From Vibrio alfacsensis (GTDB taxonomy: Bacteria; Pseudomonadota; Gammaproteobacteria; Enterobacterales; Vibrionaceae), in NCBI RefSeq assembly GCF_003544875.1, contig NZ_CP032093.1:1736001-1800000 (forward strand): DNA of 64,000 bases, written 5' to 3'. The notes beneath the pieces are model-generated. The model was given only the letters and a program-made list of their open reading frames with translations. It was not told the DNA's origin and searched no databases. Both the position numbers and the translations under genes were made by a program. Below, one piece after another: positions 1-64,000 of the stretch; positions within the stretch are counted from its first letter, which is position 1, and each line of letters opens with the position of its first letter.

Positions 1-1
1 C

Positions 2-346
2 GAAGTTGGTAAATCCACTTGGCTACTCGGTCTTGCTGGTATCACTGAGGGTGCAATTCCAATGGCGATTCAAGATCCTATTCGTGTTATTGGCTCTTTC
101 CTACTCGGTTCGGTAGTAACCGGTGCGATGGTTGGCGCTGCAGGAGTAGGCCTTTCAACGCCTGGCGCTGGCATCTTTTCGATGTTCCTTTTACATGATG
201 CAGGTCTAGGCGGGTTGGTTGCTGCTGGCATCTGGTTTGGTTCCGCAATTGTGGGAGCGATAATCTCATCGATCACATTAATCATGTGGCGTACCAACGC
301 GGTAAAGAAGGGCAAATTCGTCACTGAAGCTTCCGCTCAATACTAA
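2..346 (+). CDS. mngA: PTS EIIC component, C-terminal end (probably MngA, mannosylglycerate PTS)
   Basis: The window opens inside this gene; 114 codons of its C-terminus are visible. The frame contains a GITEGAIPMAI-like loop, typical of the fructose-family EIIC membrane domain, followed by Gly/Ala-rich membrane segments and a short basic tail. EIIC forms the membrane channel that imports and phosphorylates a sugar. The next gene is a mannosylglycerate hydrolase, so the likely substrate is 2-O-alpha-mannosyl-D-glycerate, as in the E. coli mngAB pair. The family is clear from sequence; the substrate is inferred from context. The N-terminal EIIA/EIIB domains lie outside the window. Confidence 0.8.
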   Translation, partial: EVGKSTWLLGLAGITEGAIPMAIQDPIRVIGSFLLGSVVTGAMVGAAGVGLSTPGAGIFSMFLLHDAGLGGLVAAGIWFGSAIVGAIISSITLIMWRTNAVKKGKFVTEASAQY

Positions 347-380
347 GTTAGATCACTTATCGATTCGCTCAATTCAAGCT

Positions 381-405
381 TTGGGCGCGGGATTTCTGCG
401 CCCTA
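381..405 (+). other. Intercistronic hairpin between PTS gene and mngB
   Basis: GGGCGC at 383-388 can pair with GCGCCC at 398-403 across a 9-base loop, 37 bases after the PTS stop. No U-run follows, so it looks more like an mRNA-stabilising or attenuating hairpin than a full terminator. Confidence 0.4.
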
Positions 406-502
406 AATATTCGCCGGCAAGCATAAACGCCGCAAAAACGAATAGAAAATAATCAAATTTAAAACAAATTAACGGCAATTATTGCCTAAGACGGTAAAAG
501 TT

Positions 503-3157
503 ATGACTACATCTCGCGTTCATATTACTCCTCACATGCACTGGGATCGTGAATGGTACTTCACTACAGAAGAGTCTCGCATTCTGCTAGTGAACAACAT
601 GGAAGAAATCATGACTCGTCTGGAAAACGATCCAGACTACAAATACTACGTTCTAGACGGTCAAACCGCAGTTCTGGAAGATTACTTCGCAATCAAACCA
701 GAGAACAAAGAGCGCGTACGTGAGCTAGTACAAGCAGGCAAACTGATTGTTGGTCCTTGGTACTCTCAAACGGATACGATGCAAGTATCTGGCGAATCTA
801 TCGTACGTAACATGCTTTACGGATTGCGTGACTGTCTAGCGCTAGGCGAGCCAATGAAGATTGGTTACCTACCAGATTCATTCTCTATGAGCTCTCAGCT
901 GCCAGCTATCTACAACGGTTTCGGCATCAATCGCGCGATGTTCTGGCGTGGTTGTTCAGAGCGTCACGGCACAGATAAAACCGAATTCTTGTGGCAATCA
1001 AACGATGGCAGTGAAGTCTCTGCGCAAGTACTGCCACTGGGCTACGCGATTGGTAAATACCTACCGCAAGACGAAGAAGGTCTGCGCGCACGTCTAGATA
1101 AGTACTTCCCAGTGCTTGAAAAACCGTCGGTAACTAAAGACATCTTACTACCAAACGGTCACGACCAAATGCCTATCCAAAAAGACATCTTCGAGGTGAT
1201 GGATAAGCTACGTGAAATCTACCCAGACAAAGAATTCAAAATGAGCCGCTTTGAAGAAGTGTTCGAGCGTATTGAGGCCGAGCGCGATCAGCTTGATACC
1301 ATCAAAGGCGAGTTCAACGACGGTAAATACATGCGTGTTCACCGTACTATTTCTTCAACGCGTATGGACATCAAACTGATCCACGCAGAAGTAGAAAACA
1401 AGATCGTAAACATTCTTGAGCCACTAGCGTCTATCGCATGGACACTAGGTTTCGAATACCACCACGGTCTAATCGAGAAGATGTGGAAAGAGAGCATGAA
1501 GAACCACGCTCACGACTCGATTGGCTGCTGCTGTTCAGACAAAGTACACGCAGAGATCTTGAACCGTTACATCCTTGCTGACGACATGGCGACCAACCTG
1601 ATCAACTTCTACAAACGTAAGATTGTTGACCACATGCCTGCACGCGAAGGTTGCGACAAGCTAGCACTATTCAACCTATCGCCATACGCTCGTGAAGAAG
1701 TGGTAAACACCACCATCACTATCCGTGCAGAACAGTTCAACTTGTTTGATGAAAACGGCACGCCAGTTGAGTACTTCATCCAAGATCAACGCGTAATCGA
1801 TCCAGGTAAGATTGACCGTCAAATCGTTCACTACGGTAACTACGACCCGTTCATCGAATACGATATTCAAATCAAGCACACTGTGCCAGCGATGGGCTTC
1901 ACTACCCTAAACATTCAAGCGAATGAGAAAGGCACGCAAAAAGTGGCTGAGCAGAAAGCTTTCTCATATGAAAATAGCCTGCTGGAGAACGAATTCTACC
2001 GCATCAACGTCAACCCAAACGGCACTCTAAACATCTTCGACAAAGAGACAGAGCACCTTTACGAACAAGCGCTGCGCATTGAAGACGGCTCTGACGATGG
2101 TGATGAATACGACTACTCGCCTTCTCGTAAAGAGTGGCTACTGTACTCCGACGAATTCGATGCAGAAGTGAATGTGAAGCACGAAGGTTTCCAATCTGTC
2201 GCAACCATCAAGCTACGCATGGACTTGCCTGAGAACCTACAACAACGTGAAGAGCGTACAGGTCAAAACGGTTACCTAGACGTGAACTGCCAAGTGGTTC
2301 TAAAACAAGGTACGCGCCGTATCGAAGTTCGCATGGAGCTGGACAACCAAGCTGACGACCACCGCGTACGCGTATTAGTACCAACACCGTTTGTATCTGA
2401 AACTGTAGTAGCGGATAACCAGTTCGGTTTGATCACTCGCCCAACGAACGATCCAGAAATGGCGAACTGGGAAGCAGACGGCTGGAAAGAAGCGCCAGTG
2501 CCAGTTTACCAGCTAATGAACTTTGCCGCGGTTGAAAACGCACAAGGTGGTATGGCGCTAATGAGCAACGGTCTGCGTGAGTTTGAAGTGATTTCAAGCC
2601 AAGGCAATGAAGAGCGTGACACATTCGCCCTAACCCTTCTGCGCGGTATTGGTGTGTTAGGCAAAGAAGAGTTGTTGCTTCGTCCGGGTCGTCCATCTGG
2701 TATCAAGATCCCGACGCCAGATTCACAAGTACGCGGCAAGATCGTTTGTGAGTTTGCGCTATTCGGTTTCGCGGACGACCACATCGAAGCAAACGTAATG
2801 GCGGCGGCACGCGACAACGTAACTCCAATCCAGTGCTACAACAAGATCCCTTACAACGCGATGAAGCTGAACGTAGGCGAGCAAAACCTACCGCTAACGC
2901 ACAGCTTGCTAAACAAATCGCTAGAAGGTGCAGTATTGAGCGTTCTGAAGAAAGCGGAAGATGAGAACGCATTAATCCTGCGCGTCTACAACCCATCAGA
3001 GAGCGAAGTGATTAACGACACAGTGACGTTTACTTCAGAAATCACGTCATGGAAAGAAACACAACTAGACGAAAAAGTGCTACCAAATAAGATGGACGCG
3101 GCATCGTTCGGCACGCTGAAACCGTGTCAGGTTAAGTCTTTCCAAGTGAAATTCTAA
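503..3157 (+). CDS. mngB: Mannosylglycerate hydrolase / alpha-mannosidase, GH38
   Basis: Glycoside hydrolase family 38 enzyme of 884 residues that would cleave 2-O-(6-phospho-mannosyl)-glycerate to mannose-6-phosphate and glycerate in the cytoplasm. The N-terminus carries the zinc-site HMHWD motif (residues 11-15), and the expected nucleophile Asp lies near residue 125 in GYLPDSF. Long stretches resemble E. coli MngB, including [15 protein letters not shown] and [15 protein letters not shown]. The ATG at 503 is preferred over the in-frame TTG at 482 because the protein then begins directly with SRVHITPH as in its relatives. It follows the PTS gene and precedes manA, which would convert the released mannose-6-phosphate. 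Confidence 0.93.
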
Positions 3158-3271
3158 TCCGGTTCTCGGATGAGGTCATCGACTAGATAACCCATCCAAC
3201 GCAGTTCAGGCTTGCTCTCATCGTGGAGCAAGCCTCTCCTCTTCTTTCGTTCCAATCAAGAGAATATCGCT

Positions 3272-4465
3272 ATGCAACACGCTCTATTCAAACTGGACAA
3301 TATGATTCAAAACTACGCTTGGGGCAGCCACACGTCGATTCATGATTTATTCGGCATCGACAACCCAGCGAACGAGCCACAAGCGGAAATCTGGATGGGT
3401 GCTCACCCAAACGGTTGTTCAAAGCTTGCCGACACCAAACAACTCCTGTCAGAGGTCATCAACCAAAACAAAACGCAATCGCTGGGTGATTACACTGCAG
3501 CTCGTTTTGGCGAACTGCCATTCCTATTCAAAGTGCTTGCCGCTGAAACACCGCTGTCTATTCAAGTACACCCTAGTAAGTACAAAGCAGAAATTGGTTT
3601 CGCTCGTGAAAACGAACAAGGTATCCCGCTTAATGCTGCAAACCGTAACTACAAAGATCCAAACCATAAACCGGAGCTGGTTTACGCACTGACATTTTAC
3701 AAAGCGATGAACGGCTTCCGCCCAATTGAGCAGATCTTATCTCTGTTTGAGCAAGCGAACATCACTACTCTAGAGACAGAAATCAATGCACTGAAAGCCA
3801 CACCAAACAGTGACGGTCTTAAAGTATTCTTCTCAGCAATTATGTCTTTAGAAGGCGAGCGCAAACAGCAGGCTTTGAATGAGCTTTACGCAAGCTTAGA
3901 GCGCCCTGCGAAAACTGCCATGGCACGTGAAGCGTATGGTTATATTCAAGACTTCCGTCTGCATTACGCGAACGATATCGGTCTGTTTTCGCCATTGATG
4001 TTGAACACGATTGAACTGGCTCCGGGCGAAGCGATGTTCCTCCATGCGGAAACGCCACACGCCTACGTTCAAGGCACAGGTTTAGAGATCATGGCGAACT
4101 CAGACAACGTGCTGCGCGCTGGCTTAACACCTAAGTACATCGACGTAGCTGAGCTTATCGACAATACCATCTTCAAAGCGATTGACCCAGAACAGATCAA
4201 GTTCGCGCCGGTAAATAAACAAGGCAAGCTTAGCTACCCAATTCCAGTGGATGACTTCGGGTTTGAAGTGATGGCTGTTGAAGGCACAGCAACGACTCAA
4301 TTCGTGCGTAGCGCAGAGATTTTGTTTTGTATCGAAGGGGAAATCTCGGTTTCTAGCCAAGACGATCACATCACATTGAAAGCGGGTGAATCGGTATTCG
4401 TCTGCAGCAACTCAGTGAAGTACGTTTGCCAAGGTCACGGTACCTTAGCTCGCGCCTTTAACTGA
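3272..4465 (+). CDS. manA: Mannose-6-phosphate isomerase, class I
   Basis: Zinc-dependent isomerase of 397 residues interconverting mannose-6-phosphate and fructose-6-phosphate. The family signature QVHPSK (residues 98-103) holds metal ligands, and a second cupin-like part contains HAETPHAYVQGTGLEIMANS followed by SDNVLRAGLT. ATG 3272 is chosen because AAGAGA lies about 8 bases upstream and the protein starts with the usual MQHALFKLDN; an open frame extends back to 3212 without family similarity. It closes the mng operon: PTS uptake, hydrolysis by MngB, then entry into glycolysis through ManA. The terminator at 4586 ends the unit. Confidence 0.93.
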   Translation: MQHALFKLDNMIQNYAWGSHTSIHDLFGIDNPANEPQAEIWMGAHPNGCSKLADTKQLLSEVINQNKTQSLGDYTAARFGELPFLFKVLAAETPLSIQVHPSKYKAEIGFARENEQGIPLNAANRNYKDPNHKPELVYALTFYKAMNGFRPIEQILSLFEQANITTLETEINALKATPNSDGLKVFFSAIMSLEGERKQQALNELYASLERPAKTAMAREAYGYIQDFRLHYANDIGLFSPLMLNTIELAPGEAMFLHAETPHAYVQGTGLEIMANSDNVLRAGLTPKYIDVAELIDNTIFKAIDPEQIKFAPVNKQGKLSYPIPVDDFGFEVMAVEGTATTQFVRSAEILFCIEGEISVSSQDDHITLKAGESVFVCSNSVKYVCQGHGTLARAFN

Positions 4466-4585
4466 TCAGAAAAAAACTGACAGCTTATTGGATAAGCCCC
4501 CTGCCCTCTAGTAAGTATGCTCCTAACTTTGGTTTTCTGAATTTTGGTTTGCCGAATTTTGTCAGTGGTTGAGCAAAAACCGTTT

Positions 4586-4618
4586 GCCAAAACTTTCATT
4601 TAGAGTTTTGGCTTTTTT
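4586..4618 (+). terminator. Rho-independent terminator after manA
   Basis: GCCAAAACT (4586-4594) pairs perfectly with AGTTTTGGC (4604-4612) and is followed by TTTTTT. Confidence 0.85.
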
Positions 4619-5243
4619 ATTACTCACTTGGTGATTAATTCAAATGCGATTTTAAGTCCACATTTATATTCTAACTCTAGGGAGAAAAATTCATTCTACC
4701 CACCGCTTTAATAAAAGCGTTTTTCAAACCTTATTTTCCATAAAAATACGCCACTCGCACTTAACAAGTAATGAACGAACAAATCACATTTTACTCACAT
4801 TCACTATTCAAAACACACTAATGAATTACTCAACAATGTCTAAGAAGTTTTGGCTTGTTTATACGAAGAAAGATAATGATAACGTGACATCTGTCGATAT
4901 TTGCGCATCGATACAAAGTTATATTCACTTCCATCAAGGTATTGATGAGATTAATTAATAAAACGCACCGAGTATTGACGATAACTATGAGATAGTTCCC
5001 GTTACTCATACAATCATGGGAATCGTGTTTACGTATCGCCTGTTTAAATAAAATAGCCGGTCGTTCAATGATTAATTATCTACCCAAACGAACTAACTAC
5101 TAACTACTAACTACTCAAATCTAGCGATATAACAAGCTAATATAAAGCATAGCGATACTAAAATAGTATTGTAATTTTAGACACTAAAATCGTATTTCCA
5201 TAACCTGTAGTATTTTCACCTTTTCGCCTAAATTGCTGATAAA
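4619..5243. other. AT-rich intergenic region
   Basis: No gene is recognisable in these 625 bases. The region is AT-rich and holds a heptamer tandem repeat (5094-5114). It separates the mng operon from the broken LacI/GGDEF/EAL gene and presumably contains that gene's promoter; no convincing operator was picked out. Confidence 0.6.
5094..5114. repeat. Heptanucleotide tandem repeat (TAACTAC)x3
   Basis: Three exact copies of TAACTAC lie in tandem upstream of the broken sensor gene. Confidence 0.85.
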
Positions 5244-8200
5244 ATGAATAAAAAGTACAGTTAAGCGCCCAACTATCGGTATCATTTTACCAATGTTGAG
5301 TGGGTTTTATATGGGGGAGATTAACGCAACGCTGCGCCAAATGGCCAAACAGCATGGGGTTAACTTAATTTTCATTCGCAGTGGCCATCGCCGAGACTTC
5401 GAACTACAAATCGCGCTCGATCATTTAGATGCGTTAATGATAGTTCTCCATTCTGCTTCGAATCATTTAGTTAAAGCTGCGCTGAGCAAACACATTCCGG
5501 TCCTTTCTCTAGGTGCAAGTTACGCCCCTCTGGAGGTGGAACAGTTTATTAGTGTCCAAAGTGATGGTGTTTACGCGCTATATCGTTGGCTACGGGACCA
5601 AGGCCATCAGAATATCGGATTTTGTGGAGATCTCTCCGTCAATGATGTTCGTTCTCGTTTTAAAGCATTTCAACAAGCAATCACTGACTATGATGGTGTT
5701 TTTGACCCCAATGATTTTTTTAGTGTTAGCAACTGCTCTTTAGCTGGAGGTCGAGAGGCCGCCGTCGAGTTTATCAAGCGAGGTTCAACGTGCACAGCCG
5801 TTATTTGCGCAACCGACCACAATGCAATAGGGATGATAGAACAACTTAAGCATCGGAATATCGTCGTACCCCAAGATGTCGCTATCGTTGGCATTGATAA
5901 CGTGTTCTTTGGTCTACAAATTGAACCACCATTAACCACCGTCGATCAACAACTAGAACGATTAACTCGCTGCGCTTTTGAACGTGCAGTCGAACGTATT
6001 CGCGGCGATGCATTCTCTAGTCAAATTAATCAAATTCCACAAAACTGATCATTAGACAGTCTTGTTGCCACTCTAAACCAAAATATAAATCAAATGAATC
6101 TCACGAATCTATTCGACATGAGTTACTCGACGTAGGGGACGTTCACCGATTGAAGTTTTCGAGAACTTTTACTCACAAGCGCAGAACGGTTTTCACTCTA
6201 TTCTTGATGCGCAAAGTCTCTACGGAAACAAACTCGATTGGGCTTGCCTTGCACACTGTAACCTCAAAAATTACAACATTAAGCATTGGGTGGAGCAAGG
6301 AATGACAAAGCCCATAGAATATAATGAAGAGCAGCAAAACTGCGACATTCACCATTACCCACCACTAGAAAACCGGGACCACTTTGCGGCCACAATCATA
6401 CCTATTGCGACTGGCAAGAAGAACCGTTGGCAGCTCCTTACCGTAGTAGACTCACTGTCTGATCAACAAAATATCGGCACTCAATCTTTATTCAATAATT
6501 ATCTAGACATGCTCTCGCTCTCTATTGAAAGAGATTTGCTCCTTAACACCAGCACCCTCAGACAAAAAAATGCACAGCAACTACTTCAACAATTAGAAGT
6601 GGTTTCCAATAGCTCCAATGATGGGATTTGGGATTGGGATCTAATAAGTAACAAATTGCGATGGAACAATCGCCTGATCAAAATGCTTGATCACGAAAAT
6701 ATAGACCATAAACAAGTGAGTGATTGCGACCAGTTATTCCGATTCATCCACCCTGATGACATAAGTGATCTAGAAGACAGTATCCATGCGCATCTAATGG
6801 AAGAAGTACCATTCAAAACAAGTTTTCGCATTCGCAAACGTGATAGAAGCTATATTTGGGTCCAAGCGAGTGGATCTGCAGTGCGTAATGCACAAGGCCT
6901 TGCGGTACGCTTTATTGGTTCGATGACGGATATCACGGAGCAACGTGAAAACTCAGAAAAAATCCATCATATGGCTTATTTTGACGCCCTCACCGGCCTT
7001 GCAAATCGTCGAAAGGTTATTGAACAGATCACCGAGCACATAAAGAAATACCCTGAAAGGCCAAGAGCCGTCATGATGATGGACCTCAACCGTTTTAAAA
7101 TGATAAATGACTCTTTGGTCACCATATTGGCGATGCAGTTCTGTGTCATGTTTCTAAGGAGATACAGAGGAGCTGGATGAATCGCACGTAATCGCTCGTC
7201 TTGGTGGTGATGAATTTTTGTTTTTCTGCAATGCAAGTAATGTTGAACAAGCTAATCACTTCGCGAGTAAAATTCTAAAAGCGGTTGAAAAACCGATGAT
7301 TCATGAAGAGGTCGAGTTGATAAGTCAAGGGAGTTTAGGGATCTCTTTCTACCCATTCAACGGTAAAACACCCGAAGAGTTGATCAAAAATGCGGATATT
7401 GCAATGTATCGAGCCAAGCAGCAGGGCATTCAAAAAGTGATGCATTACCACGACGCAATGAACTCCTCAACACCAAGCTTAATAAAACTTGAAAATCACT
7501 TAAAACGAGCAGTCAAAAATCATGACCTTCAGGTATTCTATCAGCCTCAAGTGTGTCAAAAAACACACCGAGTTGTAGCAGTCGAAGCCTTGGCCCGTTG
7601 GCAAAGTGAGGTATTGGGCAACGTTCCACCAGTTCAGTTTATTAAAGTGGCGGAAGACGGTGGATTCATCCATAAACTTGGAAACAATATATTAAATAAA
7701 ATTTGCCAAGACGTATACTCTTCTCAATGGTTACGCTCAATGACTCAGATATCAGTCAATATTAGCGCTAAGCAATTGATTCAAAAATTTCGCAGATGAC
7801 TTTATTCAAACAATCCTTAGTTATGGTCTCACTTTATCAAAGTTTTGTATTGAAATAACCGAAACGGCAGCCATCAGTGATTATGACTTGTGTGTTCATT
7901 CTTTAAAAATACTAAGAAAAGGGGAATAAACGTATCATTAGATGATTTTGGTACGGGGTTTTCTTCTTTATCACTACTAAAACAACTACCGCTAGATGAA
8001 GTAAAAATCGACCGTTCATTTATCGCAGATATAACTAGAGATCAATCAAGCCTAGACTTTGTTTCAACCATGGTCTCGATGATAAAAAGTTTAGGATATC
8101 GGGTTGTTGCAGAGGGTATTGAGACCGAAAACCATGCTACAAGTATAAATAAGCTTGGCGTAGACCTACTCCAAGGATTCTACTTCAATAAACCTTTACC

Positions 8201-8264
8201 ACTAGAACAGTTACAGAATAACAACAGTTGTATCGCTAAACACTATTCCAATAGTTCGGGTTAG
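5244..8264 (+). pseudogene. LacI-type sensor / PAS / GGDEF / EAL c-di-GMP protein, multiply frameshifted
   Basis: One large gene of about 1000 codons read in several frames. Order: a LacI/PBP-like sugar-sensing domain without DNA-binding HTH (KRPTIGIILP at about 5263 to 6035), a linker starting PTKLIIRQSC, a GAF-like stretch, PAS with PAC (about 6590-6950), GGDEF (motif GGDEF at 7203-7217) and EAL (VEALARW, then LDDFGTGFSSL and VAEGIE). It would both sense a ligand and make or degrade c-di-GMP. ATG 5244 reaches the LacI frame only if one A of the run at 5250-5254 is dropped. Further breaks lie near 6037, 6140, 7118, 7175, 7790 and 7915, most in short homopolymers. It may be a true pseudogene or a victim of sequencing error. 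Confidence 0.8.
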
Positions 8265-8302
8265 TTTTGTAGTAGGTCAATGTAAGAAAATTGATGCCAC
8301 TT

Positions 8303-8641
8303 TTAGTTAATCACAAGGGTGGCTATTTCCTCTTCTCTCAACTCAAGCATCCTTTTATGGATTTGCCTTGCATTTTTAAGAGCGATTATCGGATACTTGC
8401 CAATACGAATACGTTTGTTTTTGCGGTTAAATCTGCAACGATATTGAAATGTGATGTTTGCTTTTGGTGATATTTTCGCAATCAGTCCTTTACCACCATT
8501 CAGTTTTGCTGGGCCGTCATATTCACTTAACTTCGTAGTAGCTTTTAATTGCTTGTCTGTGATGCTCAAGGAATTCCCCTTAGATTTGGACGTAGCATTC
8601 ACAAAAATTGGACGCACATTTGGACGCAAATGAAAATGCAA
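8303..8641 (-). pseudogene. N-terminal stub of a P4-type tyrosine integrase
   Basis: About 112 codons resembling the N-terminal arm-binding domain (DUF4102) of phage/island integrases: LSITDKQLKA followed by a glycine-rich GLIAKISP segment, FQYRCRFNRKNKRIRIGKYP and LKNARQ. The core-binding and catalytic domains (R...HxxR...Y) are missing; the frame stops after the arm domain and the DNA beyond it encodes the EAL protein on the other strand. It is probably a relic of a lost genomic island. No tRNA gene was found beside it. The first residues (MHFHLRPN) may not be the native start. Confidence 0.75.
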
Positions 8642-8748
8642 AATGCTTCAAAACAATAAAAACCCCAGTAAAAAACAGCACATCAAGTAACACTAATCTA
8701 CTGATAAAAAGGACTGTTTTGAAAGATAACGAACGAACAGTGAAAACT

Positions 8749-10167
8749 ATGAACAATTCAGAACAACCGACATTCTTTTTCTTTGACTATGAGACTTGGG
8801 GAACAAGCCCAGCCAAAGATCGCCCTAGCCAATTTGCTGGCGTTCGTACAGATGAGAACTTTAATATCATTGGCGAACCTTTAGTGATGTACTGCCGACC
8901 ACCCGCGGATTACCTCCCATCTCCAGAGGCCGCTTTGATTACCGGTATTTCACCGCAAAAAGCGATGCAAGAGGGCCTTTCTGAGCCTGAATTTATTGCT
9001 AAAATTCACGCTGAGCTCTCTAAGCCAAATACCACAAGTCTTGGATACAACAGCATTCGTTTCGATGACGAAGTCACCCGTTATACCTGTTACCGAAACT
9101 TTATCGACCCTTATGCATGGAGTTGGCAAAATGGTAACTCGCGCTGGGACTTACTCGATGTTATGCGTGCTTGTCACGCTTTGCGTCCTGAAGGCGTGGA
9201 GTGGCCAGAAAACGAAGAGGGCTTTACGAGCTTTAAGCTAGAGCATTTATCAGTGGCAAATGGCATTGAACACAGCAATGCCCATGATGCAATGGCAGAT
9301 GTCATCGCTACCATTGAAATGGCCAAAAAAGTCAAAGCCGCACAGCCTAAGTTTTTCGACTACTTCTACTCAATGCGCCACAAGCGTAAACTTAATGAGT
9401 TAGTCGATATCGTCAACATGACGCCATTAATGCACGTTTCTGGCATGTTAGGGCGGGAGTGTCAGTACACCAGTTGGATTGTGCCTGTCGCTTGGCACCC
9501 AACCAATAATAATGCGGTTATCACGATTGATTTGGCAAAAGATCCTCAACCCATTCTTGAGCTGTCGGCAGAAGAGTTACACCAGCGCTTATACACCAAA
9601 CGTGAAGAATTAGGCGGTCAACTGCCTGTGCCGGTAAAACTTGTTCATTTAAACAAGTGCCCTATTCTTGCTCCGGCGAAAACGCTGACGGCCGAAAATG
9701 CCGAATCCATTGGCATTGATCGTCAGAGATGTCTTGATAACCTTGCCTTGCTGCGCCAACACCCGGAAATTCGTGAGAAGCTCATCAACCTATTCTCTAT
9801 TGAGCGTCAGTTTGAAAAAAGTGATGATGTCGATACACAGCTTTATGACGGTTTCTTCTCACCCGCCGATCGTGCAGCAATGGACATCATTCGCGAAACT
9901 GATCCTATCAATCTCGCGGCACTTGATATCGAATTTGGCGATAAACGCATAAAACCCTTGCTATTTCGCTACCGAGCACGTCATTATCCAAACACGTTAG
10001 ATGAACAAGAACAAAGACGCTGGACGCTCCATTGTCGTGACGTTTTCGAAAGCCAAATCGAAGAGTACATGCTTAATTTAGAAACTTAGTTCACGAACAT
10101 GAAAGTGACGAAAAAGATAGCAATACTAAAATCAGTCTATCGTTATGTAGAGAGTCTAGCCTCATAA
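8749..10167 (+). CDS. sbcB: Exodeoxyribonuclease I
   Basis: 3'-5' single-strand DNA exonuclease acting in recombination and mismatch repair. The DEDD exonuclease domain starts with DYETWG (Asp13, Glu15), continues with [21 protein letters not shown] and [11 protein letters not shown], and is followed by the SH3-like and helical domains as in E. coli SbcB. The open frame stops at 10089, about 25 codons early; the missing tail ([10 protein letters not shown], then [16 protein letters not shown]) is present in other frames up to the stop at 10165-10167. One base is missing after GAA near 10083 and one extra A lies in the run near 10112. With both repaired the protein has 472 residues, matching the family length. 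ATG 8749 is chosen by similarity; its ribosome binding site is weak. Confidence 0.9.
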
Positions 10168-10182
10168 CTTCTTTCCTTATTC

Positions 10183-10204
10183 AAGCGCACTTTCGGGTGT
10201 GCTT
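10183..10204 (+). terminator. Hairpin terminator after sbcB
   Basis: AAGCGCAC (10183-10190) pairs with GTGTGCTT (10197-10204), with one G-T pair, followed by a T-rich stretch. It sits 15 bases after the repaired sbcB stop and 22 bases before lrgA. Confidence 0.6.
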
Positions 10205-10225
10205 GTTGTTTTATATGCTGTCAAA

Positions 10226-10600
10226 ATGATTAAAAACCGACTTTTACAACTGATCCATTTGCTCATCTCCTTTGCATTAATTATGGGAGCACTTGGTATC
10301 GGTAACACCATCCAAACATTTACTGGCATTTCCGTTCCTGGCAGTGTCCTAGGAATGCTTGTCCTCTTTTTATCCATGGCTCTTGGACTTGTTAAAGTAG
10401 AATGGGTCAAACCGGGCGCCACACTTTTTATCCGCTACATGATCCTTTTGTTTGTCCCGATCAGTGTTGGCCTAATGCAACACTTCGATATGTTGATTGC
10501 CAATGCACTTCCTATCTTTGCGAGTGCCGTAGGTGGATCGCTCATTGTGTTAGTCAGCCTTGCTTGGTTCCTGGATTATTTGCTAAAGGAGAAAAACTAA
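10226..10600 (+). CDS. CidA/LrgA family holin-like membrane protein
   Basis: Small hydrophobic protein of 124 residues with four predicted membrane segments. The family is recognised by [21 protein letters not shown] and the following [11 protein letters not shown]. CidA/LrgA proteins pair with CidB/LrgB; they are described as holin-like regulators of murein hydrolases and, in several bacteria, as exporters of small metabolites such as pyruvate. ATG 10226 (MIKNRLLQ) is preferred to the open frame from 10199, which would start inside the terminator stem. It overlaps nothing and is followed after one base by the partner gene, so the two form an operon. Confidence 0.85.
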
Positions 10601-10601
10601 T

Positions 10602-11275
10602 ATGTGGTTAATTGTCACTATTGTTGTTTCTTCGTAGCTCGCCAAATTGCAATCAAAGTGAACAATCCGATTGCCAATCCGCTATTAATTAGTATCGCGG
10701 TGTTGATCCCATTGCTTATGTTTCTCAACGTTCCATTTGAAACATACTACGCGGACAATGAATACATTAGCTTCCTGCTGCAACCAGCAGTCGTCGCTCT
10801 TGCCTATCCACTTTACGAACAATTACCCCAAATCAAGGCCAATTGGCGCATCATCGCGCTCGCTTGTACGCTGGGCAGTGTGATGTCAATGCTAACCGCA
10901 ACACTCATCGCTGTTGCCTTTAAAGCAGATATCAGCTTAATCGCAAGTCTTGTTGGTAAATCCGTGACGACGCCTATCGCAATGGAAATTTCAAGTCATC
11001 TTGGGGAAGCGGCCGTTGCGGCAATCCTCGTTCTCATTGTGGGTTTGTTTGGGGCAATTCTGGCTTACCCAATATTCAATCTTATCGGAATTAAGCACCC
11101 TATCGCTCGAGGCCTGACTATGGGCACGGTTTCACATGCCTTAGGAACCGCGACGTGCGCTGAGAAACAGCCAGGAGATGCCGCGTTCTCATCTCTTGCT
11201 CTCGTGTTATGTGGCATCATCACTTCGATTCTTGCCCCTAGCTTCTTTGCTTTAGCGGTGTGGTTATCCCAATAA
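10602..11275 (+). CDS. CidB/LrgB family membrane protein (5' frameshift)
   Basis: Partner of the preceding LrgA-like gene, about 224 residues with many membrane segments. Family features are SLVGKSVTTPIAMEIS and GLTMGTVSHALGTATC. A good ribosome binding site (AAAGGAG) precedes ATG 10602, but that frame meets TAG after 11 codons; dropping-in one T in the run near 10622 restores MWLIVTIVVFFVARQ. The rest is open from a GTG at 10604. Either a base was lost or the gene starts at this GTG with an abnormal N-terminus. The total length becomes a multiple of three when one base is added, which supports a single one-base loss. Confidence 0.8.
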
Positions 11276-11651
11276 TCACTCCTTGGTTTTCTATATGCCC
11301 GAGTTGGTTCTCACCCTTGGGCATCCTCACTCTCCTCCCAAAATAGCGAAATCCAACTCTATTTCTCCTTAAAATTCGCAATATGCACGAAAGTTGATAT
11401 GGTTATTTGTAGGGCTGCATAATACCAATCCCTGTCAAAACGTTTTATTCAAAGGATTATCAAGCTTGATAATGTGTTTCTGACTTACTGTGATAGGCAT
11501 AACATTTCACTTCTGTGCAATCGAATACATGTGTGAGTTCACTCTAATTATGCAAATGTTATTAACATTACACGCATTAACGTGATCTAAAGCACGGAAC
11601 ATTTTCACTTTTCGCATAGAATAACTGTCCATGCAATAACAAGGATTCAAC
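11276..11651. other. Intergenic region with cdd promoter
   Basis: No gene was found in these 376 bases. The right half should contain the cdd promoter and holds a CRP-like site at 11581-11596. Confidence 0.6.
11581..11596. promoter_or_regulatory. Candidate CRP site upstream of cdd
   Basis: CGTGATCTAAAGCACG fits the TGTGA-N6-TCACA pattern in most positions and lies 56 bases before cdd, a gene under CRP/CytR control in E. coli. Confidence 0.45.
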
Positions 11652-12539
11652 ATGAAACGTCGCATTGAACAGGCGCTTTCAAGCGCTCCAGAAGCACTTT
11701 CAAAACATCTTGCTCCTATCGTACAAGCGGACGATTTTGATGCCACTCTTTCAGAGCAACAGTTCGCACAATTGCTTGCAGCGACAGGCATGTCTGATAA
11801 AGAGCTTCGTGTTGCTCTACTTCCTTTTGCGGCATCGTTCTCTTATGCGCCTATTTCTGAATTCTATGTCGGTGCGATTGTTCGTGGTCTTTCCGGCCGC
11901 TTATACTTCGGCGCAAACATGGAGTTTTTCGGTGTTCAACTCGGTCAAACCGTCCATGCTGAACAATCTGCGATTAGCCATGCTTGGATGAAAGGCGAAC
12001 GTGGTGTTAAAGACATCACAATCAACTTTAGCCCTTGCGGTCATTGTCGCCAATTCATGAACGAACTATCAACAGCAAAAGATCTAAAAGTTCAGCTACC
12101 AGAGCGAGAAGAGAAATCTCTACACGAGTATCTACCAGAAGCATTTGGACCCGCAGATCTTGGCATCGAATCTGGCTTGATGGCAGAAGTCATGCATCAA
12201 TTTACTTGTGATGAAGACGATATGCTCATCCAGAAAGCGGTCGATGCGATGAACATAAGCCACGCGCCATATACAAACAATTTAAGTGGTCTAGCACTAG
12301 AAATGGAAGATGGCCGAGTTTTCCAAGGTGCTTATGCGGAAAATGCCGCATTCAACCCAAGCCTTCCACCTTTGCAAGTTGCGCTCATTCAGATCCTGCT
12401 TGCCGGTGAAACGTTTGATAACATCAAAGCCGCTGCACTCGTTGAGAATGCGCAAGGGAAAATCAGCCATCTAGCCGATACACAATCCACGCTAGAAGCA
12501 CTAAACCCAGATATTCCTGTGACTTTTGTGAACGTTTAA
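11652..12539 (+). CDS. cdd: Cytidine deaminase
   Basis: Homodimeric, zinc-dependent enzyme of 295 residues converting cytidine and deoxycytidine to uridine and deoxyuridine in pyrimidine salvage. The N-terminal domain contains the catalytic [10 protein letters not shown] motif (zinc His and catalytic Glu) and the zinc cysteines in [12 protein letters not shown]; the second, non-catalytic domain retains [15 protein letters not shown]. This two-domain form is the enterobacterial/vibrio type. A ribosome binding site (AAGGA) precedes ATG 11652. It is a single-gene unit ended by the hairpin at 12561. Confidence 0.95.
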
Positions 12540-12560
12540 CCCACCCAACGCTTTTGAGAT

Positions 12561-12588
12561 AAGGCTCTGCTTTTAGTAGAGCCTTTTT
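12561..12588 (+). terminator. Rho-independent terminator after cdd
   Basis: AAGGCTCT (12561-12568) pairs with AGAGCCTT (12578-12585) and runs into TTTTT. Confidence 0.9.
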
Positions 12589-12601
12589 ATTATAAAACCG
12601 C

Positions 12602-12617
12602 ACGCAAACGTTTGCTT
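12602..12617. promoter_or_regulatory. PurR operator upstream of purT
   Basis: ACGCAAACGTTTGCTT matches the PurR box ACGCAAACGTTTGCGT in 14 of 16 positions, 67 bases before the purT start. It implies repression by PurR with hypoxanthine or guanine. Confidence 0.85.
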
Positions 12618-12683
12618 CATCATGAAAATTCAGTATGATCCCCTGCAAATTCGGTTTCATCACTTTATTTTTAAGGGAACACT

Positions 12684-13859
12684 ATGTTCGGTACAGCTAC
12701 TAGCAATCAAGCTACTCGTGTATTACTTTTGGGCTCTGGTGAGCTAGGAAAAGAAGTAGCAATTGAATGTCAACGTCTTGGCTTAGAAGTCATCGCATGT
12801 GACCGTTATGCAAATGCGCCAGCCATGCAAGTTGCTCATCGTAGTTACGTTATCGACATGCTTGATGGTCAAGCTCTAGAAGAAATCATCAACAAAGAGC
12901 AACCTGCATACGTTGTTCCAGAAATTGAAGCGATTGCAACAGACAAATTGGTTGAGCTTGAAGAGAAAGGCTTAAACGTCGTTCCGACTGCAAAAGCGAC
13001 CAAACTCACTATGAATCGCGAGGGCATTCGCCGCCTTGCAGCAGAAGAACTCGGTTTAACCACATCCCCTTACCAATTCGCCGATAGTTTCAGTAGCTTC
13101 AAAGCCGCCGTAGAACATGTCGGTATCCCTTGTGTGGTTAAGCCTGTCATGAGCTCTTCTGGTAAAGGACAAAGCATTATCAAGACAAAAGAAGATGTTC
13201 AAGCCGCTTGGGATTATGCACAAGAAGGTGGCAGAACAGGCGCAGGCCGCGTTATTGTCGAGGGGTTTATCGACTTCGATTACGAGATCACACTCTTAAC
13301 CGTTCGAGCAGTCGACGGGGTTCACTTCTGTGCACCCATTGGCCATCGCCAAGAAGATGGTGACTACCGTGAGTCATGGCAGCCACAGGCTATGTCTGAA
13401 AACGCATTAAAAGCCGCGGAATATACCGCGGAGAAAGTGGTAAACGCACTGGGTGGTCACGGCATCTTCGGTGTGGAGCTGTTTGTTAAAGGTGACAAGG
13501 TGATCTTCAATGAAGTGTCCCCTCGCCCACATGACACTGGCATGGTGACGATGATTTCACAAGAAGTGTCAGAATTTGCATTACACGTTCGCGCTTTTAC
13601 CGGCATGCCAATCAACAATGTCGTTCAATATGGTCCGTCCGCATCAGCCGTTATTCTTGGCCAAGGCACATCGTGCGATATTCGCTTTGACAACCTAGCG
13701 ACCGCACTCACACAACCACAAACTCAAGTACGTTTATTTGGTAAACCGGAGATCGACGGTCGTCGACGTCTTGGCGTCATCCTTACTCGACGTAAAACCA
13801 TCGAAGATTCGATTGAAGATGCCGTAAAAAATGCATCTAAAGTACAGATCGTTTACTGA
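12684..13859 (+). CDS. purT: Formate-dependent phosphoribosylglycinamide formyltransferase 2
   Basis: ATP-grasp enzyme of 391 residues that makes formyl-GAR from GAR, formate and ATP in purine biosynthesis. The N-terminal Rossmann-like part has [17 protein letters not shown]; the ATP-grasp domain has [14 protein letters not shown], and the C-terminal part has [15 protein letters not shown] with metal-binding residues. AAGGGAAC precedes ATG 12684 at good spacing. The gene stands alone between a PurR operator and a strong terminator, so purine control is likely. Confidence 0.96.
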
Positions 13860-13886
13860 TTTTCTCATCAACTAAAGAGAACAAAA

Positions 13887-13914
13887 AGCGCAGCTCAGTG
13901 AGCTGCGCTTTTCT
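13887..13914. terminator. Bidirectional terminator between purT and tpm
   Basis: AAGCGCAGCT (13887-13896) pairs with AGCTGCGCTT (13901-13910), with A-rich and T-rich flanks on the two sides, so it can serve purT on the plus strand and tpm on the minus strand. Confidence 0.85.
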
Positions 13915-13996
13915 ACATAAATTTCAATCAAGGAATCGCCAGATACCTCATTTCAGGATAAGAGCGTCTTCACCGCTTAGATTACCCAACGTCAGG

Positions 13997-14645
13997 TCAT
14001 GTACTCTCGATTAAGTACACTTCTTCAGAAAAGCGACTTAGTCCCTGCTTAGCAATTTTAGGATGAGTTTCATCTGCTTGATCCACATTGAGGCATGTTA
14101 CCTTATACCCCTCAAACAATTGCTCAATTTCTTCAACAGGAACACTGAATGGAGGACCGGACATTTCATTCTGAGGGTAATTCAAGGTAATTAACAAAAT
14201 TCGTCCATTGGGGTTCAATAGTGATTTAATTCTACTTGCGTAGTCGATTCGCATGTCTTGGGGCAATGCGACTAGCGCTGCACGATCATAAACAATATCG
14301 ACCTTAGACACTGGCGCTGTAAAAAAATCCCCGGTGTACACGGAAAGCTCATCGAATTGATATAACTCATGCATTCCATTGACAGGTATCACGGTTGGGG
14401 TATAAAAATGCTCAGCAAAAAACGCTCTTACCGCAATCTGGCTAAGCTCAACGCCTTGAACATTGTCATGTTTCGACGCAAGCCAGATAAGGTCCTCTGA
14501 TTTACCACACAGAGGAGCAAGCACCACATCTTCTCGTTTCGGATTGGTTCTCTGCCAAAATACAGATAATAGCGGGTTCACCTCATCAAGGTGAAAACCA
14601 ATTTGATTGCTGGCCCATTTTTGATGCCAAAATTCTTGATCTCAT
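13997..14645 (-). CDS. tpm: Thiopurine S-methyltransferase family protein (5' frameshift)
   Basis: SAM-dependent methyltransferase of the bacterial TPMT type, linked in bacteria to methylation of thiopurines and of selenium/tellurium compounds. The visible frame starts at GTG 14581 ([13 protein letters not shown]) and contains the SAM loop [13 protein letters not shown] and [11 protein letters not shown]. The normal N-terminus is present in another frame: [20 protein letters not shown] leading directly into VNPLL, from ATG 14645. One extra (or two missing) base just after the ATG breaks the frame. Similarity across both parts indicates one gene of about 215 residues. Confidence 0.85.
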
Positions 14646-14981
14646 TTTACTTCTACTTGTCGGCTGATGGTTATTGGAAGTGTTGTCCTCTTCTTTTGTT
14701 GGCTAAGACTAATGATTTTTCAAATTTGTCTATGACGTTCATCTTCCGTTAACAATGAAATGTTAGGATGGTTGCTGTTCAAGAATGAACGTTTTGTTTA
14801 TCTGCGGGTCAGAATAAATGAAAAGTAAAATGGTGATCTACAACACGATTTCACTACAAGCTAGACGATGAGTATTGGAATTATTTTGTTAGCCCCCATT
14901 TAATAGGTAGTACCTGATTTGCGAATCTTAGTGACCTTTTCGTTACCCATTTTCTAAGTGTATGCAAGTTAAGGAGAGTGA
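14646..14981. other. Intergenic region between divergent genes
   Basis: These 336 bases between tpm (minus) and the RelA-like gene (plus) hold no recognisable gene. They must contain both promoters; AAGGAGAG lies just before ATG 14982. Confidence 0.5.
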
Positions 14982-15752
14982 ATGAGCTTATTTTTACGTA
15001 CTACAGCATTGATGCTATTAGTACTAAGCCGTGCGCCGGCATTCGCCGCACTTCCAAATTCGCCGAGCAACGAGCAAAATCGTTCTGAAAGTCAAAACGA
15101 AGTTTGCTCAAAACTGTTCAAACATAGCCTCAGTGGTCTTTACGGTATCCAATCCCTTGATACCCAGCCAACTCAGCCTTATACCGATTTCGATATTCTC
15201 TACAGCAAAGCTCACCAAGCACAATTCGAACTCGAGACCATCTGTAAAAGTACCGCCCTACTTACCAATGCACAACCATACTTTGCAGGTGTTAAATCTA
15301 AACAACGCTCGATTGAAAAAATAACTCATGAATTAGATGGAAAAGTTGAAAGAATCACCGACCTTGCGCGCGCTACGATCGTTGCAGATGACGTGGCTAG
15401 TTTGGTTTCCATCTATGAAGCACTAGAGCGTGAAACCACCATCGTAAAGTGAAAACCGCTTTAAGAAGCCGACACCATCTGGGTATCGCGATCTCAACCT
15501 TTTGGTGCGCCTACCAAAGACCAACTTAGTAGCAGAGGTGCAGCTTCATTTAAAGGCCATTGCAGAAGTAAAAAACGGCCCTGAACATGATTTGTATGAA
15601 AAATTCAAAATGTTGAGCGCTTAGCATTGATGGAAAAACGTGACCTAACTGAATGGGAAATGGCATCGATAAAACAGATGCAAAGCCAATCTAAAAACTG
15701 GTATCAACAGGCTTGGCAGCCTTATTTAACGACCCATCTTGAAGCGGCATAA
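14982..15752 (+). pseudogene. Exported RelA/SpoT-domain protein, two frameshifts
   Basis: A typical signal peptide (hydrophobic core LRTTALMLLVLSRAPAFA, cleavage after AFA) precedes a domain resembling the RelA/SpoT (p)ppGpp synthetase fold: YFAGVKSKQRSIEKI, DLARATIVADD, then in other frames NRFKKPTPSGYRDLNLLVRL and VAEVQLHLKAIAEVKNGPEHDLYE. GYRDLN matches the substrate-binding GYRxxH/N motif of the family. The C-terminus ends at 15752. Breaks lie near 15450 (one extra base) and 15603 (one A missing); the full length is 256 codons when both are repaired. The role of an exported RelA/SpoT-like protein is unknown. It may be intact in the real genome. Confidence 0.75.
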
Positions 15753-15781
15753 ACACCACGGATTTTCAAAGCGATAAAACA

Positions 15782-15811
15782 ACAAAACCACCCATTGAGG
15801 TGGTTTTGTTT
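15782..15811. terminator. Bidirectional terminator between the RelA-like gene and ihfA
   Basis: ACAAAACCACC (15782-15792) pairs with GGTGGTTTTGT (15799-15809). A/T-rich flanks on both sides suit the two convergent genes. Confidence 0.85.
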
Positions 15812-15864
15812 TAGCGTGTTACCTTGCCACAAAGTGACTAACCGCCTAATTTACTGTTCTTTGC

Positions 15865-16161
15865 TTACTGTTCTTTTCTTAAGTTCTCTACACGGGCTTT
15901 CAGCTTTTGACCCGGGCGGAACGTAACAACACGTCGAGCAGTAATGGGAATATCTTCACCGGTTTTAGGGTTACGACCAGGTCGTTCATTTTTGTCACGA
16001 AGGTCAAAATTACCAAATCCTGATAGCTTAACCTGTTCGCCACTTTCAAGTGCTTTACGAATTTCTTCAAAAAACACTTCCACCGTTTCCTTGGCGTCCC
16101 GCTTACTAAATCCCAATTTTTCAAACAGGTTTTCTGCAAGTTCGGCTTTTGTGAGCGCCAT
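15865..16161 (-). CDS. ihfA: Integration host factor subunit alpha
   Basis: DNA-bending HU/IHF family protein of 98 residues, starting [17 protein letters not shown]. The family arm and signature are [18 protein letters not shown] with the DNA-intercalating proline, followed by [17 protein letters not shown]. It forms a heterodimer with IhfB and acts in recombination and transcription. AGGAAAG precedes the ATG. In many gamma-proteobacteria ihfA follows pheT; here the upstream 500 bases contain no pheT, so it is transcribed alone. Confidence 0.95.
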
Positions 16162-16669
16162 AAAACTTTCCTCAAAGCTATGTTAAACAATGCTACCTAT
16201 ATGTAGCGCTAGAGCAGTTTTACCCTACCAATTCAACAACATATCGGGCGTACATCAGCAAGTGTATGACAAGCTTATGATTTTCGCCAACTTTTTCATG
16301 GCTAATTTAAGATTTATATAAACTCAAATACTTGCGAGGCACTTCAAATTTTGCTTCTAGGGATACATATGACCAAAATAAAAACATCTAGATAATTTGA
16401 TTGCAAAAAATATAAAAATAAGAACTAAATGCTATTTAATAGAAATGTCAGAGTTGGTACATTTTACATACAATTGACATAAAACCTGCCGATATTTCAG
16501 TAGCTTGTAAAATGCGCGCTCTAAAGAAATTAGATATAAAAAGACCTAGTGTAAGCACTAGGTCTCATAATAGCTTTTTGTCTTTAGCCTACGTTATCCA
16601 CGTACCTAATATTTCGTTTTCAACGAATTCTTTCCCAACAGCGCAAATTGAAACCGCTTGGAGAGATCA
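16162..16669. other. Intergenic region upstream of ihfA
   Basis: About 500 AT-rich bases holding the ihfA promoter region and the terminator at 16542 of the gene to the right. No other gene was recognised. Confidence 0.6.
16537..16565 (-). terminator. Rho-independent terminator of the exonuclease gene
   Basis: AGACCTAGTG (16542-16551) pairs with CACTAGGTCT (16556-16565); on the minus strand the stem is followed by TTTTT. It lies about 105 bases after the exonuclease stop. Confidence 0.8.
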
Positions 16670-17200
16670 CTACAGCATCGTCAATGCAAGCTTGGCGAGA
16701 TTATAGGCATCAACATAGCCAGAGTGCTGTCGCCCCTCCCACTCAATACCTTTCGCTTCTTGCGCCGCTTTATGACCAATGCGTTTCTCTTTCATACGGT
16801 TTTGAATTCGATACAAAGTAGCGAGGTTAATGAACTCTGAAAAAGGAGCATCTAACCCTTTCTGTCTGCATTCTTCAAGCAAGATAAGATCATCTCGTCC
16901 CCACGAGGCATAAATTTTATTGCGTCCGCCGAAGTTTTTGATGATCGACTTAATGACGTCTTCTAACGGTCTACCTTGTTTTTCAATTTTACGTGGTGTG
17001 ATACCGGTTAACTCAGCACAAAACAGAGACACTTCGTCGTGTTCTGGTTTGACATAGTATTGGGCGCGCTTGACGATCTCACCTTTCAACAAATCTATTT
17101 CAGCCAAACCAACTTCAATAATTTCGCCTGTGCGGCCTGCGCCATTTTCATTCCAACAACACATTTCTAAATCGAAGCAGACGATACGGTTATGGTTCAT
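16670..17200 (-). CDS. DEDDh 3'-5' exonuclease (ERI-1/KapD-like)
   Basis: Protein of 176 residues with an RNase T/DnaQ-like fold. The first motif is FDLEMCCW (Asp and Glu near residues 10 and 12), a second region is IYASWGRDDLILLEECR, and the last motif is HSGYVDAYNLAKLA with the catalytic His and Asp. The order and the short length resemble ERI-1/KapD-type exoribonucleases rather than DnaQ. Substrate is unknown, probably structured or small RNA. It is a single gene with its own terminator and ends 508 bases from ihfA. Confidence 0.8.
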   Translation of the reverse strand: MNHNRIVCFDLEMCCWNENGAGRTGEIIEVGLAEIDLLKGEIVKRAQYYVKPEHDEVSLFCAELTGITPRKIEKQGRPLEDVIKSIIKNFGGRNKIYASWGRDDLILLEECRQKGLDAPFSEFINLATLYRIQNRMKEKRIGHKAAQEAKGIEWEGRQHSGYVDAYNLAKLALTML

Positions 17201-17281
17201 AGTTTGTTTTCGTTCCTAACGTAAATGGAAAGCGAGAGATTCTACCGCAACACTTTTCAAAACTCGAATTTGCTCGATGAT

Positions 17282-18820
17282 TTAATCACCAATCGATACC
17301 GAATTTCGGCCATTTTCCTTACTTTTATAGAGCTGTAGATCGACTTTATGGAACAAGGTCTCAGGATCTTCGTCTTTATGTACTATCGCCCCAATGCTTA
17401 ATGAGCAAAACAGACGATTTCGCGTATTCAAATGGAGAGTTTGATACCACCCTGCGGATTTTTCCAAATATGCGGCTAATTCGTTCTTATCTGTAATACG
17501 CGACAATATACAAAATTCATCGCCTCCCGTGCGATAAAATCTATCCCACGGCCCCAGATTCGCATTGACTAACTTTGTTACATGCAGCAACGCTTCATCA
17601 CCGGCTAAGTGCCCAAATTTATCATTGACGAACTTAAAACGATCAACGTCAAAGCTGACCAACGTAAAATCCAACCCACTATTAATATAGTGAAATAAGT
17701 TATCGTTAAAAACGCGTCGATTGTACAGTTGGGTCAGTGAGTCCAATTCCGCCATTCGCTTGAGTTCAACCGTTTTTATATCTAGCATTACTGCCAGTCG
17801 TTCTTTTTCACGCGATTGAAGATTGACGGTATAACTGATTAAGCAAGCGATAAGAAAGCCAACAGCGCCAATTCCATATAAAATTGATTTCTCCCACGCC
17901 GTTACTGTACCAGAGAGCTTAAAGTCCACTCGCCAGTCTCGATTCGGAAGTTGAACGGTGCGGCTGATCACTTTCCCCGTTACCTCATTCCAGTTCTCAC
18001 TCTGAAACAAGATCGGATCGTCATTCGCATCAAAGCCTAAGTCTTCAACTTTGATAGACATATCGAGCTCGGTAGCGGTTTGAGTCACTAATCCTTCAAA
18101 ATACACCGTGCTTCGCACAACCCCAATCACGACGCCATAAAGTTCTTGATTGTCAAAACTGAATACAGGGTGATAAATCAACAGCCCGCTTTTATGGATT
18201 GATGGTTCAAAACCATCTTGTATCAAACGTACTTTGTCAGAAATATTAGGACGATTAAACGTGAGCATGTCATCCAAAATTAGATCGAATCGAAGTCTCG
18301 AGGAATAGAAGCCTAAGATGGCAAGATTCTCTTTCGTCCTTGGATACACATCGGTTGCTATAAAGGCGGGTAAACCATCTGTTAATTGATAACCGAACGT
18401 CTTACTGCCATTTTTAGGCACGGTATAAATTTGAAAACCCGGGATATTTTTCCGCGTGTTCGCTAAATATTGTTCGAGCTGATTAGGCTCAACACGTTGC
18501 ATCCATTGCAAACCAATTAAACTTCTAGAGCCATTGACCACGTGTTCTGCATAACGGGAAAAGTGAGCCCAAGAAGATGGGTCGACAGAATGTAAAAAAT
18601 TCGCTCCAGAACCAATGAACTCAAGATCGTTTTCAACGGCGAGCTTTAGGGATTCAGCCTGACGGTCTGCCAAGGTTTCGAAAATGGTCATGGTGTAGCG
18701 TTGCTGAATTTTATACGCAATCCCAACCATGCTCGCAGTCACGCACATAACCGCTATAAAGGCCGCGATAGAATAGGAATAACGTTTAAAAATACTCTGC
18801 TGAGCCGTGCTATAAGTCAT
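17282..18820 (-). CDS. CHASE-domain diguanylate cyclase
   Basis: Membrane sensor of 512 residues. A membrane segment (about residues 15-35) is followed by a periplasmic CHASE domain (LQWMQRVEP, GFQIYTVPKNG, YHPVF), a second membrane helix (about 312-332, YGIGAVGFLIACLISYTV) and a cytoplasmic GGDEF domain with the intact motif RTGGDEFCIL and the preceding DSLTQLYNRR. It should make c-di-GMP from GTP in response to an extracellular ligand. No RxxD inhibitory site is seen five residues before GGDEF, so product inhibition may be absent. The gene is transcribed alone. Confidence 0.92.
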   Translation of the reverse strand: MTYSTAQQSIFKRYSYSIAAFIAVMCVTASMVGIAYKIQQRYTMTIFETLADRQAESLKLAVENDLEFIGSGANFLHSVDPSSWAHFSRYAEHVVNGSRSLIGLQWMQRVEPNQLEQYLANTRKNIPGFQIYTVPKNGSKTFGYQLTDGLPAFIATDVYPRTKENLAILGFYSSRLRFDLILDDMLTFNRPNISDKVRLIQDGFEPSIHKSGLLIYHPVFSFDNQELYGVVIGVVRSTVYFEGLVTQTATELDMSIKVEDLGFDANDDPILFQSENWNEVTGKVISRTVQLPNRDWRVDFKLSGTVTAWEKSILYGIGAVGFLIACLISYTVNLQSREKERLAVMLDIKTVELKRMAELDSLTQLYNRRVFNDNLFHYINSGLDFTLVSFDVDRFKFVNDKFGHLAGDEALLHVTKLVNANLGPWDRFYRTGGDEFCILSRITDKNELAAYLEKSAGWYQTLHLNTRNRLFCSLSIGAIVHKDEDPETLFHKVDLQLYKSKENGRNSVSIGD

Positions 18821-19108
18821 TTAGCAAACCATGTTTTGGCGCTTGGTCAAACTTTGGAAGTTATTGAAATAGTGCGCCACAAGTGAATAAACAGCAAGCA
18901 ATGACGTGATTGCATCGTCTAATCGCTGAATTTTTATGCTAATCATGCGCGATATTTGCGAATTATTACAGCCTTAAGCCTTGAATATGCTAACATCAAG
19001 CATCATTTTAATGTCTAAACTTGGTGCAGGCCGCAAAGACAATTCTTAGCGTCAATACCTATGAGCCAATGCCGAGCACCAGTCAATCAATAGAAAGAGA
19101 ATAATGTC

Positions 19109-19741
19109 ATGAACATTGATTTGAACCTAATTCCTCAAACGTTCGATATGCTTCACGCTGGTCTTGCTGTTTCGAGCGTTTTACTTCTTCTGATTGCGGT
19201 TTCTCGCAAATCTAAAGTGGTTGAGAAAGTGGTCGAAAAACCTGTCGAGAAAATCGTCGAGGTGGAAAAGCCAGTTGAAAAAATCGTCGAAGTAGAAAAA
19301 GTTGTAGAAGTCGAGAAAGTCGTCGAGCGTGTTGTCGAAGTTGAATCAAAACTTGCAACCGCATCAACAGACTCTGCCATGCAACTACTTTCTATCATGC
19401 AGCAAGAAGCGCGTCTGATCGACTTCCTAAAAGAAGACTTAACGTCATTCTCTGATGAAGAAGTGGGTGCGGCAGCACGTGTCATCCACACTGGCGGCCA
19501 AAAAGTATTGAATGATTACGTTACGCTTGCAAATGTACGCAACGAAGATGAAGAAACTCGCATTACGGTTGAAGAAGGTTTTAACCCACAAGAAATCCGT
19601 CTAACAGGCAATGTTACAGGTAACGCACCATTTAGCGGCACGTTAGTTCATAAAGGCTGGAAAGCAACATCAATGAACCTACCAAAGCTTGCTGAAAACT
19701 ACGATGCATCTGTGATTGCTCCAGCTGAGGTTGAGCTGTAA
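19109..19741 (+). CDS. DUF2760 protein, membrane-anchored with VEK-repeat coiled coil
   Basis: Protein of 210 residues with an N-terminal membrane helix (about 14-32), a repeat-rich stretch built from VEK(V/I)VE/VEKPVEK units (about 36-80) likely to form a coiled coil, and a C-terminal DUF2760 domain (LLSIMQQEARLIDFLKEDL to PAEVEL). Its function is not established. Its stop overlaps the next gene's start (TAATG at 19739-19743), so it is translationally coupled to two Hsp70-like genes. The membrane helix suggests it could tether the chaperones to the membrane; that is inference. Confidence 0.85.
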   Translation: MNIDLNLIPQTFDMLHAGLAVSSVLLLLIAVSRKSKVVEKVVEKPVEKIVEVEKPVEKIVEVEKVVEVEKVVERVVEVESKLATASTDSAMQLLSIMQQEARLIDFLKEDLTSFSDEEVGAAARVIHTGGQKVLNDYVTLANVRNEDEETRITVEEGFNPQEIRLTGNVTGNAPFSGTLVHKGWKATSMNLPKLAENYDASVIAPAEVEL

Positions 19742-21705
19742 TGGAACACATGAATCAAGAAAACCATTCTCAAGAAACGTCTGTTGAAACACAACAGACG
19801 CCGAAATTCAGCGTTGGTATCGACTTAGGTACGACGCACTGTGTGATGTCTTTTGTCGATACGCACGACGAAGATGCACGCGTTGAAGTGATGCCTATCC
19901 CGCAACTTACTGCGCCAGGCACGGTAGAGACTCGCAGCCAGTTAGGCTCTTTCCTATACCAGCCGCACGAACACGAAATGGACCCGCAATCACGCGTTCT
20001 TCCGTGGTCGAGCGAGCCAAAAGCTCTGGTTGGTGCGATTGCACGTAACCTAGGTTCAAAAACACCAATTCGTCTTGTTGCAAGTGCGAAATCTTGGCTT
20101 TGCCACGCTGGCGTGAACCGTCGTGATGCATTCCTACCAGCAGGTAGCCCAGAAGAGGTGGAAAAAGTATCTCCCCTTCGTGCGACAGAGCTTTACCTAG
20201 AGCACTTAAAAGACACTTGGAATCACGCGAATCCAAATCACAACCTTGCAGACCAAGACGTGACTATTACGGTTCCGGCTTCTTTCGATCCTGCTGCTCG
20301 TGATCTAACGGCAGAAGCAGCACGTAACGTTGGTTTCGTGCACCTAACGCTTCTAGAAGAGCCACAAGCTGCGCTTTACAACTGGATCGACAACAGTAAC
20401 GACAAATGGCGCGACGAAGTTGAAGTTGGCGACATCGTGCTTGTGGTCGATATCGGTGGTGGTACAACCGACCTTTCTTTGGTTGAAGTCACTGAAGATG
20501 ACGGCAACCTAACTCTGAACCGCATCGCGGTAGGTGAACACATCCTACTTGGCGGTGACAACATGGACCTTGCACTTGCGTACCGCTTGAAGATGAAGCT
20601 AGCGCAAGAAGGCAAAGAGCTACAGCCATGGCAAGTTCAAGCGATGACGCACGCATGTCGTGACGCTAAAGAAGCGCTATTGAACGACAGCGAACTTCAG
20701 TCAGTGCCAATCGTGGTACCAAGCCGTGGTTCAAAACTGCTTGGCGCAACGCTGAAAACAGAACTGACTCAAGAAGAAGTACAGCAAACACTGGTTGACG
20801 GCTTCTTCCCTCAAGTTTCGATTACTGACCACCCTGTTCAACGTAACCGTGGTGCACTAACGCAAATGGGTCTGCCTTACGCACAAGATGCGGGTATTAC
20901 TCGTCACATCGCGGCGTTCTTGTCTAAGCAAGCCAATGCCCTTTCTGCGTCAGGAAATGGTGGCGAAGCAGCAGCTCAAGATTTCAACCCATTCGCTAAC
21001 ATGCCTGGTATGCCAGGTGCGGATACAGCGCAATCAGCTGACTTCATCAAGCCAACGGCAATCCTATTCAACGGTGGTGTTCTGAAATCGAAACTTCTAG
21101 CAACTCGCCTTGAAGACACGATCAACGAATGGCTACTTGAAGCAGATGCTGAAATGGCGAAACGCCTAACAGGTGTGGATCTAGACCTTGCTGTTGCTAG
21201 CGGTGCGGCTTACTACGGCTCTGTACGTCGCGGTCAAGGCGTTCGTATCCGTGGTGGTATTGCTTCGGCGTACTACGTAGGTATCGAAAGTGCGATGCCA
21301 GCGATTCCAGGCATGGCGCCGCCAATGGAAGCACTTTGTGTTGCACCATTTGGTATGGAAGAAGGCTCAAGCGTTGACGTACCAAGCCAAGAGTTTGGTT
21401 TGATCATCGGTCAGCCAGTTAACTTCCAATTCTTCGGCTCAACCGTTCGTCGTGATGACCTAGCGGGTACTCACCTAGACTACTGGGCACCAGAAGAGCT
21501 TGAAGAGCTTCCAGAAATCCAAGTAACGCTGCCAGTATCTGAAGGTCGTCGTGAAGGTGAAGTGGTTCCAGTAACCCTAGCTTCTCGCGTGACAGAGCTT
21601 GGTACGCTTTACTTAGAAGCCATTGCTGCTGACAACGGCCAAAAATGGCATGTTGAGTTCGATGTGCGCGAAGACGCGAAAAGCGACTCAAACGAAGAAG
21701 AATAA
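19741..21705 (+). CDS. Hsp70 family protein (short form, 654 residues)
   Basis: Hsp70-like ATPase. The ATPase domain carries the phosphate-1 motif VGIDLGTTHCVMS (about residue 24), the phosphate-2 motif VVDIGGGTTDLSLVE (about 236) and ILFNGGVLKSKLL (about 440). The substrate-binding part is short, ending in VPVTLASRVTELGTLYLEA and an acidic tail, and no DnaK-type lid or EEVD end is present. It is the first of two adjacent Hsp70 paralogues downstream of DUF2760. No DnaJ or GrpE gene is nearby. Known as a family, its clients are unknown. A hairpin with a T-run follows the stop. Confidence 0.9.
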   Translation: MEHMNQENHSQETSVETQQTPKFSVGIDLGTTHCVMSFVDTHDEDARVEVMPIPQLTAPGTVETRSQLGSFLYQPHEHEMDPQSRVLPWSSEPKALVGAIARNLGSKTPIRLVASAKSWLCHAGVNRRDAFLPAGSPEEVEKVSPLRATELYLEHLKDTWNHANPNHNLADQDVTITVPASFDPAARDLTAEAARNVGFVHLTLLEEPQAALYNWIDNSNDKWRDEVEVGDIVLVVDIGGGTTDLSLVEVTEDDGNLTLNRIAVGEHILLGGDNMDLALAYRLKMKLAQEGKELQPWQVQAMTHACRDAKEALLNDSELQSVPIVVPSRGSKLLGATLKTELTQEEVQQTLVDGFFPQVSITDHPVQRNRGALTQMGLPYAQDAGITRHIAAFLSKQANALSASGNGGEAAAQDFNPFANMPGMPGADTAQSADFIKPTAILFNGGVLKSKLLATRLEDTINEWLLEADAEMAKRLTGVDLDLAVASGAAYYGSVRRGQGVRIRGGIASAYYVGIESAMPAIPGMAPPMEALCVAPFGMEEGSSVDVPSQEFGLIIGQPVNFQFFGSTVRRDDLAGTHLDYWAPEELEELPEIQVTLPVSEGRREGEVVPVTLASRVTELGTLYLEAIAADNGQKWHVEFDVREDAKSDSNEEE

Positions 21706-21714
21706 ATAGAAATC

Positions 21715-21743
21715 AAACGGCATCCAATCGGGTGCCGTTTTTT
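21715..21743 (+). terminator. Terminator or attenuator between the two Hsp70 genes
   Basis: AAACGGCATCC (21715-21725) pairs with GGGTGCCGTTT (21730-21740) and runs into a T-tract, only 19 bases before the next start. It should lower expression of the second Hsp70 gene relative to the first. Confidence 0.8.
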
Positions 21744-21761
21744 AAATACACGAAGGTTTGT

Positions 21762-24587
21762 ATGGCATCTCCTCGTTTTCTTGTTGGTATTGACCTTGGC
21801 ACCACAAACACTGTGGTCGCGTACTGTGAAATCACCGACAATCTTGAACAATCCGAAGTATCCCTATTTAACATCGATCAATTAATTGGTCCGGGTGAAG
21901 TGGTTCGTAAACCACTCCTGCCCTCATTTCGCTATCATCCAGCGATAAGTCAAATTTCCCCATCCGATCTTACTCTTCCATGGGACCATGAACCCGTCTC
22001 TGGTGATATTAATAACGTGATCGTTGGTGAGTGGGCTCGTGAATTAGGTGCGAAAGTCGAAGGACGTCAGGTATCCAGTGCGAAAAGCTGGTTATCACAT
22101 CAGGCCGTCGATCGCAGCTCAGACATTCTTCCTTGGGCTGCTGCGCAAGACGTCGATAAAGTCTCACCCGTTATTGCGAGCGCAAGCTACCTCAACCACA
22201 TTCGTCAAGCATGGAACTACCGACACCCTAGCAACAAGCTAGAAGACCAAGATGTCGTTGTAACCGTTCCAGCGTCGTTCGATGAAACCGCACGTAAGCT
22301 CACGCTTGAAGCTGCTGAATTGGCGGGTTTAAAGAAAATCGTCCTGCTCGAAGAACCACAAGCCGTATGTTACGACTGGTACGCGCGCCACCAGCAAACC
22401 GCAGCCGATGAGCTAAAAGAGCTGCCACTGATTCTGGTGTGCGATGTAGGTGGTGGTACCACCGACTTAAGCTTAATTGAAGCGCGCTTTTCTTCTCAAG
22501 ATGAACTTGCCCTTGATCGTATCGGCGTTGGCGAACACTTGATGCTTGGTGGTGATAACCTAGACCTCGCATTGGCCCACCTCGCGGAAAGTCGCTTTGC
22601 TCAACAAAAGGGAGAACAAAGTAAGAAACTCACCGCGGCAAGCCTCACCAAACTGATTCAGCAAACTCGCAAGGCGAAAGAAAACCTACTTTCTGCAAAC
22701 GCGCCTGAAGAAGTAAAAATCACTATGCTAGGCAGTGGCTCTAAACTGCTCGGCGGCACAAAAAGTATTGCTCTGAGCAAACAAGAAGTGCACCAAATCG
22801 CCTTAGATGGCTTCTTCCCGCTTTCTGAATTCAGTGAAGTACCAGATAAACGTCGCAGTGCGGTCGTTGAGTTTGGTCTTCCATACGTTGCTGACCCTGC
22901 GGTGAGTAAACATGTTGCCGAGTTCTTAACCCAGCATCAGCAAGTGTCTCGTGCCGCTCTTGGCATTGAAGACGATAAGCAAAACGCAATCCCAGTGGGC
23001 TTATTGCTTAATGGCGGGGTGTTTAATAGTGACCTTGTCACCGAGCGCGTAACGACGCTACTTTCAAATTGGGGTGACGCGCCTATCACCGTTTTAGATA
23101 ACCCCCATCCAGATTGGTCGGTCGCACTTGGTGCTGTTGCCTTTGGTAAAGCGCGTCGTGGCGCACAACTAAAAATTGGTGGTGGCGCAGCACGTTCTTA
23201 CTTCTTGCATCTTCAAGAAAAGAACAAGATGGGTAAAGCACTTTGTTTGCTCGCAAAAGGTACAGAAGAAGGTCACGAGATCCGCTTAAGTGGTCGTCGT
23301 TTCTCGCTTACCCTAGGTGAACCCGTTCGCTTTAACCTGCTGACTTCTACCCACGACACCCTAACCAATAACACCGCGATTCAAAATGGTGTGATGGTTG
23401 ACGTTGATCCCGACTTGTTTGCTCCTCTACCACCTTACATCACCACTCTTGAAGGCGAAGGTGCCGAACTGCAAGCGAACCAGAAAGAACGCGTAGAAGT
23501 GCAACTCGCGTGTCAGCTGACTGAAGTCGGCACGCTTAAGATGGAGTGTGTTAGCGCGGAAGACGACAGCAAACGTTGGGAGCTGGAATTCGAAGTTCGT
23601 AACAAGCAAACCGATGAGAACGAACAAGTTAAGCTCCACCCTAAATTGAACGAGTGTAAAGAGCAGATCGCACGCTTATACAGCGGCAACAAGAAAAGCG
23701 CAGAAAGCAAAGAGATCAAAACCTTAGCCAAAGATCTTGAGAAGAAGCTCGGCAAACGTGACGAGTGGGATTTCACCACCCTACGTCAATTGTTCGATAC
23801 TTTCGCCCAAGGCCGTAAGCGTCGTCGTCGCTCTGAGCAACACGAGAAAAACTGGCTTCGTTTGGCAGGGTTTGCACTTCGCCCGGGTTTTGGCGATCCC
23901 ACTGATTCATGGCGCATCGAGCAAGTTTGGGGCCTTTACCAACAAAACATTCAATTCAAGAACCATCAGGGTTGGACCGACTGGTGGGTATTCTGGCGCC
24001 GCATCGCAGGTGGTTTGAGCCAAGAGCAGCAAGAAACCATCTTAGCAGACATTGCGAAATACCTGCATCCTGGCGCGATGAAGAACCCACAATCAGCAAA
24101 AGCCGCGCAAGACATGGGTTACGAATCTATGGTGCGATTGTCTGCATCTCTAGAACACCTAGAAGTCGAAGACAAAGTTCTATTAGCAACTTGGTTCTTG
24201 AGCAAGGCGATCAACCACAACCAGTTCGAACAAGCACACTGGTGGGCAATGGGTCGCTTGGCATCACGTACGCCTTTGTATGGCAGTCAGCATAACGTCG
24301 TTCCTCGTGAACAAGCGGAACAGTGGTTGCCGAAATTGCTAGACCAAGATTGGCAGAATGAGCCTATGATTGCATTCGCAGCCGTAATGATTTGTCGTAA
24401 AACTGGCGATCGCCTATTCGATATTTCAGACGACTACCGCGCGCAAGTTCTTGCTAAACTGAAACAGAGCAAGGTGCCAGAGTCTTGGGTATCGTTGGTT
24501 GAAGAAGTGAAAGAGCTGTCAGAGAGCGAGTCGAAACGCGTCTTTGGTGATGCGCTGCCTAGCGGGCTCACTCTGGTCAATCATTAA
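21762..24587 (+). CDS. Hsp70 family protein with long C-terminal DUF3731-type extension
   Basis: Protein of 941 residues. The N-terminal half is an Hsp70 ATPase domain (GIDLGTTNTVVAY, CDVGGGTTDLSLIE, LLLNGGVFNSDL) clearly paralogous to the preceding gene. After about residue 620 it has a basic linker (GRKRRRR) and an alpha-helical domain of about 300 residues rich in Trp (WTDWWVFWRRIAGGL, HWWAMGRLASRTPLYG), of the DUF3731 type. It starts at ATG 21762; an open frame from 21732 would begin inside the terminator. It completes the DUF2760-Hsp70-Hsp70 module. No client or co-chaperone can be named from the sequence. Confidence 0.9.
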   Translation: MASPRFLVGIDLGTTNTVVAYCEITDNLEQSEVSLFNIDQLIGPGEVVRKPLLPSFRYHPAISQISPSDLTLPWDHEPVSGDINNVIVGEWARELGAKVEGRQVSSAKSWLSHQAVDRSSDILPWAAAQDVDKVSPVIASASYLNHIRQAWNYRHPSNKLEDQDVVVTVPASFDETARKLTLEAAELAGLKKIVLLEEPQAVCYDWYARHQQTAADELKELPLILVCDVGGGTTDLSLIEARFSSQDELALDRIGVGEHLMLGGDNLDLALAHLAESRFAQQKGEQSKKLTAASLTKLIQQTRKAKENLLSANAPEEVKITMLGSGSKLLGGTKSIALSKQEVHQIALDGFFPLSEFSEVPDKRRSAVVEFGLPYVADPAVSKHVAEFLTQHQQVSRAALGIEDDKQNAIPVGLLLNGGVFNSDLVTERVTTLLSNWGDAPITVLDNPHPDWSVALGAVAFGKARRGAQLKIGGGAARSYFLHLQEKNKMGKALCLLAKGTEEGHEIRLSGRRFSLTLGEPVRFNLLTSTHDTLTNNTAIQNGVMVDVDPDLFAPLPPYITTLEGEGAELQANQKERVEVQLACQLTEVGTLKMECVSAEDDSKRWELEFEVRNKQTDENEQVKLHPKLNECKEQIARLYSGNKKSAESKEIKTLAKDLEKKLGKRDEWDFTTLRQLFDTFAQGRKRRRRSEQHEKNWLRLAGFALRPGFGDPTDSWRIEQVWGLYQQNIQFKNHQGWTDWWVFWRRIAGGLSQEQQETILADIAKYLHPGAMKNPQSAKAAQDMGYESMVRLSASLEHLEVEDKVLLATWFLSKAINHNQFEQAHWWAMGRLASRTPLYGSQHNVVPREQAEQWLPKLLDQDWQNEPMIAFAAVMICRKTGDRLFDISDDYRAQVLAKLKQSKVPESWVSLVEEVKELSESESKRVFGDALPSGLTLVNH

Positions 24588-24609
24588 TATTAATGCACGC
24601 CTAAACTCA

Positions 24610-24640
24610 ACAAAGCCCTTTCAATGAAGCGGCTTTGTTT
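24610..24640 (+). terminator. Terminator after the Hsp70 operon
   Basis: ACAAAGCC (24610-24617) pairs with GGCTTTGT (24631-24638), followed by TTTT. Confidence 0.75.
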
Positions 24641-24642
24641 TA

Positions 24643-24663
24643 TTCATATTCATATTCATATTG
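24643..24663. repeat. Hexamer repeat (ATTCAT)x3
   Basis: Three tandem ATTCAT units lie directly after the terminator. Confidence 0.6.
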
Positions 24664-24693
24664 ACCACTGACATGTTGACCACAAACAGTACG

Positions 24694-24888
24694 CTAATTC
24701 ACCTCAGTATTGATCACCACATCACGTGTTTCATTATCCATATCGCTGATCCCCACCACGGATACTTCTCGGTCTGATAGATGTTCAATCATGCTATCTT
24801 CTAACCCGCCATCCGTCATCCAAGCATAAAACTTTTCTGCTACTTGCTCCGAACCTTCTCCAATAAACGTCAACGTGACTTTCTTCAT
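24694..24888 (-). CDS. Small conserved hypothetical protein (64 residues)
   Basis: Short acidic protein starting MKKVTLTFIGEGSEQVAEKF. ATG 24888 is chosen because GGAG lies about 8 bases upstream; an in-frame GTG at 24897 would add three residues. The alternation of beta-like and helical stretches suggests a small alpha/beta fold. No family is recognised. It is divergent from the glycosylase-like gene, with 86 bases between the two starts. Confidence 0.6.
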   Translation of the reverse strand: MKKVTLTFIGEGSEQVAEKFYAWMTDGGLEDSMIEHLSDREVSVVGISDMDNETRDVVINTEVN

Positions 24889-24974
24889 TTGTGACACTCC
24901 ATCAATTTACGATTCAGTCGCTTAAGCGTAGTATGTTTCGCAAATATCGACATAAACTAGGACTAACTTCTTTT

Positions 24975-25661
24975 ATGAGTATCGAAAAATTTGACGCCAT
25001 TTATCAGCGCGCAGCTGAACGCAAAGGCGGAGAGGAGCGACTAGAATCTCTTTTGTCTCGCCCACTAAGCAAAGAAGAAATTGCAACGATTCCCGATGAT
25101 CGTTGGTTAGCAGCGTTTTCGATGAAAGTATTCCAAAGTGGTATTTCGTGGAGTGTGGTTCGCAACAAATGGCCGAACTTTGAGGAAGTCTTTTTCGGCT
25201 TTAAAATTGAGCCGCTATTGATGCTCTCTGACGAGCAGTGGGAAACCAAAGCGACTGACAAGCGCATTATTCGCCACCTCACCAAAGTCATGTCGATTCC
25301 TGCTAACGCTCGTATGATCCACGAAGCGAAAATTGAGCACGGTTCATTCGGTCAAATGGTCGCGAATTGGCCAGATGATAAAATCACCGATCTATGGGCG
25401 TATTTGAAGAAACGCGGCAATCGCTTGGGCGGAAATACTGGTCCTTACACACTTCGCCAAATGGGCGTCGACACCTTTATCTTGTCTAGTGACGTTGAAG
25501 CTTATCTTCGCAATTGTAAGATCATTGAAGGGGGTAAAGACACCAAGAGATCATTGGATGCAGCCAACAAGGCCTTTACTCAATGGCAAAAAGAAAGCGG
25601 CAAAAGTTTAACCGAGATCAGTCAAATCATTGCGTTTAGTACCGGGGATAACCGAATTTAG
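24975..25661 (+). CDS. DNA-3-methyladenine glycosylase I-like protein
   Basis: Protein of 228 residues resembling the adenine glycosylase (Tag) family: FQSGISWSVVRNKWPNFEEVF, then a helix-rich region ending GPYTLRQMGVDTFILSSDV with an acidic residue. It would excise alkylated bases in base excision repair. It is longer and more diverged than classical TagA and lacks the obvious Cys/His zinc snap, so the exact substrate is uncertain. ATG 24975 is used because the protein then begins MSIEKFDAIYQRA; the frame is open back to 24891 but would overlap the divergent gene's promoter. Confidence 0.75.
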   Translation: MSIEKFDAIYQRAAERKGGEERLESLLSRPLSKEEIATIPDDRWLAAFSMKVFQSGISWSVVRNKWPNFEEVFFGFKIEPLLMLSDEQWETKATDKRIIRHLTKVMSIPANARMIHEAKIEHGSFGQMVANWPDDKITDLWAYLKKRGNRLGGNTGPYTLRQMGVDTFILSSDVEAYLRNCKIIEGGKDTKRSLDAANKAFTQWQKESGKSLTEISQIIAFSTGDNRI

Positions 25662-25710
25662 CATTACTGTCACTGATAACGCTATTGTATTGGAAGTCAG
25701 CTCTGGGCTT

Positions 25711-25757
25711 GCTATCTGCTATCTGCTATCTGCTATCTGCTATCTGCTATCTGCTAG
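25711..25757. repeat. Heptanucleotide tandem repeat (GCTATCT)x6
   Basis: Six exact copies of GCTATCT (25711-25752) plus a partial unit lie in the 292-base gap before the ABC transporter operon. Confidence 0.95.
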
Positions 25758-25953
25758 GGAATGTAACAATAATTTCACACAATATTGTTGCATCCTCAGT
25801 TTGCAGTGAGAGATCGGACCTATTTCCCTATGCTCAAGTAAATACAACACAATCTATTGTTTTCTGCGCTGTGTAAAAAATGTGCTTGTAAACTCATCAT
25901 TTGCCTCAATAATGGTTCCATAGAAAATTCAATCATTTAAAGCAGGAGGCGTA

Positions 25954-27693
25954 ATGAGAATATTCTGGCAGCTTCGTTGGTATTTCCAACTAAAATGGAA
26001 ACATTACGTGGGTTCCATCCTATTGTTTGCCTTGATCTCCGCTCTCCAACTTATTCCCCCTAAAGCCGTTGGCATCATTGTCGATGGGGTTGTCGATAAC
26101 TCTCTTGAGGCATCGACATTGATCCTCTGGCTACTTGGTCTTGCCGCTGTTCTTGCTACGGTTTACGGTTGCCGAATTCTCTGGCGTATCTGGTTATTTG
26201 GCGCCAGTTGGGAATTGGGTGCGATTTTGCGTAACCGCCTATATCGTCATCTCTCTACACAACCACCACGATTTTTTGAGCGTTTTAAAACGGGTGATCT
26301 GATGGCAAGAGGCACCAACGATGTTCGAAACGTGGTGATGACCGCTGGCGAGGGCGTGCTGACCGCAGCAGATTCCTTAATCACTGGAATTGCAGTGCTG
26401 ATTATTATGGTCACCCAAATAAGCTGGAAACTGACGGTTATGGCTCTGCTGCCGATGCCCTTTCTTGCGATCACCATATTCTTTATCGTACGTGTTTTGC
26501 ATCAACGTTTTCGCACCGCTCAAGAAGCATTTTCTTCCATGTCAGACATGACTCAAGAGTCACTAAACGGGGTAAGAATGCTGCGCGCGTTTGGTTTAGA
26601 AAACCGCGAACAACAACGTTTTGAACAGGTCGTCAATGACACCGCAGAGAAGAACATAGCGGTCGCAAGAGCAGATGCACGCTTTGATCCTGCCATCCAG
26701 TTAACCATTGGCCTATCTTTCTTATTAAGCATTTCATCCGGTGCGTATTTAGTTGAGCAAGGTGAAATCTCACTCGGTGACTTAACGGCATTTACCATGT
26801 ACTTAGGCATGATGATTTGGCCAATGCTCGCCTTTGCTTTTCTGTTTAATATTCTGGAGCGCGGCTCAGCCGCCTGGAATCGACTACAAGAAATCTTTGA
26901 TGAAAAACCTGACATCGTGAGTGGACAACAACCCCTAGGTGATGCTCCACTGCCTCTGCGAATCCAAATTGAGCAGTATCATTGGTCTCAAGATTTGCCC
27001 CCCGCTTTGAGTAACATTGACATTACGCTAGAACCCGGAAAAATGCTTGGCATCGCCGGGCCTGTTGGTAGCGGAAAATCCACATTGCTTTCTCTTCTAT
27101 TGAGACAATATGATTTGAAGAAAGGTACGATTCAGTTTGGCGACATTGAAATCAAAAATGCCATTTTACCTCAATGGCGAAACCGCTTTGCGATCGTAAA
27201 TCAAAGCCCTTTTCTGTTTTCTAAAACCATTTACGACAATATCGCTTTAGGCAAACCGGATGCAAGCGCCGAAGAAGTGCATCACGCAGCACAACTGGCC
27301 TGCATCCATGATGATATCGAAAAATTCCCGCATGGCTACCAGACAGAGGTCGGAGAAAAAGGCATCACCTTATCCGGAGGACAAAAACAACGGATTGCGA
27401 TTGCTCGAGCTTTGTTACTTAATGCACAAGTGTTGGTATTAGATGACGCGCTGTCTGCCGTCGATGGTCGAACTGAACACAAAATCCTCCATAACTTGGA
27501 GACACATTATCGCGATCAAGCGCTTATTGTCATTGCTCATCGTTTAACCGCACTTGAAGCTGCCAATGAGATTGTTGTGCTTAATCACGGCCACATCTCC
27601 GAGCGCGGACAGCATCATTCGTTGCTCGAACACCATGGATGGTATGCAGAGATGTATCAATATCAAAAACTTGAACAGGCTATGGAGGAGTAA
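25954..27693 (+). CDS. mdlA: ABC transporter, MdlA-type half (permease plus ATPase)
   Basis: Half-transporter of 579 residues: six-helix exporter domain (about 15-300) then an ATP-binding domain with Walker A GPVGSGKST, signature LSGGQKQR and Walker B VLVLDDALS. Sequence follows E. coli MdlA closely (VGIIVDG, FGASWEL, GDLMARGTNDV, AGEGVLTA). The residue after the Walker B Asp is Asp rather than catalytic Glu, as in E. coli MdlA. It pairs with the next gene as a heterodimeric exporter of the multidrug type; natural substrate unknown. AGGAGG lies 7 bases before the ATG. Confidence 0.92.
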   Translation: MRIFWQLRWYFQLKWKHYVGSILLFALISALQLIPPKAVGIIVDGVVDNSLEASTLILWLLGLAAVLATVYGCRILWRIWLFGASWELGAILRNRLYRHLSTQPPRFFERFKTGDLMARGTNDVRNVVMTAGEGVLTAADSLITGIAVLIIMVTQISWKLTVMALLPMPFLAITIFFIVRVLHQRFRTAQEAFSSMSDMTQESLNGVRMLRAFGLENREQQRFEQVVNDTAEKNIAVARADARFDPAIQLTIGLSFLLSISSGAYLVEQGEISLGDLTAFTMYLGMMIWPMLAFAFLFNILERGSAAWNRLQEIFDEKPDIVSGQQPLGDAPLPLRIQIEQYHWSQDLPPALSNIDITLEPGKMLGIAGPVGSGKSTLLSLLLRQYDLKKGTIQFGDIEIKNAILPQWRNRFAIVNQSPFLFSKTIYDNIALGKPDASAEEVHHAAQLACIHDDIEKFPHGYQTEVGEKGITLSGGQKQRIAIARALLLNAQVLVLDDALSAVDGRTEHKILHNLETHYRDQALIVIAHRLTALEAANEIVVLNHGHISERGQHHSLLEHHGWYAEMYQYQKLEQAMEE

Positions 27694-27696
27694 CCC

Positions 27697-29475
27697 GTGA
27701 AACAAAGCGCGCTATTTAAAAGGCTCCTGTCTTACCCATTATCTCAACCTAAACCGATGCTCATCGGCCTTGGTCTATTGTTTATTGCTGCAGTAGCAAA
27801 TGCCGGCGGGCCATGGCTGATACAGTATTTTATCGATGAACATATAACGAAAGGAAACTACTCAACAGATGTCCTGATTCCTTTAGCGTTAGGTTATATT
27901 GCTCTACAACTTATCTCCGCAACATTCCAATATCTGCAATCGCTACAATTTGGCATTGTGGCGGCCAATACCATCAAAGTGATACGAAAACAGGTATTTT
28001 CTGGCGTAATCAATCAGCCACTTTCTGCGTTTGATTACACACCAGCAGGAAAATTAGTATCTCGGATAACCAATGATACTGAATCTCTACAACAATTTTA
28101 TGAGCTGCTCATCGCTGCGGTTGTCAGAAATCTCGTCATGATTTCGGTCATGCTCGGTGTCATGCTATACATGAGTTGGAAACTAACGCTTGTCGTTCTG
28201 GTTCTGCTGCCGATCGTGATTGGTTTCATGTACTTATTTAAGCGATTAAGTACAGAAACTTACCGCAATATGCGTGACCTCCTATCGGATATTAACGCCA
28301 ACTTAAGTGAATCCATTCAAGGTATGAGCGTGATTCAACTCATGCAACAGGAAGCGCATTTTAATCAGCAATTTAATGACCTAACTGCTGAACACTTAGC
28401 CGCATCGAAAAAAGTCATTCGCCTTAATGGTATTCTATTACGTCCGTTAATGGACTTACTTGCTGGCCTAGCGCTGCTTTCTTTAGTTGCGATTTTTGGC
28501 TTTAACGGCGTCGAACTAATTGGTGTTGGTGTGCTTTATGCGTTTATTAGTTACCTTGCGAGAGTGACCGAGCCGCTCATTGAAATGACGCAGCAATTAG
28601 CCCTATTGCAGCAGGCATTAGTATCGAGTGAGCGCGTGTTCGAATTAATGGATGCGAAAGCTCAAACCTATGGCGAAGATACCCAACCATTAGCATCGGG
28701 GTCCATCTCGCTAGAGAAGCTGACTTTCAGCTATGATGGACAACAAAATGTGCTCAACGACATCACTTTTCAAGCCAAGCATCAAGATTTCATCGCTTTA
28801 GTGGGTCACACTGGCAGTGGTAAAAGCACGTTAGCGTCTTTGTTAATGGGATTTTACCCAGCGGAAAACAACTCACTGTCCATCGATGGCCGCCCAATCA
28901 GTTCTTTAGCGAAAGATGTCATCAGAAAAGACATTGCCATGGTTCAGCAAGACCCACACATTCTCCCTACAACGGTTCAGGAGAACATTGCCCTTGGTAG
29001 AACCATTACCGATAAACAAATATGGGATGCGCTAGAAAAAGTCGGTTTAGACCAACAAATCCGCCAGTATCCAAACGGGTTACAGACGCAATTAGGACAA
29101 GGAGAGACCAACCTATCAGCAGGCCAGAAACAGTTACTAGCACTCGCTCGCGTACTGGTCGCGAAACCTAAAATTCTCATTTTAGATGAAGCAACCGCGA
29201 ACATTGATTCAGGCACGGAAGTCCTCATCCAAAAAAGTTTGGAAGTGTTACGTCAAGACATGACTCTTGTGGTTATCGCACATCGCTTATCCACGATTTT
29301 AAACGCAGACCAAATCATCGTCCTTCATCATGGGGATTTAGTAGAAAGGGGGTCACACCAATCACTGCTGAAACAAAACGGTCGTTACGCCAAAATGTAT
29401 CAGCTTCAGCAAGCGGATCGGCATATTCAGCAAATTGAAGAAATGGAAGACAAACAATTTGAAGAGGCCGTTTAA
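27697..29475 (+). CDS. mdlB: ABC transporter, MdlB-type half (permease plus ATPase)
   Basis: Partner of mdlA, 592 residues, separated by three bases. It has an exporter domain (FIDEHI, GKLVSRITNDTESLQ, ISESIQGMSVIQLMQQE-like stretch) and an ATPase with Walker A GHTGSGKST, altered signature LSAGQKQLL and Walker B ILILDEATANID with the catalytic Glu. The two ATP sites of the pair are therefore unequal: one combines this Walker B with the canonical signature of MdlA. The protein ends in a Glu-rich tail. The terminator at 29621 closes the operon. Confidence 0.92.
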   Translation: MKQSALFKRLLSYPLSQPKPMLIGLGLLFIAAVANAGGPWLIQYFIDEHITKGNYSTDVLIPLALGYIALQLISATFQYLQSLQFGIVAANTIKVIRKQVFSGVINQPLSAFDYTPAGKLVSRITNDTESLQQFYELLIAAVVRNLVMISVMLGVMLYMSWKLTLVVLVLLPIVIGFMYLFKRLSTETYRNMRDLLSDINANLSESIQGMSVIQLMQQEAHFNQQFNDLTAEHLAASKKVIRLNGILLRPLMDLLAGLALLSLVAIFGFNGVELIGVGVLYAFISYLARVTEPLIEMTQQLALLQQALVSSERVFELMDAKAQTYGEDTQPLASGSISLEKLTFSYDGQQNVLNDITFQAKHQDFIALVGHTGSGKSTLASLLMGFYPAENNSLSIDGRPISSLAKDVIRKDIAMVQQDPHILPTTVQENIALGRTITDKQIWDALEKVGLDQQIRQYPNGLQTQLGQGETNLSAGQKQLLALARVLVAKPKILILDEATANIDSGTEVLIQKSLEVLRQDMTLVVIAHRLSTILNADQIIVLHHGDLVERGSHQSLLKQNGRYAKMYQLQQADRHIQQIEEMEDKQFEEAV

Positions 29476-29912
29476 ACGGAATTATTTACAGGGTCTAGAT
29501 CCCATTGCATAGCCACTGAACGGAGCCATGTGAGTTTGAATGTTCACTGCGCTAATTCAACTCAAGTTGATGGTTCTCTACTATTGAATATTTACTCGCT
29601 ACTCCCTGCTTTCAAACCCCAAGCCCGTGACGTAGTTCACGGGCTTTTCTCATGTTTTATTCATAAACGAAACAATTTCTTTATTTCTTACCTATTATTG
29701 ATATAACCTCTCGCTATTCTAAGCGAGGTCGTTGTAGAATCACGTAAGCTAACGACTCGTCGTCTTATACTTAAAATAGTTTCAGCGTTAAGTATATCTT
29801 TGAAAATGTTATGTACATCTTCGAAAATATAGTGCGCTTGCACTTTAGTGCGACGCACGAGTTTCGTGTCTGCCACATTCAATATTGCATATTAATTTCA
29901 TGATTGAAGTCC
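29476..29912. other. Intergenic region with terminator
   Basis: About 440 bases holding the mdlAB terminator (29621-29649) and, further right, an AT-rich stretch with short inverted repeats. A 64-codon open frame on the minus strand (29688-29882) has no family similarity or ribosome binding site and is not called. Confidence 0.5.
29621..29649 (+). terminator. Rho-independent terminator after mdlB
   Basis: AAGCCCGTGA (29621-29630) pairs with TCACGGGCTT (29637-29646), then TTCT. Confidence 0.85.
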
Positions 29913-30460
29913 ATGGATCAAGATAAGTTTACTAACATCTATCGCTTGCCAGGCTCGCTACAAATTCGAATCGCTAAATGGCAAAAGACTTTCCGCGGCA
30001 CCTCTGATTTAGTTCTTCATCAGGTGCTAATGGAACGTAATAAGCAGTTTAAAAAGCCCCACTTTTTACCAAAGGGCTGGTGTATCACACCTATTGATGA
30101 GAAAGACATAACCATCACTCATCACGGTAAATATATTCAGACCGTCATGCGCACCATGATTGATAGAAAAGTGTCTTATAAACGTCTCTTCTTATCTCGC
30201 ATGGAAGTGGAGAAAGCGGAGCAAGTTCTGCGTGAATATAAACTTGAGTGGGTGAGAAAGCACAATCAGATTGCCAAAAATACAATCAAATTAAGAAAAA
30301 GCAGTATATGAACTTTGCCCGAGAAGAAGAGGAAACGATTTACCCCTCCATTCCTAAAGGAGAGTTTGATAAAACGCTTTGGAACAAATTGGTCGTCTCT
30401 ACTTTTGGGCCTGAGAAAAAGTACAAAAATCCACACTATGTACGCAAAGCTGACTTCTAA
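29913..30460 (+). pseudogene. Hypothetical protein of about 182 residues, one frameshift
   Basis: Two overlapping open frames read as one basic protein: MDQDKFTNIYRLPGSLQIRI to NTIKLRK in the first, then QYMNFAREEEETIYPSIPKG to HYVRKADF in the second. Adding one A in the run near 30297 joins them, and the total then becomes a whole number of codons. No family is recognised. It is rich in Lys/Arg and lacks membrane segments. A perfect terminator follows at 30461. Confidence 0.6.
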
Positions 30461-30492
30461 AAAATCCCCCGAAGAAATTCGGGGGATTTTTT
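30461..30492. terminator. Rho-independent terminator
   Basis: AAAATCCCCCGAA (30461-30473) pairs with TTCGGGGGATTTT (30478-30490) and is followed by T-residues. Confidence 0.9.
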
Positions 30493-30661
30493 TATTTTCC
30501 ATTTTCATCGGATGAATTTGAGTAATGTCACACTTTCGAATAACGTTGAAAGCCGTATGCATTACCATTATTGAACATCCACATTGTGGATAGAAACTTT
30601 GTGGATAGAGAACTGCGGCGATGAGAACAATTGGATGCAAGCCGCAGCGTTGTTTAATCAA

Positions 30662-30877
30662 TTAATGACGAGCGTCAGCGCCAAATTCTACTTCTTTATA
30701 GATATCGGCCAGCGACTTCTTGCCTTGTTTGTCTTTGGCTGAACGCTTTTTAGGGTAGTAATGATATTCTTGGTCTAGCAAGGCTTCTTCATGCTCTTTT
30801 GCAGACTCAACGAACTCAGAATTCGCCATTGCTTGTTGGCGTAAGCGGTTTACTCTTTCTAGGGTTTCCCACAACAT
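30662..30877 (-). CDS. Small basic hypothetical protein (71 residues)
   Basis: Charged, helix-forming protein starting MLWETLERVNRLRQQA with a Lys-rich C-terminal half (YYPKKRSAKDKQGKK). A strong ribosome binding site, GGAGGTGAAGT, precedes the ATG, and the same string precedes the start of the HD-GYP-like gene to the right. It resembles no family I can name. No signal peptide or membrane helix is visible. Confidence 0.65.
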   Translation of the reverse strand: MLWETLERVNRLRQQAMANSEFVESAKEHEEALLDQEYHYYPKKRSAKDKQGKKSLADIYKEVEFGADARH

Positions 30878-30964
30878 ACTTCACCTCCAAACTGTTTACT
30901 GTATATAAATACAGTATTATTTATAATTTCCTCCTCGTCAACTTTTTGCTTCCTTATTCACTCG

Positions 30965-32089
30965 TTACATTAAACCCATTGCAGCATAGTGCTCCGGATA
31001 TTTGTGGATGATTTGCTTTAAATAAGCTTGGTGATCGCGCAAAGCATTAACGCATTCATTGGACAACAAGCCTTGATACACTCGTTTTTCTAACTCTAAC
31101 AACGCATAAGGAATTGACCACGCTTGATGATATGGATGATGCGTGGTCATCACGTCAAACACGTTCGCAGTAGCCACGATTTGGGCGGAAATTGGAATAT
31201 CACAATGGCTTAACCCATAAGGATAACCAGAGCCATCGAGGTTCTCATATTGATAAGCCATAATTTGTTGGAATATAGTGACACTTTGGTGCACAGGGTT
31301 CCCTATACGCTCAACGATGTTGTCCGCAGTTTCCACGCATTGTTCAATGTGTTCGCTCAGGAACGCCTCTTGCTCTGCATTCTTGCAACGACGATTACAA
31401 ATCAGATCAGTAGGCAGTTTGATATTGCTAAGGGCATGATACCGAGCAAACATGCCAATTTGCTCGACCATTTCATCACTGAGATGATGCCGGTCAGCCA
31501 ATCGCGCCGCGATTAATTGCGCGTACATCCCCATTCGCTTGCTGTGCGAATAAACTTCTGGTGAGTAACTTGGCAACAAGTTTTGTACTTTTTCCGCTAA
31601 CAGTTCAATGGCATTCACAACGTGATCTTCTGATTCCACGGCAAACTGCACCATATCAAAATAGGGCTTTAACCCATTTAGCGCCTCTGCCCTAAAGGCA
31701 TTGGGTTGGATAGCATTCAGAAAGACAAAACCCGTGAACGTTTGACGATCATAGCAAGGAATTGCGACGGAAGAATGATAGCCCTGCTTTAACAAGGTTT
31801 TGATACGTGGACAGTGGCGAATGTCGTTTAAATCATTCACGACGCGAGGAATAGCATTGTCGGCAGAAATGCTCAGATGATGCAATTTACGAAGTGGCGC
31901 TTCATGATGGGCCAAACACCAAGTATCGAACTCACTTTCAGCAAAAGATTTAAGCAGGCCTTGTTTAGGATGAAACTTGGCAAACGACACCCTATCAACA
32001 CACGGCAAATGTGCTTGCATTCGATTCTTTAATGTTTGCATTTGCTCATTGAGCGATTTTGCAAACGGGTAAAAACTCCGGTGCGCCAT
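30965..32089 (-). CDS. GAF plus degenerate HD-GYP domain protein
   Basis: Protein of 374 residues. The first half looks GAF-like (residues about 50-150, ending FTGFVFLNAIQPNAF). The second half is an HD-GYP domain in which the metal-binding HD of the HDxGK motif is replaced by YHALSNIKLP, while the later GSGYPYGL motif is retained. An HD-GYP protein would hydrolyse c-di-GMP; loss of these ligands predicts an inactive enzyme that may only bind the nucleotide. GGAGGTGAAGT precedes the ATG. It is an isolated gene. Confidence 0.85.
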   Translation of the reverse strand: MAHRSFYPFAKSLNEQMQTLKNRMQAHLPCVDRVSFAKFHPKQGLLKSFAESEFDTWCLAHHEAPLRKLHHLSISADNAIPRVVNDLNDIRHCPRIKTLLKQGYHSSVAIPCYDRQTFTGFVFLNAIQPNAFRAEALNGLKPYFDMVQFAVESEDHVVNAIELLAEKVQNLLPSYSPEVYSHSKRMGMYAQLIAARLADRHHLSDEMVEQIGMFARYHALSNIKLPTDLICNRRCKNAEQEAFLSEHIEQCVETADNIVERIGNPVHQSVTIFQQIMAYQYENLDGSGYPYGLSHCDIPISAQIVATANVFDVMTTHHPYHQAWSIPYALLELEKRVYQGLLSNECVNALRDHQAYLKQIIHKYPEHYAAMGLM

Positions 32090-32341
32090 ACTTCACCTCC
32101 ACACCATGTAGAGAAACCAGAAGAAAACCCCACGAAAGTCAGCGTCTGTGATGTAATTCGAGCAGTCTTTCTTCCCCTAAATTATCGACATACCACAATT
32201 TAAGTGTACGAAATAAAACCAAATTTTGCCAATTTTTCAGTTAGAATCGCAACGTAGCTTAATCCAGATCAAAAGCCAGTACGCTTTCGGGCACTGGCTG
32301 TTTTACACAGTTCGATTTTTTGATACCAATTGGTTTGGTTT

Positions 32342-33547
32342 TTAACCTAACGCAGGAAGTACACCCAAGGTAATAAGAATTTGTGCCATTACGATGCCTG
32401 TGCCAGCTACACCTGTTATAACTAGCGCGCCTTGACCACCAGCAACTCGGTATTCGCCAGTAAACTCTTCTGAGCGACGAACTTTTATAATCATCACTAA
32501 CGGTAAGAAGATGGCAAGAATTGCTAAAGCAATAGCGGCGTAACCCAATGCCATAATAAAGCCTTGTGGGTAAAACAGTGCAAAGCCTAGTGGTGGTGTA
32601 AATGTAACGACCGCGGCAATCAAACGGTTTGGCTTATCGCTATCGCCCTTGATAGTGTCTCCCAAGAATTCAAACAGACCTAAACTCACACCGAGAAAAG
32701 AAGTAAGAAGCGCAAGATCTGCAAATAATCCGACCACACTACCTAGATTAGACTGATGAACCGTTTGAGATAGTTGACCAATTAAGGCGCTCAAACCACC
32801 ATTTTCAATTAACGTATCTTGGCTTACCACGCCAAGCGTGACAATTTGCCAGAAAATGTAAATCACTAATGGGATCGTTGAGCCTACAATGATTGCTTTA
32901 CGCAGTGATGATGTATCACCATCTAAATAGTTGACGATCGCAGGAATACTGCCGTGAAAACCGAACGATGTAAAAATAACGGGAATCGCCGCAACAATCA
33001 GCCCCTGCTCTATCGGCATGCTCAATAAGTAAGATTCGGTCACGTTCGGAGCAAGGAAAGACAGCACCGCAATCATGGTCACCATCTTCAGGCCAAATAG
33101 TACACGATTTACTTTATCGACCGTGCTCGTCCCCACCGTCACCACCAGCATCACGATAAGTGTGAAGATGATGGTAGAACTCGAACCTGAAATATCTAAA
33201 CCAAACCACTCGGCTAGACGATCACCAAACTGAGCACCACCACCCGCGATGTAAGCCGCACACAATGAGTAAAACAAGAAAAGCATCGCAAAGCTCGCTA
33301 CCCACTTACCTTTTTGACCTAAAATTTGTTTGGCGAGAGTGTGAAGCGTTGCACTACTGTCAGCATACTGATGAAGTTCCAGCATAAGCAATGCAGTAAA
33401 AGCCATCAATGCCCATAAACCCAGCATGATGGCCAAGGAAGTAGAGAAACCAATGCCTGCAGAAGCAAGAGGAAGTGCTAGCATACCAGCACCAATCGTA
33501 GTCCCTGCAATGATTAGGGTACTACCAAATACTTTAGATCGACTCAT
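32342..33547 (-). CDS. tyrP: Aromatic amino acid transporter, TyrP type
   Basis: Inner membrane permease of 401 residues with about 11 helices from the hydroxy/aromatic amino acid permease family. Signatures are GTTIGAGMLALPL in the first helix and FTSFGFHGSIPAIVNYL. It would take up tyrosine (or tryptophan) with protons. A TyrR-like box lies 149 bases upstream, supporting the tyrosine assignment. Paralogues of this family are common in Vibrio, so the symbol is a best guess. Confidence 0.85.
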   Translation of the reverse strand: MSRSKVFGSTLIIAGTTIGAGMLALPLASAGIGFSTSLAIMLGLWALMAFTALLMLELHQYADSSATLHTLAKQILGQKGKWVASFAMLFLFYSLCAAYIAGGGAQFGDRLAEWFGLDISGSSSTIIFTLIVMLVVTVGTSTVDKVNRVLFGLKMVTMIAVLSFLAPNVTESYLLSMPIEQGLIVAAIPVIFTSFGFHGSIPAIVNYLDGDTSSLRKAIIVGSTIPLVIYIFWQIVTLGVVSQDTLIENGGLSALIGQLSQTVHQSNLGSVVGLFADLALLTSFLGVSLGLFEFLGDTIKGDSDKPNRLIAAVVTFTPPLGFALFYPQGFIMALGYAAIALAILAIFLPLVMIIKVRRSEEFTGEYRVAGGQGALVITGVAGTGIVMAQILITLGVLPALG

Positions 33548-33695
33548 TGTATAATTATCTTTACGGCTTAATAAGATTCATCAGCATCAAATCGGGTAAA
33601 AACCCCTGTCATTAGACGCCACAATTGGTATGAAATCGATTCTGTAGGATCTTTATGATAAGGTCAAGCAAAGTGTAAGGATAATAAACCACAAC

Positions 33696-33713
33696 TGTAT
33701 ATTTTAATTTACA
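33696..33713. promoter_or_regulatory. TyrR box upstream of tyrP
   Basis: TGTATATTTTAATTTACA matches TGTAAA-N6-TTTACA with one mismatch. It lies between tyrP and the alcohol dehydrogenase gene and would place tyrP under TyrR. Confidence 0.65.
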
Positions 33714-33719
33714 CTGAGG

Positions 33720-34913
33720 CTATATAGATATTTCAGCCAATATCTGGGCGCATTCTTGCTCATTCATAAACTTCGGAACTGGATAGTTCCAATGCGCTTC
33801 TTTTAGGATAAGTCGCACAAGCTCTTGCGTATCTGATGGCTGGACCTTATCTGTCACTTGCTCAATTCCGATAGCCTGATACAAGTTCTCAATTCTATCG
33901 ATAAATGCTTGTGCGCTTGGAATTTCTTCACTTTCCCCCACCTCTAACCCTTCACTTAGTGCAGCCAATTGAGGCTCTATTTCAGGCAAAGAAAAACGAA
34001 GTACTGGCAGCAGAGCCAAACCATTTGCCATACCATGAGGTAAGCCATATTTCGCACCTAAGTTGTGCGAAAATGCATGCACGTAGCCCAAACTTGCTTT
34101 GGTAAACGCCAGTCCCGCGTAATACGACGCCATCGCCATCTTGTGCCTCGCGTTAACGTCACTGCCCTTTTCAACTGCGCGCGGCAAATATTCGAAGATA
34201 AGCTTCATCGCCGCGACTGAGTAGGCTTTCGTTTCTTGTGTTGCATTACGAGAGATATATGCCTCTAGCGCATGGGTAAGCGCATCAATGCCAGTGTCAG
34301 CCGTTATTTTTGGCGGTAAGCCAAGCAACAAGTTCGCATCTAGAGCAGCCATAAGCGGAACCAACTTAGGATCCATCAATGGTGTTTTTTTGTGTGTATC
34401 AGGTTCAGAAACAACCGCTGCGATGGTCACCTCTGAGCCAGTTCCAGATGTCGTTGGTATAACAAATAGAGGGGCAGGCGCTCGCCAAATTCGAAACAGT
34501 CCCGCTAGCCTTTTGATTGGGCGTCGATTAGTCACTCTTGCTGCGATAACTTTGGCACAGTCCATTGCTGAGCCGCCACCTAGCGCTAAGATTGCATCAC
34601 ACTGAGACTGAAAATATACATCTAAACCACTTTCTACTTGATCGTAAGTCGGATCAGGTTTCACTTCTGAATACAAAACCACCTCTAGGCCTTGCGATTG
34701 CGCTGTTTGTGAAATTTGCTTCGCCATGCCTATTTGTACCAACCCCTCATCGGTCACCAAAAGCAATTTTTTGAAGCCAAGTTCCGCTATTGCTTCAATT
34801 AATTCATAAGTACTGCCTGCTCCAGAAAACAGCGTAGGCCTAGGCATAGGAAGAATGTGCGCAGCCACTTTTAGTCCATTAGTGTAACCACGATAGAGGA
34901 GATGTTTCAGCAT
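33720..34913 (-). CDS. Iron-containing alcohol dehydrogenase
   Basis: Group III NAD(P)-dependent dehydrogenase of 397 residues. The nucleotide-binding loop is ALGGGSAMDCAK; PTTSGTGSEVT and the metal-binding segment DTGIDALTHALEAYIS plus HAFSHNLGAKYGLPHG give the Asp and three His ligands. Substrate unknown. ATG 34913 (MLKHLLYRGY) is preferred over 34919 because AAGGA lies six bases before it. It points away from a long AT-rich gap and toward tyrP, with the TyrR box just beyond its stop. Confidence 0.9.
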   Translation of the reverse strand: MLKHLLYRGYTNGLKVAAHILPMPRPTLFSGAGSTYELIEAIAELGFKKLLLVTDEGLVQIGMAKQISQTAQSQGLEVVLYSEVKPDPTYDQVESGLDVYFQSQCDAILALGGGSAMDCAKVIAARVTNRRPIKRLAGLFRIWRAPAPLFVIPTTSGTGSEVTIAAVVSEPDTHKKTPLMDPKLVPLMAALDANLLLGLPPKITADTGIDALTHALEAYISRNATQETKAYSVAAMKLIFEYLPRAVEKGSDVNARHKMAMASYYAGLAFTKASLGYVHAFSHNLGAKYGLPHGMANGLALLPVLRFSLPEIEPQLAALSEGLEVGESEEIPSAQAFIDRIENLYQAIGIEQVTDKVQPSDTQELVRLILKEAHWNYPVPKFMNEQECAQILAEISI

Positions 34914-35050
34914 ACCCATTCCTTTTCCGTATCTGAATCGATTTGAGAGAGCGTTAAGCCTTGTGTTATTTTAGACGCTTTTTCAATCACTTCGATGCGT
35001 TAACATCACAGAATATGGAATGAGTGTAAAAACACGATTCGAAACATAAA

Positions 35051-35078
35051 AAAGGGGCAGTGCTTAACACTACCCCTA
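35051..35078 (-). terminator. Terminator of the oxygenase gene
   Basis: AGGGGCAGTG pairs with CACTACCCCT with one mismatch; on the minus strand a TTTTTT run follows, matching the leftward gene that ends at 35106. Confidence 0.8.
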
Positions 35079-35105
35079 CTATTTAATCTCAACTCATCAA
35101 TTCGA

Positions 35106-35708
35106 TTAGTGTGCGATATCCAATTGGTTGTCTTTTACGCCATTGATACGGAACCAACCCGCAATGCTGAATCGCTCAGCGTTTGTCGGCAACACTTCAT
35201 GTGGGAATTGTTCCGATAAGAACACGAACAGACGACCTGATCGCGGAGGAATCGTCGCGATTTTATTGTCATTCAAATCGTACACCACCAACTCACCAGC
35301 ATCTTCTTCGCTCCACGATTCGTTCATGTAGAACACTGTGGTTAGGCGGCGGTTTTCATTGCCTTTAAAACAATCAAGGTGTTTTTGGTAGAAGTCACCT
35401 TTCTCATATTTCGCAAAGTGTGCTTCGTACTCAAACAAACCCAGGAAGAAATGGCGGTTTGCTTCTAAGCGAATCGCTTCCATTTTGTCTAAGAAAGACG
35501 TGACGGGCTCACCCATATCACGCACTAGCCACTGAATTTTATCACTGCGGATTGTTTCAATACGCGTTACATCATCATTGCGGCCAATACGTGCGTTTTT
35601 CCAATTTTCGGGAATACAGTCACGTAGCTCTATCACTTCCTGCTGTGAAAGAAAATCATCCCAAATGTAATATCCGTCCGTTGCTAACGCATCGATCAGT
35701 TTGTTCAT
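35106..35708 (-). CDS. 2OG-Fe(II) oxygenase (prolyl hydroxylase-like)
   Basis: Cytoplasmic dioxygenase of about 200 residues with a double-stranded beta-helix. The iron ligands are H and D in QKHLDCFKG and the distal H in FPHEVLP; the Arg in FSIAGWFRIN should bind 2-oxoglutarate. It resembles SM-20/P4H-type proteins; the target is unknown, with ribosomal or translation factors known for relatives. Start is ATG 35708 (MNKLIDALATDGYY); ATG 35714 two codons earlier is an alternative, as neither has a strong ribosome binding site. Confidence 0.85.
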   Translation of the reverse strand: MNKLIDALATDGYYIWDDFLSQQEVIELRDCIPENWKNARIGRNDDVTRIETIRSDKIQWLVRDMGEPVTSFLDKMEAIRLEANRHFFLGLFEYEAHFAKYEKGDFYQKHLDCFKGNENRRLTTVFYMNESWSEEDAGELVVYDLNDNKIATIPPRSGRLFVFLSEQFPHEVLPTNAERFSIAGWFRINGVKDNQLDIAH

Positions 35709-35892
35709 TCTCATTATCACTTGTTTGTTTTGGGAGCTTCTATATAGAAAATGCGTGCTACAACGACAAATGGCATTTTTAATCGAAACGACAACCGTTT
35801 GGTCAACCAAAGATTTTCATGTAAAAAAGCCGCTCAGAAGAGCGGCTTAATAGACTTCAATGACTGCGTTTCACTTATCGCATTTAAGTCAG

Positions 35893-36660
35893 TTATCGCG
35901 TTTGAAGCGCAATAGAACGAGATCTGATTGGACGAATTCGCTGAATTGTCGGGCGCTGTTTCTTTTTAAGCTGGATATGACACATCTCCAACACTAAACC
36001 AAACGCCATCGCGAAATACACGTAACCTTTGTTGATGTGAATAGCGAAGCCTTCTGCCATCAACAAACCACCAAGCAATACTAGAAACAGTAGAGCAAGG
36101 GTCTTAAAGCCCGGGTAACGCGTCACTAGGTTGTTGATTTTCTCTGCCGTTAACACCATCACAATCGCCGATGAGATGATCGCCGCTACCATGATGGGTA
36201 CTTCGCTCGTTAAACCAACCGCAGTAATCACCGAGTCCATCGAAAACACCGCATCAACCGCTACGATCTGCAGTAGAACTACTGCCAAGCCAGTACGGAC
36301 GTGGGTCGAGTGACCGTGTTCAGTGTGTGTTAACCAACTCCACAACTCTTTCAAGCTTTTCGCCAGTAGGAACGCACCACCTGCAATCATAATCAAATCA
36401 CGACCAGTAAACGCATGATCGCCAAAGCTGATTAATGGCTGAGTAAGTTGCATGATCCAAGAGATCGAGAACACCAAAACAATACGCGCCATCACCGCAA
36501 GGCCAATACCTAGGTTGCGGGCAAGTTTACGCTGGTGCAGTGGTAATCGTTCACACAGAACGGAGATGAATACGACGTTATCAACGCCTAAGACAACTTC
36601 AAGAGCAAACAAGGTCGCGAAGATAGCCCACGCTTCTGGTTGCATGAAAAGTTCTAACAT
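35893..36660 (-). CDS. TerC family membrane protein
   Basis: Integral membrane protein of 255 residues with about seven helices, recognised by LEVVLGVDNVVFISVL and the second repeat AVDAVFSMDSVITAVG, each with the conserved Asp. TerC proteins are linked to tellurium resistance and to manganese export or insertion of metalloproteins. The C-terminus is basic (KKKQRPTIQRIRPIRSR). The upstream 300 bases have no gene; a leader is possible but no Mn riboswitch could be confirmed by eye. Confidence 0.9.
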   Translation of the reverse strand: MLELFMQPEAWAIFATLFALEVVLGVDNVVFISVLCERLPLHQRKLARNLGIGLAVMARIVLVFSISWIMQLTQPLISFGDHAFTGRDLIMIAGGAFLLAKSLKELWSWLTHTEHGHSTHVRTGLAVVLLQIVAVDAVFSMDSVITAVGLTSEVPIMVAAIISSAIVMVLTAEKINNLVTRYPGFKTLALLFLVLLGGLLMAEGFAIHINKGYVYFAMAFGLVLEMCHIQLKKKQRPTIQRIRPIRSRSIALQTR

Positions 36661-36996
36661 GAGTATGCCTCCGATGATTGGAAGCCATACAGTGAATTGT
36701 TCAGTCGACTAAAGGGGTCGTCCATTAAGTTTATTTAAACCTCTGTTACTTAGGAAATGCGAGTAAATCATCTCCCACGCTTGGGCGCAATCCCTTATTT
36801 TGGCCGACTTTCGCCCCCAATAATTCGTCCTCTAAAGGATATTACCACTACCGTCCTCATCAAGGGCCGAGTTGAGCCAAACTATTGCATAGAGCACGAA
36901 TGGAAGCGCCTATTTTTCGTGCTTCAGTAATCGTAAAAAATGTTTCATAATAATATTTTGATATACTGAGAAAAATCACCCGAATTAGCCTGTCGA
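36661..36996. other. Intergenic region between terC and the LysR gene
   Basis: These 336 bases hold the divergent promoters. Several G/C-rich inverted repeats are visible on the terC side but no established leader motif was recognised. Confidence 0.4.
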
Positions 36997-37932
36997 ATGG
37001 ACTATTTAACACTCTCACGCATTAGCCTTAAGCACCTAACCGTTTTACATATGCTGCTTACGACACACAGCGTTACTCAAGCAGCAGAACAGTTATGCGT
37101 TACGCCATCGAGCGTCAGTAAAACTCTCAGTCAACTGCGGGATATCCTAAAAGATGAGCTTTTCTATCGTGACGGAACTCATTTAGTTCCGACGCCCTTT
37201 GCGCTCAATATTGGGCCATCAATCCATGGTATTTTATCGAGCATGAACGGTTTACTCTACCAAGGCTCATTCGATCCTGCACAGTATCAAGGCTGCTTTT
37301 CGCTCGCGATGCGTGAAAGTACGTTTGAGATTTTCGCCCCTATATTGCAGTCCCTTTCAACACAAATCGGCGACAGTGCGCAGTTGCATGTCTACGCAAA
37401 AGAACAAATGAACTTTGATTCACTGGTCCGTGGCCAAGTCGACTTTATGCTGTTACCGCACGATATTAGTCAGCCCCCAACCAGCAATAAAGACTTGGTT
37501 TGGCAGGCCATTTTAGAAGATGAAATGATTTGTTTGATGGGAAATCAAAACTCACTGGTGAACAAGGCGCTTTCCATCAGCGCATACTTGAGTGCAAGAC
37601 ATTTAGGCATTCACGACAAAGATTTATCACAACCTTACTTTGAACAAAACTTAACCCAGCATCATGCCAAGAGAAACGTCGCGATGACGGTAGCTGACTT
37701 TGGATCGGCTGCAGTGATGTGTCATCATTCCGATTATCTATTTACTTGCTCAAAGCTGTGGGCGAACGCAGCCTTGCAAGCCAAGGGATTAGTTCAAAAG
37801 CCTCTCCCCTTTGAATATGGGCAAGTGGCGTATAGTTTGGTTTGGAACAAAGCGAGCTTAAACGATCCCGCTTTGCAGTGGTTGCAACAACAGCTTTTCA
37901 ACGCAAGCAATACGCTTGTTGGCAAACCTTAA
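36997..37932 (+). CDS. LysR family transcriptional regulator
   Basis: Regulator of 311 residues with an N-terminal winged HTH (LLTTHSVTQAAEQLCVTPSSVSKTLSQLR) and a substrate-binding domain starting about residue 95. The HTH matches the LysR pattern with the typical spacing. It converges on yjjW, with 40 bases between the stops. Effector and targets are unknown; nearby candidates are the yjjIW operon and terC, but no LysR box was identified. Confidence 0.9.
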   Translation: MDYLTLSRISLKHLTVLHMLLTTHSVTQAAEQLCVTPSSVSKTLSQLRDILKDELFYRDGTHLVPTPFALNIGPSIHGILSSMNGLLYQGSFDPAQYQGCFSLAMRESTFEIFAPILQSLSTQIGDSAQLHVYAKEQMNFDSLVRGQVDFMLLPHDISQPPTSNKDLVWQAILEDEMICLMGNQNSLVNKALSISAYLSARHLGIHDKDLSQPYFEQNLTQHHAKRNVAMTVADFGSAAVMCHHSDYLFTCSKLWANAALQAKGLVQKPLPFEYGQVAYSLVWNKASLNDPALQWLQQQLFNASNTLVGKP

Positions 37933-37971
37933 TAGGATATCTGATGACGTAAAGGGATCAAACTAGACCTT

Positions 37972-38853
37972 TCAAACGAATACCTGAGGCATCGTCATTG
38001 GGCGGGTAACGAAGTGACTTAGCTGAGCATGAAATCGTTCCATTTCTATTTTTGAACATTTCTCCCAATCTAACGCCTCCCCTGTGACACCGTGATGTTG
38101 AAAAGCGTTTAGGCGAATCTGTACCGATTCCGGTAATGTTTGCAGATAACGACCTACCGCTTCAACTTCGATATCCAAATCACTTTTTCCCGGAATATGG
38201 AGTAAACGCACTTCGTAGAGCTTGTTTGCTTGAGCAAGATATTGAATGGTTTGAAGTACACGATGGTTTTCACGGCCCACCAACCACTGATGTGTCTCTC
38301 GCTGCCATGACTTGAGATCAATCATTGCACCATCCATATATGACAAGGCACGCTCCCACCCAGAAATCGACAGGGACCCGTTGCTGTCGATAAAACAGGT
38401 GAGATGCTGCAATTCAGGATCTTGCTTTATTCCTTTAAATAACGCGATGATAAAAGGAAGCTGTAAGGTAGATTCCCCACCGGATACTGTTACACCGCTA
38501 ATAAAAAAACGTTGTTTACGTATCAAATCGAGCATTGCTTCAACAGAATAGTCAGTAATTTGGGGATTAGAGTGATGCTGACATATTTCTATACAACGAT
38601 CGCAGTGGGTGCACTCCTCTTTTAGCCAAACAACGTTGTTGTTTTCGTTGAACTTCAGCGCGCCTGCTGGACACTCCCCAACACAATCACCGCAATGATT
38701 ACAGTGATTGATCGTGTGGGGATTGTGGCAAGTAATACACTGATAATTACAACCCTGTAAGAAGACAACAAGACGGTTTCCCGGCCCATCAACACAAGAA
38801 AAAGGCAGGATACGGCTCACCTTTGCTCGTAGATTGTCTGTACGTCTTGTCAT
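37972..38853 (-). CDS. yjjW: YjjW glycine radical enzyme activase
   Basis: Radical SAM protein of about 294 residues with the CNYQCITCHNPHT cluster motif, then two ferredoxin-like cysteine groups (CNHCGDCVGECPAGAL and CTHCDRCIEICQHH), and TVSGGES for SAM binding. It would install the glycyl radical in YjjI, which lies just upstream. ATG 38853 is used; an in-frame TTG at 38874 would give seven extra residues and overlaps the yjjI stop region. The two genes form an operon that should work only without oxygen. Confidence 0.9.
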   Translation of the reverse strand: MTRRTDNLRAKVSRILPFSCVDGPGNRLVVFLQGCNYQCITCHNPHTINHCNHCGDCVGECPAGALKFNENNNVVWLKEECTHCDRCIEICQHHSNPQITDYSVEAMLDLIRKQRFFISGVTVSGGESTLQLPFIIALFKGIKQDPELQHLTCFIDSNGSLSISGWERALSYMDGAMIDLKSWQRETHQWLVGRENHRVLQTIQYLAQANKLYEVRLLHIPGKSDLDIEVEAVGRYLQTLPESVQIRLNAFQHHGVTGEALDWEKCSKIEMERFHAQLSHFVTRPMTMPQVFV

Positions 38854-38874
38854 CTTATCGTTACCTATCCCCAA

Positions 38875-40419
38875 TTACTTTGCGTAAGTCGGTGACATTT
38901 CGTGACTCACCACACGAGGTGAGCGCGCTAGAATACCCGTATTTTTTGCCGCTTCCGCCCCTAAAAACGTCGTGTTTGTACGCGAACCCTCTGAATCGTA
39001 CTTTACAATATCCGACAGTTTCACCATATAACCCGTGACACGGACCAGATCATTGGATGCAACGTTCGCAGTGAACTCACGATAACCAGCATTCAGCGCA
39101 CCTTTGCACAGGTTAAACATGGCTTCTGGGTTTGATTTTACTGTTTCATCGATGGTCAAAATATCACTGATCCCAGAGCGATAATATTGATGGTGCGCGG
39201 CTGTCGCTTGCACGTAAGACACGGGATCAGGCTCAGTACCATAAGGAATACGTACACCCGGAGTGACGTCTAAATCAAGGCTGATGCCCCCTTGAGCGTG
39301 TAATAACGCTTTACCCTCAAGACCATATTTAACCGGCGTGCTGTCGACCAGTTCAGCAAGTTTCGCAGAAATGGCGTGACCGAGTTCATTCGCGAGATCA
39401 TCTTGACCGTAACGGCTTTCAATATTCTCTTTTTCAAGTAATACGTTCACCGCTTCCGCCATACCGTAAATCCCGTACATTGGCGCAAAGCGAGACGCTT
39501 CAATGAGGCCCTCTTGGGTTAAGAAGCCTTTAAAAAACTCTGATTTTTCGTGTAAGTGTGAAGCACGCGCATCCATGAGTTCGACCATCAAACCATGGTA
39601 CTCTGGTAGCACATTCGCAAAAAAGTCATCGCGGTTATCTGCTCGCTTTGCTGCCTCTTTAAGGTTCATACGTACTAACGTGTTCGAACCACCAGCCAAA
39701 GGCAAAGAGTTATAACAACTCACAATACCAAATCGACCACCATCGTAAGCATTTGCATGAATTGGGTAATTTGCAATGTGTGGCTTGCTACATTCACAAA
39801 TATTTTGTGTCGCTTGTTTCAACAAATCATCTGGAGTCACGGCTTCGTCGTACATGAACGTCAAGTTTGGGGCAATTTGCTTGAGTTCTGCATCTACTTT
39901 CAAAATCGTACGACAAATGATGTTATCTGATGGGCCGATATTCACGTGCATGAATGCATCTGGCAATGTGCGATCAAGCATGATCCAGAAGTGTTTAAGT
40001 TTCTTGTAGATTTGTGCTTCCGTCAGTTCCCCAACATAGGGCATTAAAACATCATCAAGTTGACCTAAGTAAACCGGGATGTTCGTTACTGAAGGCACAT
40101 GATGATAAATAATGGTCAGCATGTTAATGGCATCATCAAAATCTTCCGCCGGAGATAACTCCAAGTATTCTGAACCTTGAGAAAGAAACTTTGCGTAATC
40201 AGGCAAAACATAGCGTGGCTTAAACGGCGCATGCCCCTCAAACATGTCACATATCACGCCTTGCTGAATCGCAGTGCTCACTTCATCAGAGATGGTCATA
40301 TATGGAATGCTGGCTTCAGCTTCTAAAGCGAGGATGTTGGATTTTTGTTTTGGCGACAAATTGCTGTCAGTAGCAATAGTAAGAAAACGCTGTTGAAGAT
40401 CAGATAAGCTTTGAATCAT
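38875..40419 (-). CDS. yjjI: YjjI family glycine radical enzyme
   Basis: Glycyl radical enzyme of 514 residues. The active-site cysteine is in GIVSCYNSLPLAGG and the C-terminal radical loop is VRVTGYMVKLSD; the protein is shorter than pyruvate formate lyase, typical of YjjI. Substrate is not established. Upstream, TTGATATCAATCGC (40457-40470) partly matches an FNR site and would suit anaerobic expression. Confidence 0.9.
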   Translation of the reverse strand: MIQSLSDLQQRFLTIATDSNLSPKQKSNILALEAEASIPYMTISDEVSTAIQQGVICDMFEGHAPFKPRYVLPDYAKFLSQGSEYLELSPAEDFDDAINMLTIIYHHVPSVTNIPVYLGQLDDVLMPYVGELTEAQIYKKLKHFWIMLDRTLPDAFMHVNIGPSDNIICRTILKVDAELKQIAPNLTFMYDEAVTPDDLLKQATQNICECSKPHIANYPIHANAYDGGRFGIVSCYNSLPLAGGSNTLVRMNLKEAAKRADNRDDFFANVLPEYHGLMVELMDARASHLHEKSEFFKGFLTQEGLIEASRFAPMYGIYGMAEAVNVLLEKENIESRYGQDDLANELGHAISAKLAELVDSTPVKYGLEGKALLHAQGGISLDLDVTPGVRIPYGTEPDPVSYVQATAAHHQYYRSGISDILTIDETVKSNPEAMFNLCKGALNAGYREFTANVASNDLVRVTGYMVKLSDIVKYDSEGSRTNTTFLGAEAAKNTGILARSPRVVSHEMSPTYAK

Positions 40420-40456
40420 CTAGGATATTCCTGAAGAAAATACGACGGTTAACCCT

Positions 40457-40470
40457 TTGATATCAATCGC
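40457..40470. promoter_or_regulatory. Possible FNR site upstream of yjjI
   Basis: TTGATATCAATCGC matches TTGAT-N4-ATCAA in 8 of 10 defined positions, about 40-50 bases before the yjjI start. It is suggestive only. Confidence 0.35.
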
Positions 40471-40528
40471 TCAAAAGGTTGCTGCTGATTTTATGCGTCT
40501 TTTGTCTTTTCCACTAATGAATAAAAAC

Positions 40529-40563
40529 AAAAGAGTCATTTCCAATTCAGAAATAACTCTTTT
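40529..40563 (-). terminator. Terminator of the LysE gene
   Basis: AAAAGAGT (40529-40536) pairs with ACTCTTTT (40556-40563) and the inner ATTTC/GAAAT pair too; on the minus strand a GTTTTTA tract follows. Confidence 0.75.
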
Positions 40564-40613
40564 GTTGTTCGTGCGATTCATCGATAGCCAGGTGTGGATA
40601 TCAGGGATAATGC

Positions 40614-40669
40614 TAGCGATTAGCGATTAGCGATTAGCGATTAGCGATTAGCGATTAGCGATTAGCGAC
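40614..40669. repeat. Heptanucleotide tandem repeat (TAGCGAT)x7
   Basis: Seven exact TAGCGAT copies (40614-40662) and a partial unit end 3 bases before the LysE stop codon. Confidence 0.95.
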
Positions 40670-40672
40670 AGT

Positions 40673-41298
40673 TTAACTTCGACTCGTCGCGGATAACATC
40701 AAACCCGCGCTAATAAACACTCCGCCAGTTAGACGATTAAATAACTTAGCGCGACCTTTTACAAACAGCCAGTTTGACGTTTTCACCCCGAGCAATCCGT
40801 AAAAAACAAGCCACGTTAATTCAAAAACAACAAAAGTGCTCGCAAAAACAATGTACTGGGTAAACAATGGTGCGGATGGATCAATGAACTGGGGAAATAG
40901 CGCAGTAAAAAGACGATCGCTTTAGGGTTGCTTGAGCCCACGATAAAGCCACTGGTAAAGGCACTCAAATAGCCTGATGCAGGCTGCTCTGCATTTCCTT
41001 GTGTAAAATCGGTTTGTTTTGAACGTAGTGCTTGAATGCCAAGCCAAATCAGATAAGCCGCACCACACCATTTAATGATATTGAATACCAGTTCAGAAGA
41101 CGCAATCACGACTCCAAGCCCCATAAAAGACAATGTCAGAATCGTTGTAATCGCAGTTAAACTACCCAGTGCTGTAAAAAACGCAGATCGAAAACCACTA
41201 CTGACGCCTTTACTTAAACAAAGCAGAGAGCTAGGCCCTGGAGAGGCAGTAAGGACCAATATCGCAAGGGTATAATAAATCCAAGTATCAAGTTGCAT
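40673..41298 (-). pseudogene. LysE/RhtB family amino acid exporter, one frameshift
   Basis: Inner membrane exporter of about 208 residues with six helices. The N-terminal part MQLDTWIYYTLAILVLTASP with SPGPSS is typical, and the frame continues to NPKAIVF; the C-terminal part (TALFPQFIDPSAPLFTQYIV to the end) is in another frame. A single missing T in the run near 40906 joins them, after which the length is exactly 209 codons. ATG 41298 is used, with GGAAAG before it. It may be intact in the real genome. Substrate is probably a small neutral or basic amino acid. Confidence 0.8.
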
Positions 41299-41543
41299 CA
41301 GGCTTTCCTTATCCAATGTGATGAATGTTAGAAGCAAAGTATTTCCATCCATGAAATACTTACTACACCCGAGTCAACACAAAATACTTGGGCATAACTA
41401 TGCAAACAACATACTGTCTATATGCAATCATGTAAAGCGATTAATATTCATTCTTGTTTAATATGAACACTTATATTTGGGTGCTCTTTCATTAAAAATA
41501 CCTTTTATTGCAAAAGGTGTGTGAGCAAAGTCGAGTCACCCAC

Positions 41544-42755
41544 TTAATCGTAGAAAGGTTTTGGATCCACCTCGAGTGACACAGGAGAAACCGCTTTTTC
41601 TATTTTGAGCGTACTGTGTTTTAGATCCACCATGCTGACTTCAACATAACGTTTATATTTACGAGAATAAAAACACTTTACGATCGGCTTAAGTGATTGC
41701 GAAGTGTTTGATGTCCACACAATCCCTACCCGACCATCACTTAGTTCCACAATCGAGCCGACAGGATATATTCCAATGCAGTTAATGAACTTATAAACGA
41801 GATCAGCATCGAGATGGAATGGCGTCAAACTCAACAAAATTTTAAATGCTTCTGCAGAGCTCATTCCCTTTTTATAAACGCGTTCAGACGTTAGCGCATC
41901 ATAGATATCAACAACACAGCTCATTCTCCCGTGAAGTGGGATCTGATCACCGGACAACCCCAATGGATAACCTTTACCATCGAGTTTTTCGTGATGCATT
42001 AAACACACGTCACGACTTACATCACTTAACCCTTTCACACCAAGAATGATGCGTTTCGCATACACTTGATGCAGTTTCATGTGCTCGAACTCTTCAGGAG
42101 TCAAGCGGGCAGGCTTTTGCAAAACATCATCATCGACTTTAATTTTGCCAATATCGTGAATAATGCCCCCAATTGCCAACTGTTTAAGTACATCTTTACT
42201 TAACCCTAGATGCTTGCCAAACGTCACCAATAAACATGCCACATTCACTGAATGCTCAAGCAAGTAAGAGTCTTTTTTACGCAATGCAGACACGCACTGC
42301 AGCGCATCAGAGTCAATAAAAACACTCTCGATCATGTCATCTGCCCATGACTCAATCTCATCGACTTCGAGTACTTTCCCCTCAAACGTTTGGTTAAGTA
42401 GTTTCTGGGCTAGGCCTTTCGCTTCAGCAATCAGTTTTTTAGCACGTTTATGCTGTACTTCACGAGAACGAAATGAGCGGGAAATCTTTGGTATTGTCGT
42501 TAACACACCAGCTTCAACCATAATGTTGTGAGGCTCTTCGACGGGCTTAATAATGCATTCTTTTGCCGAGAGTTTCTGGTCCACCCATACGTATTTGACG
42601 CCACTATCTTGGAGTTTTTTTATACCTAGTTCACTCGAAACGCGCCCGGCATTGGCTAAATTAATTCGTTTACTTTGCTCAATAGCGGTGACGAACATTC
42701 CTATGCCCAGATCTGCAATAGCTATTTTTATCGAATCTTCTTGTCGGTATTGCAT
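41544..42755 (-). CDS. HD-GYP domain c-di-GMP phosphodiesterase with DUF3391
   Basis: Cytoplasmic protein of 403 residues. An N-terminal DUF3391 region (about 8-150: LGIGMFVTAIEQ, KYVWVD) is followed by an intact HD-GYP domain (IIHDIGKIKV, HHEKLDGKGYPLGL), so it should hydrolyse c-di-GMP. A C-terminal segment (SIVELSDGRVGIVW) looks like a small beta domain. No receiver is present, and no operon partners are seen. Confidence 0.92.
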   Translation of the reverse strand: MQYRQEDSIKIAIADLGIGMFVTAIEQSKRINLANAGRVSSELGIKKLQDSGVKYVWVDQKLSAKECIIKPVEEPHNIMVEAGVLTTIPKISRSFRSREVQHKRAKKLIAEAKGLAQKLLNQTFEGKVLEVDEIESWADDMIESVFIDSDALQCVSALRKKDSYLLEHSVNVACLLVTFGKHLGLSKDVLKQLAIGGIIHDIGKIKVDDDVLQKPARLTPEEFEHMKLHQVYAKRIILGVKGLSDVSRDVCLMHHEKLDGKGYPLGLSGDQIPLHGRMSCVVDIYDALTSERVYKKGMSSAEAFKILLSLTPFHLDADLVYKFINCIGIYPVGSIVELSDGRVGIVWTSNTSQSLKPIVKCFYSRKYKRYVEVSMVDLKHSTLKIEKAVSPVSLEVDPKPFYD

Positions 42756-43172
42756 ATCGGTATATTCATTAACTGCTTATAGAATTGCGTAGGATTATAT
42801 GAGATCAGCTCATCCAGCGTTAGAAAAAACTGACATTAATGCGCGTTCTATCAACCAAAGAGCAACATTTATGCTACCAACCCTTTATATTGACTGAGTT
42901 TTGAGCGATATTTCATCAGCACGTCAACTCTTTTATCATTTTGCGGCGCGCATCAATAATACGGAATCATAAACGGCTGATACTAAGAACCAAGTTGTGG
43001 GAAAATTGACAATTAGAGCAATAACTCTATTTTACAACGCCTAAAGCGCATGAGAAACTTGTCGAATTCACACTTTAACTTTCTTTACTGAGTGGACATC
43101 AAAACATGCCTTTAGACTTTTATCAGGCTTTGATTTTCGTTGCCACTCTTGATGGGCTGCGGAGGAATTATC
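42756..43172. other. Intergenic region between divergent c-di-GMP genes
   Basis: About 417 bases with no recognised gene, containing the promoters of the HD-GYP gene (left) and the EAL gene (right). A GGAGGA ribosome binding site is at 43161-43166. Confidence 0.5.
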
Positions 43173-44882
43173 TTGTCTACCGAGGCTGAACGACCAATTT
43201 CTGACCACGACCGTGAATTTCTTCAAATTGTTGAAGAAAAATTCATCCACATCTTTGATGTTTTTAGTGAAGGACTCTTCTATATGGATGAGTTCGGCAC
43301 GATGGTCTTTTACAATCAATCTTTTTATAAGCAGTTCGGCATTGATGCGGGACGAATAACCTTAGATCAATGGCTTGCTTTGGTTCATCCATTAGATAGA
43401 GCATTACTATCCCAGCGTGTTGACCAACACATTAGTAGCAAAAACACAAAAGTCACCACAACCTATCGCTTGCGAAAACCTAATGGCCAATACATTTGGG
43501 TTGAGGGCACGGCGTTAACTAAAGAGAGCCAATTAGGGCTTTATATGGTTGGCAGTCATCGTGATATCTCAGATAAAAAGTTGATGGAAAGTTACATCCA
43601 CCAGGTGGCTTTTCATGACAACGCCTCGGGGATGGCCAATCGCGCCCACTTGCTATTTGACCTCAATAGCATTACCAATAAAGACCCGCAACGTTCTTCC
43701 ATCTTCTATATCCAAATTGAAGAAATCCGCTCTTACTTAAACCAATATGGCAGTAAAATTGTTGACGGTTTGGTCGAAAAACTGATTCGCACCGTCAGTA
43801 CTCTCCCGTCAAAAGACAGCTCAATTTATCGCGTCCATGACGATGCTTTTGTTGTTCTCGTTCCAAACGAGTGCAATCTCGATGTGCTCCAACAATACGC
43901 GAAAACTATCAAAAGCAACTATCATGAGGCCGTTGTCGAAGACGGTATTTCTCTCGGTAGCAACATCAGTATTGGCTTATATCCTTGCTTTTCCACTGAA
44001 CATCCCGCCGAAGAGATTTTGCGCAAGGTGGCACGCACATGCCAATACGCCAGCGAGAAAAATAAAGACCGGATCGCCATTTATAACCAAAAAACGCAAT
44101 TAGCCGTCGACCGTTACTTTTTTATAGAGCAAGGTCTAAAAACAGCATTGCAAGAAAAAACGCTAAGTGTGAAGTTTCAACCCATTATCGATGCCACGAC
44201 ACGACAAGTAGTGAGTTTTGAATCACTTGTGCGTTGGCGCAGCAAAGAATTTGGAGAAATCTTTCCAGACGAGTTCATTCCGGTTGCAGAAAACAAAGGC
44301 CTAATCATAGAGCTTGGCTATCAAGTTTTTGCTAAGGCATGTCACTTTATTAAACGCTATCGAGAAAAGCATCACAACCAAGTTCGAGTCAATGTTAACG
44401 TCTCAGTGCTGCAATTGTTGAACAGTGAATTCCCAGCCAAAATCAAAACCATCGCTGACGATGCTGGTATTCATCCTGAAGCCATTGTGTTGGAACTGAC
44501 TGAAACATTCATTCTCGATAACAATCAAGCGGCAATTGCACCCCTCAACACGCTAAGTGAGCTTGGGTTTGCGCTCTCACTGGATGATTTTGGTGCAGGT
44601 TATAGCTCTCTCAACTGCTTCTTTGATTTACCAATGACACAAATCAAAATCGATAAATCAATGGCTTGGAAGACACTGACTAATCATTCATCTCAAGCAT
44701 ATCTGCAGTTCTTAATCTCGATTTGCAGAGAACAGAATATAGAAGTGGTTATTGAGGGTATTGAAGACGCCAAGATGTGTGATTTTTTCACAGAATTAGG
44801 CGTAGATTATCTGCAAGGCTATTGGTATTCAAAGCCCCTCTCTGTCGCGAGTGCAAGTCACTATACCTTGAATCAGCAATAA
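43173..44882 (+). CDS. PAS, degenerate GGDEF and EAL domain protein
   Basis: Protein of about 569 residues. PAS with PAC (residues about 25-140: FSEGLFYMDEFGTMVFYNQS, YRLRKPNGQYIWVEG), a GGDEF domain in which GGDEF is replaced by HDDAF, and an EAL domain with ESL instead of EAL, retaining NVNVS, ELTETFI, LDDFGAGYSSL and IEGIE. The catalytic EAL glutamate (ESL) is kept, so a phosphodiesterase is plausible; the GGDEF half is probably non-catalytic. TTG 43173 with GGAGGA seven bases upstream is preferred over a TTG at 43140 or ATG at 43152. Confidence 0.85.
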   Translation: MSTEAERPISDHDREFLQIVEEKFIHIFDVFSEGLFYMDEFGTMVFYNQSFYKQFGIDAGRITLDQWLALVHPLDRALLSQRVDQHISSKNTKVTTTYRLRKPNGQYIWVEGTALTKESQLGLYMVGSHRDISDKKLMESYIHQVAFHDNASGMANRAHLLFDLNSITNKDPQRSSIFYIQIEEIRSYLNQYGSKIVDGLVEKLIRTVSTLPSKDSSIYRVHDDAFVVLVPNECNLDVLQQYAKTIKSNYHEAVVEDGISLGSNISIGLYPCFSTEHPAEEILRKVARTCQYASEKNKDRIAIYNQKTQLAVDRYFFIEQGLKTALQEKTLSVKFQPIIDATTRQVVSFESLVRWRSKEFGEIFPDEFIPVAENKGLIIELGYQVFAKACHFIKRYREKHHNQVRVNVNVSVLQLLNSEFPAKIKTIADDAGIHPEAIVLELTETFILDNNQAAIAPLNTLSELGFALSLDDFGAGYSSLNCFFDLPMTQIKIDKSMAWKTLTNHSSQAYLQFLISICREQNIEVVIEGIEDAKMCDFFTELGVDYLQGYWYSKPLSVASASHYTLNQQ

Positions 44883-44921
44883 GACGTTGAATCAGCAATA
44901 AGACGTTAAATCAGTAAGACG
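44868..44921. repeat. 19-bp tandem repeat at the EAL gene end
   Basis: TTGAATCAGCAATAAGACG occurs at 44868 and 44887 exactly and again, three bases shorter with a changed base, at 44906. The first copy contains the stop codon. Confidence 0.85.
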
Positions 44922-44964
44922 TTGAAATTCGGATTGGCAATAAACGCAACCCGACTGATGCTAC

Positions 44965-44992
44965 CCCTGAGCAGTACTATCTTTGCTCAGGG
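44965..44992. terminator. Possible hairpin after the EAL gene
   Basis: CCCTGAGCA pairs with TGCTCAGGG across a 10-base loop. No T-run follows on either strand, so a role as terminator for the convergent genes is uncertain. Confidence 0.45.
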
Positions 44993-45034
44993 ATATGCCT
45001 GTCATTTTACTTCGACCTTTTTACTTATACCTGT

Positions 45035-45508
45035 TTATCGCAATCTTTCTAATACCACGGCTTGGTCTAAATATTCATGGTATTCGGTATAATCTAATCC
45101 CATATCGAAAATATATTTCGTTACCAGGTTTCTTACACACTCGACCAATTGTTCAGCTTGCCATGGTTTTTCAAAATAACGGTCAATACCTGCCGAATTA
45201 ATTGCGTTTATGGTATCCGTATGTGTCGCCTGCCCAGTCAGCAGCACTTTGCGAGTACGGATAAAACGGCTGTCTTGGGAAACTTCAGTTAACAACTCAA
45301 CGCCTGTTTTCCCTGGCATGACGTGATCTGAAATAATCAGTGCAATCATTTCACCATCTGCATCTAACTCTTCCATCAGTTCGAGCACTTCATCGGCAGA
45401 CTCGCAATCTTCGATATTGATCCATGGGCTCAATGACTGTAAGTCTTGCAGAACGGCACTTAACACCTCTCGCTGATCATCAACGCAAATTAAATTAAGC
45501 TTGTCCAT
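45035..45508 (-). CDS. Stand-alone response regulator receiver
   Basis: Protein of about 157 residues with one CheY-like receiver: ICVDDQREVL for the acidic pocket, IISDHVMPGKTG with the phospho-acceptor Asp, LLTGQA and a Lys in FEKPW. No output domain is seen. Its start overlaps the end of the histidine kinase gene, so it is co-translated. ATG 45508 is preferred, with GAGG upstream; ATG 45514 is an alternative. It likely relays phosphate from the kinase to another protein. Confidence 0.9.
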   Translation of the reverse strand: MDKLNLICVDDQREVLSAVLQDLQSLSPWINIEDCESADEVLELMEELDADGEMIALIISDHVMPGKTGVELLTEVSQDSRFIRTRKVLLTGQATHTDTINAINSAGIDRYFEKPWQAEQLVECVRNLVTKYIFDMGLDYTEYHEYLDQAVVLERLR

Positions 45509-46829
45509 GTTCATCCTCTACCGGTAATTTAATTCTAAATATGGTTTTGCTGTCACTTTTCACCACTATCGATCCGTTATACCCCGCCACGATGCGCTTT
45601 ACGATCGACAGCCCTAGCCCTAAGCCAAATGACAGTCCCCCTTTTTTGGTGGTGAAATTTGGCTGAAATATCTTTCGGCGCGTCGCTTCATCAATCTCTG
45701 GGCCATTATTTGCTAGAGTCACCAGAATTTTGCTTTTACTGACCCGTGTTTGTATTTCAATGACTGGCGAGTCGGTTTCTCTCATTGCATCACAAGCGTT
45801 CTTCAAAATATTAACCCAGATCTGCACCAACTCCGTTTGCGAACCAATAAACAAAGGTAACTCAGCCGGGCTAAACCGCACATTCACTCGCCTTAAATCG
45901 CTTTGCAATAAAGCCAGCGCCTGATTGATGGAGTCATTTACTCGTAACCCATCTTCCTTATCAATATCAGTTCGTCCAAGTTGCTTAACCGATTTCACAA
46001 TGCCTACGGTATGTTTTGATGCAATTCGCAAGTCGTGTAAATCTCGCCCCATTTGCCAATAGCGGATGGCCTCTTCGGGCTTCTTTAACCAATGTTCATT
46101 GAGGCAGTCCGTCGGTACTGCTCGGGCCAGTTCACGAGCAATGCCTTTCGGTAATCCGTAATATTTCTCGAAATGTCGGCCTCGTTTTCGTGCCTCACTG
46201 GAAGACACTTTCTGCCCTTGCATTAAACCGAAATCAAAGAACTGACTGGCTTCTGGATGCACTTCTTCCAACAATTCCATAATGACCGATTCCAAGCGCT
46301 CGGATTTACTGCTTACGACACCGATTGCATTATTTAGCTCGTGTGCAATGCCCGCCGCAAGTTGCCCAAGTGTTGTCATCTGCTCTGCGGTATGCAGTTT
46401 CTGAAGCGCTTTCTCTTTACCTAACGCTTCTTGCATCGCTCGACGCTGGCGGCGTGACAATTCATTAACCATCACAGGCATAAATTGCGCGGTCAATGGG
46501 CCATATTTACTCGCTTGCACCGCAGGCGTATTGCGTTCGATCCAAGCTAACTCAACATCTGTTTGTGCAACCACGGTAGACGAGGCCGTCCAAGTCCCTG
46601 AGAAAAAGCTGTGTACACCAATAAACGCTCCCTTTGATGCGGCAAATACTTGAGTCTGTTTTTTCCCATCTTCAGAGTAATAGCCTGCAAGCTCGCCAGA
46701 TAGTACGTAATAAAGTCGTTCGTTATAGCCATCTTGCTCAATCAAAATAGAGCCCTCCGCCACAGTAATGCGGCGCTCTATTTGACTGAAATAACGCTCG
46801 ACTAGCGCATCTAATTTACTTTCGTACAT
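45495..46829 (-). CDS. Histidine kinase with N-terminal cyclic-nucleotide-binding-like domain
   Basis: Protein of 444 residues. The N-terminus (about 5-130) looks like a cNMP/CRP-type sensor (ILIEQDGYNERLYYVLSGEL, KGAFIGVHSFF), then a HisKA helix with TLGQLAAGIAHELNNAIG (phosphorylated His), an insert of about 110 residues, and an ATPase domain (NILKNACDAM, GLGLGLSIVKRIV). No membrane helix is seen, so it should sense a cytoplasmic signal. Its end overlaps the receiver gene by about 14 bases and it starts four bases after the transporter stop, so the three genes form one leftward operon. Confidence 0.88.
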   Translation of the reverse strand: MYESKLDALVERYFSQIERRITVAEGSILIEQDGYNERLYYVLSGELAGYYSEDGKKQTQVFAASKGAFIGVHSFFSGTWTASSTVVAQTDVELAWIERNTPAVQASKYGPLTAQFMPVMVNELSRRQRRAMQEALGKEKALQKLHTAEQMTTLGQLAAGIAHELNNAIGVVSSKSERLESVIMELLEEVHPEASQFFDFGLMQGQKVSSSEARKRGRHFEKYYGLPKGIARELARAVPTDCLNEHWLKKPEEAIRYWQMGRDLHDLRIASKHTVGIVKSVKQLGRTDIDKEDGLRVNDSINQALALLQSDLRRVNVRFSPAELPLFIGSQTELVQIWVNILKNACDAMRETDSPVIEIQTRVSKSKILVTLANNGPEIDEATRRKIFQPNFTTKKGGLSFGLGLGLSIVKRIVAGYNGSIVVKSDSKTIFRIKLPVEDEHGQA

Positions 46830-46832
46830 TGC

Positions 46833-48250
46833 TTATCCAATGTGACCAACCGTATGAAGTATCCATACCATCAAGAAGCTGAGTAAGACACCTACCACGC
46901 CCAGCACCACCCCAACTTTCGCCATTTGATTGCTCTGCACATTCCCTGTCGCGTGTGCTAACGCATTCGGTGGCGTACTGATCGGCAAAGACATACCTAA
47001 CGATGCAGCAAAAGTCACGACTAGGATCAAGGTTACCTCTCCACCCAATGGAGTGAGGGAAGCCATTGATGTGCCGAGCGCAGCCATAATAGGCATTAAT
47101 AAGTTTGCGGTTGCGGTATGAGACATAAAATTGGCCATAACTAAACATAAGAACGCCGCGCCAAACAACACCACATAAGGAGAAAACTCATCAAAGGGAA
47201 TGCTGTGAACCATTAAGCTTGCTAACCCTGTTTTATCAAGCGCAAGACCCAGAGCAATACCGCCAGATACAAGCCAAAGCACGTCCCACGATATCTTCTT
47301 CAAATCTTCTTTATTGATGATGCCCGTTAAGGAAAAGACAGCTACGGGAATCAATGCCACCGTATAAGAGTTCATGCCATGTGCCGATCCCATTAACCAG
47401 AGCAAAATCGTACCTGCAAACGTGATATAGACGATCATGGCTTTCGGCGTTTTTAAGAATTTGCTCTTGATGTTCAAATTGATGGTCGTTTGCTCTGCTT
47501 TATATAAAAGCTAATCAAGAACCAAGCTAATGTCATCATCACCACAACAAACGGCACGCCAAACACCATCCATTCACCAAAAGTAATCAAGTTGTCACCA
47601 ACTAAATATTTCAACGCGATAGCATTTGGCGGGGTTCCGATTGGCGTGCCAATCCCGCCAATATTAGCCGCGACCGGAATGCATAATGCAAACGCGATTC
47701 TACCTGGGTCTTTGGGTCCAAATACGGCAATAACGGGCGTTAGAATGGATAGCATCATCGCGGTTGTCGCCGTATTTGACATAAACATGGAAAATATCGC
47801 CGTGATAAGCATTAAACCTAACATCACGTACTTCGGGTTTTGACCAAATGGTTTTAGCAATACACGTGCTAAGTTCACATCCAAACGATATTTGGTCGCG
47901 GCCATTGCAAGGAAGAAACCACCAAGAAAGAGCATGATGATTGGGCTTGCAAACGTCGCCATGATCTCGTTGTATTGCAGGAGTTCCCCAAAGTGAGGTT
48001 GGCCCTCGTCTAGCCGAAAAAGAATAATGCTCTTATTAGAAACGAGTAATAATTCAAGCACAATGATCACCACAGAGGTGGCATAAATGGGAATAGGTTC
48101 AAATACCCAACAAAGTGCAGCAAGCAAAAATATTGCAATCACTCGCTGTTGAATGATCGTTATTCCATCAAATGGAAACGCTGATAACGGCATCAGCAAT
48201 ACGAGCAAGGGAATGATCGTTGGGATAATGTATTTGAGATAAGGGCGCAT
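46833..48250 (-). pseudogene. DASS/SLC13 family dicarboxylate transporter, one frameshift
   Basis: Membrane transporter of about 472 residues, read in two frames: MRPYLKYIIPTIIPLL to WFLISFYIKQSK, then in the next frame INLNIKSKFLKTPKAM to VWILHTVGHIG. It has the family motifs SNTATTAMMLSILTP, ANIGGIGTPIGTPPN and SLPISTPPNALAHA. One missing A near 47488 breaks the frame, and adding it gives exactly 473 codons. It should import succinate or other dicarboxylates with Na+. Upstream the ribosome binding site region is duplicated (CTTCTCTTCCTGAG twice). It is first in an operon with a kinase and a receiver. Confidence 0.85.
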
Positions 48251-48669
48251 AGTACTACTTCTCTTCCTGAGCTTCTCTTCCTGAGACAGTTGGCCACGAT
48301 ATAACAAGCGTAAGGTGCCATGAAATTAAGGAGCGATTCCTTTTGGCTTCCTTCGCCACTCCAAACGGAAATTATGCGCGCGCTTTCCATTTCAAATTCT
48401 AGGACTAGATCAATGAATGGTTATTCAAATTGAAAAAGTTGACGTATCTGTGTTCACGCTCACTAATTAGATAGGCGTTGCTTCTCTCCATCAGGTAATT
48501 TTTGACGTCACTCCACGTGATCGGCTCTAGCTAGTCTGGACACTTCACCGAACTTACGAGCGTTTTAGGGCACTTCTTTCTGAAGTTGGACTCTACTACT
48601 GTAGTACTTTATCAACCCTACATACGTCGATAGTGTCATTTTGTTTCCCAGGCCACTATAGCCAGACTG
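48251..48669. other. Region between the chromosomal operon and the IS3 copy
   Basis: About 420 bases with no recognised gene. It contains the promoter region of the transporter operon (14-bp direct repeat at 48260-48287) and, to the right, unplaced sequence up to the left end of the IS3-family element. No attC was found here. Confidence 0.5.
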
Positions 48670-48677
48670 TGTAGTGG

Positions 48678-49528
<851 letters not shown>

Positions 49529-49529
49529 A

Positions 49530-49838
49530 TCAGCGTGTACGTTCGAGTTCGTCCGACATTAAGAGAGCTGTGGCCTTTTTTAGAATAGACTTCTCTCGCT
49601 CCAAACGGCTAATGCGGGCTTCAAGCTCTTGAATTTTTTGCTGCTCAGGCGTCAATGCTTTAGAAGTAGGAGTTATCCCGTTACGCTCAGATTTTAACTG
49701 CTCAACCCAACGGCGTAAGACAGTTTGTCCCACATCAACAGCTCTACTCGCTTCTAAAACAGTGTAATTCTGGTCAAGCACTAAGCTTGCAGCTTCTTGC
49801 TTGAACTCTGGACTAAATGTACGACGAACTCTGGTCAT
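49530..49838 (-). CDS. IS3-family transposase orfA
   Basis: Small HTH protein of 102 residues starting MTRVRRTFSPEFKQEA, with the leucine-zipper-like segment IQELEARISRLEREKSILKK. It ends shortly after the A-rich slippery site where ribosomes can shift to orfB. AGAGGTG precedes the ATG. The related copy B lacks two A residues in the slippery run. Confidence 0.9.
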   Translation of the reverse strand: MTRVRRTFSPEFKQEAASLVLDQNYTVLEASRAVDVGQTVLRRWVEQLKSERNGITPTSKALTPEQQKIQELEARISRLEREKSILKKATALLMSDELERTR

Positions 49839-49892
49839 AAAACACCTCTCTTGGGGTGGTAACTGTACCACCTAAAATGGTGTCCGGCTTTA

Positions 49893-50357
49893 TTAGACCA
49901 CTACAGGTAATAGTAATTCCCTTAACACGCCGTGAGTGCATTTATTACGCTTTTTACGTAACTCTTCGAAGTCCTGCTTTAAGTTTTCACCTAAACTTTC
50001 ACCCAGCAACTCTTGATAAATTACCAGCAAATCATCAAACTGATGAAGATATAAATCCTCGAAATCTTTATCAGTATTTTTAACATTCCACTCTGATGGT
50101 TTTTGCCCTAGCAATAACAATGGTGAAACTTTACATATTGCGCTCTTCAAGTAATTCTCGATACTTAGAAAAAGCATGATCAGCGAGTTACCTAGAGTGC
50201 CTTGATGAGATTCCCATAGCTCATCGGTCATATCTTCGCTATTAAGAAAGTGATCACCAAAAGCAAGCTCAGTATTTAAAATCAAGTCTATTGATTGAGC
50301 TAGATATTGCACACTCAGAGTTGTGAAGTCGTCCGACTTCGGAATATTTTTGATCAA
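49893..50357 (-). pseudogene. HEPN-like cassette protein, 3' end replaced by IS3
   Basis: About 154 codons from TTG 50357 (AGGAG nearby). The C-terminal part has LRKKRNKCTHGVL, which fits the Rx4-6H motif of HEPN RNases, preceded by helices (NSLIMLFLSIENYLKS). Many HEPN proteins are RNase toxins or defence effectors; here the call rests on the motif and helical character only. The last three codons and the stop come from the IS3 end, so the real C-terminus and cassette boundary are missing. Confidence 0.5.
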
Positions 50358-50378
50358 TTTGTAACTCCTTTTGACGGC

Positions 50379-50498
50379 TAACGCCCTGTTAAGGTGTGAG
50401 CAACGCAATACCGATGCCGCCGCATACCACCTTAAACACTAAAAGCAACGCATAGTAAAAATGCCACGCGTTGCGAATCACTCTTAAACAGTTTGTTA
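50379..50498 (-). repeat. attC site 1 (family A)
   Basis: TAACGCC edge at 50379 and TTTGTTA edge at 50498 with CCTGTTAAGG and TCTTAAACAG arm pairing. It closes the higBA cassette. Confidence 0.92.
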
Positions 50499-50810
50499 TA
50501 GCTCAGCGATGTGCGACAGGGTTTCTGGGTGACGTTGAACCAACTTTAGAAGGGTTACTGCTTGTCCATTTGGTGCGCTACGCCCTTGTTCCCAGTTTTC
50601 TAACGTACGAGATGATGTATGCAACAAACGAGCAAACACACCACGAGACATATTAAACTGCTCTCGAATACTCACAATTTCATCAGGTGAGATATTTAAC
50701 TCACTGATGTCGTTAACTTGATGAGTTTTAAGGGTAAGCTTGCCCTCTGAATGCTCTTTAGCCTCAACAAGTGCTGAACTTAACTCTGCAAATAAATCAC
50801 GATTGCTCAT
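50496..50810 (-). CDS. higA2: HigA2-type antitoxin
   Basis: Protein of 104 residues with a C-terminal HTH (FNMSRGVFARLLHTSSRTLENWEQG), almost identical in look to HigA2 from the V. cholerae superintegron. It neutralises HigB and represses the operon. It overlaps the toxin gene by 14 bases and follows it, the reverse order typical of higBA. Its stop overlaps the attC 1 edge. Confidence 0.92.
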   Translation of the reverse strand: MSNRDLFAELSSALVEAKEHSEGKLTLKTHQVNDISELNISPDEIVSIREQFNMSRGVFARLLHTSSRTLENWEQGRSAPNGQAVTLLKLVQRHPETLSHIAEL

Positions 50811-51129
50811 TACGCCACGCCTCCATAAAAGCCTTTAGTTGTTTCTTTTGGTCTGCGGTTAAGTCGGACATTTCATTCTTGCCGTAAATCGTCAGCAAGT
50901 AGAAACGACGCTTTTCATCGAGGAAGTAATAGATAACGCGAGAGCCACCACGCTTGCCCTTACCTTTACTTGCAACTCGAATCTTTCGCAAACCACCTGT
51001 ACCTTGAATCACGTCACCCTGCTTCGGGTTAGACATTAACTCAGCTTGAAAAAGCCTAAACTCATCATCGCTGAGGTATTCATTACGGTACTTTTCAAAT
51101 ATGGTTGATTCGACAAATACACTTTTCAT
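50797..51129 (-). CDS. higB2: HigB2-type RNase toxin
   Basis: RelE/HigB-fold toxin of about 110 residues cleaving mRNA at the ribosome. GLRKIRVASKGKGKRGGSRV and YFLDEKRRFYLLTIYGKNE carry the basic active-site residues. ATG 51129 is preferred; the frame has a TTG two codons earlier. It is transcribed with its antitoxin from its own promoter and helps to stabilise the array. Confidence 0.92.
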   Translation of the reverse strand: MKSVFVESTIFEKYRNEYLSDDEFRLFQAELMSNPKQGDVIQGTGGLRKIRVASKGKGKRGGSRVIYYFLDEKRRFYLLTIYGKNEMSDLTADQKKQLKAFMEAWRNEQS

Positions 51130-51147
51130 ACGCAAAGTATACGCAAG

Positions 51148-51184
51148 TAACGTACAGATAGCAAAACTATACGTGATTAACGTA
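51148..51184. promoter_or_regulatory. Paired TAACGTA motifs in the higBA promoter
   Basis: TAACGTA occurs at 51148-51154 and 51178-51184, 30 bases apart, just upstream of higB. They could be HigA operator half-sites. Confidence 0.4.
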
Positions 51185-51221
51185 GCTATAATTTTTGGAG
51201 CAGAAAATCTGACCTGAGCTA

Positions 51222-51343
51222 TAACGCCGCGTTAAGTAGTGAGCAACGCAGACCACCAAACTTAAACCATTGTGCCGTAAACACTAAATTCAAAGCAAAC
51301 TGAAAATGCCGAGCGTTGGGAATCTGTCTTAAACGCTTTGTTA
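51222..51343 (-). repeat. attC site 2 (family B)
   Basis: GCGTTAAG left arm pairs with CTTAAACGC right arm; the centre differs from family A. Confidence 0.92.
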
Positions 51344-51351
51344 TGTGCGTG

Positions 51352-51765
51352 CTATTGGGTTGCACTGTTCAGTTGCAGTAAGTCCCACTTGTTGCCATAC
51401 AGGTCTTCGAACACAACAACTGTGCCGTACTCTTCAACTCTCGGCTCTTCATTGAAAACTACACCATTAGTTTTCATTAAGTCGTAGTCCCGCCAAAAGT
51501 CATTGGTTTGTAGAAACAAGAAAACACGACCACCACTTTGGTTGCCTACAGCATGAGATTGTTCTTCAGTGCTTGCTTGTGCAAGAAGCAGATTTGTACC
51601 GTTTGAGTTTGGAGGCGAAACCTGCACCCAACGCTTACCACCACCTAAGTCAGTATCTTCGACCAACGTAAATTGTAGCTTTTGAGTATAAAACTCTATC
51701 GCATCATCGTAGTTTTTTACGACTAGAGCTACATTTCCTATTTGCTGTTGAACTGGCTGAGACAT
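51352..51765 (-). CDS. VOC/glyoxalase family cassette protein
   Basis: Protein of 137 residues, starting MSQPVQQQIGNVALVVKNYD, with one vicinal oxygen chelate module (DDAIEFYTQKLQFTLVEDTD, VVVFEDLYGNKWDLLQ). Such proteins bind metals and act as glyoxalases, dioxygenases or drug-binding resistance proteins. ATG 51765 is preferred with GGAA upstream. It is in the standard orientation of the array. The substrate is unknown. Confidence 0.85.
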   Translation of the reverse strand: MSQPVQQQIGNVALVVKNYDDAIEFYTQKLQFTLVEDTDLGGGKRWVQVSPPNSNGTNLLLAQASTEEQSHAVGNQSGGRVFLFLQTNDFWRDYDLMKTNGVVFNEEPRVEEYGTVVVFEDLYGNKWDLLQLNSATQ

Positions 51766-51828
51766 ATTGATTTCCAACTATTGTAATACTCTGATTTTAC
51801 GTCAATTTCGACTTTTCGAAAAAGCACA

Positions 51829-51948
51829 TAACGCCCTGCTAAGGGGTGAGCAACGCAATACTGAAGCCGCTGCAAACCACCTTAATCACTAAAATCAACG
51901 CATAGTAAAAATGCCACGCGTTGCGAATCCCTCTTGAGCAGTTTGTTA
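51829..51948 (-). repeat. attC site 3 (family A)
   Basis: TAACGCCCTGCTAAGG at left and CTTGAGCAGTTTGTTA at right, with matching arms. Confidence 0.92.
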
Positions 51949-52007
51949 GTTTGCAAACCCAAAGCGTTGATTTTACGTTATTTTAAACTTTGCAAACAAC
52001 AAACTTT

Positions 52008-52300
52008 ATGTACTTTGATGCATTTAAGTCAGGCGTAGTGTAAAAGCGGCTATTCAATGAAACCATTTGGAACAAACAACGCCGTAGAAAATAAACTCAC
52101 AACACCAAAAAGCGCTTTTGGAAAACTAATCTCACAATGCGGACTTTCAACAAAGCCACTGAAACCAAGTGAACTTACCACACCAAAGAAAACATCCTTG
52201 CAGCAAGTAAATCGGCTTTTGTATCGACAAACTCAACGAGCAGAGTTTCAACTCAGAGAACCCCAAAGTCACCGCACCAAAGAACAAATCAACCGTTGAA
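52008..52300 (+). pseudogene. Degraded plus-strand cassette gene, homologous to 63336-63539
   Basis: Reading the plus strand from ATG 52008 gives YFDAFKSGVV, stop, KRLFNETIWN, then RRRK, stop and further sequence, matching the cassette at 63336 at about 70-80 percent of residues. Two in-frame TAA codons break it. A different plus-strand open frame (52057-52299, 80 codons) overlaps but is not shared by the homologous cassette. No minus-strand gene was found in this cassette. Confidence 0.45.
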
Positions 52301-52425
52301 ACGATGCCAATTTTGGATTTTTACCACGCTAGTTAACACTGTAATTGAAAGCAGATACGACAACTTAAACTTTGAACTTTTACCACTAGATCTTGCGATA
52401 TAGCTGCGCTTTTCCTCTTGCAAAC

Positions 52426-52546
52426 TAACGCCGCGTTAAGTGGTGAGCAACGCTACCACCCTACCTAAACCATTGTGCCGTAAACACTAAATTCAAAGCA
52501 AACCGAAAATGCCAAGCGTTGGGAATCCGTCTTAAACGCTTTGTTA
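52426..52546 (-). repeat. attC site 4 (family B)
   Basis: TAACGCCGCGTTAAG at left, CTTAAACGCTTTGTTA at right. Confidence 0.92.
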
Positions 52547-52572
52547 GGTGAAGCCTTACCTCGAAATGCATA

Positions 52573-53179
52573 TTACGCAAAAATCTCACGACGCTCATCT
52601 GCAGTTAGCACCTTGGCTTGATCATATTTAAAATTTTTCTTTAAAATCAATTCACTTTCTCGAGATTGACCATAACACAACACTTCTGAGTCATTAATTT
52701 TGATAGCGAATATAGGGCGTTTATCCACTTCGATAGATGACGCTTGAGCATAATTTCTTAGACCAGCATAATCTGTAGCCCATGAATTTCCGATGCTTTC
52801 AACACTTTCACCCACTCGACCGATTCGATATAGATCCAACTCTTTACCATTTGGGCTAATGTCTGCTCAAATTTAGAAAGGTCAAAATGAAAGCAATCAT
52901 AATTGCCAGAGATTACATCTGATATATATAGCTTAAGCAGAATTTCTTTTTATTAGGAGCGTGCCAAATCTCATGGACATCCTCTTTATGACAGGATAAG
53001 AAGTGAAGTAAAACTTCTAGGTTTTCGCCATGCTCATCAGAGTAAAATTCACCCTGAAAGTCTTCGATAGATTTCAACGCGGTACTGAGATATTGCATTT
53101 CATCTGACGTTAAGTAGCCAGTCAAATACTCAGTATCAATACCAATGACATTAAACAACTCTTTCAAAAATGGGGTCAT
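52573..53179 (-). pseudogene. Unknown cassette protein of about 202 residues, two frameshifts
   Basis: Two open frames and the stretch between them form one protein: MTPFLKELFNVIGIDTEYL to HAPNKK, then EILLKLYISDVISGNYDCFH to EQTLAQ in a second frame, then NGKELDLYRIGRVGESVES to ADERREIFA. One A is missing in the run near 52950 and another near 52859; adding both gives a whole number of codons. The middle part resembles a small alpha/beta domain; no family is recognised. Start ATG 53179 is a guess; a TTG lies at 53200. Confidence 0.6.
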
Positions 53180-53239
53180 AGCACTCACTACATCGTTCAA
53201 TAATTACTAATTGATTATCTCAATTTTAATTGGCTCACC

Positions 53240-53359
53240 TAACGCCCTGTTAAGGGGTGAGCAACGCAATACCAAAGCCGCCGCATACCACCTTAAACAC
53301 TAAAACCAACGCATAGTAAAAATGCCACGCGTTGCGAATCCCTCTTGAACAATTTGTTA
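53240..53359 (-). repeat. attC site 5 (family A)
   Basis: Left edge TAACGCCCTGTTAAGG, right edge TTGAACAATTTGTTA. An IS30-family copy starts 5 bases after this edge. Confidence 0.92.
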
Positions 53360-53364
53360 TACCG

Positions 53365-54451
53365 CTTGGATTCAAGTACGAAGTGCGACACCTCTGAACA
53401 TAAAAACAGTGAGATGCGATAATCATGAAGTTTGCTCCCGCCAAGAAGTAAAAAACATGAAATACACGCACCTCACTGAGAACGAAAGGTATATGATTTC
53501 TGCACTCAGAAAGCAAGGAATTAGTACTGTTAAAATAGCTAAACAACTGGGTCGTCACAAAGCCACTATCTATCGAGAAATTGAACGTAATTCCCGATAC
53601 AACAGACACTTTAAAAGGTACTCCTATCAGGCGTGGAGAGCCCAACAAATGGCTCGCAACCGGCTGAGCCGGTCGCGCAGAAATAAGCGCTACAGCGAAA
53701 TCGACTTCAGGTTACCTGAAGCCTTGCTACGACTGGATTGGAGCCCTGACCAAATCGTCGGATACCTAAGAGTAAGAGGCTACCCAACAATGAGCCACGA
53801 GCTCATTTATCAGCATATTTGGAACGACAAAACTCTCGGTGGAACCCTATGGAAACACCTACGCCAATCCACTAAGAAAAGGCGTAAAAGGTATAACTCA
53901 AAAGACAGCCGAGGTCGGCTAGCCGCAAAGCGCCATATTACCGAAAGACCAGCAAATGCTGAGCATAGAAAAGAGCCTGGTCATTGGGAAATTGATACCG
54001 TCGTTGGCCGCGGAACCAAGCACTGTATCGTGACTTTAGTCGACAGAATGACAGGCTACTTTTATTGGGCAAATGGACGATAGAACAAGCGAGTCGCTCA
54101 ACGTAAGAATGAGCAAAATCATGACCCGCTCTGACTTACCTTTTAAGACGATAACTGCGGATAACGGCACTGAATTTCATGGTTATGCACAACTAGAAAA
54201 ACATCATAACTGTCTGTTTTACTTTGCAAATCCATACCACTCATGGGAGCGAGGGACTAATGAAAACACCAATGGCTTGATACGACAATACTTACAAAAC
54301 GAACTTCTATGTCACACGTGACACAGAAGCTCTGCAATGAAATTGCACACAAATTAAATACGCGCCCACGCAAAGGCTTGGGTATAGAACACCAACGGAG
54401 TATATTCATGCGCATCTGTAGAAAGTGTCGCACTTCAAACTTGATACTAAG
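53365..54451 (+). mobile_element. IS30-family insertion sequence, copy 1
   Basis: Element of 1087 bases with imperfect inverted ends CTTGGATTCAAGT (53365) and ACTTGATACTAAG (ending 54451), followed inside by the matching AAGTGCGACAC segments. A near-identical copy is at 56455-57544. No target duplication is seen. Both copies lie in the same orientation 5 bases from an attC edge. Confidence 0.88.
53457..54421 (+). pseudogene. IS30-family transposase, broken by indels
   Basis: Transposase of about 320 residues with an N-terminal HTH (SALRKQGISTVKIAKQLGRHK) and a DDE core: HWEIDTVVGRG, ITADNGTEFHGYAQ and GTNENTNGLIRQYL. Compared with copy 2 it lacks the AC of GGCTACAC near 54056, one C near 54295 and one A near 54375, so the frame breaks after MTGY. 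The open frame begins at ATG 53457. Confidence 0.85.
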
Positions 54452-54692
54452 TGTTTTCATCAGAAGCTTTTGGAGCAGTGTTCTTTGCTATCTGAATCAA
54501 TGTATATGATATGCCACATATGAAAAATTTGGCTATCCATAGCATTATCCCAGAGACGAGAGCTCCAATACCTAGTTGAATTCCATGCAAGACAGTGGAA
54601 AAGATACCAACTGCCACTATTAGTACTGCTAGACATGTTATAACCACATCCATGATTCTGATTAGTGACTCAAATCGCTCGACTTTTTTCAT
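54447..54692 (-). CDS. Small membrane cassette protein, 3' end fused to the IS30 end
   Basis: Protein of 81 residues with two or three hydrophobic helices (VITCLAVLIVAVGIFSTVL, SGIMLWIAKFFICGISYTL) and an N-terminal MKKVERF. The stop TAG is supplied by the end of the IS30 copy. Without the insertion the frame would read one more residue and stop at the TAA at the attC 5 edge, so little is lost. No family is recognised. It could be a membrane toxin-like or defence-linked peptide; there is no direct evidence. Confidence 0.6.
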   Translation of the reverse strand: MKKVERFESLIRIMDVVITCLAVLIVAVGIFSTVLHGIQLGIGALVSGIMLWIAKFFICGISYTLIQIAKNTAPKASDENT

Positions 54693-54773
54693 TTACACTC
54701 CCTGTAATTCATTTAAAAGCGGATATTATCTCATTTTAAGTAGCTGGCTCGACGCAATCTTGACCAAGACACA

Positions 54774-54892
54774 TAACGCCGCGTTAAGTAGTGAGCAACG
54801 CCACCCCTACCTAAACCATTGTGCCGTAAACACTAAATTCAAAGCAAACCAAAAATGCCGAGCGTTGCGAATCTGTCTTAAACGCTTTGTTA
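54774..54892 (-). repeat. attC site 6 (family B)
   Basis: TAACGCCGCGTTAAG at left, CTTAAACGCTTTGTTA at right. Confidence 0.92.
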
Positions 54893-55486
54893 TGTACGTT
54901 TCACTGCGACCACGGAATATGTATGCCAATGCTTCATTCTACCCAATGAAGTTTTCGCTGTTTCATCACGTTCAAAGAACCTGACTATTTCAAAGCCTGA
55001 GAACAAAGCCTTTACTTCTGATTCCGACAACGATGTTGTAGGGCTACGATAGTTGTTAGCCCAACTGTCTTTGAAACCCATGAAGTCACCAGCAAACACC
55101 CCACCGATTTCAATTGAAGATCTGATGTTGCTCCAAGTCGATGCAAATTGGTTTGGATCAGCGAAGAACAAACTGGAGTTTGCGATAACTACACCAGACT
55201 TGGGATAGTCGAACGACTCAAACGAGGACGCTGAAATATCCACTAATGACTTTGACCCGAACCTATCTCTACAAATAGCGACTGAATCAGGATTAATATC
55301 GAAGCCATGAACTTGATAACCCTGTTGATCGAGGTATTCGATATCACTGCCGGTTCCACAACCACAGTCAGTGGCTACTTTGAGGTTTGATTCATTGAGT
55401 CTGACAGCAAATTCAGTACGTTTTGAGTGTGGGCGAGATAGCGCCTTTTCGTAGTACTGACGCCAAATTTCAGCATTTTCATCCAT
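54890..55486 (-). CDS. Class I SAM-dependent methyltransferase (cassette)
   Basis: Protein of about 198 residues starting MDENAEIWRQYYEKALS. It has a SAM-binding loop ATDCGCGTGSDIEYL and GFDINPDSVAICRDRFG, followed by SSLFFADPNQFASTW. Resembles small-molecule methyltransferases of the tellurite resistance type (TehB-like). The stop TAA overlaps the attC 6 edge. ATG 55486 is used; the frame runs on into the neighbouring attC, which is not coding. Confidence 0.85.
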   Translation of the reverse strand: MDENAEIWRQYYEKALSRPHSKRTEFAVRLNESNLKVATDCGCGTGSDIEYLDQQGYQVHGFDINPDSVAICRDRFGSKSLVDISASSFESFDYPKSGVVIANSSLFFADPNQFASTWSNIRSSIEIGGVFAGDFMGFKDSWANNYRSPTTSLSESEVKALFSGFEIVRFFERDETAKTSLGRMKHWHTYSVVAVKRT

Positions 55487-55513
55487 AAATTTCTGATTTT
55501 CCGTAAAAGTACA

Positions 55514-55633
55514 TAACGCCCTGTTAAGGGGTGAGCGACGCAATACCGATGCCCCCGCATACCACCTTAACCACTAAAACCAACGCATAGTAAAAATGCC
55601 ACGCGTTGCGAATCCCTCTTGAACAGTTTGTTA
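55514..55633 (-). repeat. attC site 7 (family A)
   Basis: Left TAACGCCCTGTTAAGG, right TTGAACAGTTTGTTA. Confidence 0.92.
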
Positions 55634-55726
55634 GTTTGCATTTCACACAAATCGCACGATTTAATTAAATTGAACATTTCATGCGATACATTATAATCTA
55701 ACTGCACACTCAATTGGGAACTGACC

Positions 55727-55969
55727 ATGCATACATTAACAGCCAATGATGCCAAACGAAATTTCGGCGAACTACTTCTGAGCGCACAACGCGAGCCAGT
55801 AAAAATCAGCAAAAACAGTAAAGATACTGTCGTTGTCATGTCCATTCGTGACTTTGAAGAGCTAGAAGCTATGAAAGTTGAGTACCTCAAACACTGCTTT
55901 AAGTCAGCTAAAGAAGACTTGAACAATGGAAACACTGTTGATGGCGAAAGCTTTCTGAACTCGCTGTAA
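55727..55969 (+). CDS. Phd/YefM-type antitoxin (cassette, reversed)
   Basis: Protein of 80 residues starting MHTLTANDAKRNFGELLLSA, the Phd/YefM DNA-binding fold, and ending in an acidic disordered tail likely to cover the toxin. It is followed after seven bases by a ParE-like toxin and points opposite to the other cassettes, so it must have its own promoter within the preceding 94 bases. Confidence 0.9.
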   Translation: MHTLTANDAKRNFGELLLSAQREPVKISKNSKDTVVVMSIRDFEELEAMKVEYLKHCFKSAKEDLNNGNTVDGESFLNSL

Positions 55970-55976
55970 CTAACTT

Positions 55977-56276
55977 ATGCAAAAGAACAAATACAAGCTA
56001 AGTAACTTAGCGCAATCTCACTTGCGCAAAGTAAAAAACTACACTGTTGAAAACTTTTCTGAATTACAGTGGCGTAACTACAAAGATACTCTGCTATCAG
56101 GGTTTCAGATGCTAGCTGATAATCCAGGCTTAGGAAGAAGTTGTGACGAGATATACCCAAATGGCTTTTATTTCCCGATTGGAAAACACACAGCTTATTT
56201 CACCAAAGAACATGACTTTATCTTAGTCGTTGCTGTCTTAGGTCAATCACAGCTACCCCAGAATCATCTGAAATAA
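55977..56276 (+). CDS. ParE/RelE-superfamily toxin (cassette, reversed)
   Basis: Protein of 99 residues with the ParE layout: KYKLSNLAQSHLRKVKNYT then a middle helix and GLGRSCDEIYPNGFYFPIG, ending ILVVAVLGQSQLPQNHL. ParE toxins poison gyrase. The stop lies 53 bases before attC 8. With the antitoxin it makes a self-stabilising cassette. Confidence 0.88.
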   Translation: MQKNKYKLSNLAQSHLRKVKNYTVENFSELQWRNYKDTLLSGFQMLADNPGLGRSCDEIYPNGFYFPIGKHTAYFTKEHDFILVVAVLGQSQLPQNHLK

Positions 56277-56329
56277 CACGACTTTCACCCTAGAAATAAT
56301 AACTGGGGTGAGAGTCTATCCATGCAAAC

Positions 56330-56449
56330 TAACGCCTTGTTAAGGTGTGAAGCACGCAATACCAAAGCTTCCGTATACCACCTTAACCACAAAACCTGAC
56401 GCATGGTCAAAATGCCACGCGTGCTGAATCACTCTTGAACAATTTGTTA
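56330..56449 (-). repeat. attC site 8 (family A, changed arms)
   Basis: The inner arm GAAGCACGCAAT has a matching change in GCGTGCTGAATC on the other side, a compensatory difference that keeps the hairpin. An IS30 copy starts 5 bases after the right edge. Confidence 0.92.
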
Positions 56450-56454
56450 TGTTT

Positions 56455-57544
56455 CTTGGATTCAAGTACGAAGTGCGACACCTCTGAACATAAAAACAGT
56501 GAGATGCGATAATCATGAAGTTTGCTCCCGCCAAGAAGTAAAAAACATGAAATACACGCACCTCACTGAGAACGAAAGGTATATGATTTCTGCACTCAGA
56601 AAGCAAGGAATTAGTACTGTTAAAATAGCTAAACAACTGGGTCGTCACAAAGCCACTATCTATCGAGAAATTGAACGTAATTCCCGATACAACAGACACT
56701 TTAAAAGGTACTCCTATCAGGCGTGGAGAGCCCAACAATGGCTCGCAACCGGCTGAGCCGGTCGCGCAGAAATAAGCGCTACAGCGAAATCGACTTCAGG
56801 TTACCTGAAGCCTTGCTACGACTGGATTGGAGCCCTGACCAAATCGTCGGATACCTAAGAGTAAGAGGCTACCCAACAATGAGCCACGAGCTCATTTATC
56901 AGCATATTTGGAACGACAAAACTCTCGGTGGAACCCTATGGAAACACCTACGCCAATCCACTAAGAAAAGGCGTAAAAGGTATAACTCAAAAGACAGCCG
57001 AGGTCGGCTAGCCGCAAAGCGCCATATTACCGAAAGACCAGCAAATGCTGAGCATAGAAAAGAGCCTGGTCATTGGGAAATTGATACCGTCGTTGGCCGC
57101 GGAACCAAGCACTGTATCGTGACTTTAGTCGACAGAATGACAGGCTACACTTTTATTGGGCAAATGGACGATAGAACAAGCGAGTCGCTCAACGTAAGAA
57201 TGAGCAAAATCATGACCCGCTCTGACTTACCTTTTAAGACGATAACTGCGGATAACGGCACTGAATTTCATGGTTATGCACAACTAGAAAAACATCATAA
57301 CTGTCTGTTTTACTTTGCAAATCCATACCACTCATGGGAGCGAGGGACTAATGAAAACACCAATGGCTTGATACGACAATACTTACCAAAACGAACTTCT
57401 ATGTCACACGTGACACAGAAGCTCTGCAATGAAATTGCACACAAATTAAATACGCGCCCACGCAAAAGGCTTGGGTATAGAACACCAACGGAGTATATTC
57501 ATGCGCATCTGTAGAAAGTGTCGCACTTCAAACTTGATACTAAG
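56455..57544 (+). mobile_element. IS30-family insertion sequence, copy 2
   Basis: Element of 1090 bases with the same ends as copy 1. On reading it differs from copy 1 only by short gains and losses. It is located exactly 5 bases after attC 8, in the same orientation as copy 1 relative to its attC. Confidence 0.88.
56547..57514 (+). pseudogene. IS30-family transposase, nearly intact (one frameshift)
   Basis: Same protein as copy 1 (MKYTHLTENERYMISALRKQ to EYIHAHL). One A is missing in the run near 56738 (copy 1 has CAACAAATGG, this copy CAACAATGG), breaking the frame after WRAQQ; from 56741 to the stop at 57514 it is open and contains all three DDE regions. With the missing A it would be functional. 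Confidence 0.88.
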
Positions 57545-57927
57545 AAGTGTATTGGCTTAAGTGATTCTCTATAAATTCGATATCAGCTCGATAAAAATCA
57601 CCAAGTGGAATAGCACTTGGCTCAAGCCAAAAGAAAGTTTGCTGCCTTACCTCATCAATCATCTGAGGTTCAGTATCATTACCGCGCGTAAAACAACATA
57701 ATGAATTTCACCACCAAAATCATTTTAGCTTGATGACTACCGAGTCGCTTTAAACCTTGCAGTCCCGTTTCTTCCCACAGTTCTCTAACTGCTGCTTGAT
57801 TACCTGACTCACCAGGGTCAATAGAACCGCCTGGGAATTCAAATACCATCCCTTGCCCTCGTCTGAAGCGCTTTTGGATAAGAACTTTTCCATCTCTTAC
57901 GACCACGCCCATTGCAATATTTTTCAT
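57540..57927 (-). pseudogene. Nudix hydrolase cassette gene, two frameshifts
   Basis: Protein of about 129 residues starting MKNIAMGVVVRDGKVLIQKR with the Nudix box GGSIDPGESGNQAAVRELWEETG intact in sense and spacing. After GSHQAK the frame breaks: one A missing (near 57727) and one T missing (near 57693); the rest reads NDFGGEIHYVV then RGNDTEPQMIDEVRQQTFFW to IENHLSQYTS. The stop is formed with the IS30 end. It would hydrolyse an oxidised or modified nucleotide. Confidence 0.8.
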
Positions 57928-57957
57928 GTAAACTTTCCTTGTTCATCTAAATACACA

Positions 57958-58078
57958 TAACGCCTTGCTAAGGTGTGAGTAACGCAATACAAAAGCTACC
58001 GCACAGCGCCTTAATCACCATAAGCCACCGCATAGTAAAAATGCCACGCGTTACGAATCACTCTTAAGCAATTTGTTA
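57958..58078 (-). repeat. attC site 9 (family A)
   Basis: GAGTAACGCAAT on the left pairs with GCGTTACGAATC on the right, again with a compensatory change relative to the common AACGC/GCGTT arms. Confidence 0.92.
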
Positions 58079-58504
58079 GTACATGCGCTACTTCTATTTA
58101 TGCGCTCCAAGATATTGAAAACTGGCATGATATGAAAGACTTTGAACACTGAAGTGAGACGGGCAGCTACAAAACTTTACACCGATTAAGAGAGGAAAGT
58201 TGGCTAGAAGAAAAACGCACTGAACTGCCCTACATTCACTAGCTTCAAATTAGAAAAGGATTCTTTCCTCGTACTTCAACAGCCACACTAAAAGTAACCA
58301 AGGTTCTCTCAAAAGCCACCACGAAAATGAAAAAGCCCAAAGAAATAGGCTAAGAGTTAGAAGCCGTAAACGGTGAAATCAAAGCGAACACTCCGCATAT
58401 AGTGCCACCGGAAAGAACGTGAAAGGCACTAACTGAAAGGTGTAAATACGAGCGGCAAAACAGATAAACACCAAAACTTATGACCTTTGATGTCAAACCC
58501 GTAC
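58079..58504. other. Cassette without an intact gene
   Basis: No open frame longer than about 40 codons on the minus strand. On the plus strand, one frame from 58087 to about 58422 reads as sensible protein (ALQDIENWHDMKDFEH) interrupted by TGA, TAG and TAA. It could be a decayed reversed gene or a non-coding cassette. Confidence 0.5.
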
Positions 58505-58551
58505 TAACGCCCTGTTAAGGTGTGAGCAACGCAATACCGATGCTTCCGCAT
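58505..58551 (-). repeat. attC site 10, left part, interrupted by IS3 copy B
   Basis: TAACGCCCTGTTAAGG and the following bases up to CTTCCGCA match the left half of family A and end at the IS3 end. The right remainder, after 59786, does not match family A well. Confidence 0.8.
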
Positions 58552-58619
58552 TGTAGTGGTCTAATAAAGCCGGACACCATTTTAGGTGGTACAGTTACCA
58601 CCCCAAGAGAGGTGTTTTA

Positions 58620-58876
58620 TGACCAGAGTTCGTCGTACATTTAGTCCAGAGTTCAAGCAAGAAGCTGCAAGCTTAGTGCTTGACCAGAATTACACTGTTT
58701 TAGAAGCGAGTAGAGCTGTTGATGTGGGACAAACTGTCTTACGCCGTTGGGTTGAGCAGTTAAAATCTGAGCGTAACGGGATAACTCCTACTTCTAAAGC
58801 ATTGACGCCTGAGCAGCAAAAATTCAAGAGCTTGAAGCCCGCATTAGCCGTTTGGAGCGAGAGAAGTCTATTCTAA
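58620..58876 (+). pseudogene. IS3-family orfA, frameshifted
   Basis: MTRVRRTFSPEFKQEAASLV to PEQQK as in copy A, then the frame changes because the A-run (58819-58823) has five instead of six bases. The slippery run before orfB is AAAAG rather than AAAAAAG, so programmed frameshifting would not work as written. Confidence 0.85.
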
Positions 58877-58928
58877 AAGGCCACAGCTCTCTTAATGTCG
58901 GACGAACTCGAACGTACACGCTGATTGA

Positions 58929-59764
<836 letters not shown>

Positions 59765-59786
59765 CCGGAAATTGTTGACCACTACA

Positions 59787-59877
59787 GATCCACCCTAACC
59801 TAAAATAAACTCTGATAAATCCGTGCCTATTTGGGCACTAAAACCCCAATGCGTTTCGAATCGCCTTGAACGTCTTG
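59787..59877 (-). repeat. Right remainder of an attC-like site (divergent)
   Basis: The sequence ends with CGAATCGCCTTGAACGTCTTGTTA, similar to attC right arms, but the middle part does not match either family. It may be the right half of another attC type joined by IS-mediated rearrangement. Confidence 0.5.
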
Positions 59878-60170
59878 TTATTCCGCAACTAAAGTCGGCT
59901 ATGTTTACGCCTAATCTTTTGATATGACGAGAAATTTTCGGTATGCAGGCAAAAATCGAAGCCGAAGTATTTGGCAGCTCACTACCTTAAATCGCTTTAG
60001 CGTCACTCTTTAATTGCTGCGCCATATTAAGGTGCGCTTAAAGCGCTTTAAGGCTAGCATGGAAATGACCAATATTCGCCCTTTTCGCCGCTTTTCCACC
60101 CTATTACCCCGCCACTTTCACTCTTAGGCTACAACCACGTACATACAGCCTGAGAGATCCGTTGCGGAAA
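59878..60170. other. Cassette with no recognisable gene
   Basis: No open frame of useful length on either strand. It contains a palindrome-like GCGCTTAAAGCGC stretch near 60030. Confidence 0.5.
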
Positions 60171-60290
60171 TAACGCCCTGTTAAGGGGTGAGCAACGCAA
60201 TACAGATGCCGCCGCAAACCACCTTAATCAAAAAAATCAACGCATAGTAAAAATGCCACGCGTTGCGAATCCCTCTTGAACAGTTTGTTA
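60171..60290 (-). repeat. attC site 11 (family A)
   Basis: Left TAACGCCCTGTTAAGG, right TTGAACAGTTTGTTA. Confidence 0.92.
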
Positions 60291-60293
60291 GTT

Positions 60294-60909
60294 TTATTGC
60301 TGGCGACTCAGTAACAAGCTTGCTCCAGACATAGCCAAAAAAGTAGCACAACCTCTATTGAAGTGCTTTGCCATTTTCGGCTTCGTAAACCACTGCCTTA
60401 AGTACATTCCAAATATTGCATAAATCGATATTGCCCCCATTTCTAAAACTAGGAACGTAACCCCTAGAGCGAAGAACTGTTCATTTACATTCGCTGAAAC
60501 ATCGACGAACTGTGGTAGAAAGGCGGTAAAGATTAAGATCGCCTTGGATTACCGGCGGCTAGCAAAATTCTTGTTTAGCTAAACCTAATCGGTTGAGAGT
60601 GTTTTCTAGTTCAGAAACAGGACTTGCTTCCGAACGCCAAAGATTAAAGGCAATCCACAACAAGTAAGCCGCGCCCACAATTTTAATCGTTAGAAATAGA
60701 GTCTCAGAAGCATAGAGCACGACTGCTAAGCCAGAAGCAGCCAAGGCAATCATTACAGCGAATGCAGCAATACGACCAAGCCCAGCAATAAAAGCGGACT
60801 TGAAACCGTAACAACGAGCATTGTTCATGGACAATAGATTGTTTGGACCCGGAGTCATATTGAGCGCAAAACACGCAGGTATAAAGAACAATAACTGCCA
60901 GATTTCCAC
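60294..60909 (-). pseudogene. LysE family exporter cassette gene, two frameshifts
   Basis: Membrane exporter of about 205 residues. MEIWQLLFFIPACFALNMTP with MTPGPNN to LGLAKQEF is in one frame; LLAAGNPKAILIFTAFLPQF to LLLSRQQ follows in others. One T (near 60568) and one A (near 60548) are missing; adding both gives 206 codons. It is a second LysE-type protein, different from the chromosomal one at 40673. Confidence 0.8.
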
Positions 60910-60928
60910 AATATTTCCTCCATAAAAC

Positions 60929-61049
60929 TAACGCCGCGTTAAGTGGTGAACAACGCTACCACCTCACCTAAACGGTTGTGCCATAAACACTAAAGCTGAA
61001 TCGAACCAAAAATGCCAAGCGTTGTGAATCCGTCTTAAACGCTTTGTTA
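60929..61049 (-). repeat. attC site 12 (family B)
   Basis: TAACGCCGCGTTAAG at left, CTTAAACGCTTTGTTA at right. Confidence 0.92.
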
Positions 61050-61796
61050 TGTTCGTTTTTGATGTGTTCCGAACAAATTTAATTCATCCTCAGTGTAGAG
61101 GTCGCTACAAAACTCAAATATGTCACGAGAATAGTTACTTCGTATTTGAGCTTCTAACGGTTCGATTATTGATAGCAACATTAGACAATGATCGGGGCCT
61201 AGGACCACCTTAACCATCTCATTATCGACAACACCAGTTTTGTATAATCTGTGCATTTTATGAAATAAACCTACAAACTTCCTTCGCGACTTATCCAACA
61301 ATTCCAATTCACTTTGTTCAGTATCCGATAGAGTTCCACTTTCCCGTTTACTCAATAACTCCCCATAAACATCATCGAATTTATTGTTTTTACGCTTGAA
61401 TGCAGTAAGTGCGATAATTGAATCTCGCATATCTGACGACGATATCTCATTCATAAATGGCAGTATTATTTCAAGACAAATTGCTTTCTTTTGCTGCTCC
61501 GCCATATCACGTTGCGCTTCAGCAGACGCTCTCATTTCATTTCTAGTCAATTTAAGCTCTTCAGCTTGTAGTTCAAGTGACTCTCTTTGTTGTTGAATGC
61601 TAATAATCACAGCGACCAGAGCAAAACCAAAAATGCATCAGCAGCACCGAACATACCGCCAAAGGAGCAACCTTTTTACATTTTCTATACTTATAAACCC
61701 TAATAGATCCAATAGATAAGGAACTGAGCCAAAGCACACCCAAAGAACCATCGCGCCGATAAATACACCAAACCAAGAGAATCTATTTTTCATCAT
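61047..61796 (-). pseudogene. Putative AbiC-like membrane protein cassette gene, frameshifted
   Basis: One gene of about 250 codons. An N-terminal membrane helix (MMKNRFSWFGVFIGAMVLWV) is followed, in other frames, by GGMFGAADAF and a second helix (GFALVAVIISIQQQ), then a coiled-coil segment (LELQAEELKLTRNEMRASAE) and a helical domain to TYTEDELNLFGTHQKRT-like end. This layout resembles putative phage abortive infection (AbiC-like) proteins. Breaks lie near 61612-61680, including one base in a T-run. The stop TAA overlaps the attC 12 edge. The family call is by layout only. Confidence 0.55.
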
Positions 61797-61825
61797 TATC
61801 CCGTCTAAATTTTCGAAAAAGAACA

Positions 61826-61948
61826 TAACGCCGCGTTAAGTGGTGAGCAACGCAGACCACCACACCTAAACCATTGTGCCATAAACACATAAATTGACCT
61901 AAAGCTCAGAATGCCAAGCGTTGGGAATCCGTCTTAAACGCTTTGTTA
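61826..61948 (-). repeat. attC site 13 (family B)
   Basis: TAACGCCGCGTTAAG at left, CTTAAACGCTTTGTTA at right. Confidence 0.92.
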
Positions 61949-61974
61949 GCCGACACTCTCAAGGTCAAACCTCG

Positions 61975-62379
61975 ATGCTTTTAATTGATGTTACTATACG
62001 CCATTCGATACCAACAGAAACCGATGAGAAATTATTGATGTCAGCTCAAAAACCACTACTAGACGAAGTAATGCTAGCTTTCCAAGTTATTCCACGAGTT
62101 AAAGAAGGCAATAACTTTGAAGTCGTCGATAAAGCCATTGAAGTTGTGAAAGCTTCTGGTGTCCCATTTCAAGTCAGCGCAATGGAAACCACGTTGAAAG
62201 GTGAACTAAACCAACTGCTAGAAATCGTGAAAGACGCACAACAAGCTTGTTACGATGCTGGCGCGATTGAGGTTATTACCAACATTAAGATTCACAGCAA
62301 GACTGAAGTGGCTACAGACACATTTTGTACATATGACAGAGGTGTAACCAAAGCTAACCACATGTTTGTAAACAACTAA
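61975..62379 (+). CDS. UPF0045/MTH1187-like thiamine-binding family protein (cassette, reversed)
   Basis: Protein of 134 residues starting MLLIDVTIRHSIPTETDEKLL. A central IEVVKASGVPFQVSAMETTL and LLEIVKDAQQACYDAGAIEV followed by TNIKIHSKT fit the small ferredoxin-fold UPF0045 (MTH1187/YqgV) family, whose members bind thiamine or pyrimidine-like ligands. Function is not settled. It is encoded opposite to the array direction, and its stop is 40 bases before the next attC edge. Confidence 0.75.
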   Translation: MLLIDVTIRHSIPTETDEKLLMSAQKPLLDEVMLAFQVIPRVKEGNNFEVVDKAIEVVKASGVPFQVSAMETTLKGELNQLLEIVKDAQQACYDAGAIEVITNIKIHSKTEVATDTFCTYDRGVTKANHMFVNN

Positions 62380-62416
62380 ATCTTATGCCGTCACCTGATA
62401 TTTTCGACGTGACGGC

Positions 62417-62534
62417 TAACGCCCGCTTAAGTGGTGAGCAACGCAATACGATGTTTCCGCACATCACCTTAATCACTAAAATCAACGCATAGTAAAATGC
62501 CACGCGTTGTGAATCCGTCTTGAAGCGTTTGTTA
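62417..62534 (-). repeat. attC site 14 (hybrid)
   Basis: TAACGCCCGCTTAAG at left pairs with CTTGAAGCGTTTGTTA at right; the edges look like family B while the centre (AACGCATAGTAAAATGCCACGC) is of family A. Confidence 0.85.
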
Positions 62535-63117
62535 GGTAAAATTTAACACCCAGTTTTGGTAATTACTGTAAATGTAAGTAACCAAAGAAATCAAAGCTAG
62601 TATCTCGGGTAAGATAGCATTTCGAAAGGCCGGGTTAGTAATGCAAATACTAATAAAATTCATTGCACTCAGAGTAAGCACAATAATTTTTGCATCACGT
62701 TTTTGTCAGTATCTTAGGCAAACCTGTGACAGGGTCAATTTTGCAAATTTGCGTGTCTTGCCAATTGGTTATTCTTATTGAATAATTGTCAACTTCGCTA
62801 ACTCCTACACTCAAAGCAAGCCAGTTCCATAAGCTGAACTTTTTGATCTCATCTGAGTTTTTACACATGTCCATTAATGCAAACAGTTCCTTTCGCGCAG
62901 CATCAGAAACTTGCCAATGACTCCATGTAAAAAACACAACTAAAGCGACACCTAAATATTCCAAATACTCAGGCCGAGAAAATTTAAAAGTTGCCCCAAA
63001 TAGGCTTAACTCACCTTGGATACTACCGCCGGCAATTGTATAAACAAACAACAATGAAGCGGTTAAAAAAACACTTTTCCTATAGGACTGAGCCATTTCA
63101 TCATTCTTAATAGTCAC
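62532..63117 (-). pseudogene. Membrane cassette protein of about 194 residues, one frameshift
   Basis: Two membrane-rich parts in different frames: MAQSYRKSVFLTASLLFVYT (helix), YLGVALVVFFTWSHW (helix) to LPKILTK, then RDAKIIVLTLSAMNFISICI and LALISLVTYIYSNY to NFT with stop TAA at the attC 14 edge. One extra A in the run near 62700 separates them; removing it gives 195 codons. Start GTG 63117 is uncertain (ATG 63096 is possible). No family is recognised. Confidence 0.6.
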
Positions 63118-63156
63118 TGAATATTCCAGAGTTGAAGTTGTTTTGTTGATTTTACC

Positions 63157-63276
63157 TAACGCCCTGCTAAGGGGTGAGCAACGCAATACCTAAGCCGCCG
63201 CAAATCACCTTAATTACTAAATTCAACGCATAGTAAAAATGCCACGCGTTGCGAATCCCTCTTGAGCAGTTTGTTA
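63157..63276 (-). repeat. attC site 15 (family A)
   Basis: TAACGCCCTGCTAAGG at left, CTTGAGCAGTTTGTTA at right. Confidence 0.92.
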
Positions 63277-63335
63277 GTCGCGAGGCACCGAGCGACAATT
63301 TTAAGCCGAACTAAACTTTGCGAACAACAAACTTT

Positions 63336-63539
63336 ATGTGCTTTGATGCATTTAAGTCAGGCGTAGTCTCAAAGCGACTACTCAATGAAACCACTTGGAA
63401 CATAAAACGCCGTAGAAAACGGACTGACAACACCAAAAAGCGCATTTGGAGAACCAAACTCACAGTGCGGACTTTCAACAAAGTCACTGAAACCACGTGG
63501 AACTTACCACATCAGAGAAAACGCTCTTTCAGCGTGTAA
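63336..63539 (+). CDS. Basic small protein on the plus strand, homologous to a decayed cassette gene
   Basis: About 67 residues, starting MCFDAFKSGVVSKRL and rich in Arg/Lys/Thr (KRRRKRTDNTKKRIW). The cassette at 52008 carries a homologous reading frame with conservative substitutions but two stops. Conservation of the translated frame suggests a real reversed cassette gene. An in-frame TTG at 63318 could be the start. The remaining 240 bases of the cassette have no clear gene. Confidence 0.4.
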   Translation: MCFDAFKSGVVSKRLLNETTWNIKRRRKRTDNTKKRIWRTKLTVRTFNKVTETTWNLPHQRKRSFSV

Positions 63540-63775
63540 AGCGGCTTTTGAACCAACAAACTCACCGAGCGGAATTGCAACCAAAAACAGATCCTCGATT
63601 GCCCTGCTCTGTCAGCACCAGAGAACGAAACAACCGCTTGGAAAATAACAACGCATCGATTTAGGACCGATGAAACTGAGCTTTGACCGTCGAAGATCGA
63701 ACAATGAACCAAGCAATCAGTAGCCAAGTTTTGAGCTTAGAAACATGATTTTGACTGCAAGCTTTTTCTGGCGAC

Positions 63776-63895
63776 TAACGCCCTGTTAAGGGGTGAGCAA
63801 CGCAATACCGATGCCACCGCATACCACCTTAAACACCAAAACCAACGCATAGTAAAAATGCCACGCGTTGCGAATCCCTCTTGAACAGTTTGTTA
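63776..63895 (-). repeat. attC site 16 (family A)
   Basis: TAACGCCCTGTTAAGG at left, TTGAACAGTTTGTTA at right. Confidence 0.92.
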
Positions 63896-63902
63896 GCAGT
63901 AT

Positions 63903-64000
63903 TTATTTCACCTGAACTTCATTCAAGCGGAACCTCATTGCTTCACAAGCTAAATCAACTAATTTTCCGATATTTCTATTGTTTTCCACTGCCTTTTCGT
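63903..64000 (-). CDS. C-terminal end of a further cassette gene (partial)
   Basis: The minus strand shows an open frame ending at 63903-63905, reading EKAVENNRNIGKLVDLACEA and then MRFRLNEVQVK. It fills the last 98 bases; the rest lies outside the window. No family can be named. Confidence 0.45.
   Translation of the reverse strand, partial: EKAVENNRNIGKLVDLACEAMRFRLNEVQVK

Follow-up and report, generated by a model that had tools for sequence, protein, structure and literature searches.

Sequence comparison across Vibrio indicates that targeting near integron attC sites by insertion sequences (IS) of the ISVa6/ISVvu6 group is real and general. Left ends of these elements abut attC in 54 of 71 cases, in 30 of 227 Vibrio genomes, and in 76 of 97 when named plasmid and contig records are added. 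The spacing of these 76 insertions is nearly invariant, with 74 at exactly 5 nt and two at 4 nt, and it is always the left end that adjoins attC. We consider it likely that these are IS30-family elements with site- and orientation-specific targeting, in which the transposase recognises the attC arm by its linear sequence.

The targeting was proposed from two IS copies in a 64,000-nt stretch of the Vibrio alfacsensis genome (the window; NZ_CP032093.1, positions 1,736,001 to 1,800,000), which are the sole full copies of the element in that genome and whose extents were set by the tips common to both. Copy 1 (1087 bp; 53365–54451, plus strand; relatives are mostly ~1091 bp long) is separated by a 5-nt spacer, TACCG (53360–53364), from a minus-strand attC at 53240–53359, which was identified from sequence, repeat family D1/D2 and pattern match and has the gene-side edge TTTGTTA (TAACAAA on the minus strand). 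Its transposase frame, with an ATG at 53457, is broken. On the other side lies a minus-strand cassette gene (81 aa; 54447–54692) with no assigned function, and the 299-nt gene-side flank has no match in the others of the 227 genomes. Copy 2 (1090 bp; 56455–57544, plus strand) follows a second minus-strand attC (56330–56449, identified in the same three ways) across the spacer TGTTT (56450–56454) and is followed by a minus-strand NUDIX cassette gene (57540–57927) with a frame broken in the window. The sequence thus bears out the proposed 5-nt offsets and the shared orientation of the two copies. Indels disrupt the transposase frame in both, at different places, and are perhaps sequencing errors. 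About 119 attC-arm pattern matches occur in the 4.91 Mb of this genome, from which our own arithmetic gives p ~1e-5 for one random insertion at the observed distance and orientation.

By its sequence, the element belongs to the IS30 family and the ISVa6/ISVvu6 group, as judged from transposase, size and inverted repeats, short target duplication and relationship. The transposase matches the NCBIfam model transpos_IS30 at 142 and 268 bits (cut-off 80), and in intact relatives it is 322–323 aa long with HTH_38 and rve as the only ORF domains found. The element is 96.0–97.2% identical to records annotated ISVa6 and 93.3% identical to ISVvu6, and its terminal inverted repeats have the left tip CTTGGATTCAAGTACGAAGTGCGACAC and the right tip CTTAGTATCAAGTTTGAAGTGCGACAC. 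Of the 70 copies read at both ends, 30 show a 3-bp target duplication, against 1 in 64 expected; they comprise attC copies (22/53) and other copies (8/17). The remaining 40 copies lack it and include both window copies: copy 1 is flanked by CCG and TGT, and copy 2 has TTT on the attC side and an extra AAG ahead of the expected TGT.

In the survey, the attC arm was located 4–5 nt from the IS left end by a weight-matrix scan over offsets 0–60 in both directions. Sites were called with the weight matrix and a motif rule, in place of an inverted-repeat score that proved a poor attC detector; two insertions missed by the motif rule (L009 and L208) were assigned to attC by eye, and one (L108) was counted under a separate rule. 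Right-end fragments and copies with a left tip more than one base off the pattern are excluded from the left-end counts, among them a 67% nucleotide relative with a degenerate left tip (L063) that is not at attC. A TAAC-type box lies within 25 nt of the right end in one of 92 right flanks, about the chance level (L044, 5 nt from TAACAAG). A search of a phage collection gave no match. Most copies collected from Vibrio are not at random distances from attC, and the claim that insertion is directed to the attC/gene junction gains strong support from this survey and from an empty site in the window genome. This site is an IS-free copy of the NUDIX cassette (L255) elsewhere in that genome. The empty cassette reads TTTGTTA-TGTGT-ATTGG, and the occupied copy in L013 reads IS-TGT-ATTGG; the IS-free cassette fits insertion 5 nt from attC.

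Insertions away from attC are informative about what is recognised. Many of them have AATC-N12/13-TTRTTA, the motif of the attC arm, equally far from the IS end, and most of these sites form no hairpin. AATC stands at -27/-28 in 10 of 20 off-attC flanks (0.27 expected), and TTRTTA at -11 to -6, with at least five of six bases, also in 10 of 20, against 1.8% of background; these counts cover 20 of 21 flanks, the attC remnant L013 being left out. In about half of the off-attC flanks at least one half of the motif is missing, which reflects either relaxed reading or another origin. Typical attC have a spacing of 13 between AATC and TTRTTA. In three genomes the motif occurs 176, 118 and 195 times, against 68, 52 and 48 for a reversed control, and over half of all motif sites are attC by our estimate; 14 of 16 left ends in these genomes are at attC. 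The similarity of attC arms within arrays makes the motif hard to separate from other attC features.

Comparison shows that the IS inserts with its left (transposase-start) end 5 nt beyond the attC edge on the cassette-gene side, and that in many copies the three spacer bases next to the IS are duplicated. These observations suggest a mechanism in which the transposase would recognise the arm of attC in ordinary double-stranded form, through a motif in two parts, AATC-N12/13-TTRTTA, with the insertion point 5 nt beyond it. We take this motif to span both integrase-binding boxes, inner and outer, in one arm of attC. Since attC would be the commonest motif matches in a Vibrio genome, they would take most insertions. 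The attC would stay whole, and the IS would therefore become a passenger within the cassette.

The original prediction had named either the transposase or the folded attC as director of insertion, and it is the transposase, through linear reading of the arm, that is favoured. Recognition of the folded single-stranded hairpin, as by the integron integrase, would account for the concentration of insertions at attC, and attC flanks do fold better than shuffled sequences (median z -2.2; 39 of 74 below -2, two short flanks of the 76 being left out). Yet off-attC flanks share the linear motif at the same distance with nothing unusual overall in their folding (median z -0.28; 4 of 21 below -2), so that a folded attC is not required. 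The two attC arms base-pair in the hairpin, but 75 of 76 insertions use one edge and a single one (L108) the opposite edge, which leaves hairpin recognition unlikely. Recruitment or positioning of the transposase by an attC-bound protein such as the integron integrase, a possibility hinted at by the XerC boxes next to IS1202 elements, would explain why the insertions keep a constant distance and orientation relative to a recombinase box, and the available part of PMC10132070 describes a similar layout at pdif/dif. Off-attC insertions, however, adjoin TTRTTA and AATC without attC, and we regard such recruitment as quite improbable.

Descent of one window copy from the other, through a duplication or recombination event that included the attC flank, would be compatible with their nearly identical bodies and the lack of a clean target duplication in either; elsewhere, two copies (L112 and L113) have a right flank in common and differing left flanks. 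The two window attC, however, are identical in 108 of 124 aligned columns, with differences in the other 16, and the gene-side flanks are unrelated to each other, which argues against one duplicated block and upholds the proposal of separate insertions. The IS-free NUDIX cassette, which fits insertion at 5 nt, and the 68 distinct right flanks among 70 copies with that flank read also make such descent very improbable. Cassette arrays are regions tolerant of insertion, and this tolerance may inflate the attC share of insertions, so that survival probably adds to it. Neutrality cannot, however, produce one orientation and exactly 5 nt in 74 of 76 cases; random insertion with survival only in dispensable arrays is refuted as a sufficient cause by this offset distribution and is hardly credible. 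Targeting through linear reading of the attC arm remains the preferred explanation.

Known systems share parts of this behaviour. The IS1111-attC group (ISKpn4, ISPst6) also inserts at one end of cassette attC, with a DEDD transposase and guide RNA according to the available text of PMC11187229, whereas the transposase of the ISVa6 group is of IS30 type and carries HTH and rve domains, and profile searches matched the IS30 model and no IS110-type model. Elements of the IS1202 family (ISAjo2, ISAba71) are ~1.5 kb long with a 441–457 aa transposase, a 5-bp duplication and a dif/pdif target, and the ISVa6 group differs from them in size (1.09 kb), transposase length, its 3-bp duplication and its attC target. 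Group IIC-attC introns are retroelements that insert at attC. The available part of PMC7923331 describes them as mobile elements associated with integrons. In the ISVa6 group, HTH and rve are the only ORF domains found. Escherichia coli IS30 has a transposase of the same family but a 2-bp duplication; the accessible portion of PMC9333248 describes insertion hot spots and integration adjacent to the ends of IS30 itself, and no attC target. A search of the PMC library, which reaches few subscription papers or ISfinder notes, yielded no account of an IS30-family element that targets attC.

The right tip of the IS adds a further feature. As had been proposed, a TAG from this tip ends both flanking genes in the window, at 54447–54449 (protein ending SDENT) and 57540–57542 (HLSQYTS). 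In 17 of 53 attC copies the IS is entered by a long gene, and in 14 of these the tip CTTAG supplies a stop where the attC edge gave TAA. For a gene that ended at the attC-edge TAA, CTTAG would place its TAG at that same codon and leave the protein almost unaltered. Outgroup IS30 elements from outside Vibrio (~41% amino acid identity) were compared: none of 13 readable copies is at attC, the left tip CTTGGATTCA is nearly the same as that of the ISVa6 group, and the right tip GGCAGATTC has no TAG in the seven read. Two of the 13 outgroup flanks have AATC near -27, which may point to a weak preference of older origin. The attC box TAACAAA resembles TATCAAG in the IS tip, and both lie equally far from the end; this match was set aside because it is post hoc and the outgroup has the left tip but no attC targeting.

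Our tentative reading, which may well prove wrong, is that a protein-only DDE transposase independently became an attC specialist, reading two integrase-binding boxes of one arm linearly, with a right tip shaped to recreate the stop of the gene in the same codon. If so, the IS would be a near-silent parasite, sited such that gene and recombination site escape damage, and the cassette gene and attC would keep working while the element could travel in cassettes. The published attC-targeting IS that we could find are members of the IS1111 family, with RNA-guided target choice; the ISVa6 group has an unrelated DDE transposase with near single-base precision, and its elements are common and already named. 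They offer a natural system for asking how a DDE transposase acquires strict target choice and orientation, and their targeting helps to explain the IS load within Vibrio cassette arrays.

The window lies within a long cassette array (genome-wide, an attC-arm pattern allowing up to three mismatches gave 117 matches on one strand, against 2 on the opposite strand) and holds the sole two full copies of this insertion sequence (IS) in the genome, copy 1 at 53365-54451 and copy 2 at 56455-57544. Both are placed in the IS30 family by transposase models. They are 96.0-97.2% identical to plasmid copies annotated as ISVa6 and 93.3% identical to one copy annotated as ISVvu6, so that by sequence they are members of the ISVa6/ISVvu6 group. 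ISVa6 was listed in V. anguillarum NB10, and the accessible portion of that source does not mention its target (PMC4572688). Two intact relatives encode a 322-323 aa product with HTH and rve domains; the transposase frame is broken at different places in the two window copies, perhaps by sequencing indels. As originally observed, the spacing between the start of each copy and the TTTGTTA edge of its attC is exactly 5 nt, and the orientation is identical. Separate insertion, also proposed originally, is borne out by two attC that agree in 108 of 124 aligned columns and by unrelated flanks on the other side. A second transposase-bearing element, IS3-like in appearance, occurs in two near-identical inverted copies (48670-49905, minus strand; 58552-59786, plus strand) that bracket both IS30 copies and several cassettes, with the copy at 58552-59786 interrupting the middle of an attC. 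Between copies 1 and 2, a Phd/YefM antitoxin and ParE toxin pair (55727-56276) is encoded on the plus strand, against the direction of the other cassette genes.

The distance and orientation of other copies to attC were surveyed with the left tip of the IS (the transposase-start end), allowing one mismatch. Among 227 Vibrio genomes, 30 contained a total of 71 left ends, 54 of which adjoin a Vibrio-type attC. Addition of genome-contig loci and plasmid records produced 97 distinct left flanks, 76 with attC and 21 without. The offset is 5 nt in 74 of the 76 and 4 nt in two (L022, L187), so attC copies elsewhere do not lie at random distances; one of the 74 (L108) stands at the opposite attC edge, likewise at GTTA plus 5. 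Weight-matrix scanning of offsets 0-60, in both directions and at both edges, placed the strong attC matches at 4 or 5 nt. A TAAC-type box occurs within 25 nt of the right end in 1 of 92 distinct right flanks, which is about chance level. Right flanks are distinct in 68 of the 70 copies for which they were read (the pairs are L112/L113 and L201/L210), so the insertions are mostly independent events. Relatives at about 66% nucleotide identity, from three genomes, have attC at 5 of 6 copies; a 67% relative with a degenerate tip (L063) has none adjoining. L112 and L113, from one genome, have a 60-nt right flank in common and different left attC, which suggests recombination between copies or cassette duplication. 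A circular 40.9 kb V. vulnificus plasmid record (L180, NZ_CP016323.1) has 53 attC-arm matches and seven IS left ends; because these include three pairs spaced about 28.82 kb apart, about 11 kb seems to be doubled or the assembly faulty.

Insertion was predicted to be directed by the transposase or by folded attC. If the attC fold alone were recognized, insertions without an adjoining attC (off-attC) should be haphazard. The 20 off-attC flanks used for the motif count (all but L013, with its attC remnant) have T at -10 in 16, a purine at -9 in 17 and T at -8 in 17. In 10 of them AATC begins at -27 or -28, versus 0.27 expected, and 10 match five or six bases of TTRTTA at -11 to -6 versus 1.8% of background positions; the remaining 10 match just one to four. 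In attC proper, the usual start of AATC is -28, with TTGTTA at -11 to -6. Off-attC flanks fold about as well as shuffles (median z -0.28; 4 of 21 below -2), whereas attC flanks fold better (median z -2.2; 39 of 74 below -2). Off-attC sites thus favour reading of the linear motif and do not call for a folded attC. Counts of AATC-N12/13-TTRTTA exceed those of a reversed control in genomes G000 (176 versus 68), G200 (118 versus 52) and G223 (195 versus 48), from which attC are estimated by subtraction to make up about 61%, 56% and 75% of motif sites; left ends lie at attC in 2 of 2, 7 of 8 and 5 of 6 cases, respectively. With motif sites largely attC and left ends mostly at attC, linear sequence plus tolerance of arrays can explain most of the attC preference, and the transposase itself probably reads the motif as duplex DNA.

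Of the copies with both ends read, 22 of the 53 at attC and 8 of the 17 off attC show a 3-bp target duplication (1 in 64 expected), in which the three spacer bases adjoining the IS are repeated on its gene side; part of this count uses classes from before two loci changed class. Its absence from 31 attC copies and 9 others could reflect recombination between copies or adjacent deletion. Empty sites were found for the cassette of copy 2 and not for copy 1, whose flank matched no other genome among the 227. At L255 (C1:1847200-1848300) the window genome carries an IS-free version of copy 2's NUDIX cassette, 99% identical to it, with the junction TTTGTTA-TGTGT-ATTGG, and a further IS-free copy occurs in G107. 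An IS copy in G026 (L013), truncated on the attC side, has the junction IS-TGT-ATTGG, which agrees with a 5-nt offset and duplicated TGT. The copy 2 junction is IS-AAG-TGTATTGG, with an extra AAG. The cassette is present twice in one array (L255 and window 57545-57927), with different attC and the IS in the window copy only.

In its IS-free form the NUDIX gene finishes with ...HLSQYT*, its stop being the TAA at the attC edge. The IS right tip, read towards the gene, is CTTAG; at an offset of 5 nt with 3 bp duplicated, insertion preserves the first base of the final sense codon and substitutes TAG for the TAA that follows it. The original observation that the IS supplies TAG to the flanking gene in one phase holds for copy 2 (...HLSQYTS*) and for copy 1 (...SDENT*). 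Among 53 attC copies with at least 300 nt of gene side, a frame of at least 50 codons enters the IS in 17, of which 14 have the TAG-for-TAA phase, where one third would be expected (p about 5e-5); a single record (L198, L201-L205) contributes six of the 14. Such frames enter 13 of 17 off-attC copies, four in this phase. Stop replacement applies to only part of the insertions because the 36 other attC copies have no such frame. The right tip may have been selected for stop replacement.

Elements of the IS1111 family, DEDD in type and RNA-guided, are established as attC-targeting (PMC11187229). In layout the IS1202 family comes closest, inserted in a single orientation 5 bp away from XerC boxes (PMC10132070). 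For E. coli IS30, hot spots are known and the element's own ends also serve as targets (PMC9333248). No IS30-family attC targeting was reported in the PMC literature searched. At a threshold of E 1e-40, an order-level search of 394 genomes identified the next relatives in 39, with about 41% aa identity and a nearly unchanged left tip. None of the 13 distinct left flanks read has attC; TTRTTA scores at least 5 in one and AATC lies near -27 in two. Their right tip, in the seven read, is GGCAGATTC or GGCGGATTC, without TAG. Because none of the 13 is at attC, targeting seems to be a trait of the Vibrio/Photobacterium clade. We give somewhat less than even weight to a protein-only DDE transposase acting as an independent attC specialist, with linear reading of the arm and a CTTAG tip shaped to restore the stop, and no more than this because the stop phase is readable in just 17 of 53 attC copies. 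The attC would remain usable after insertion, and the IS may be able to ride in cassettes.
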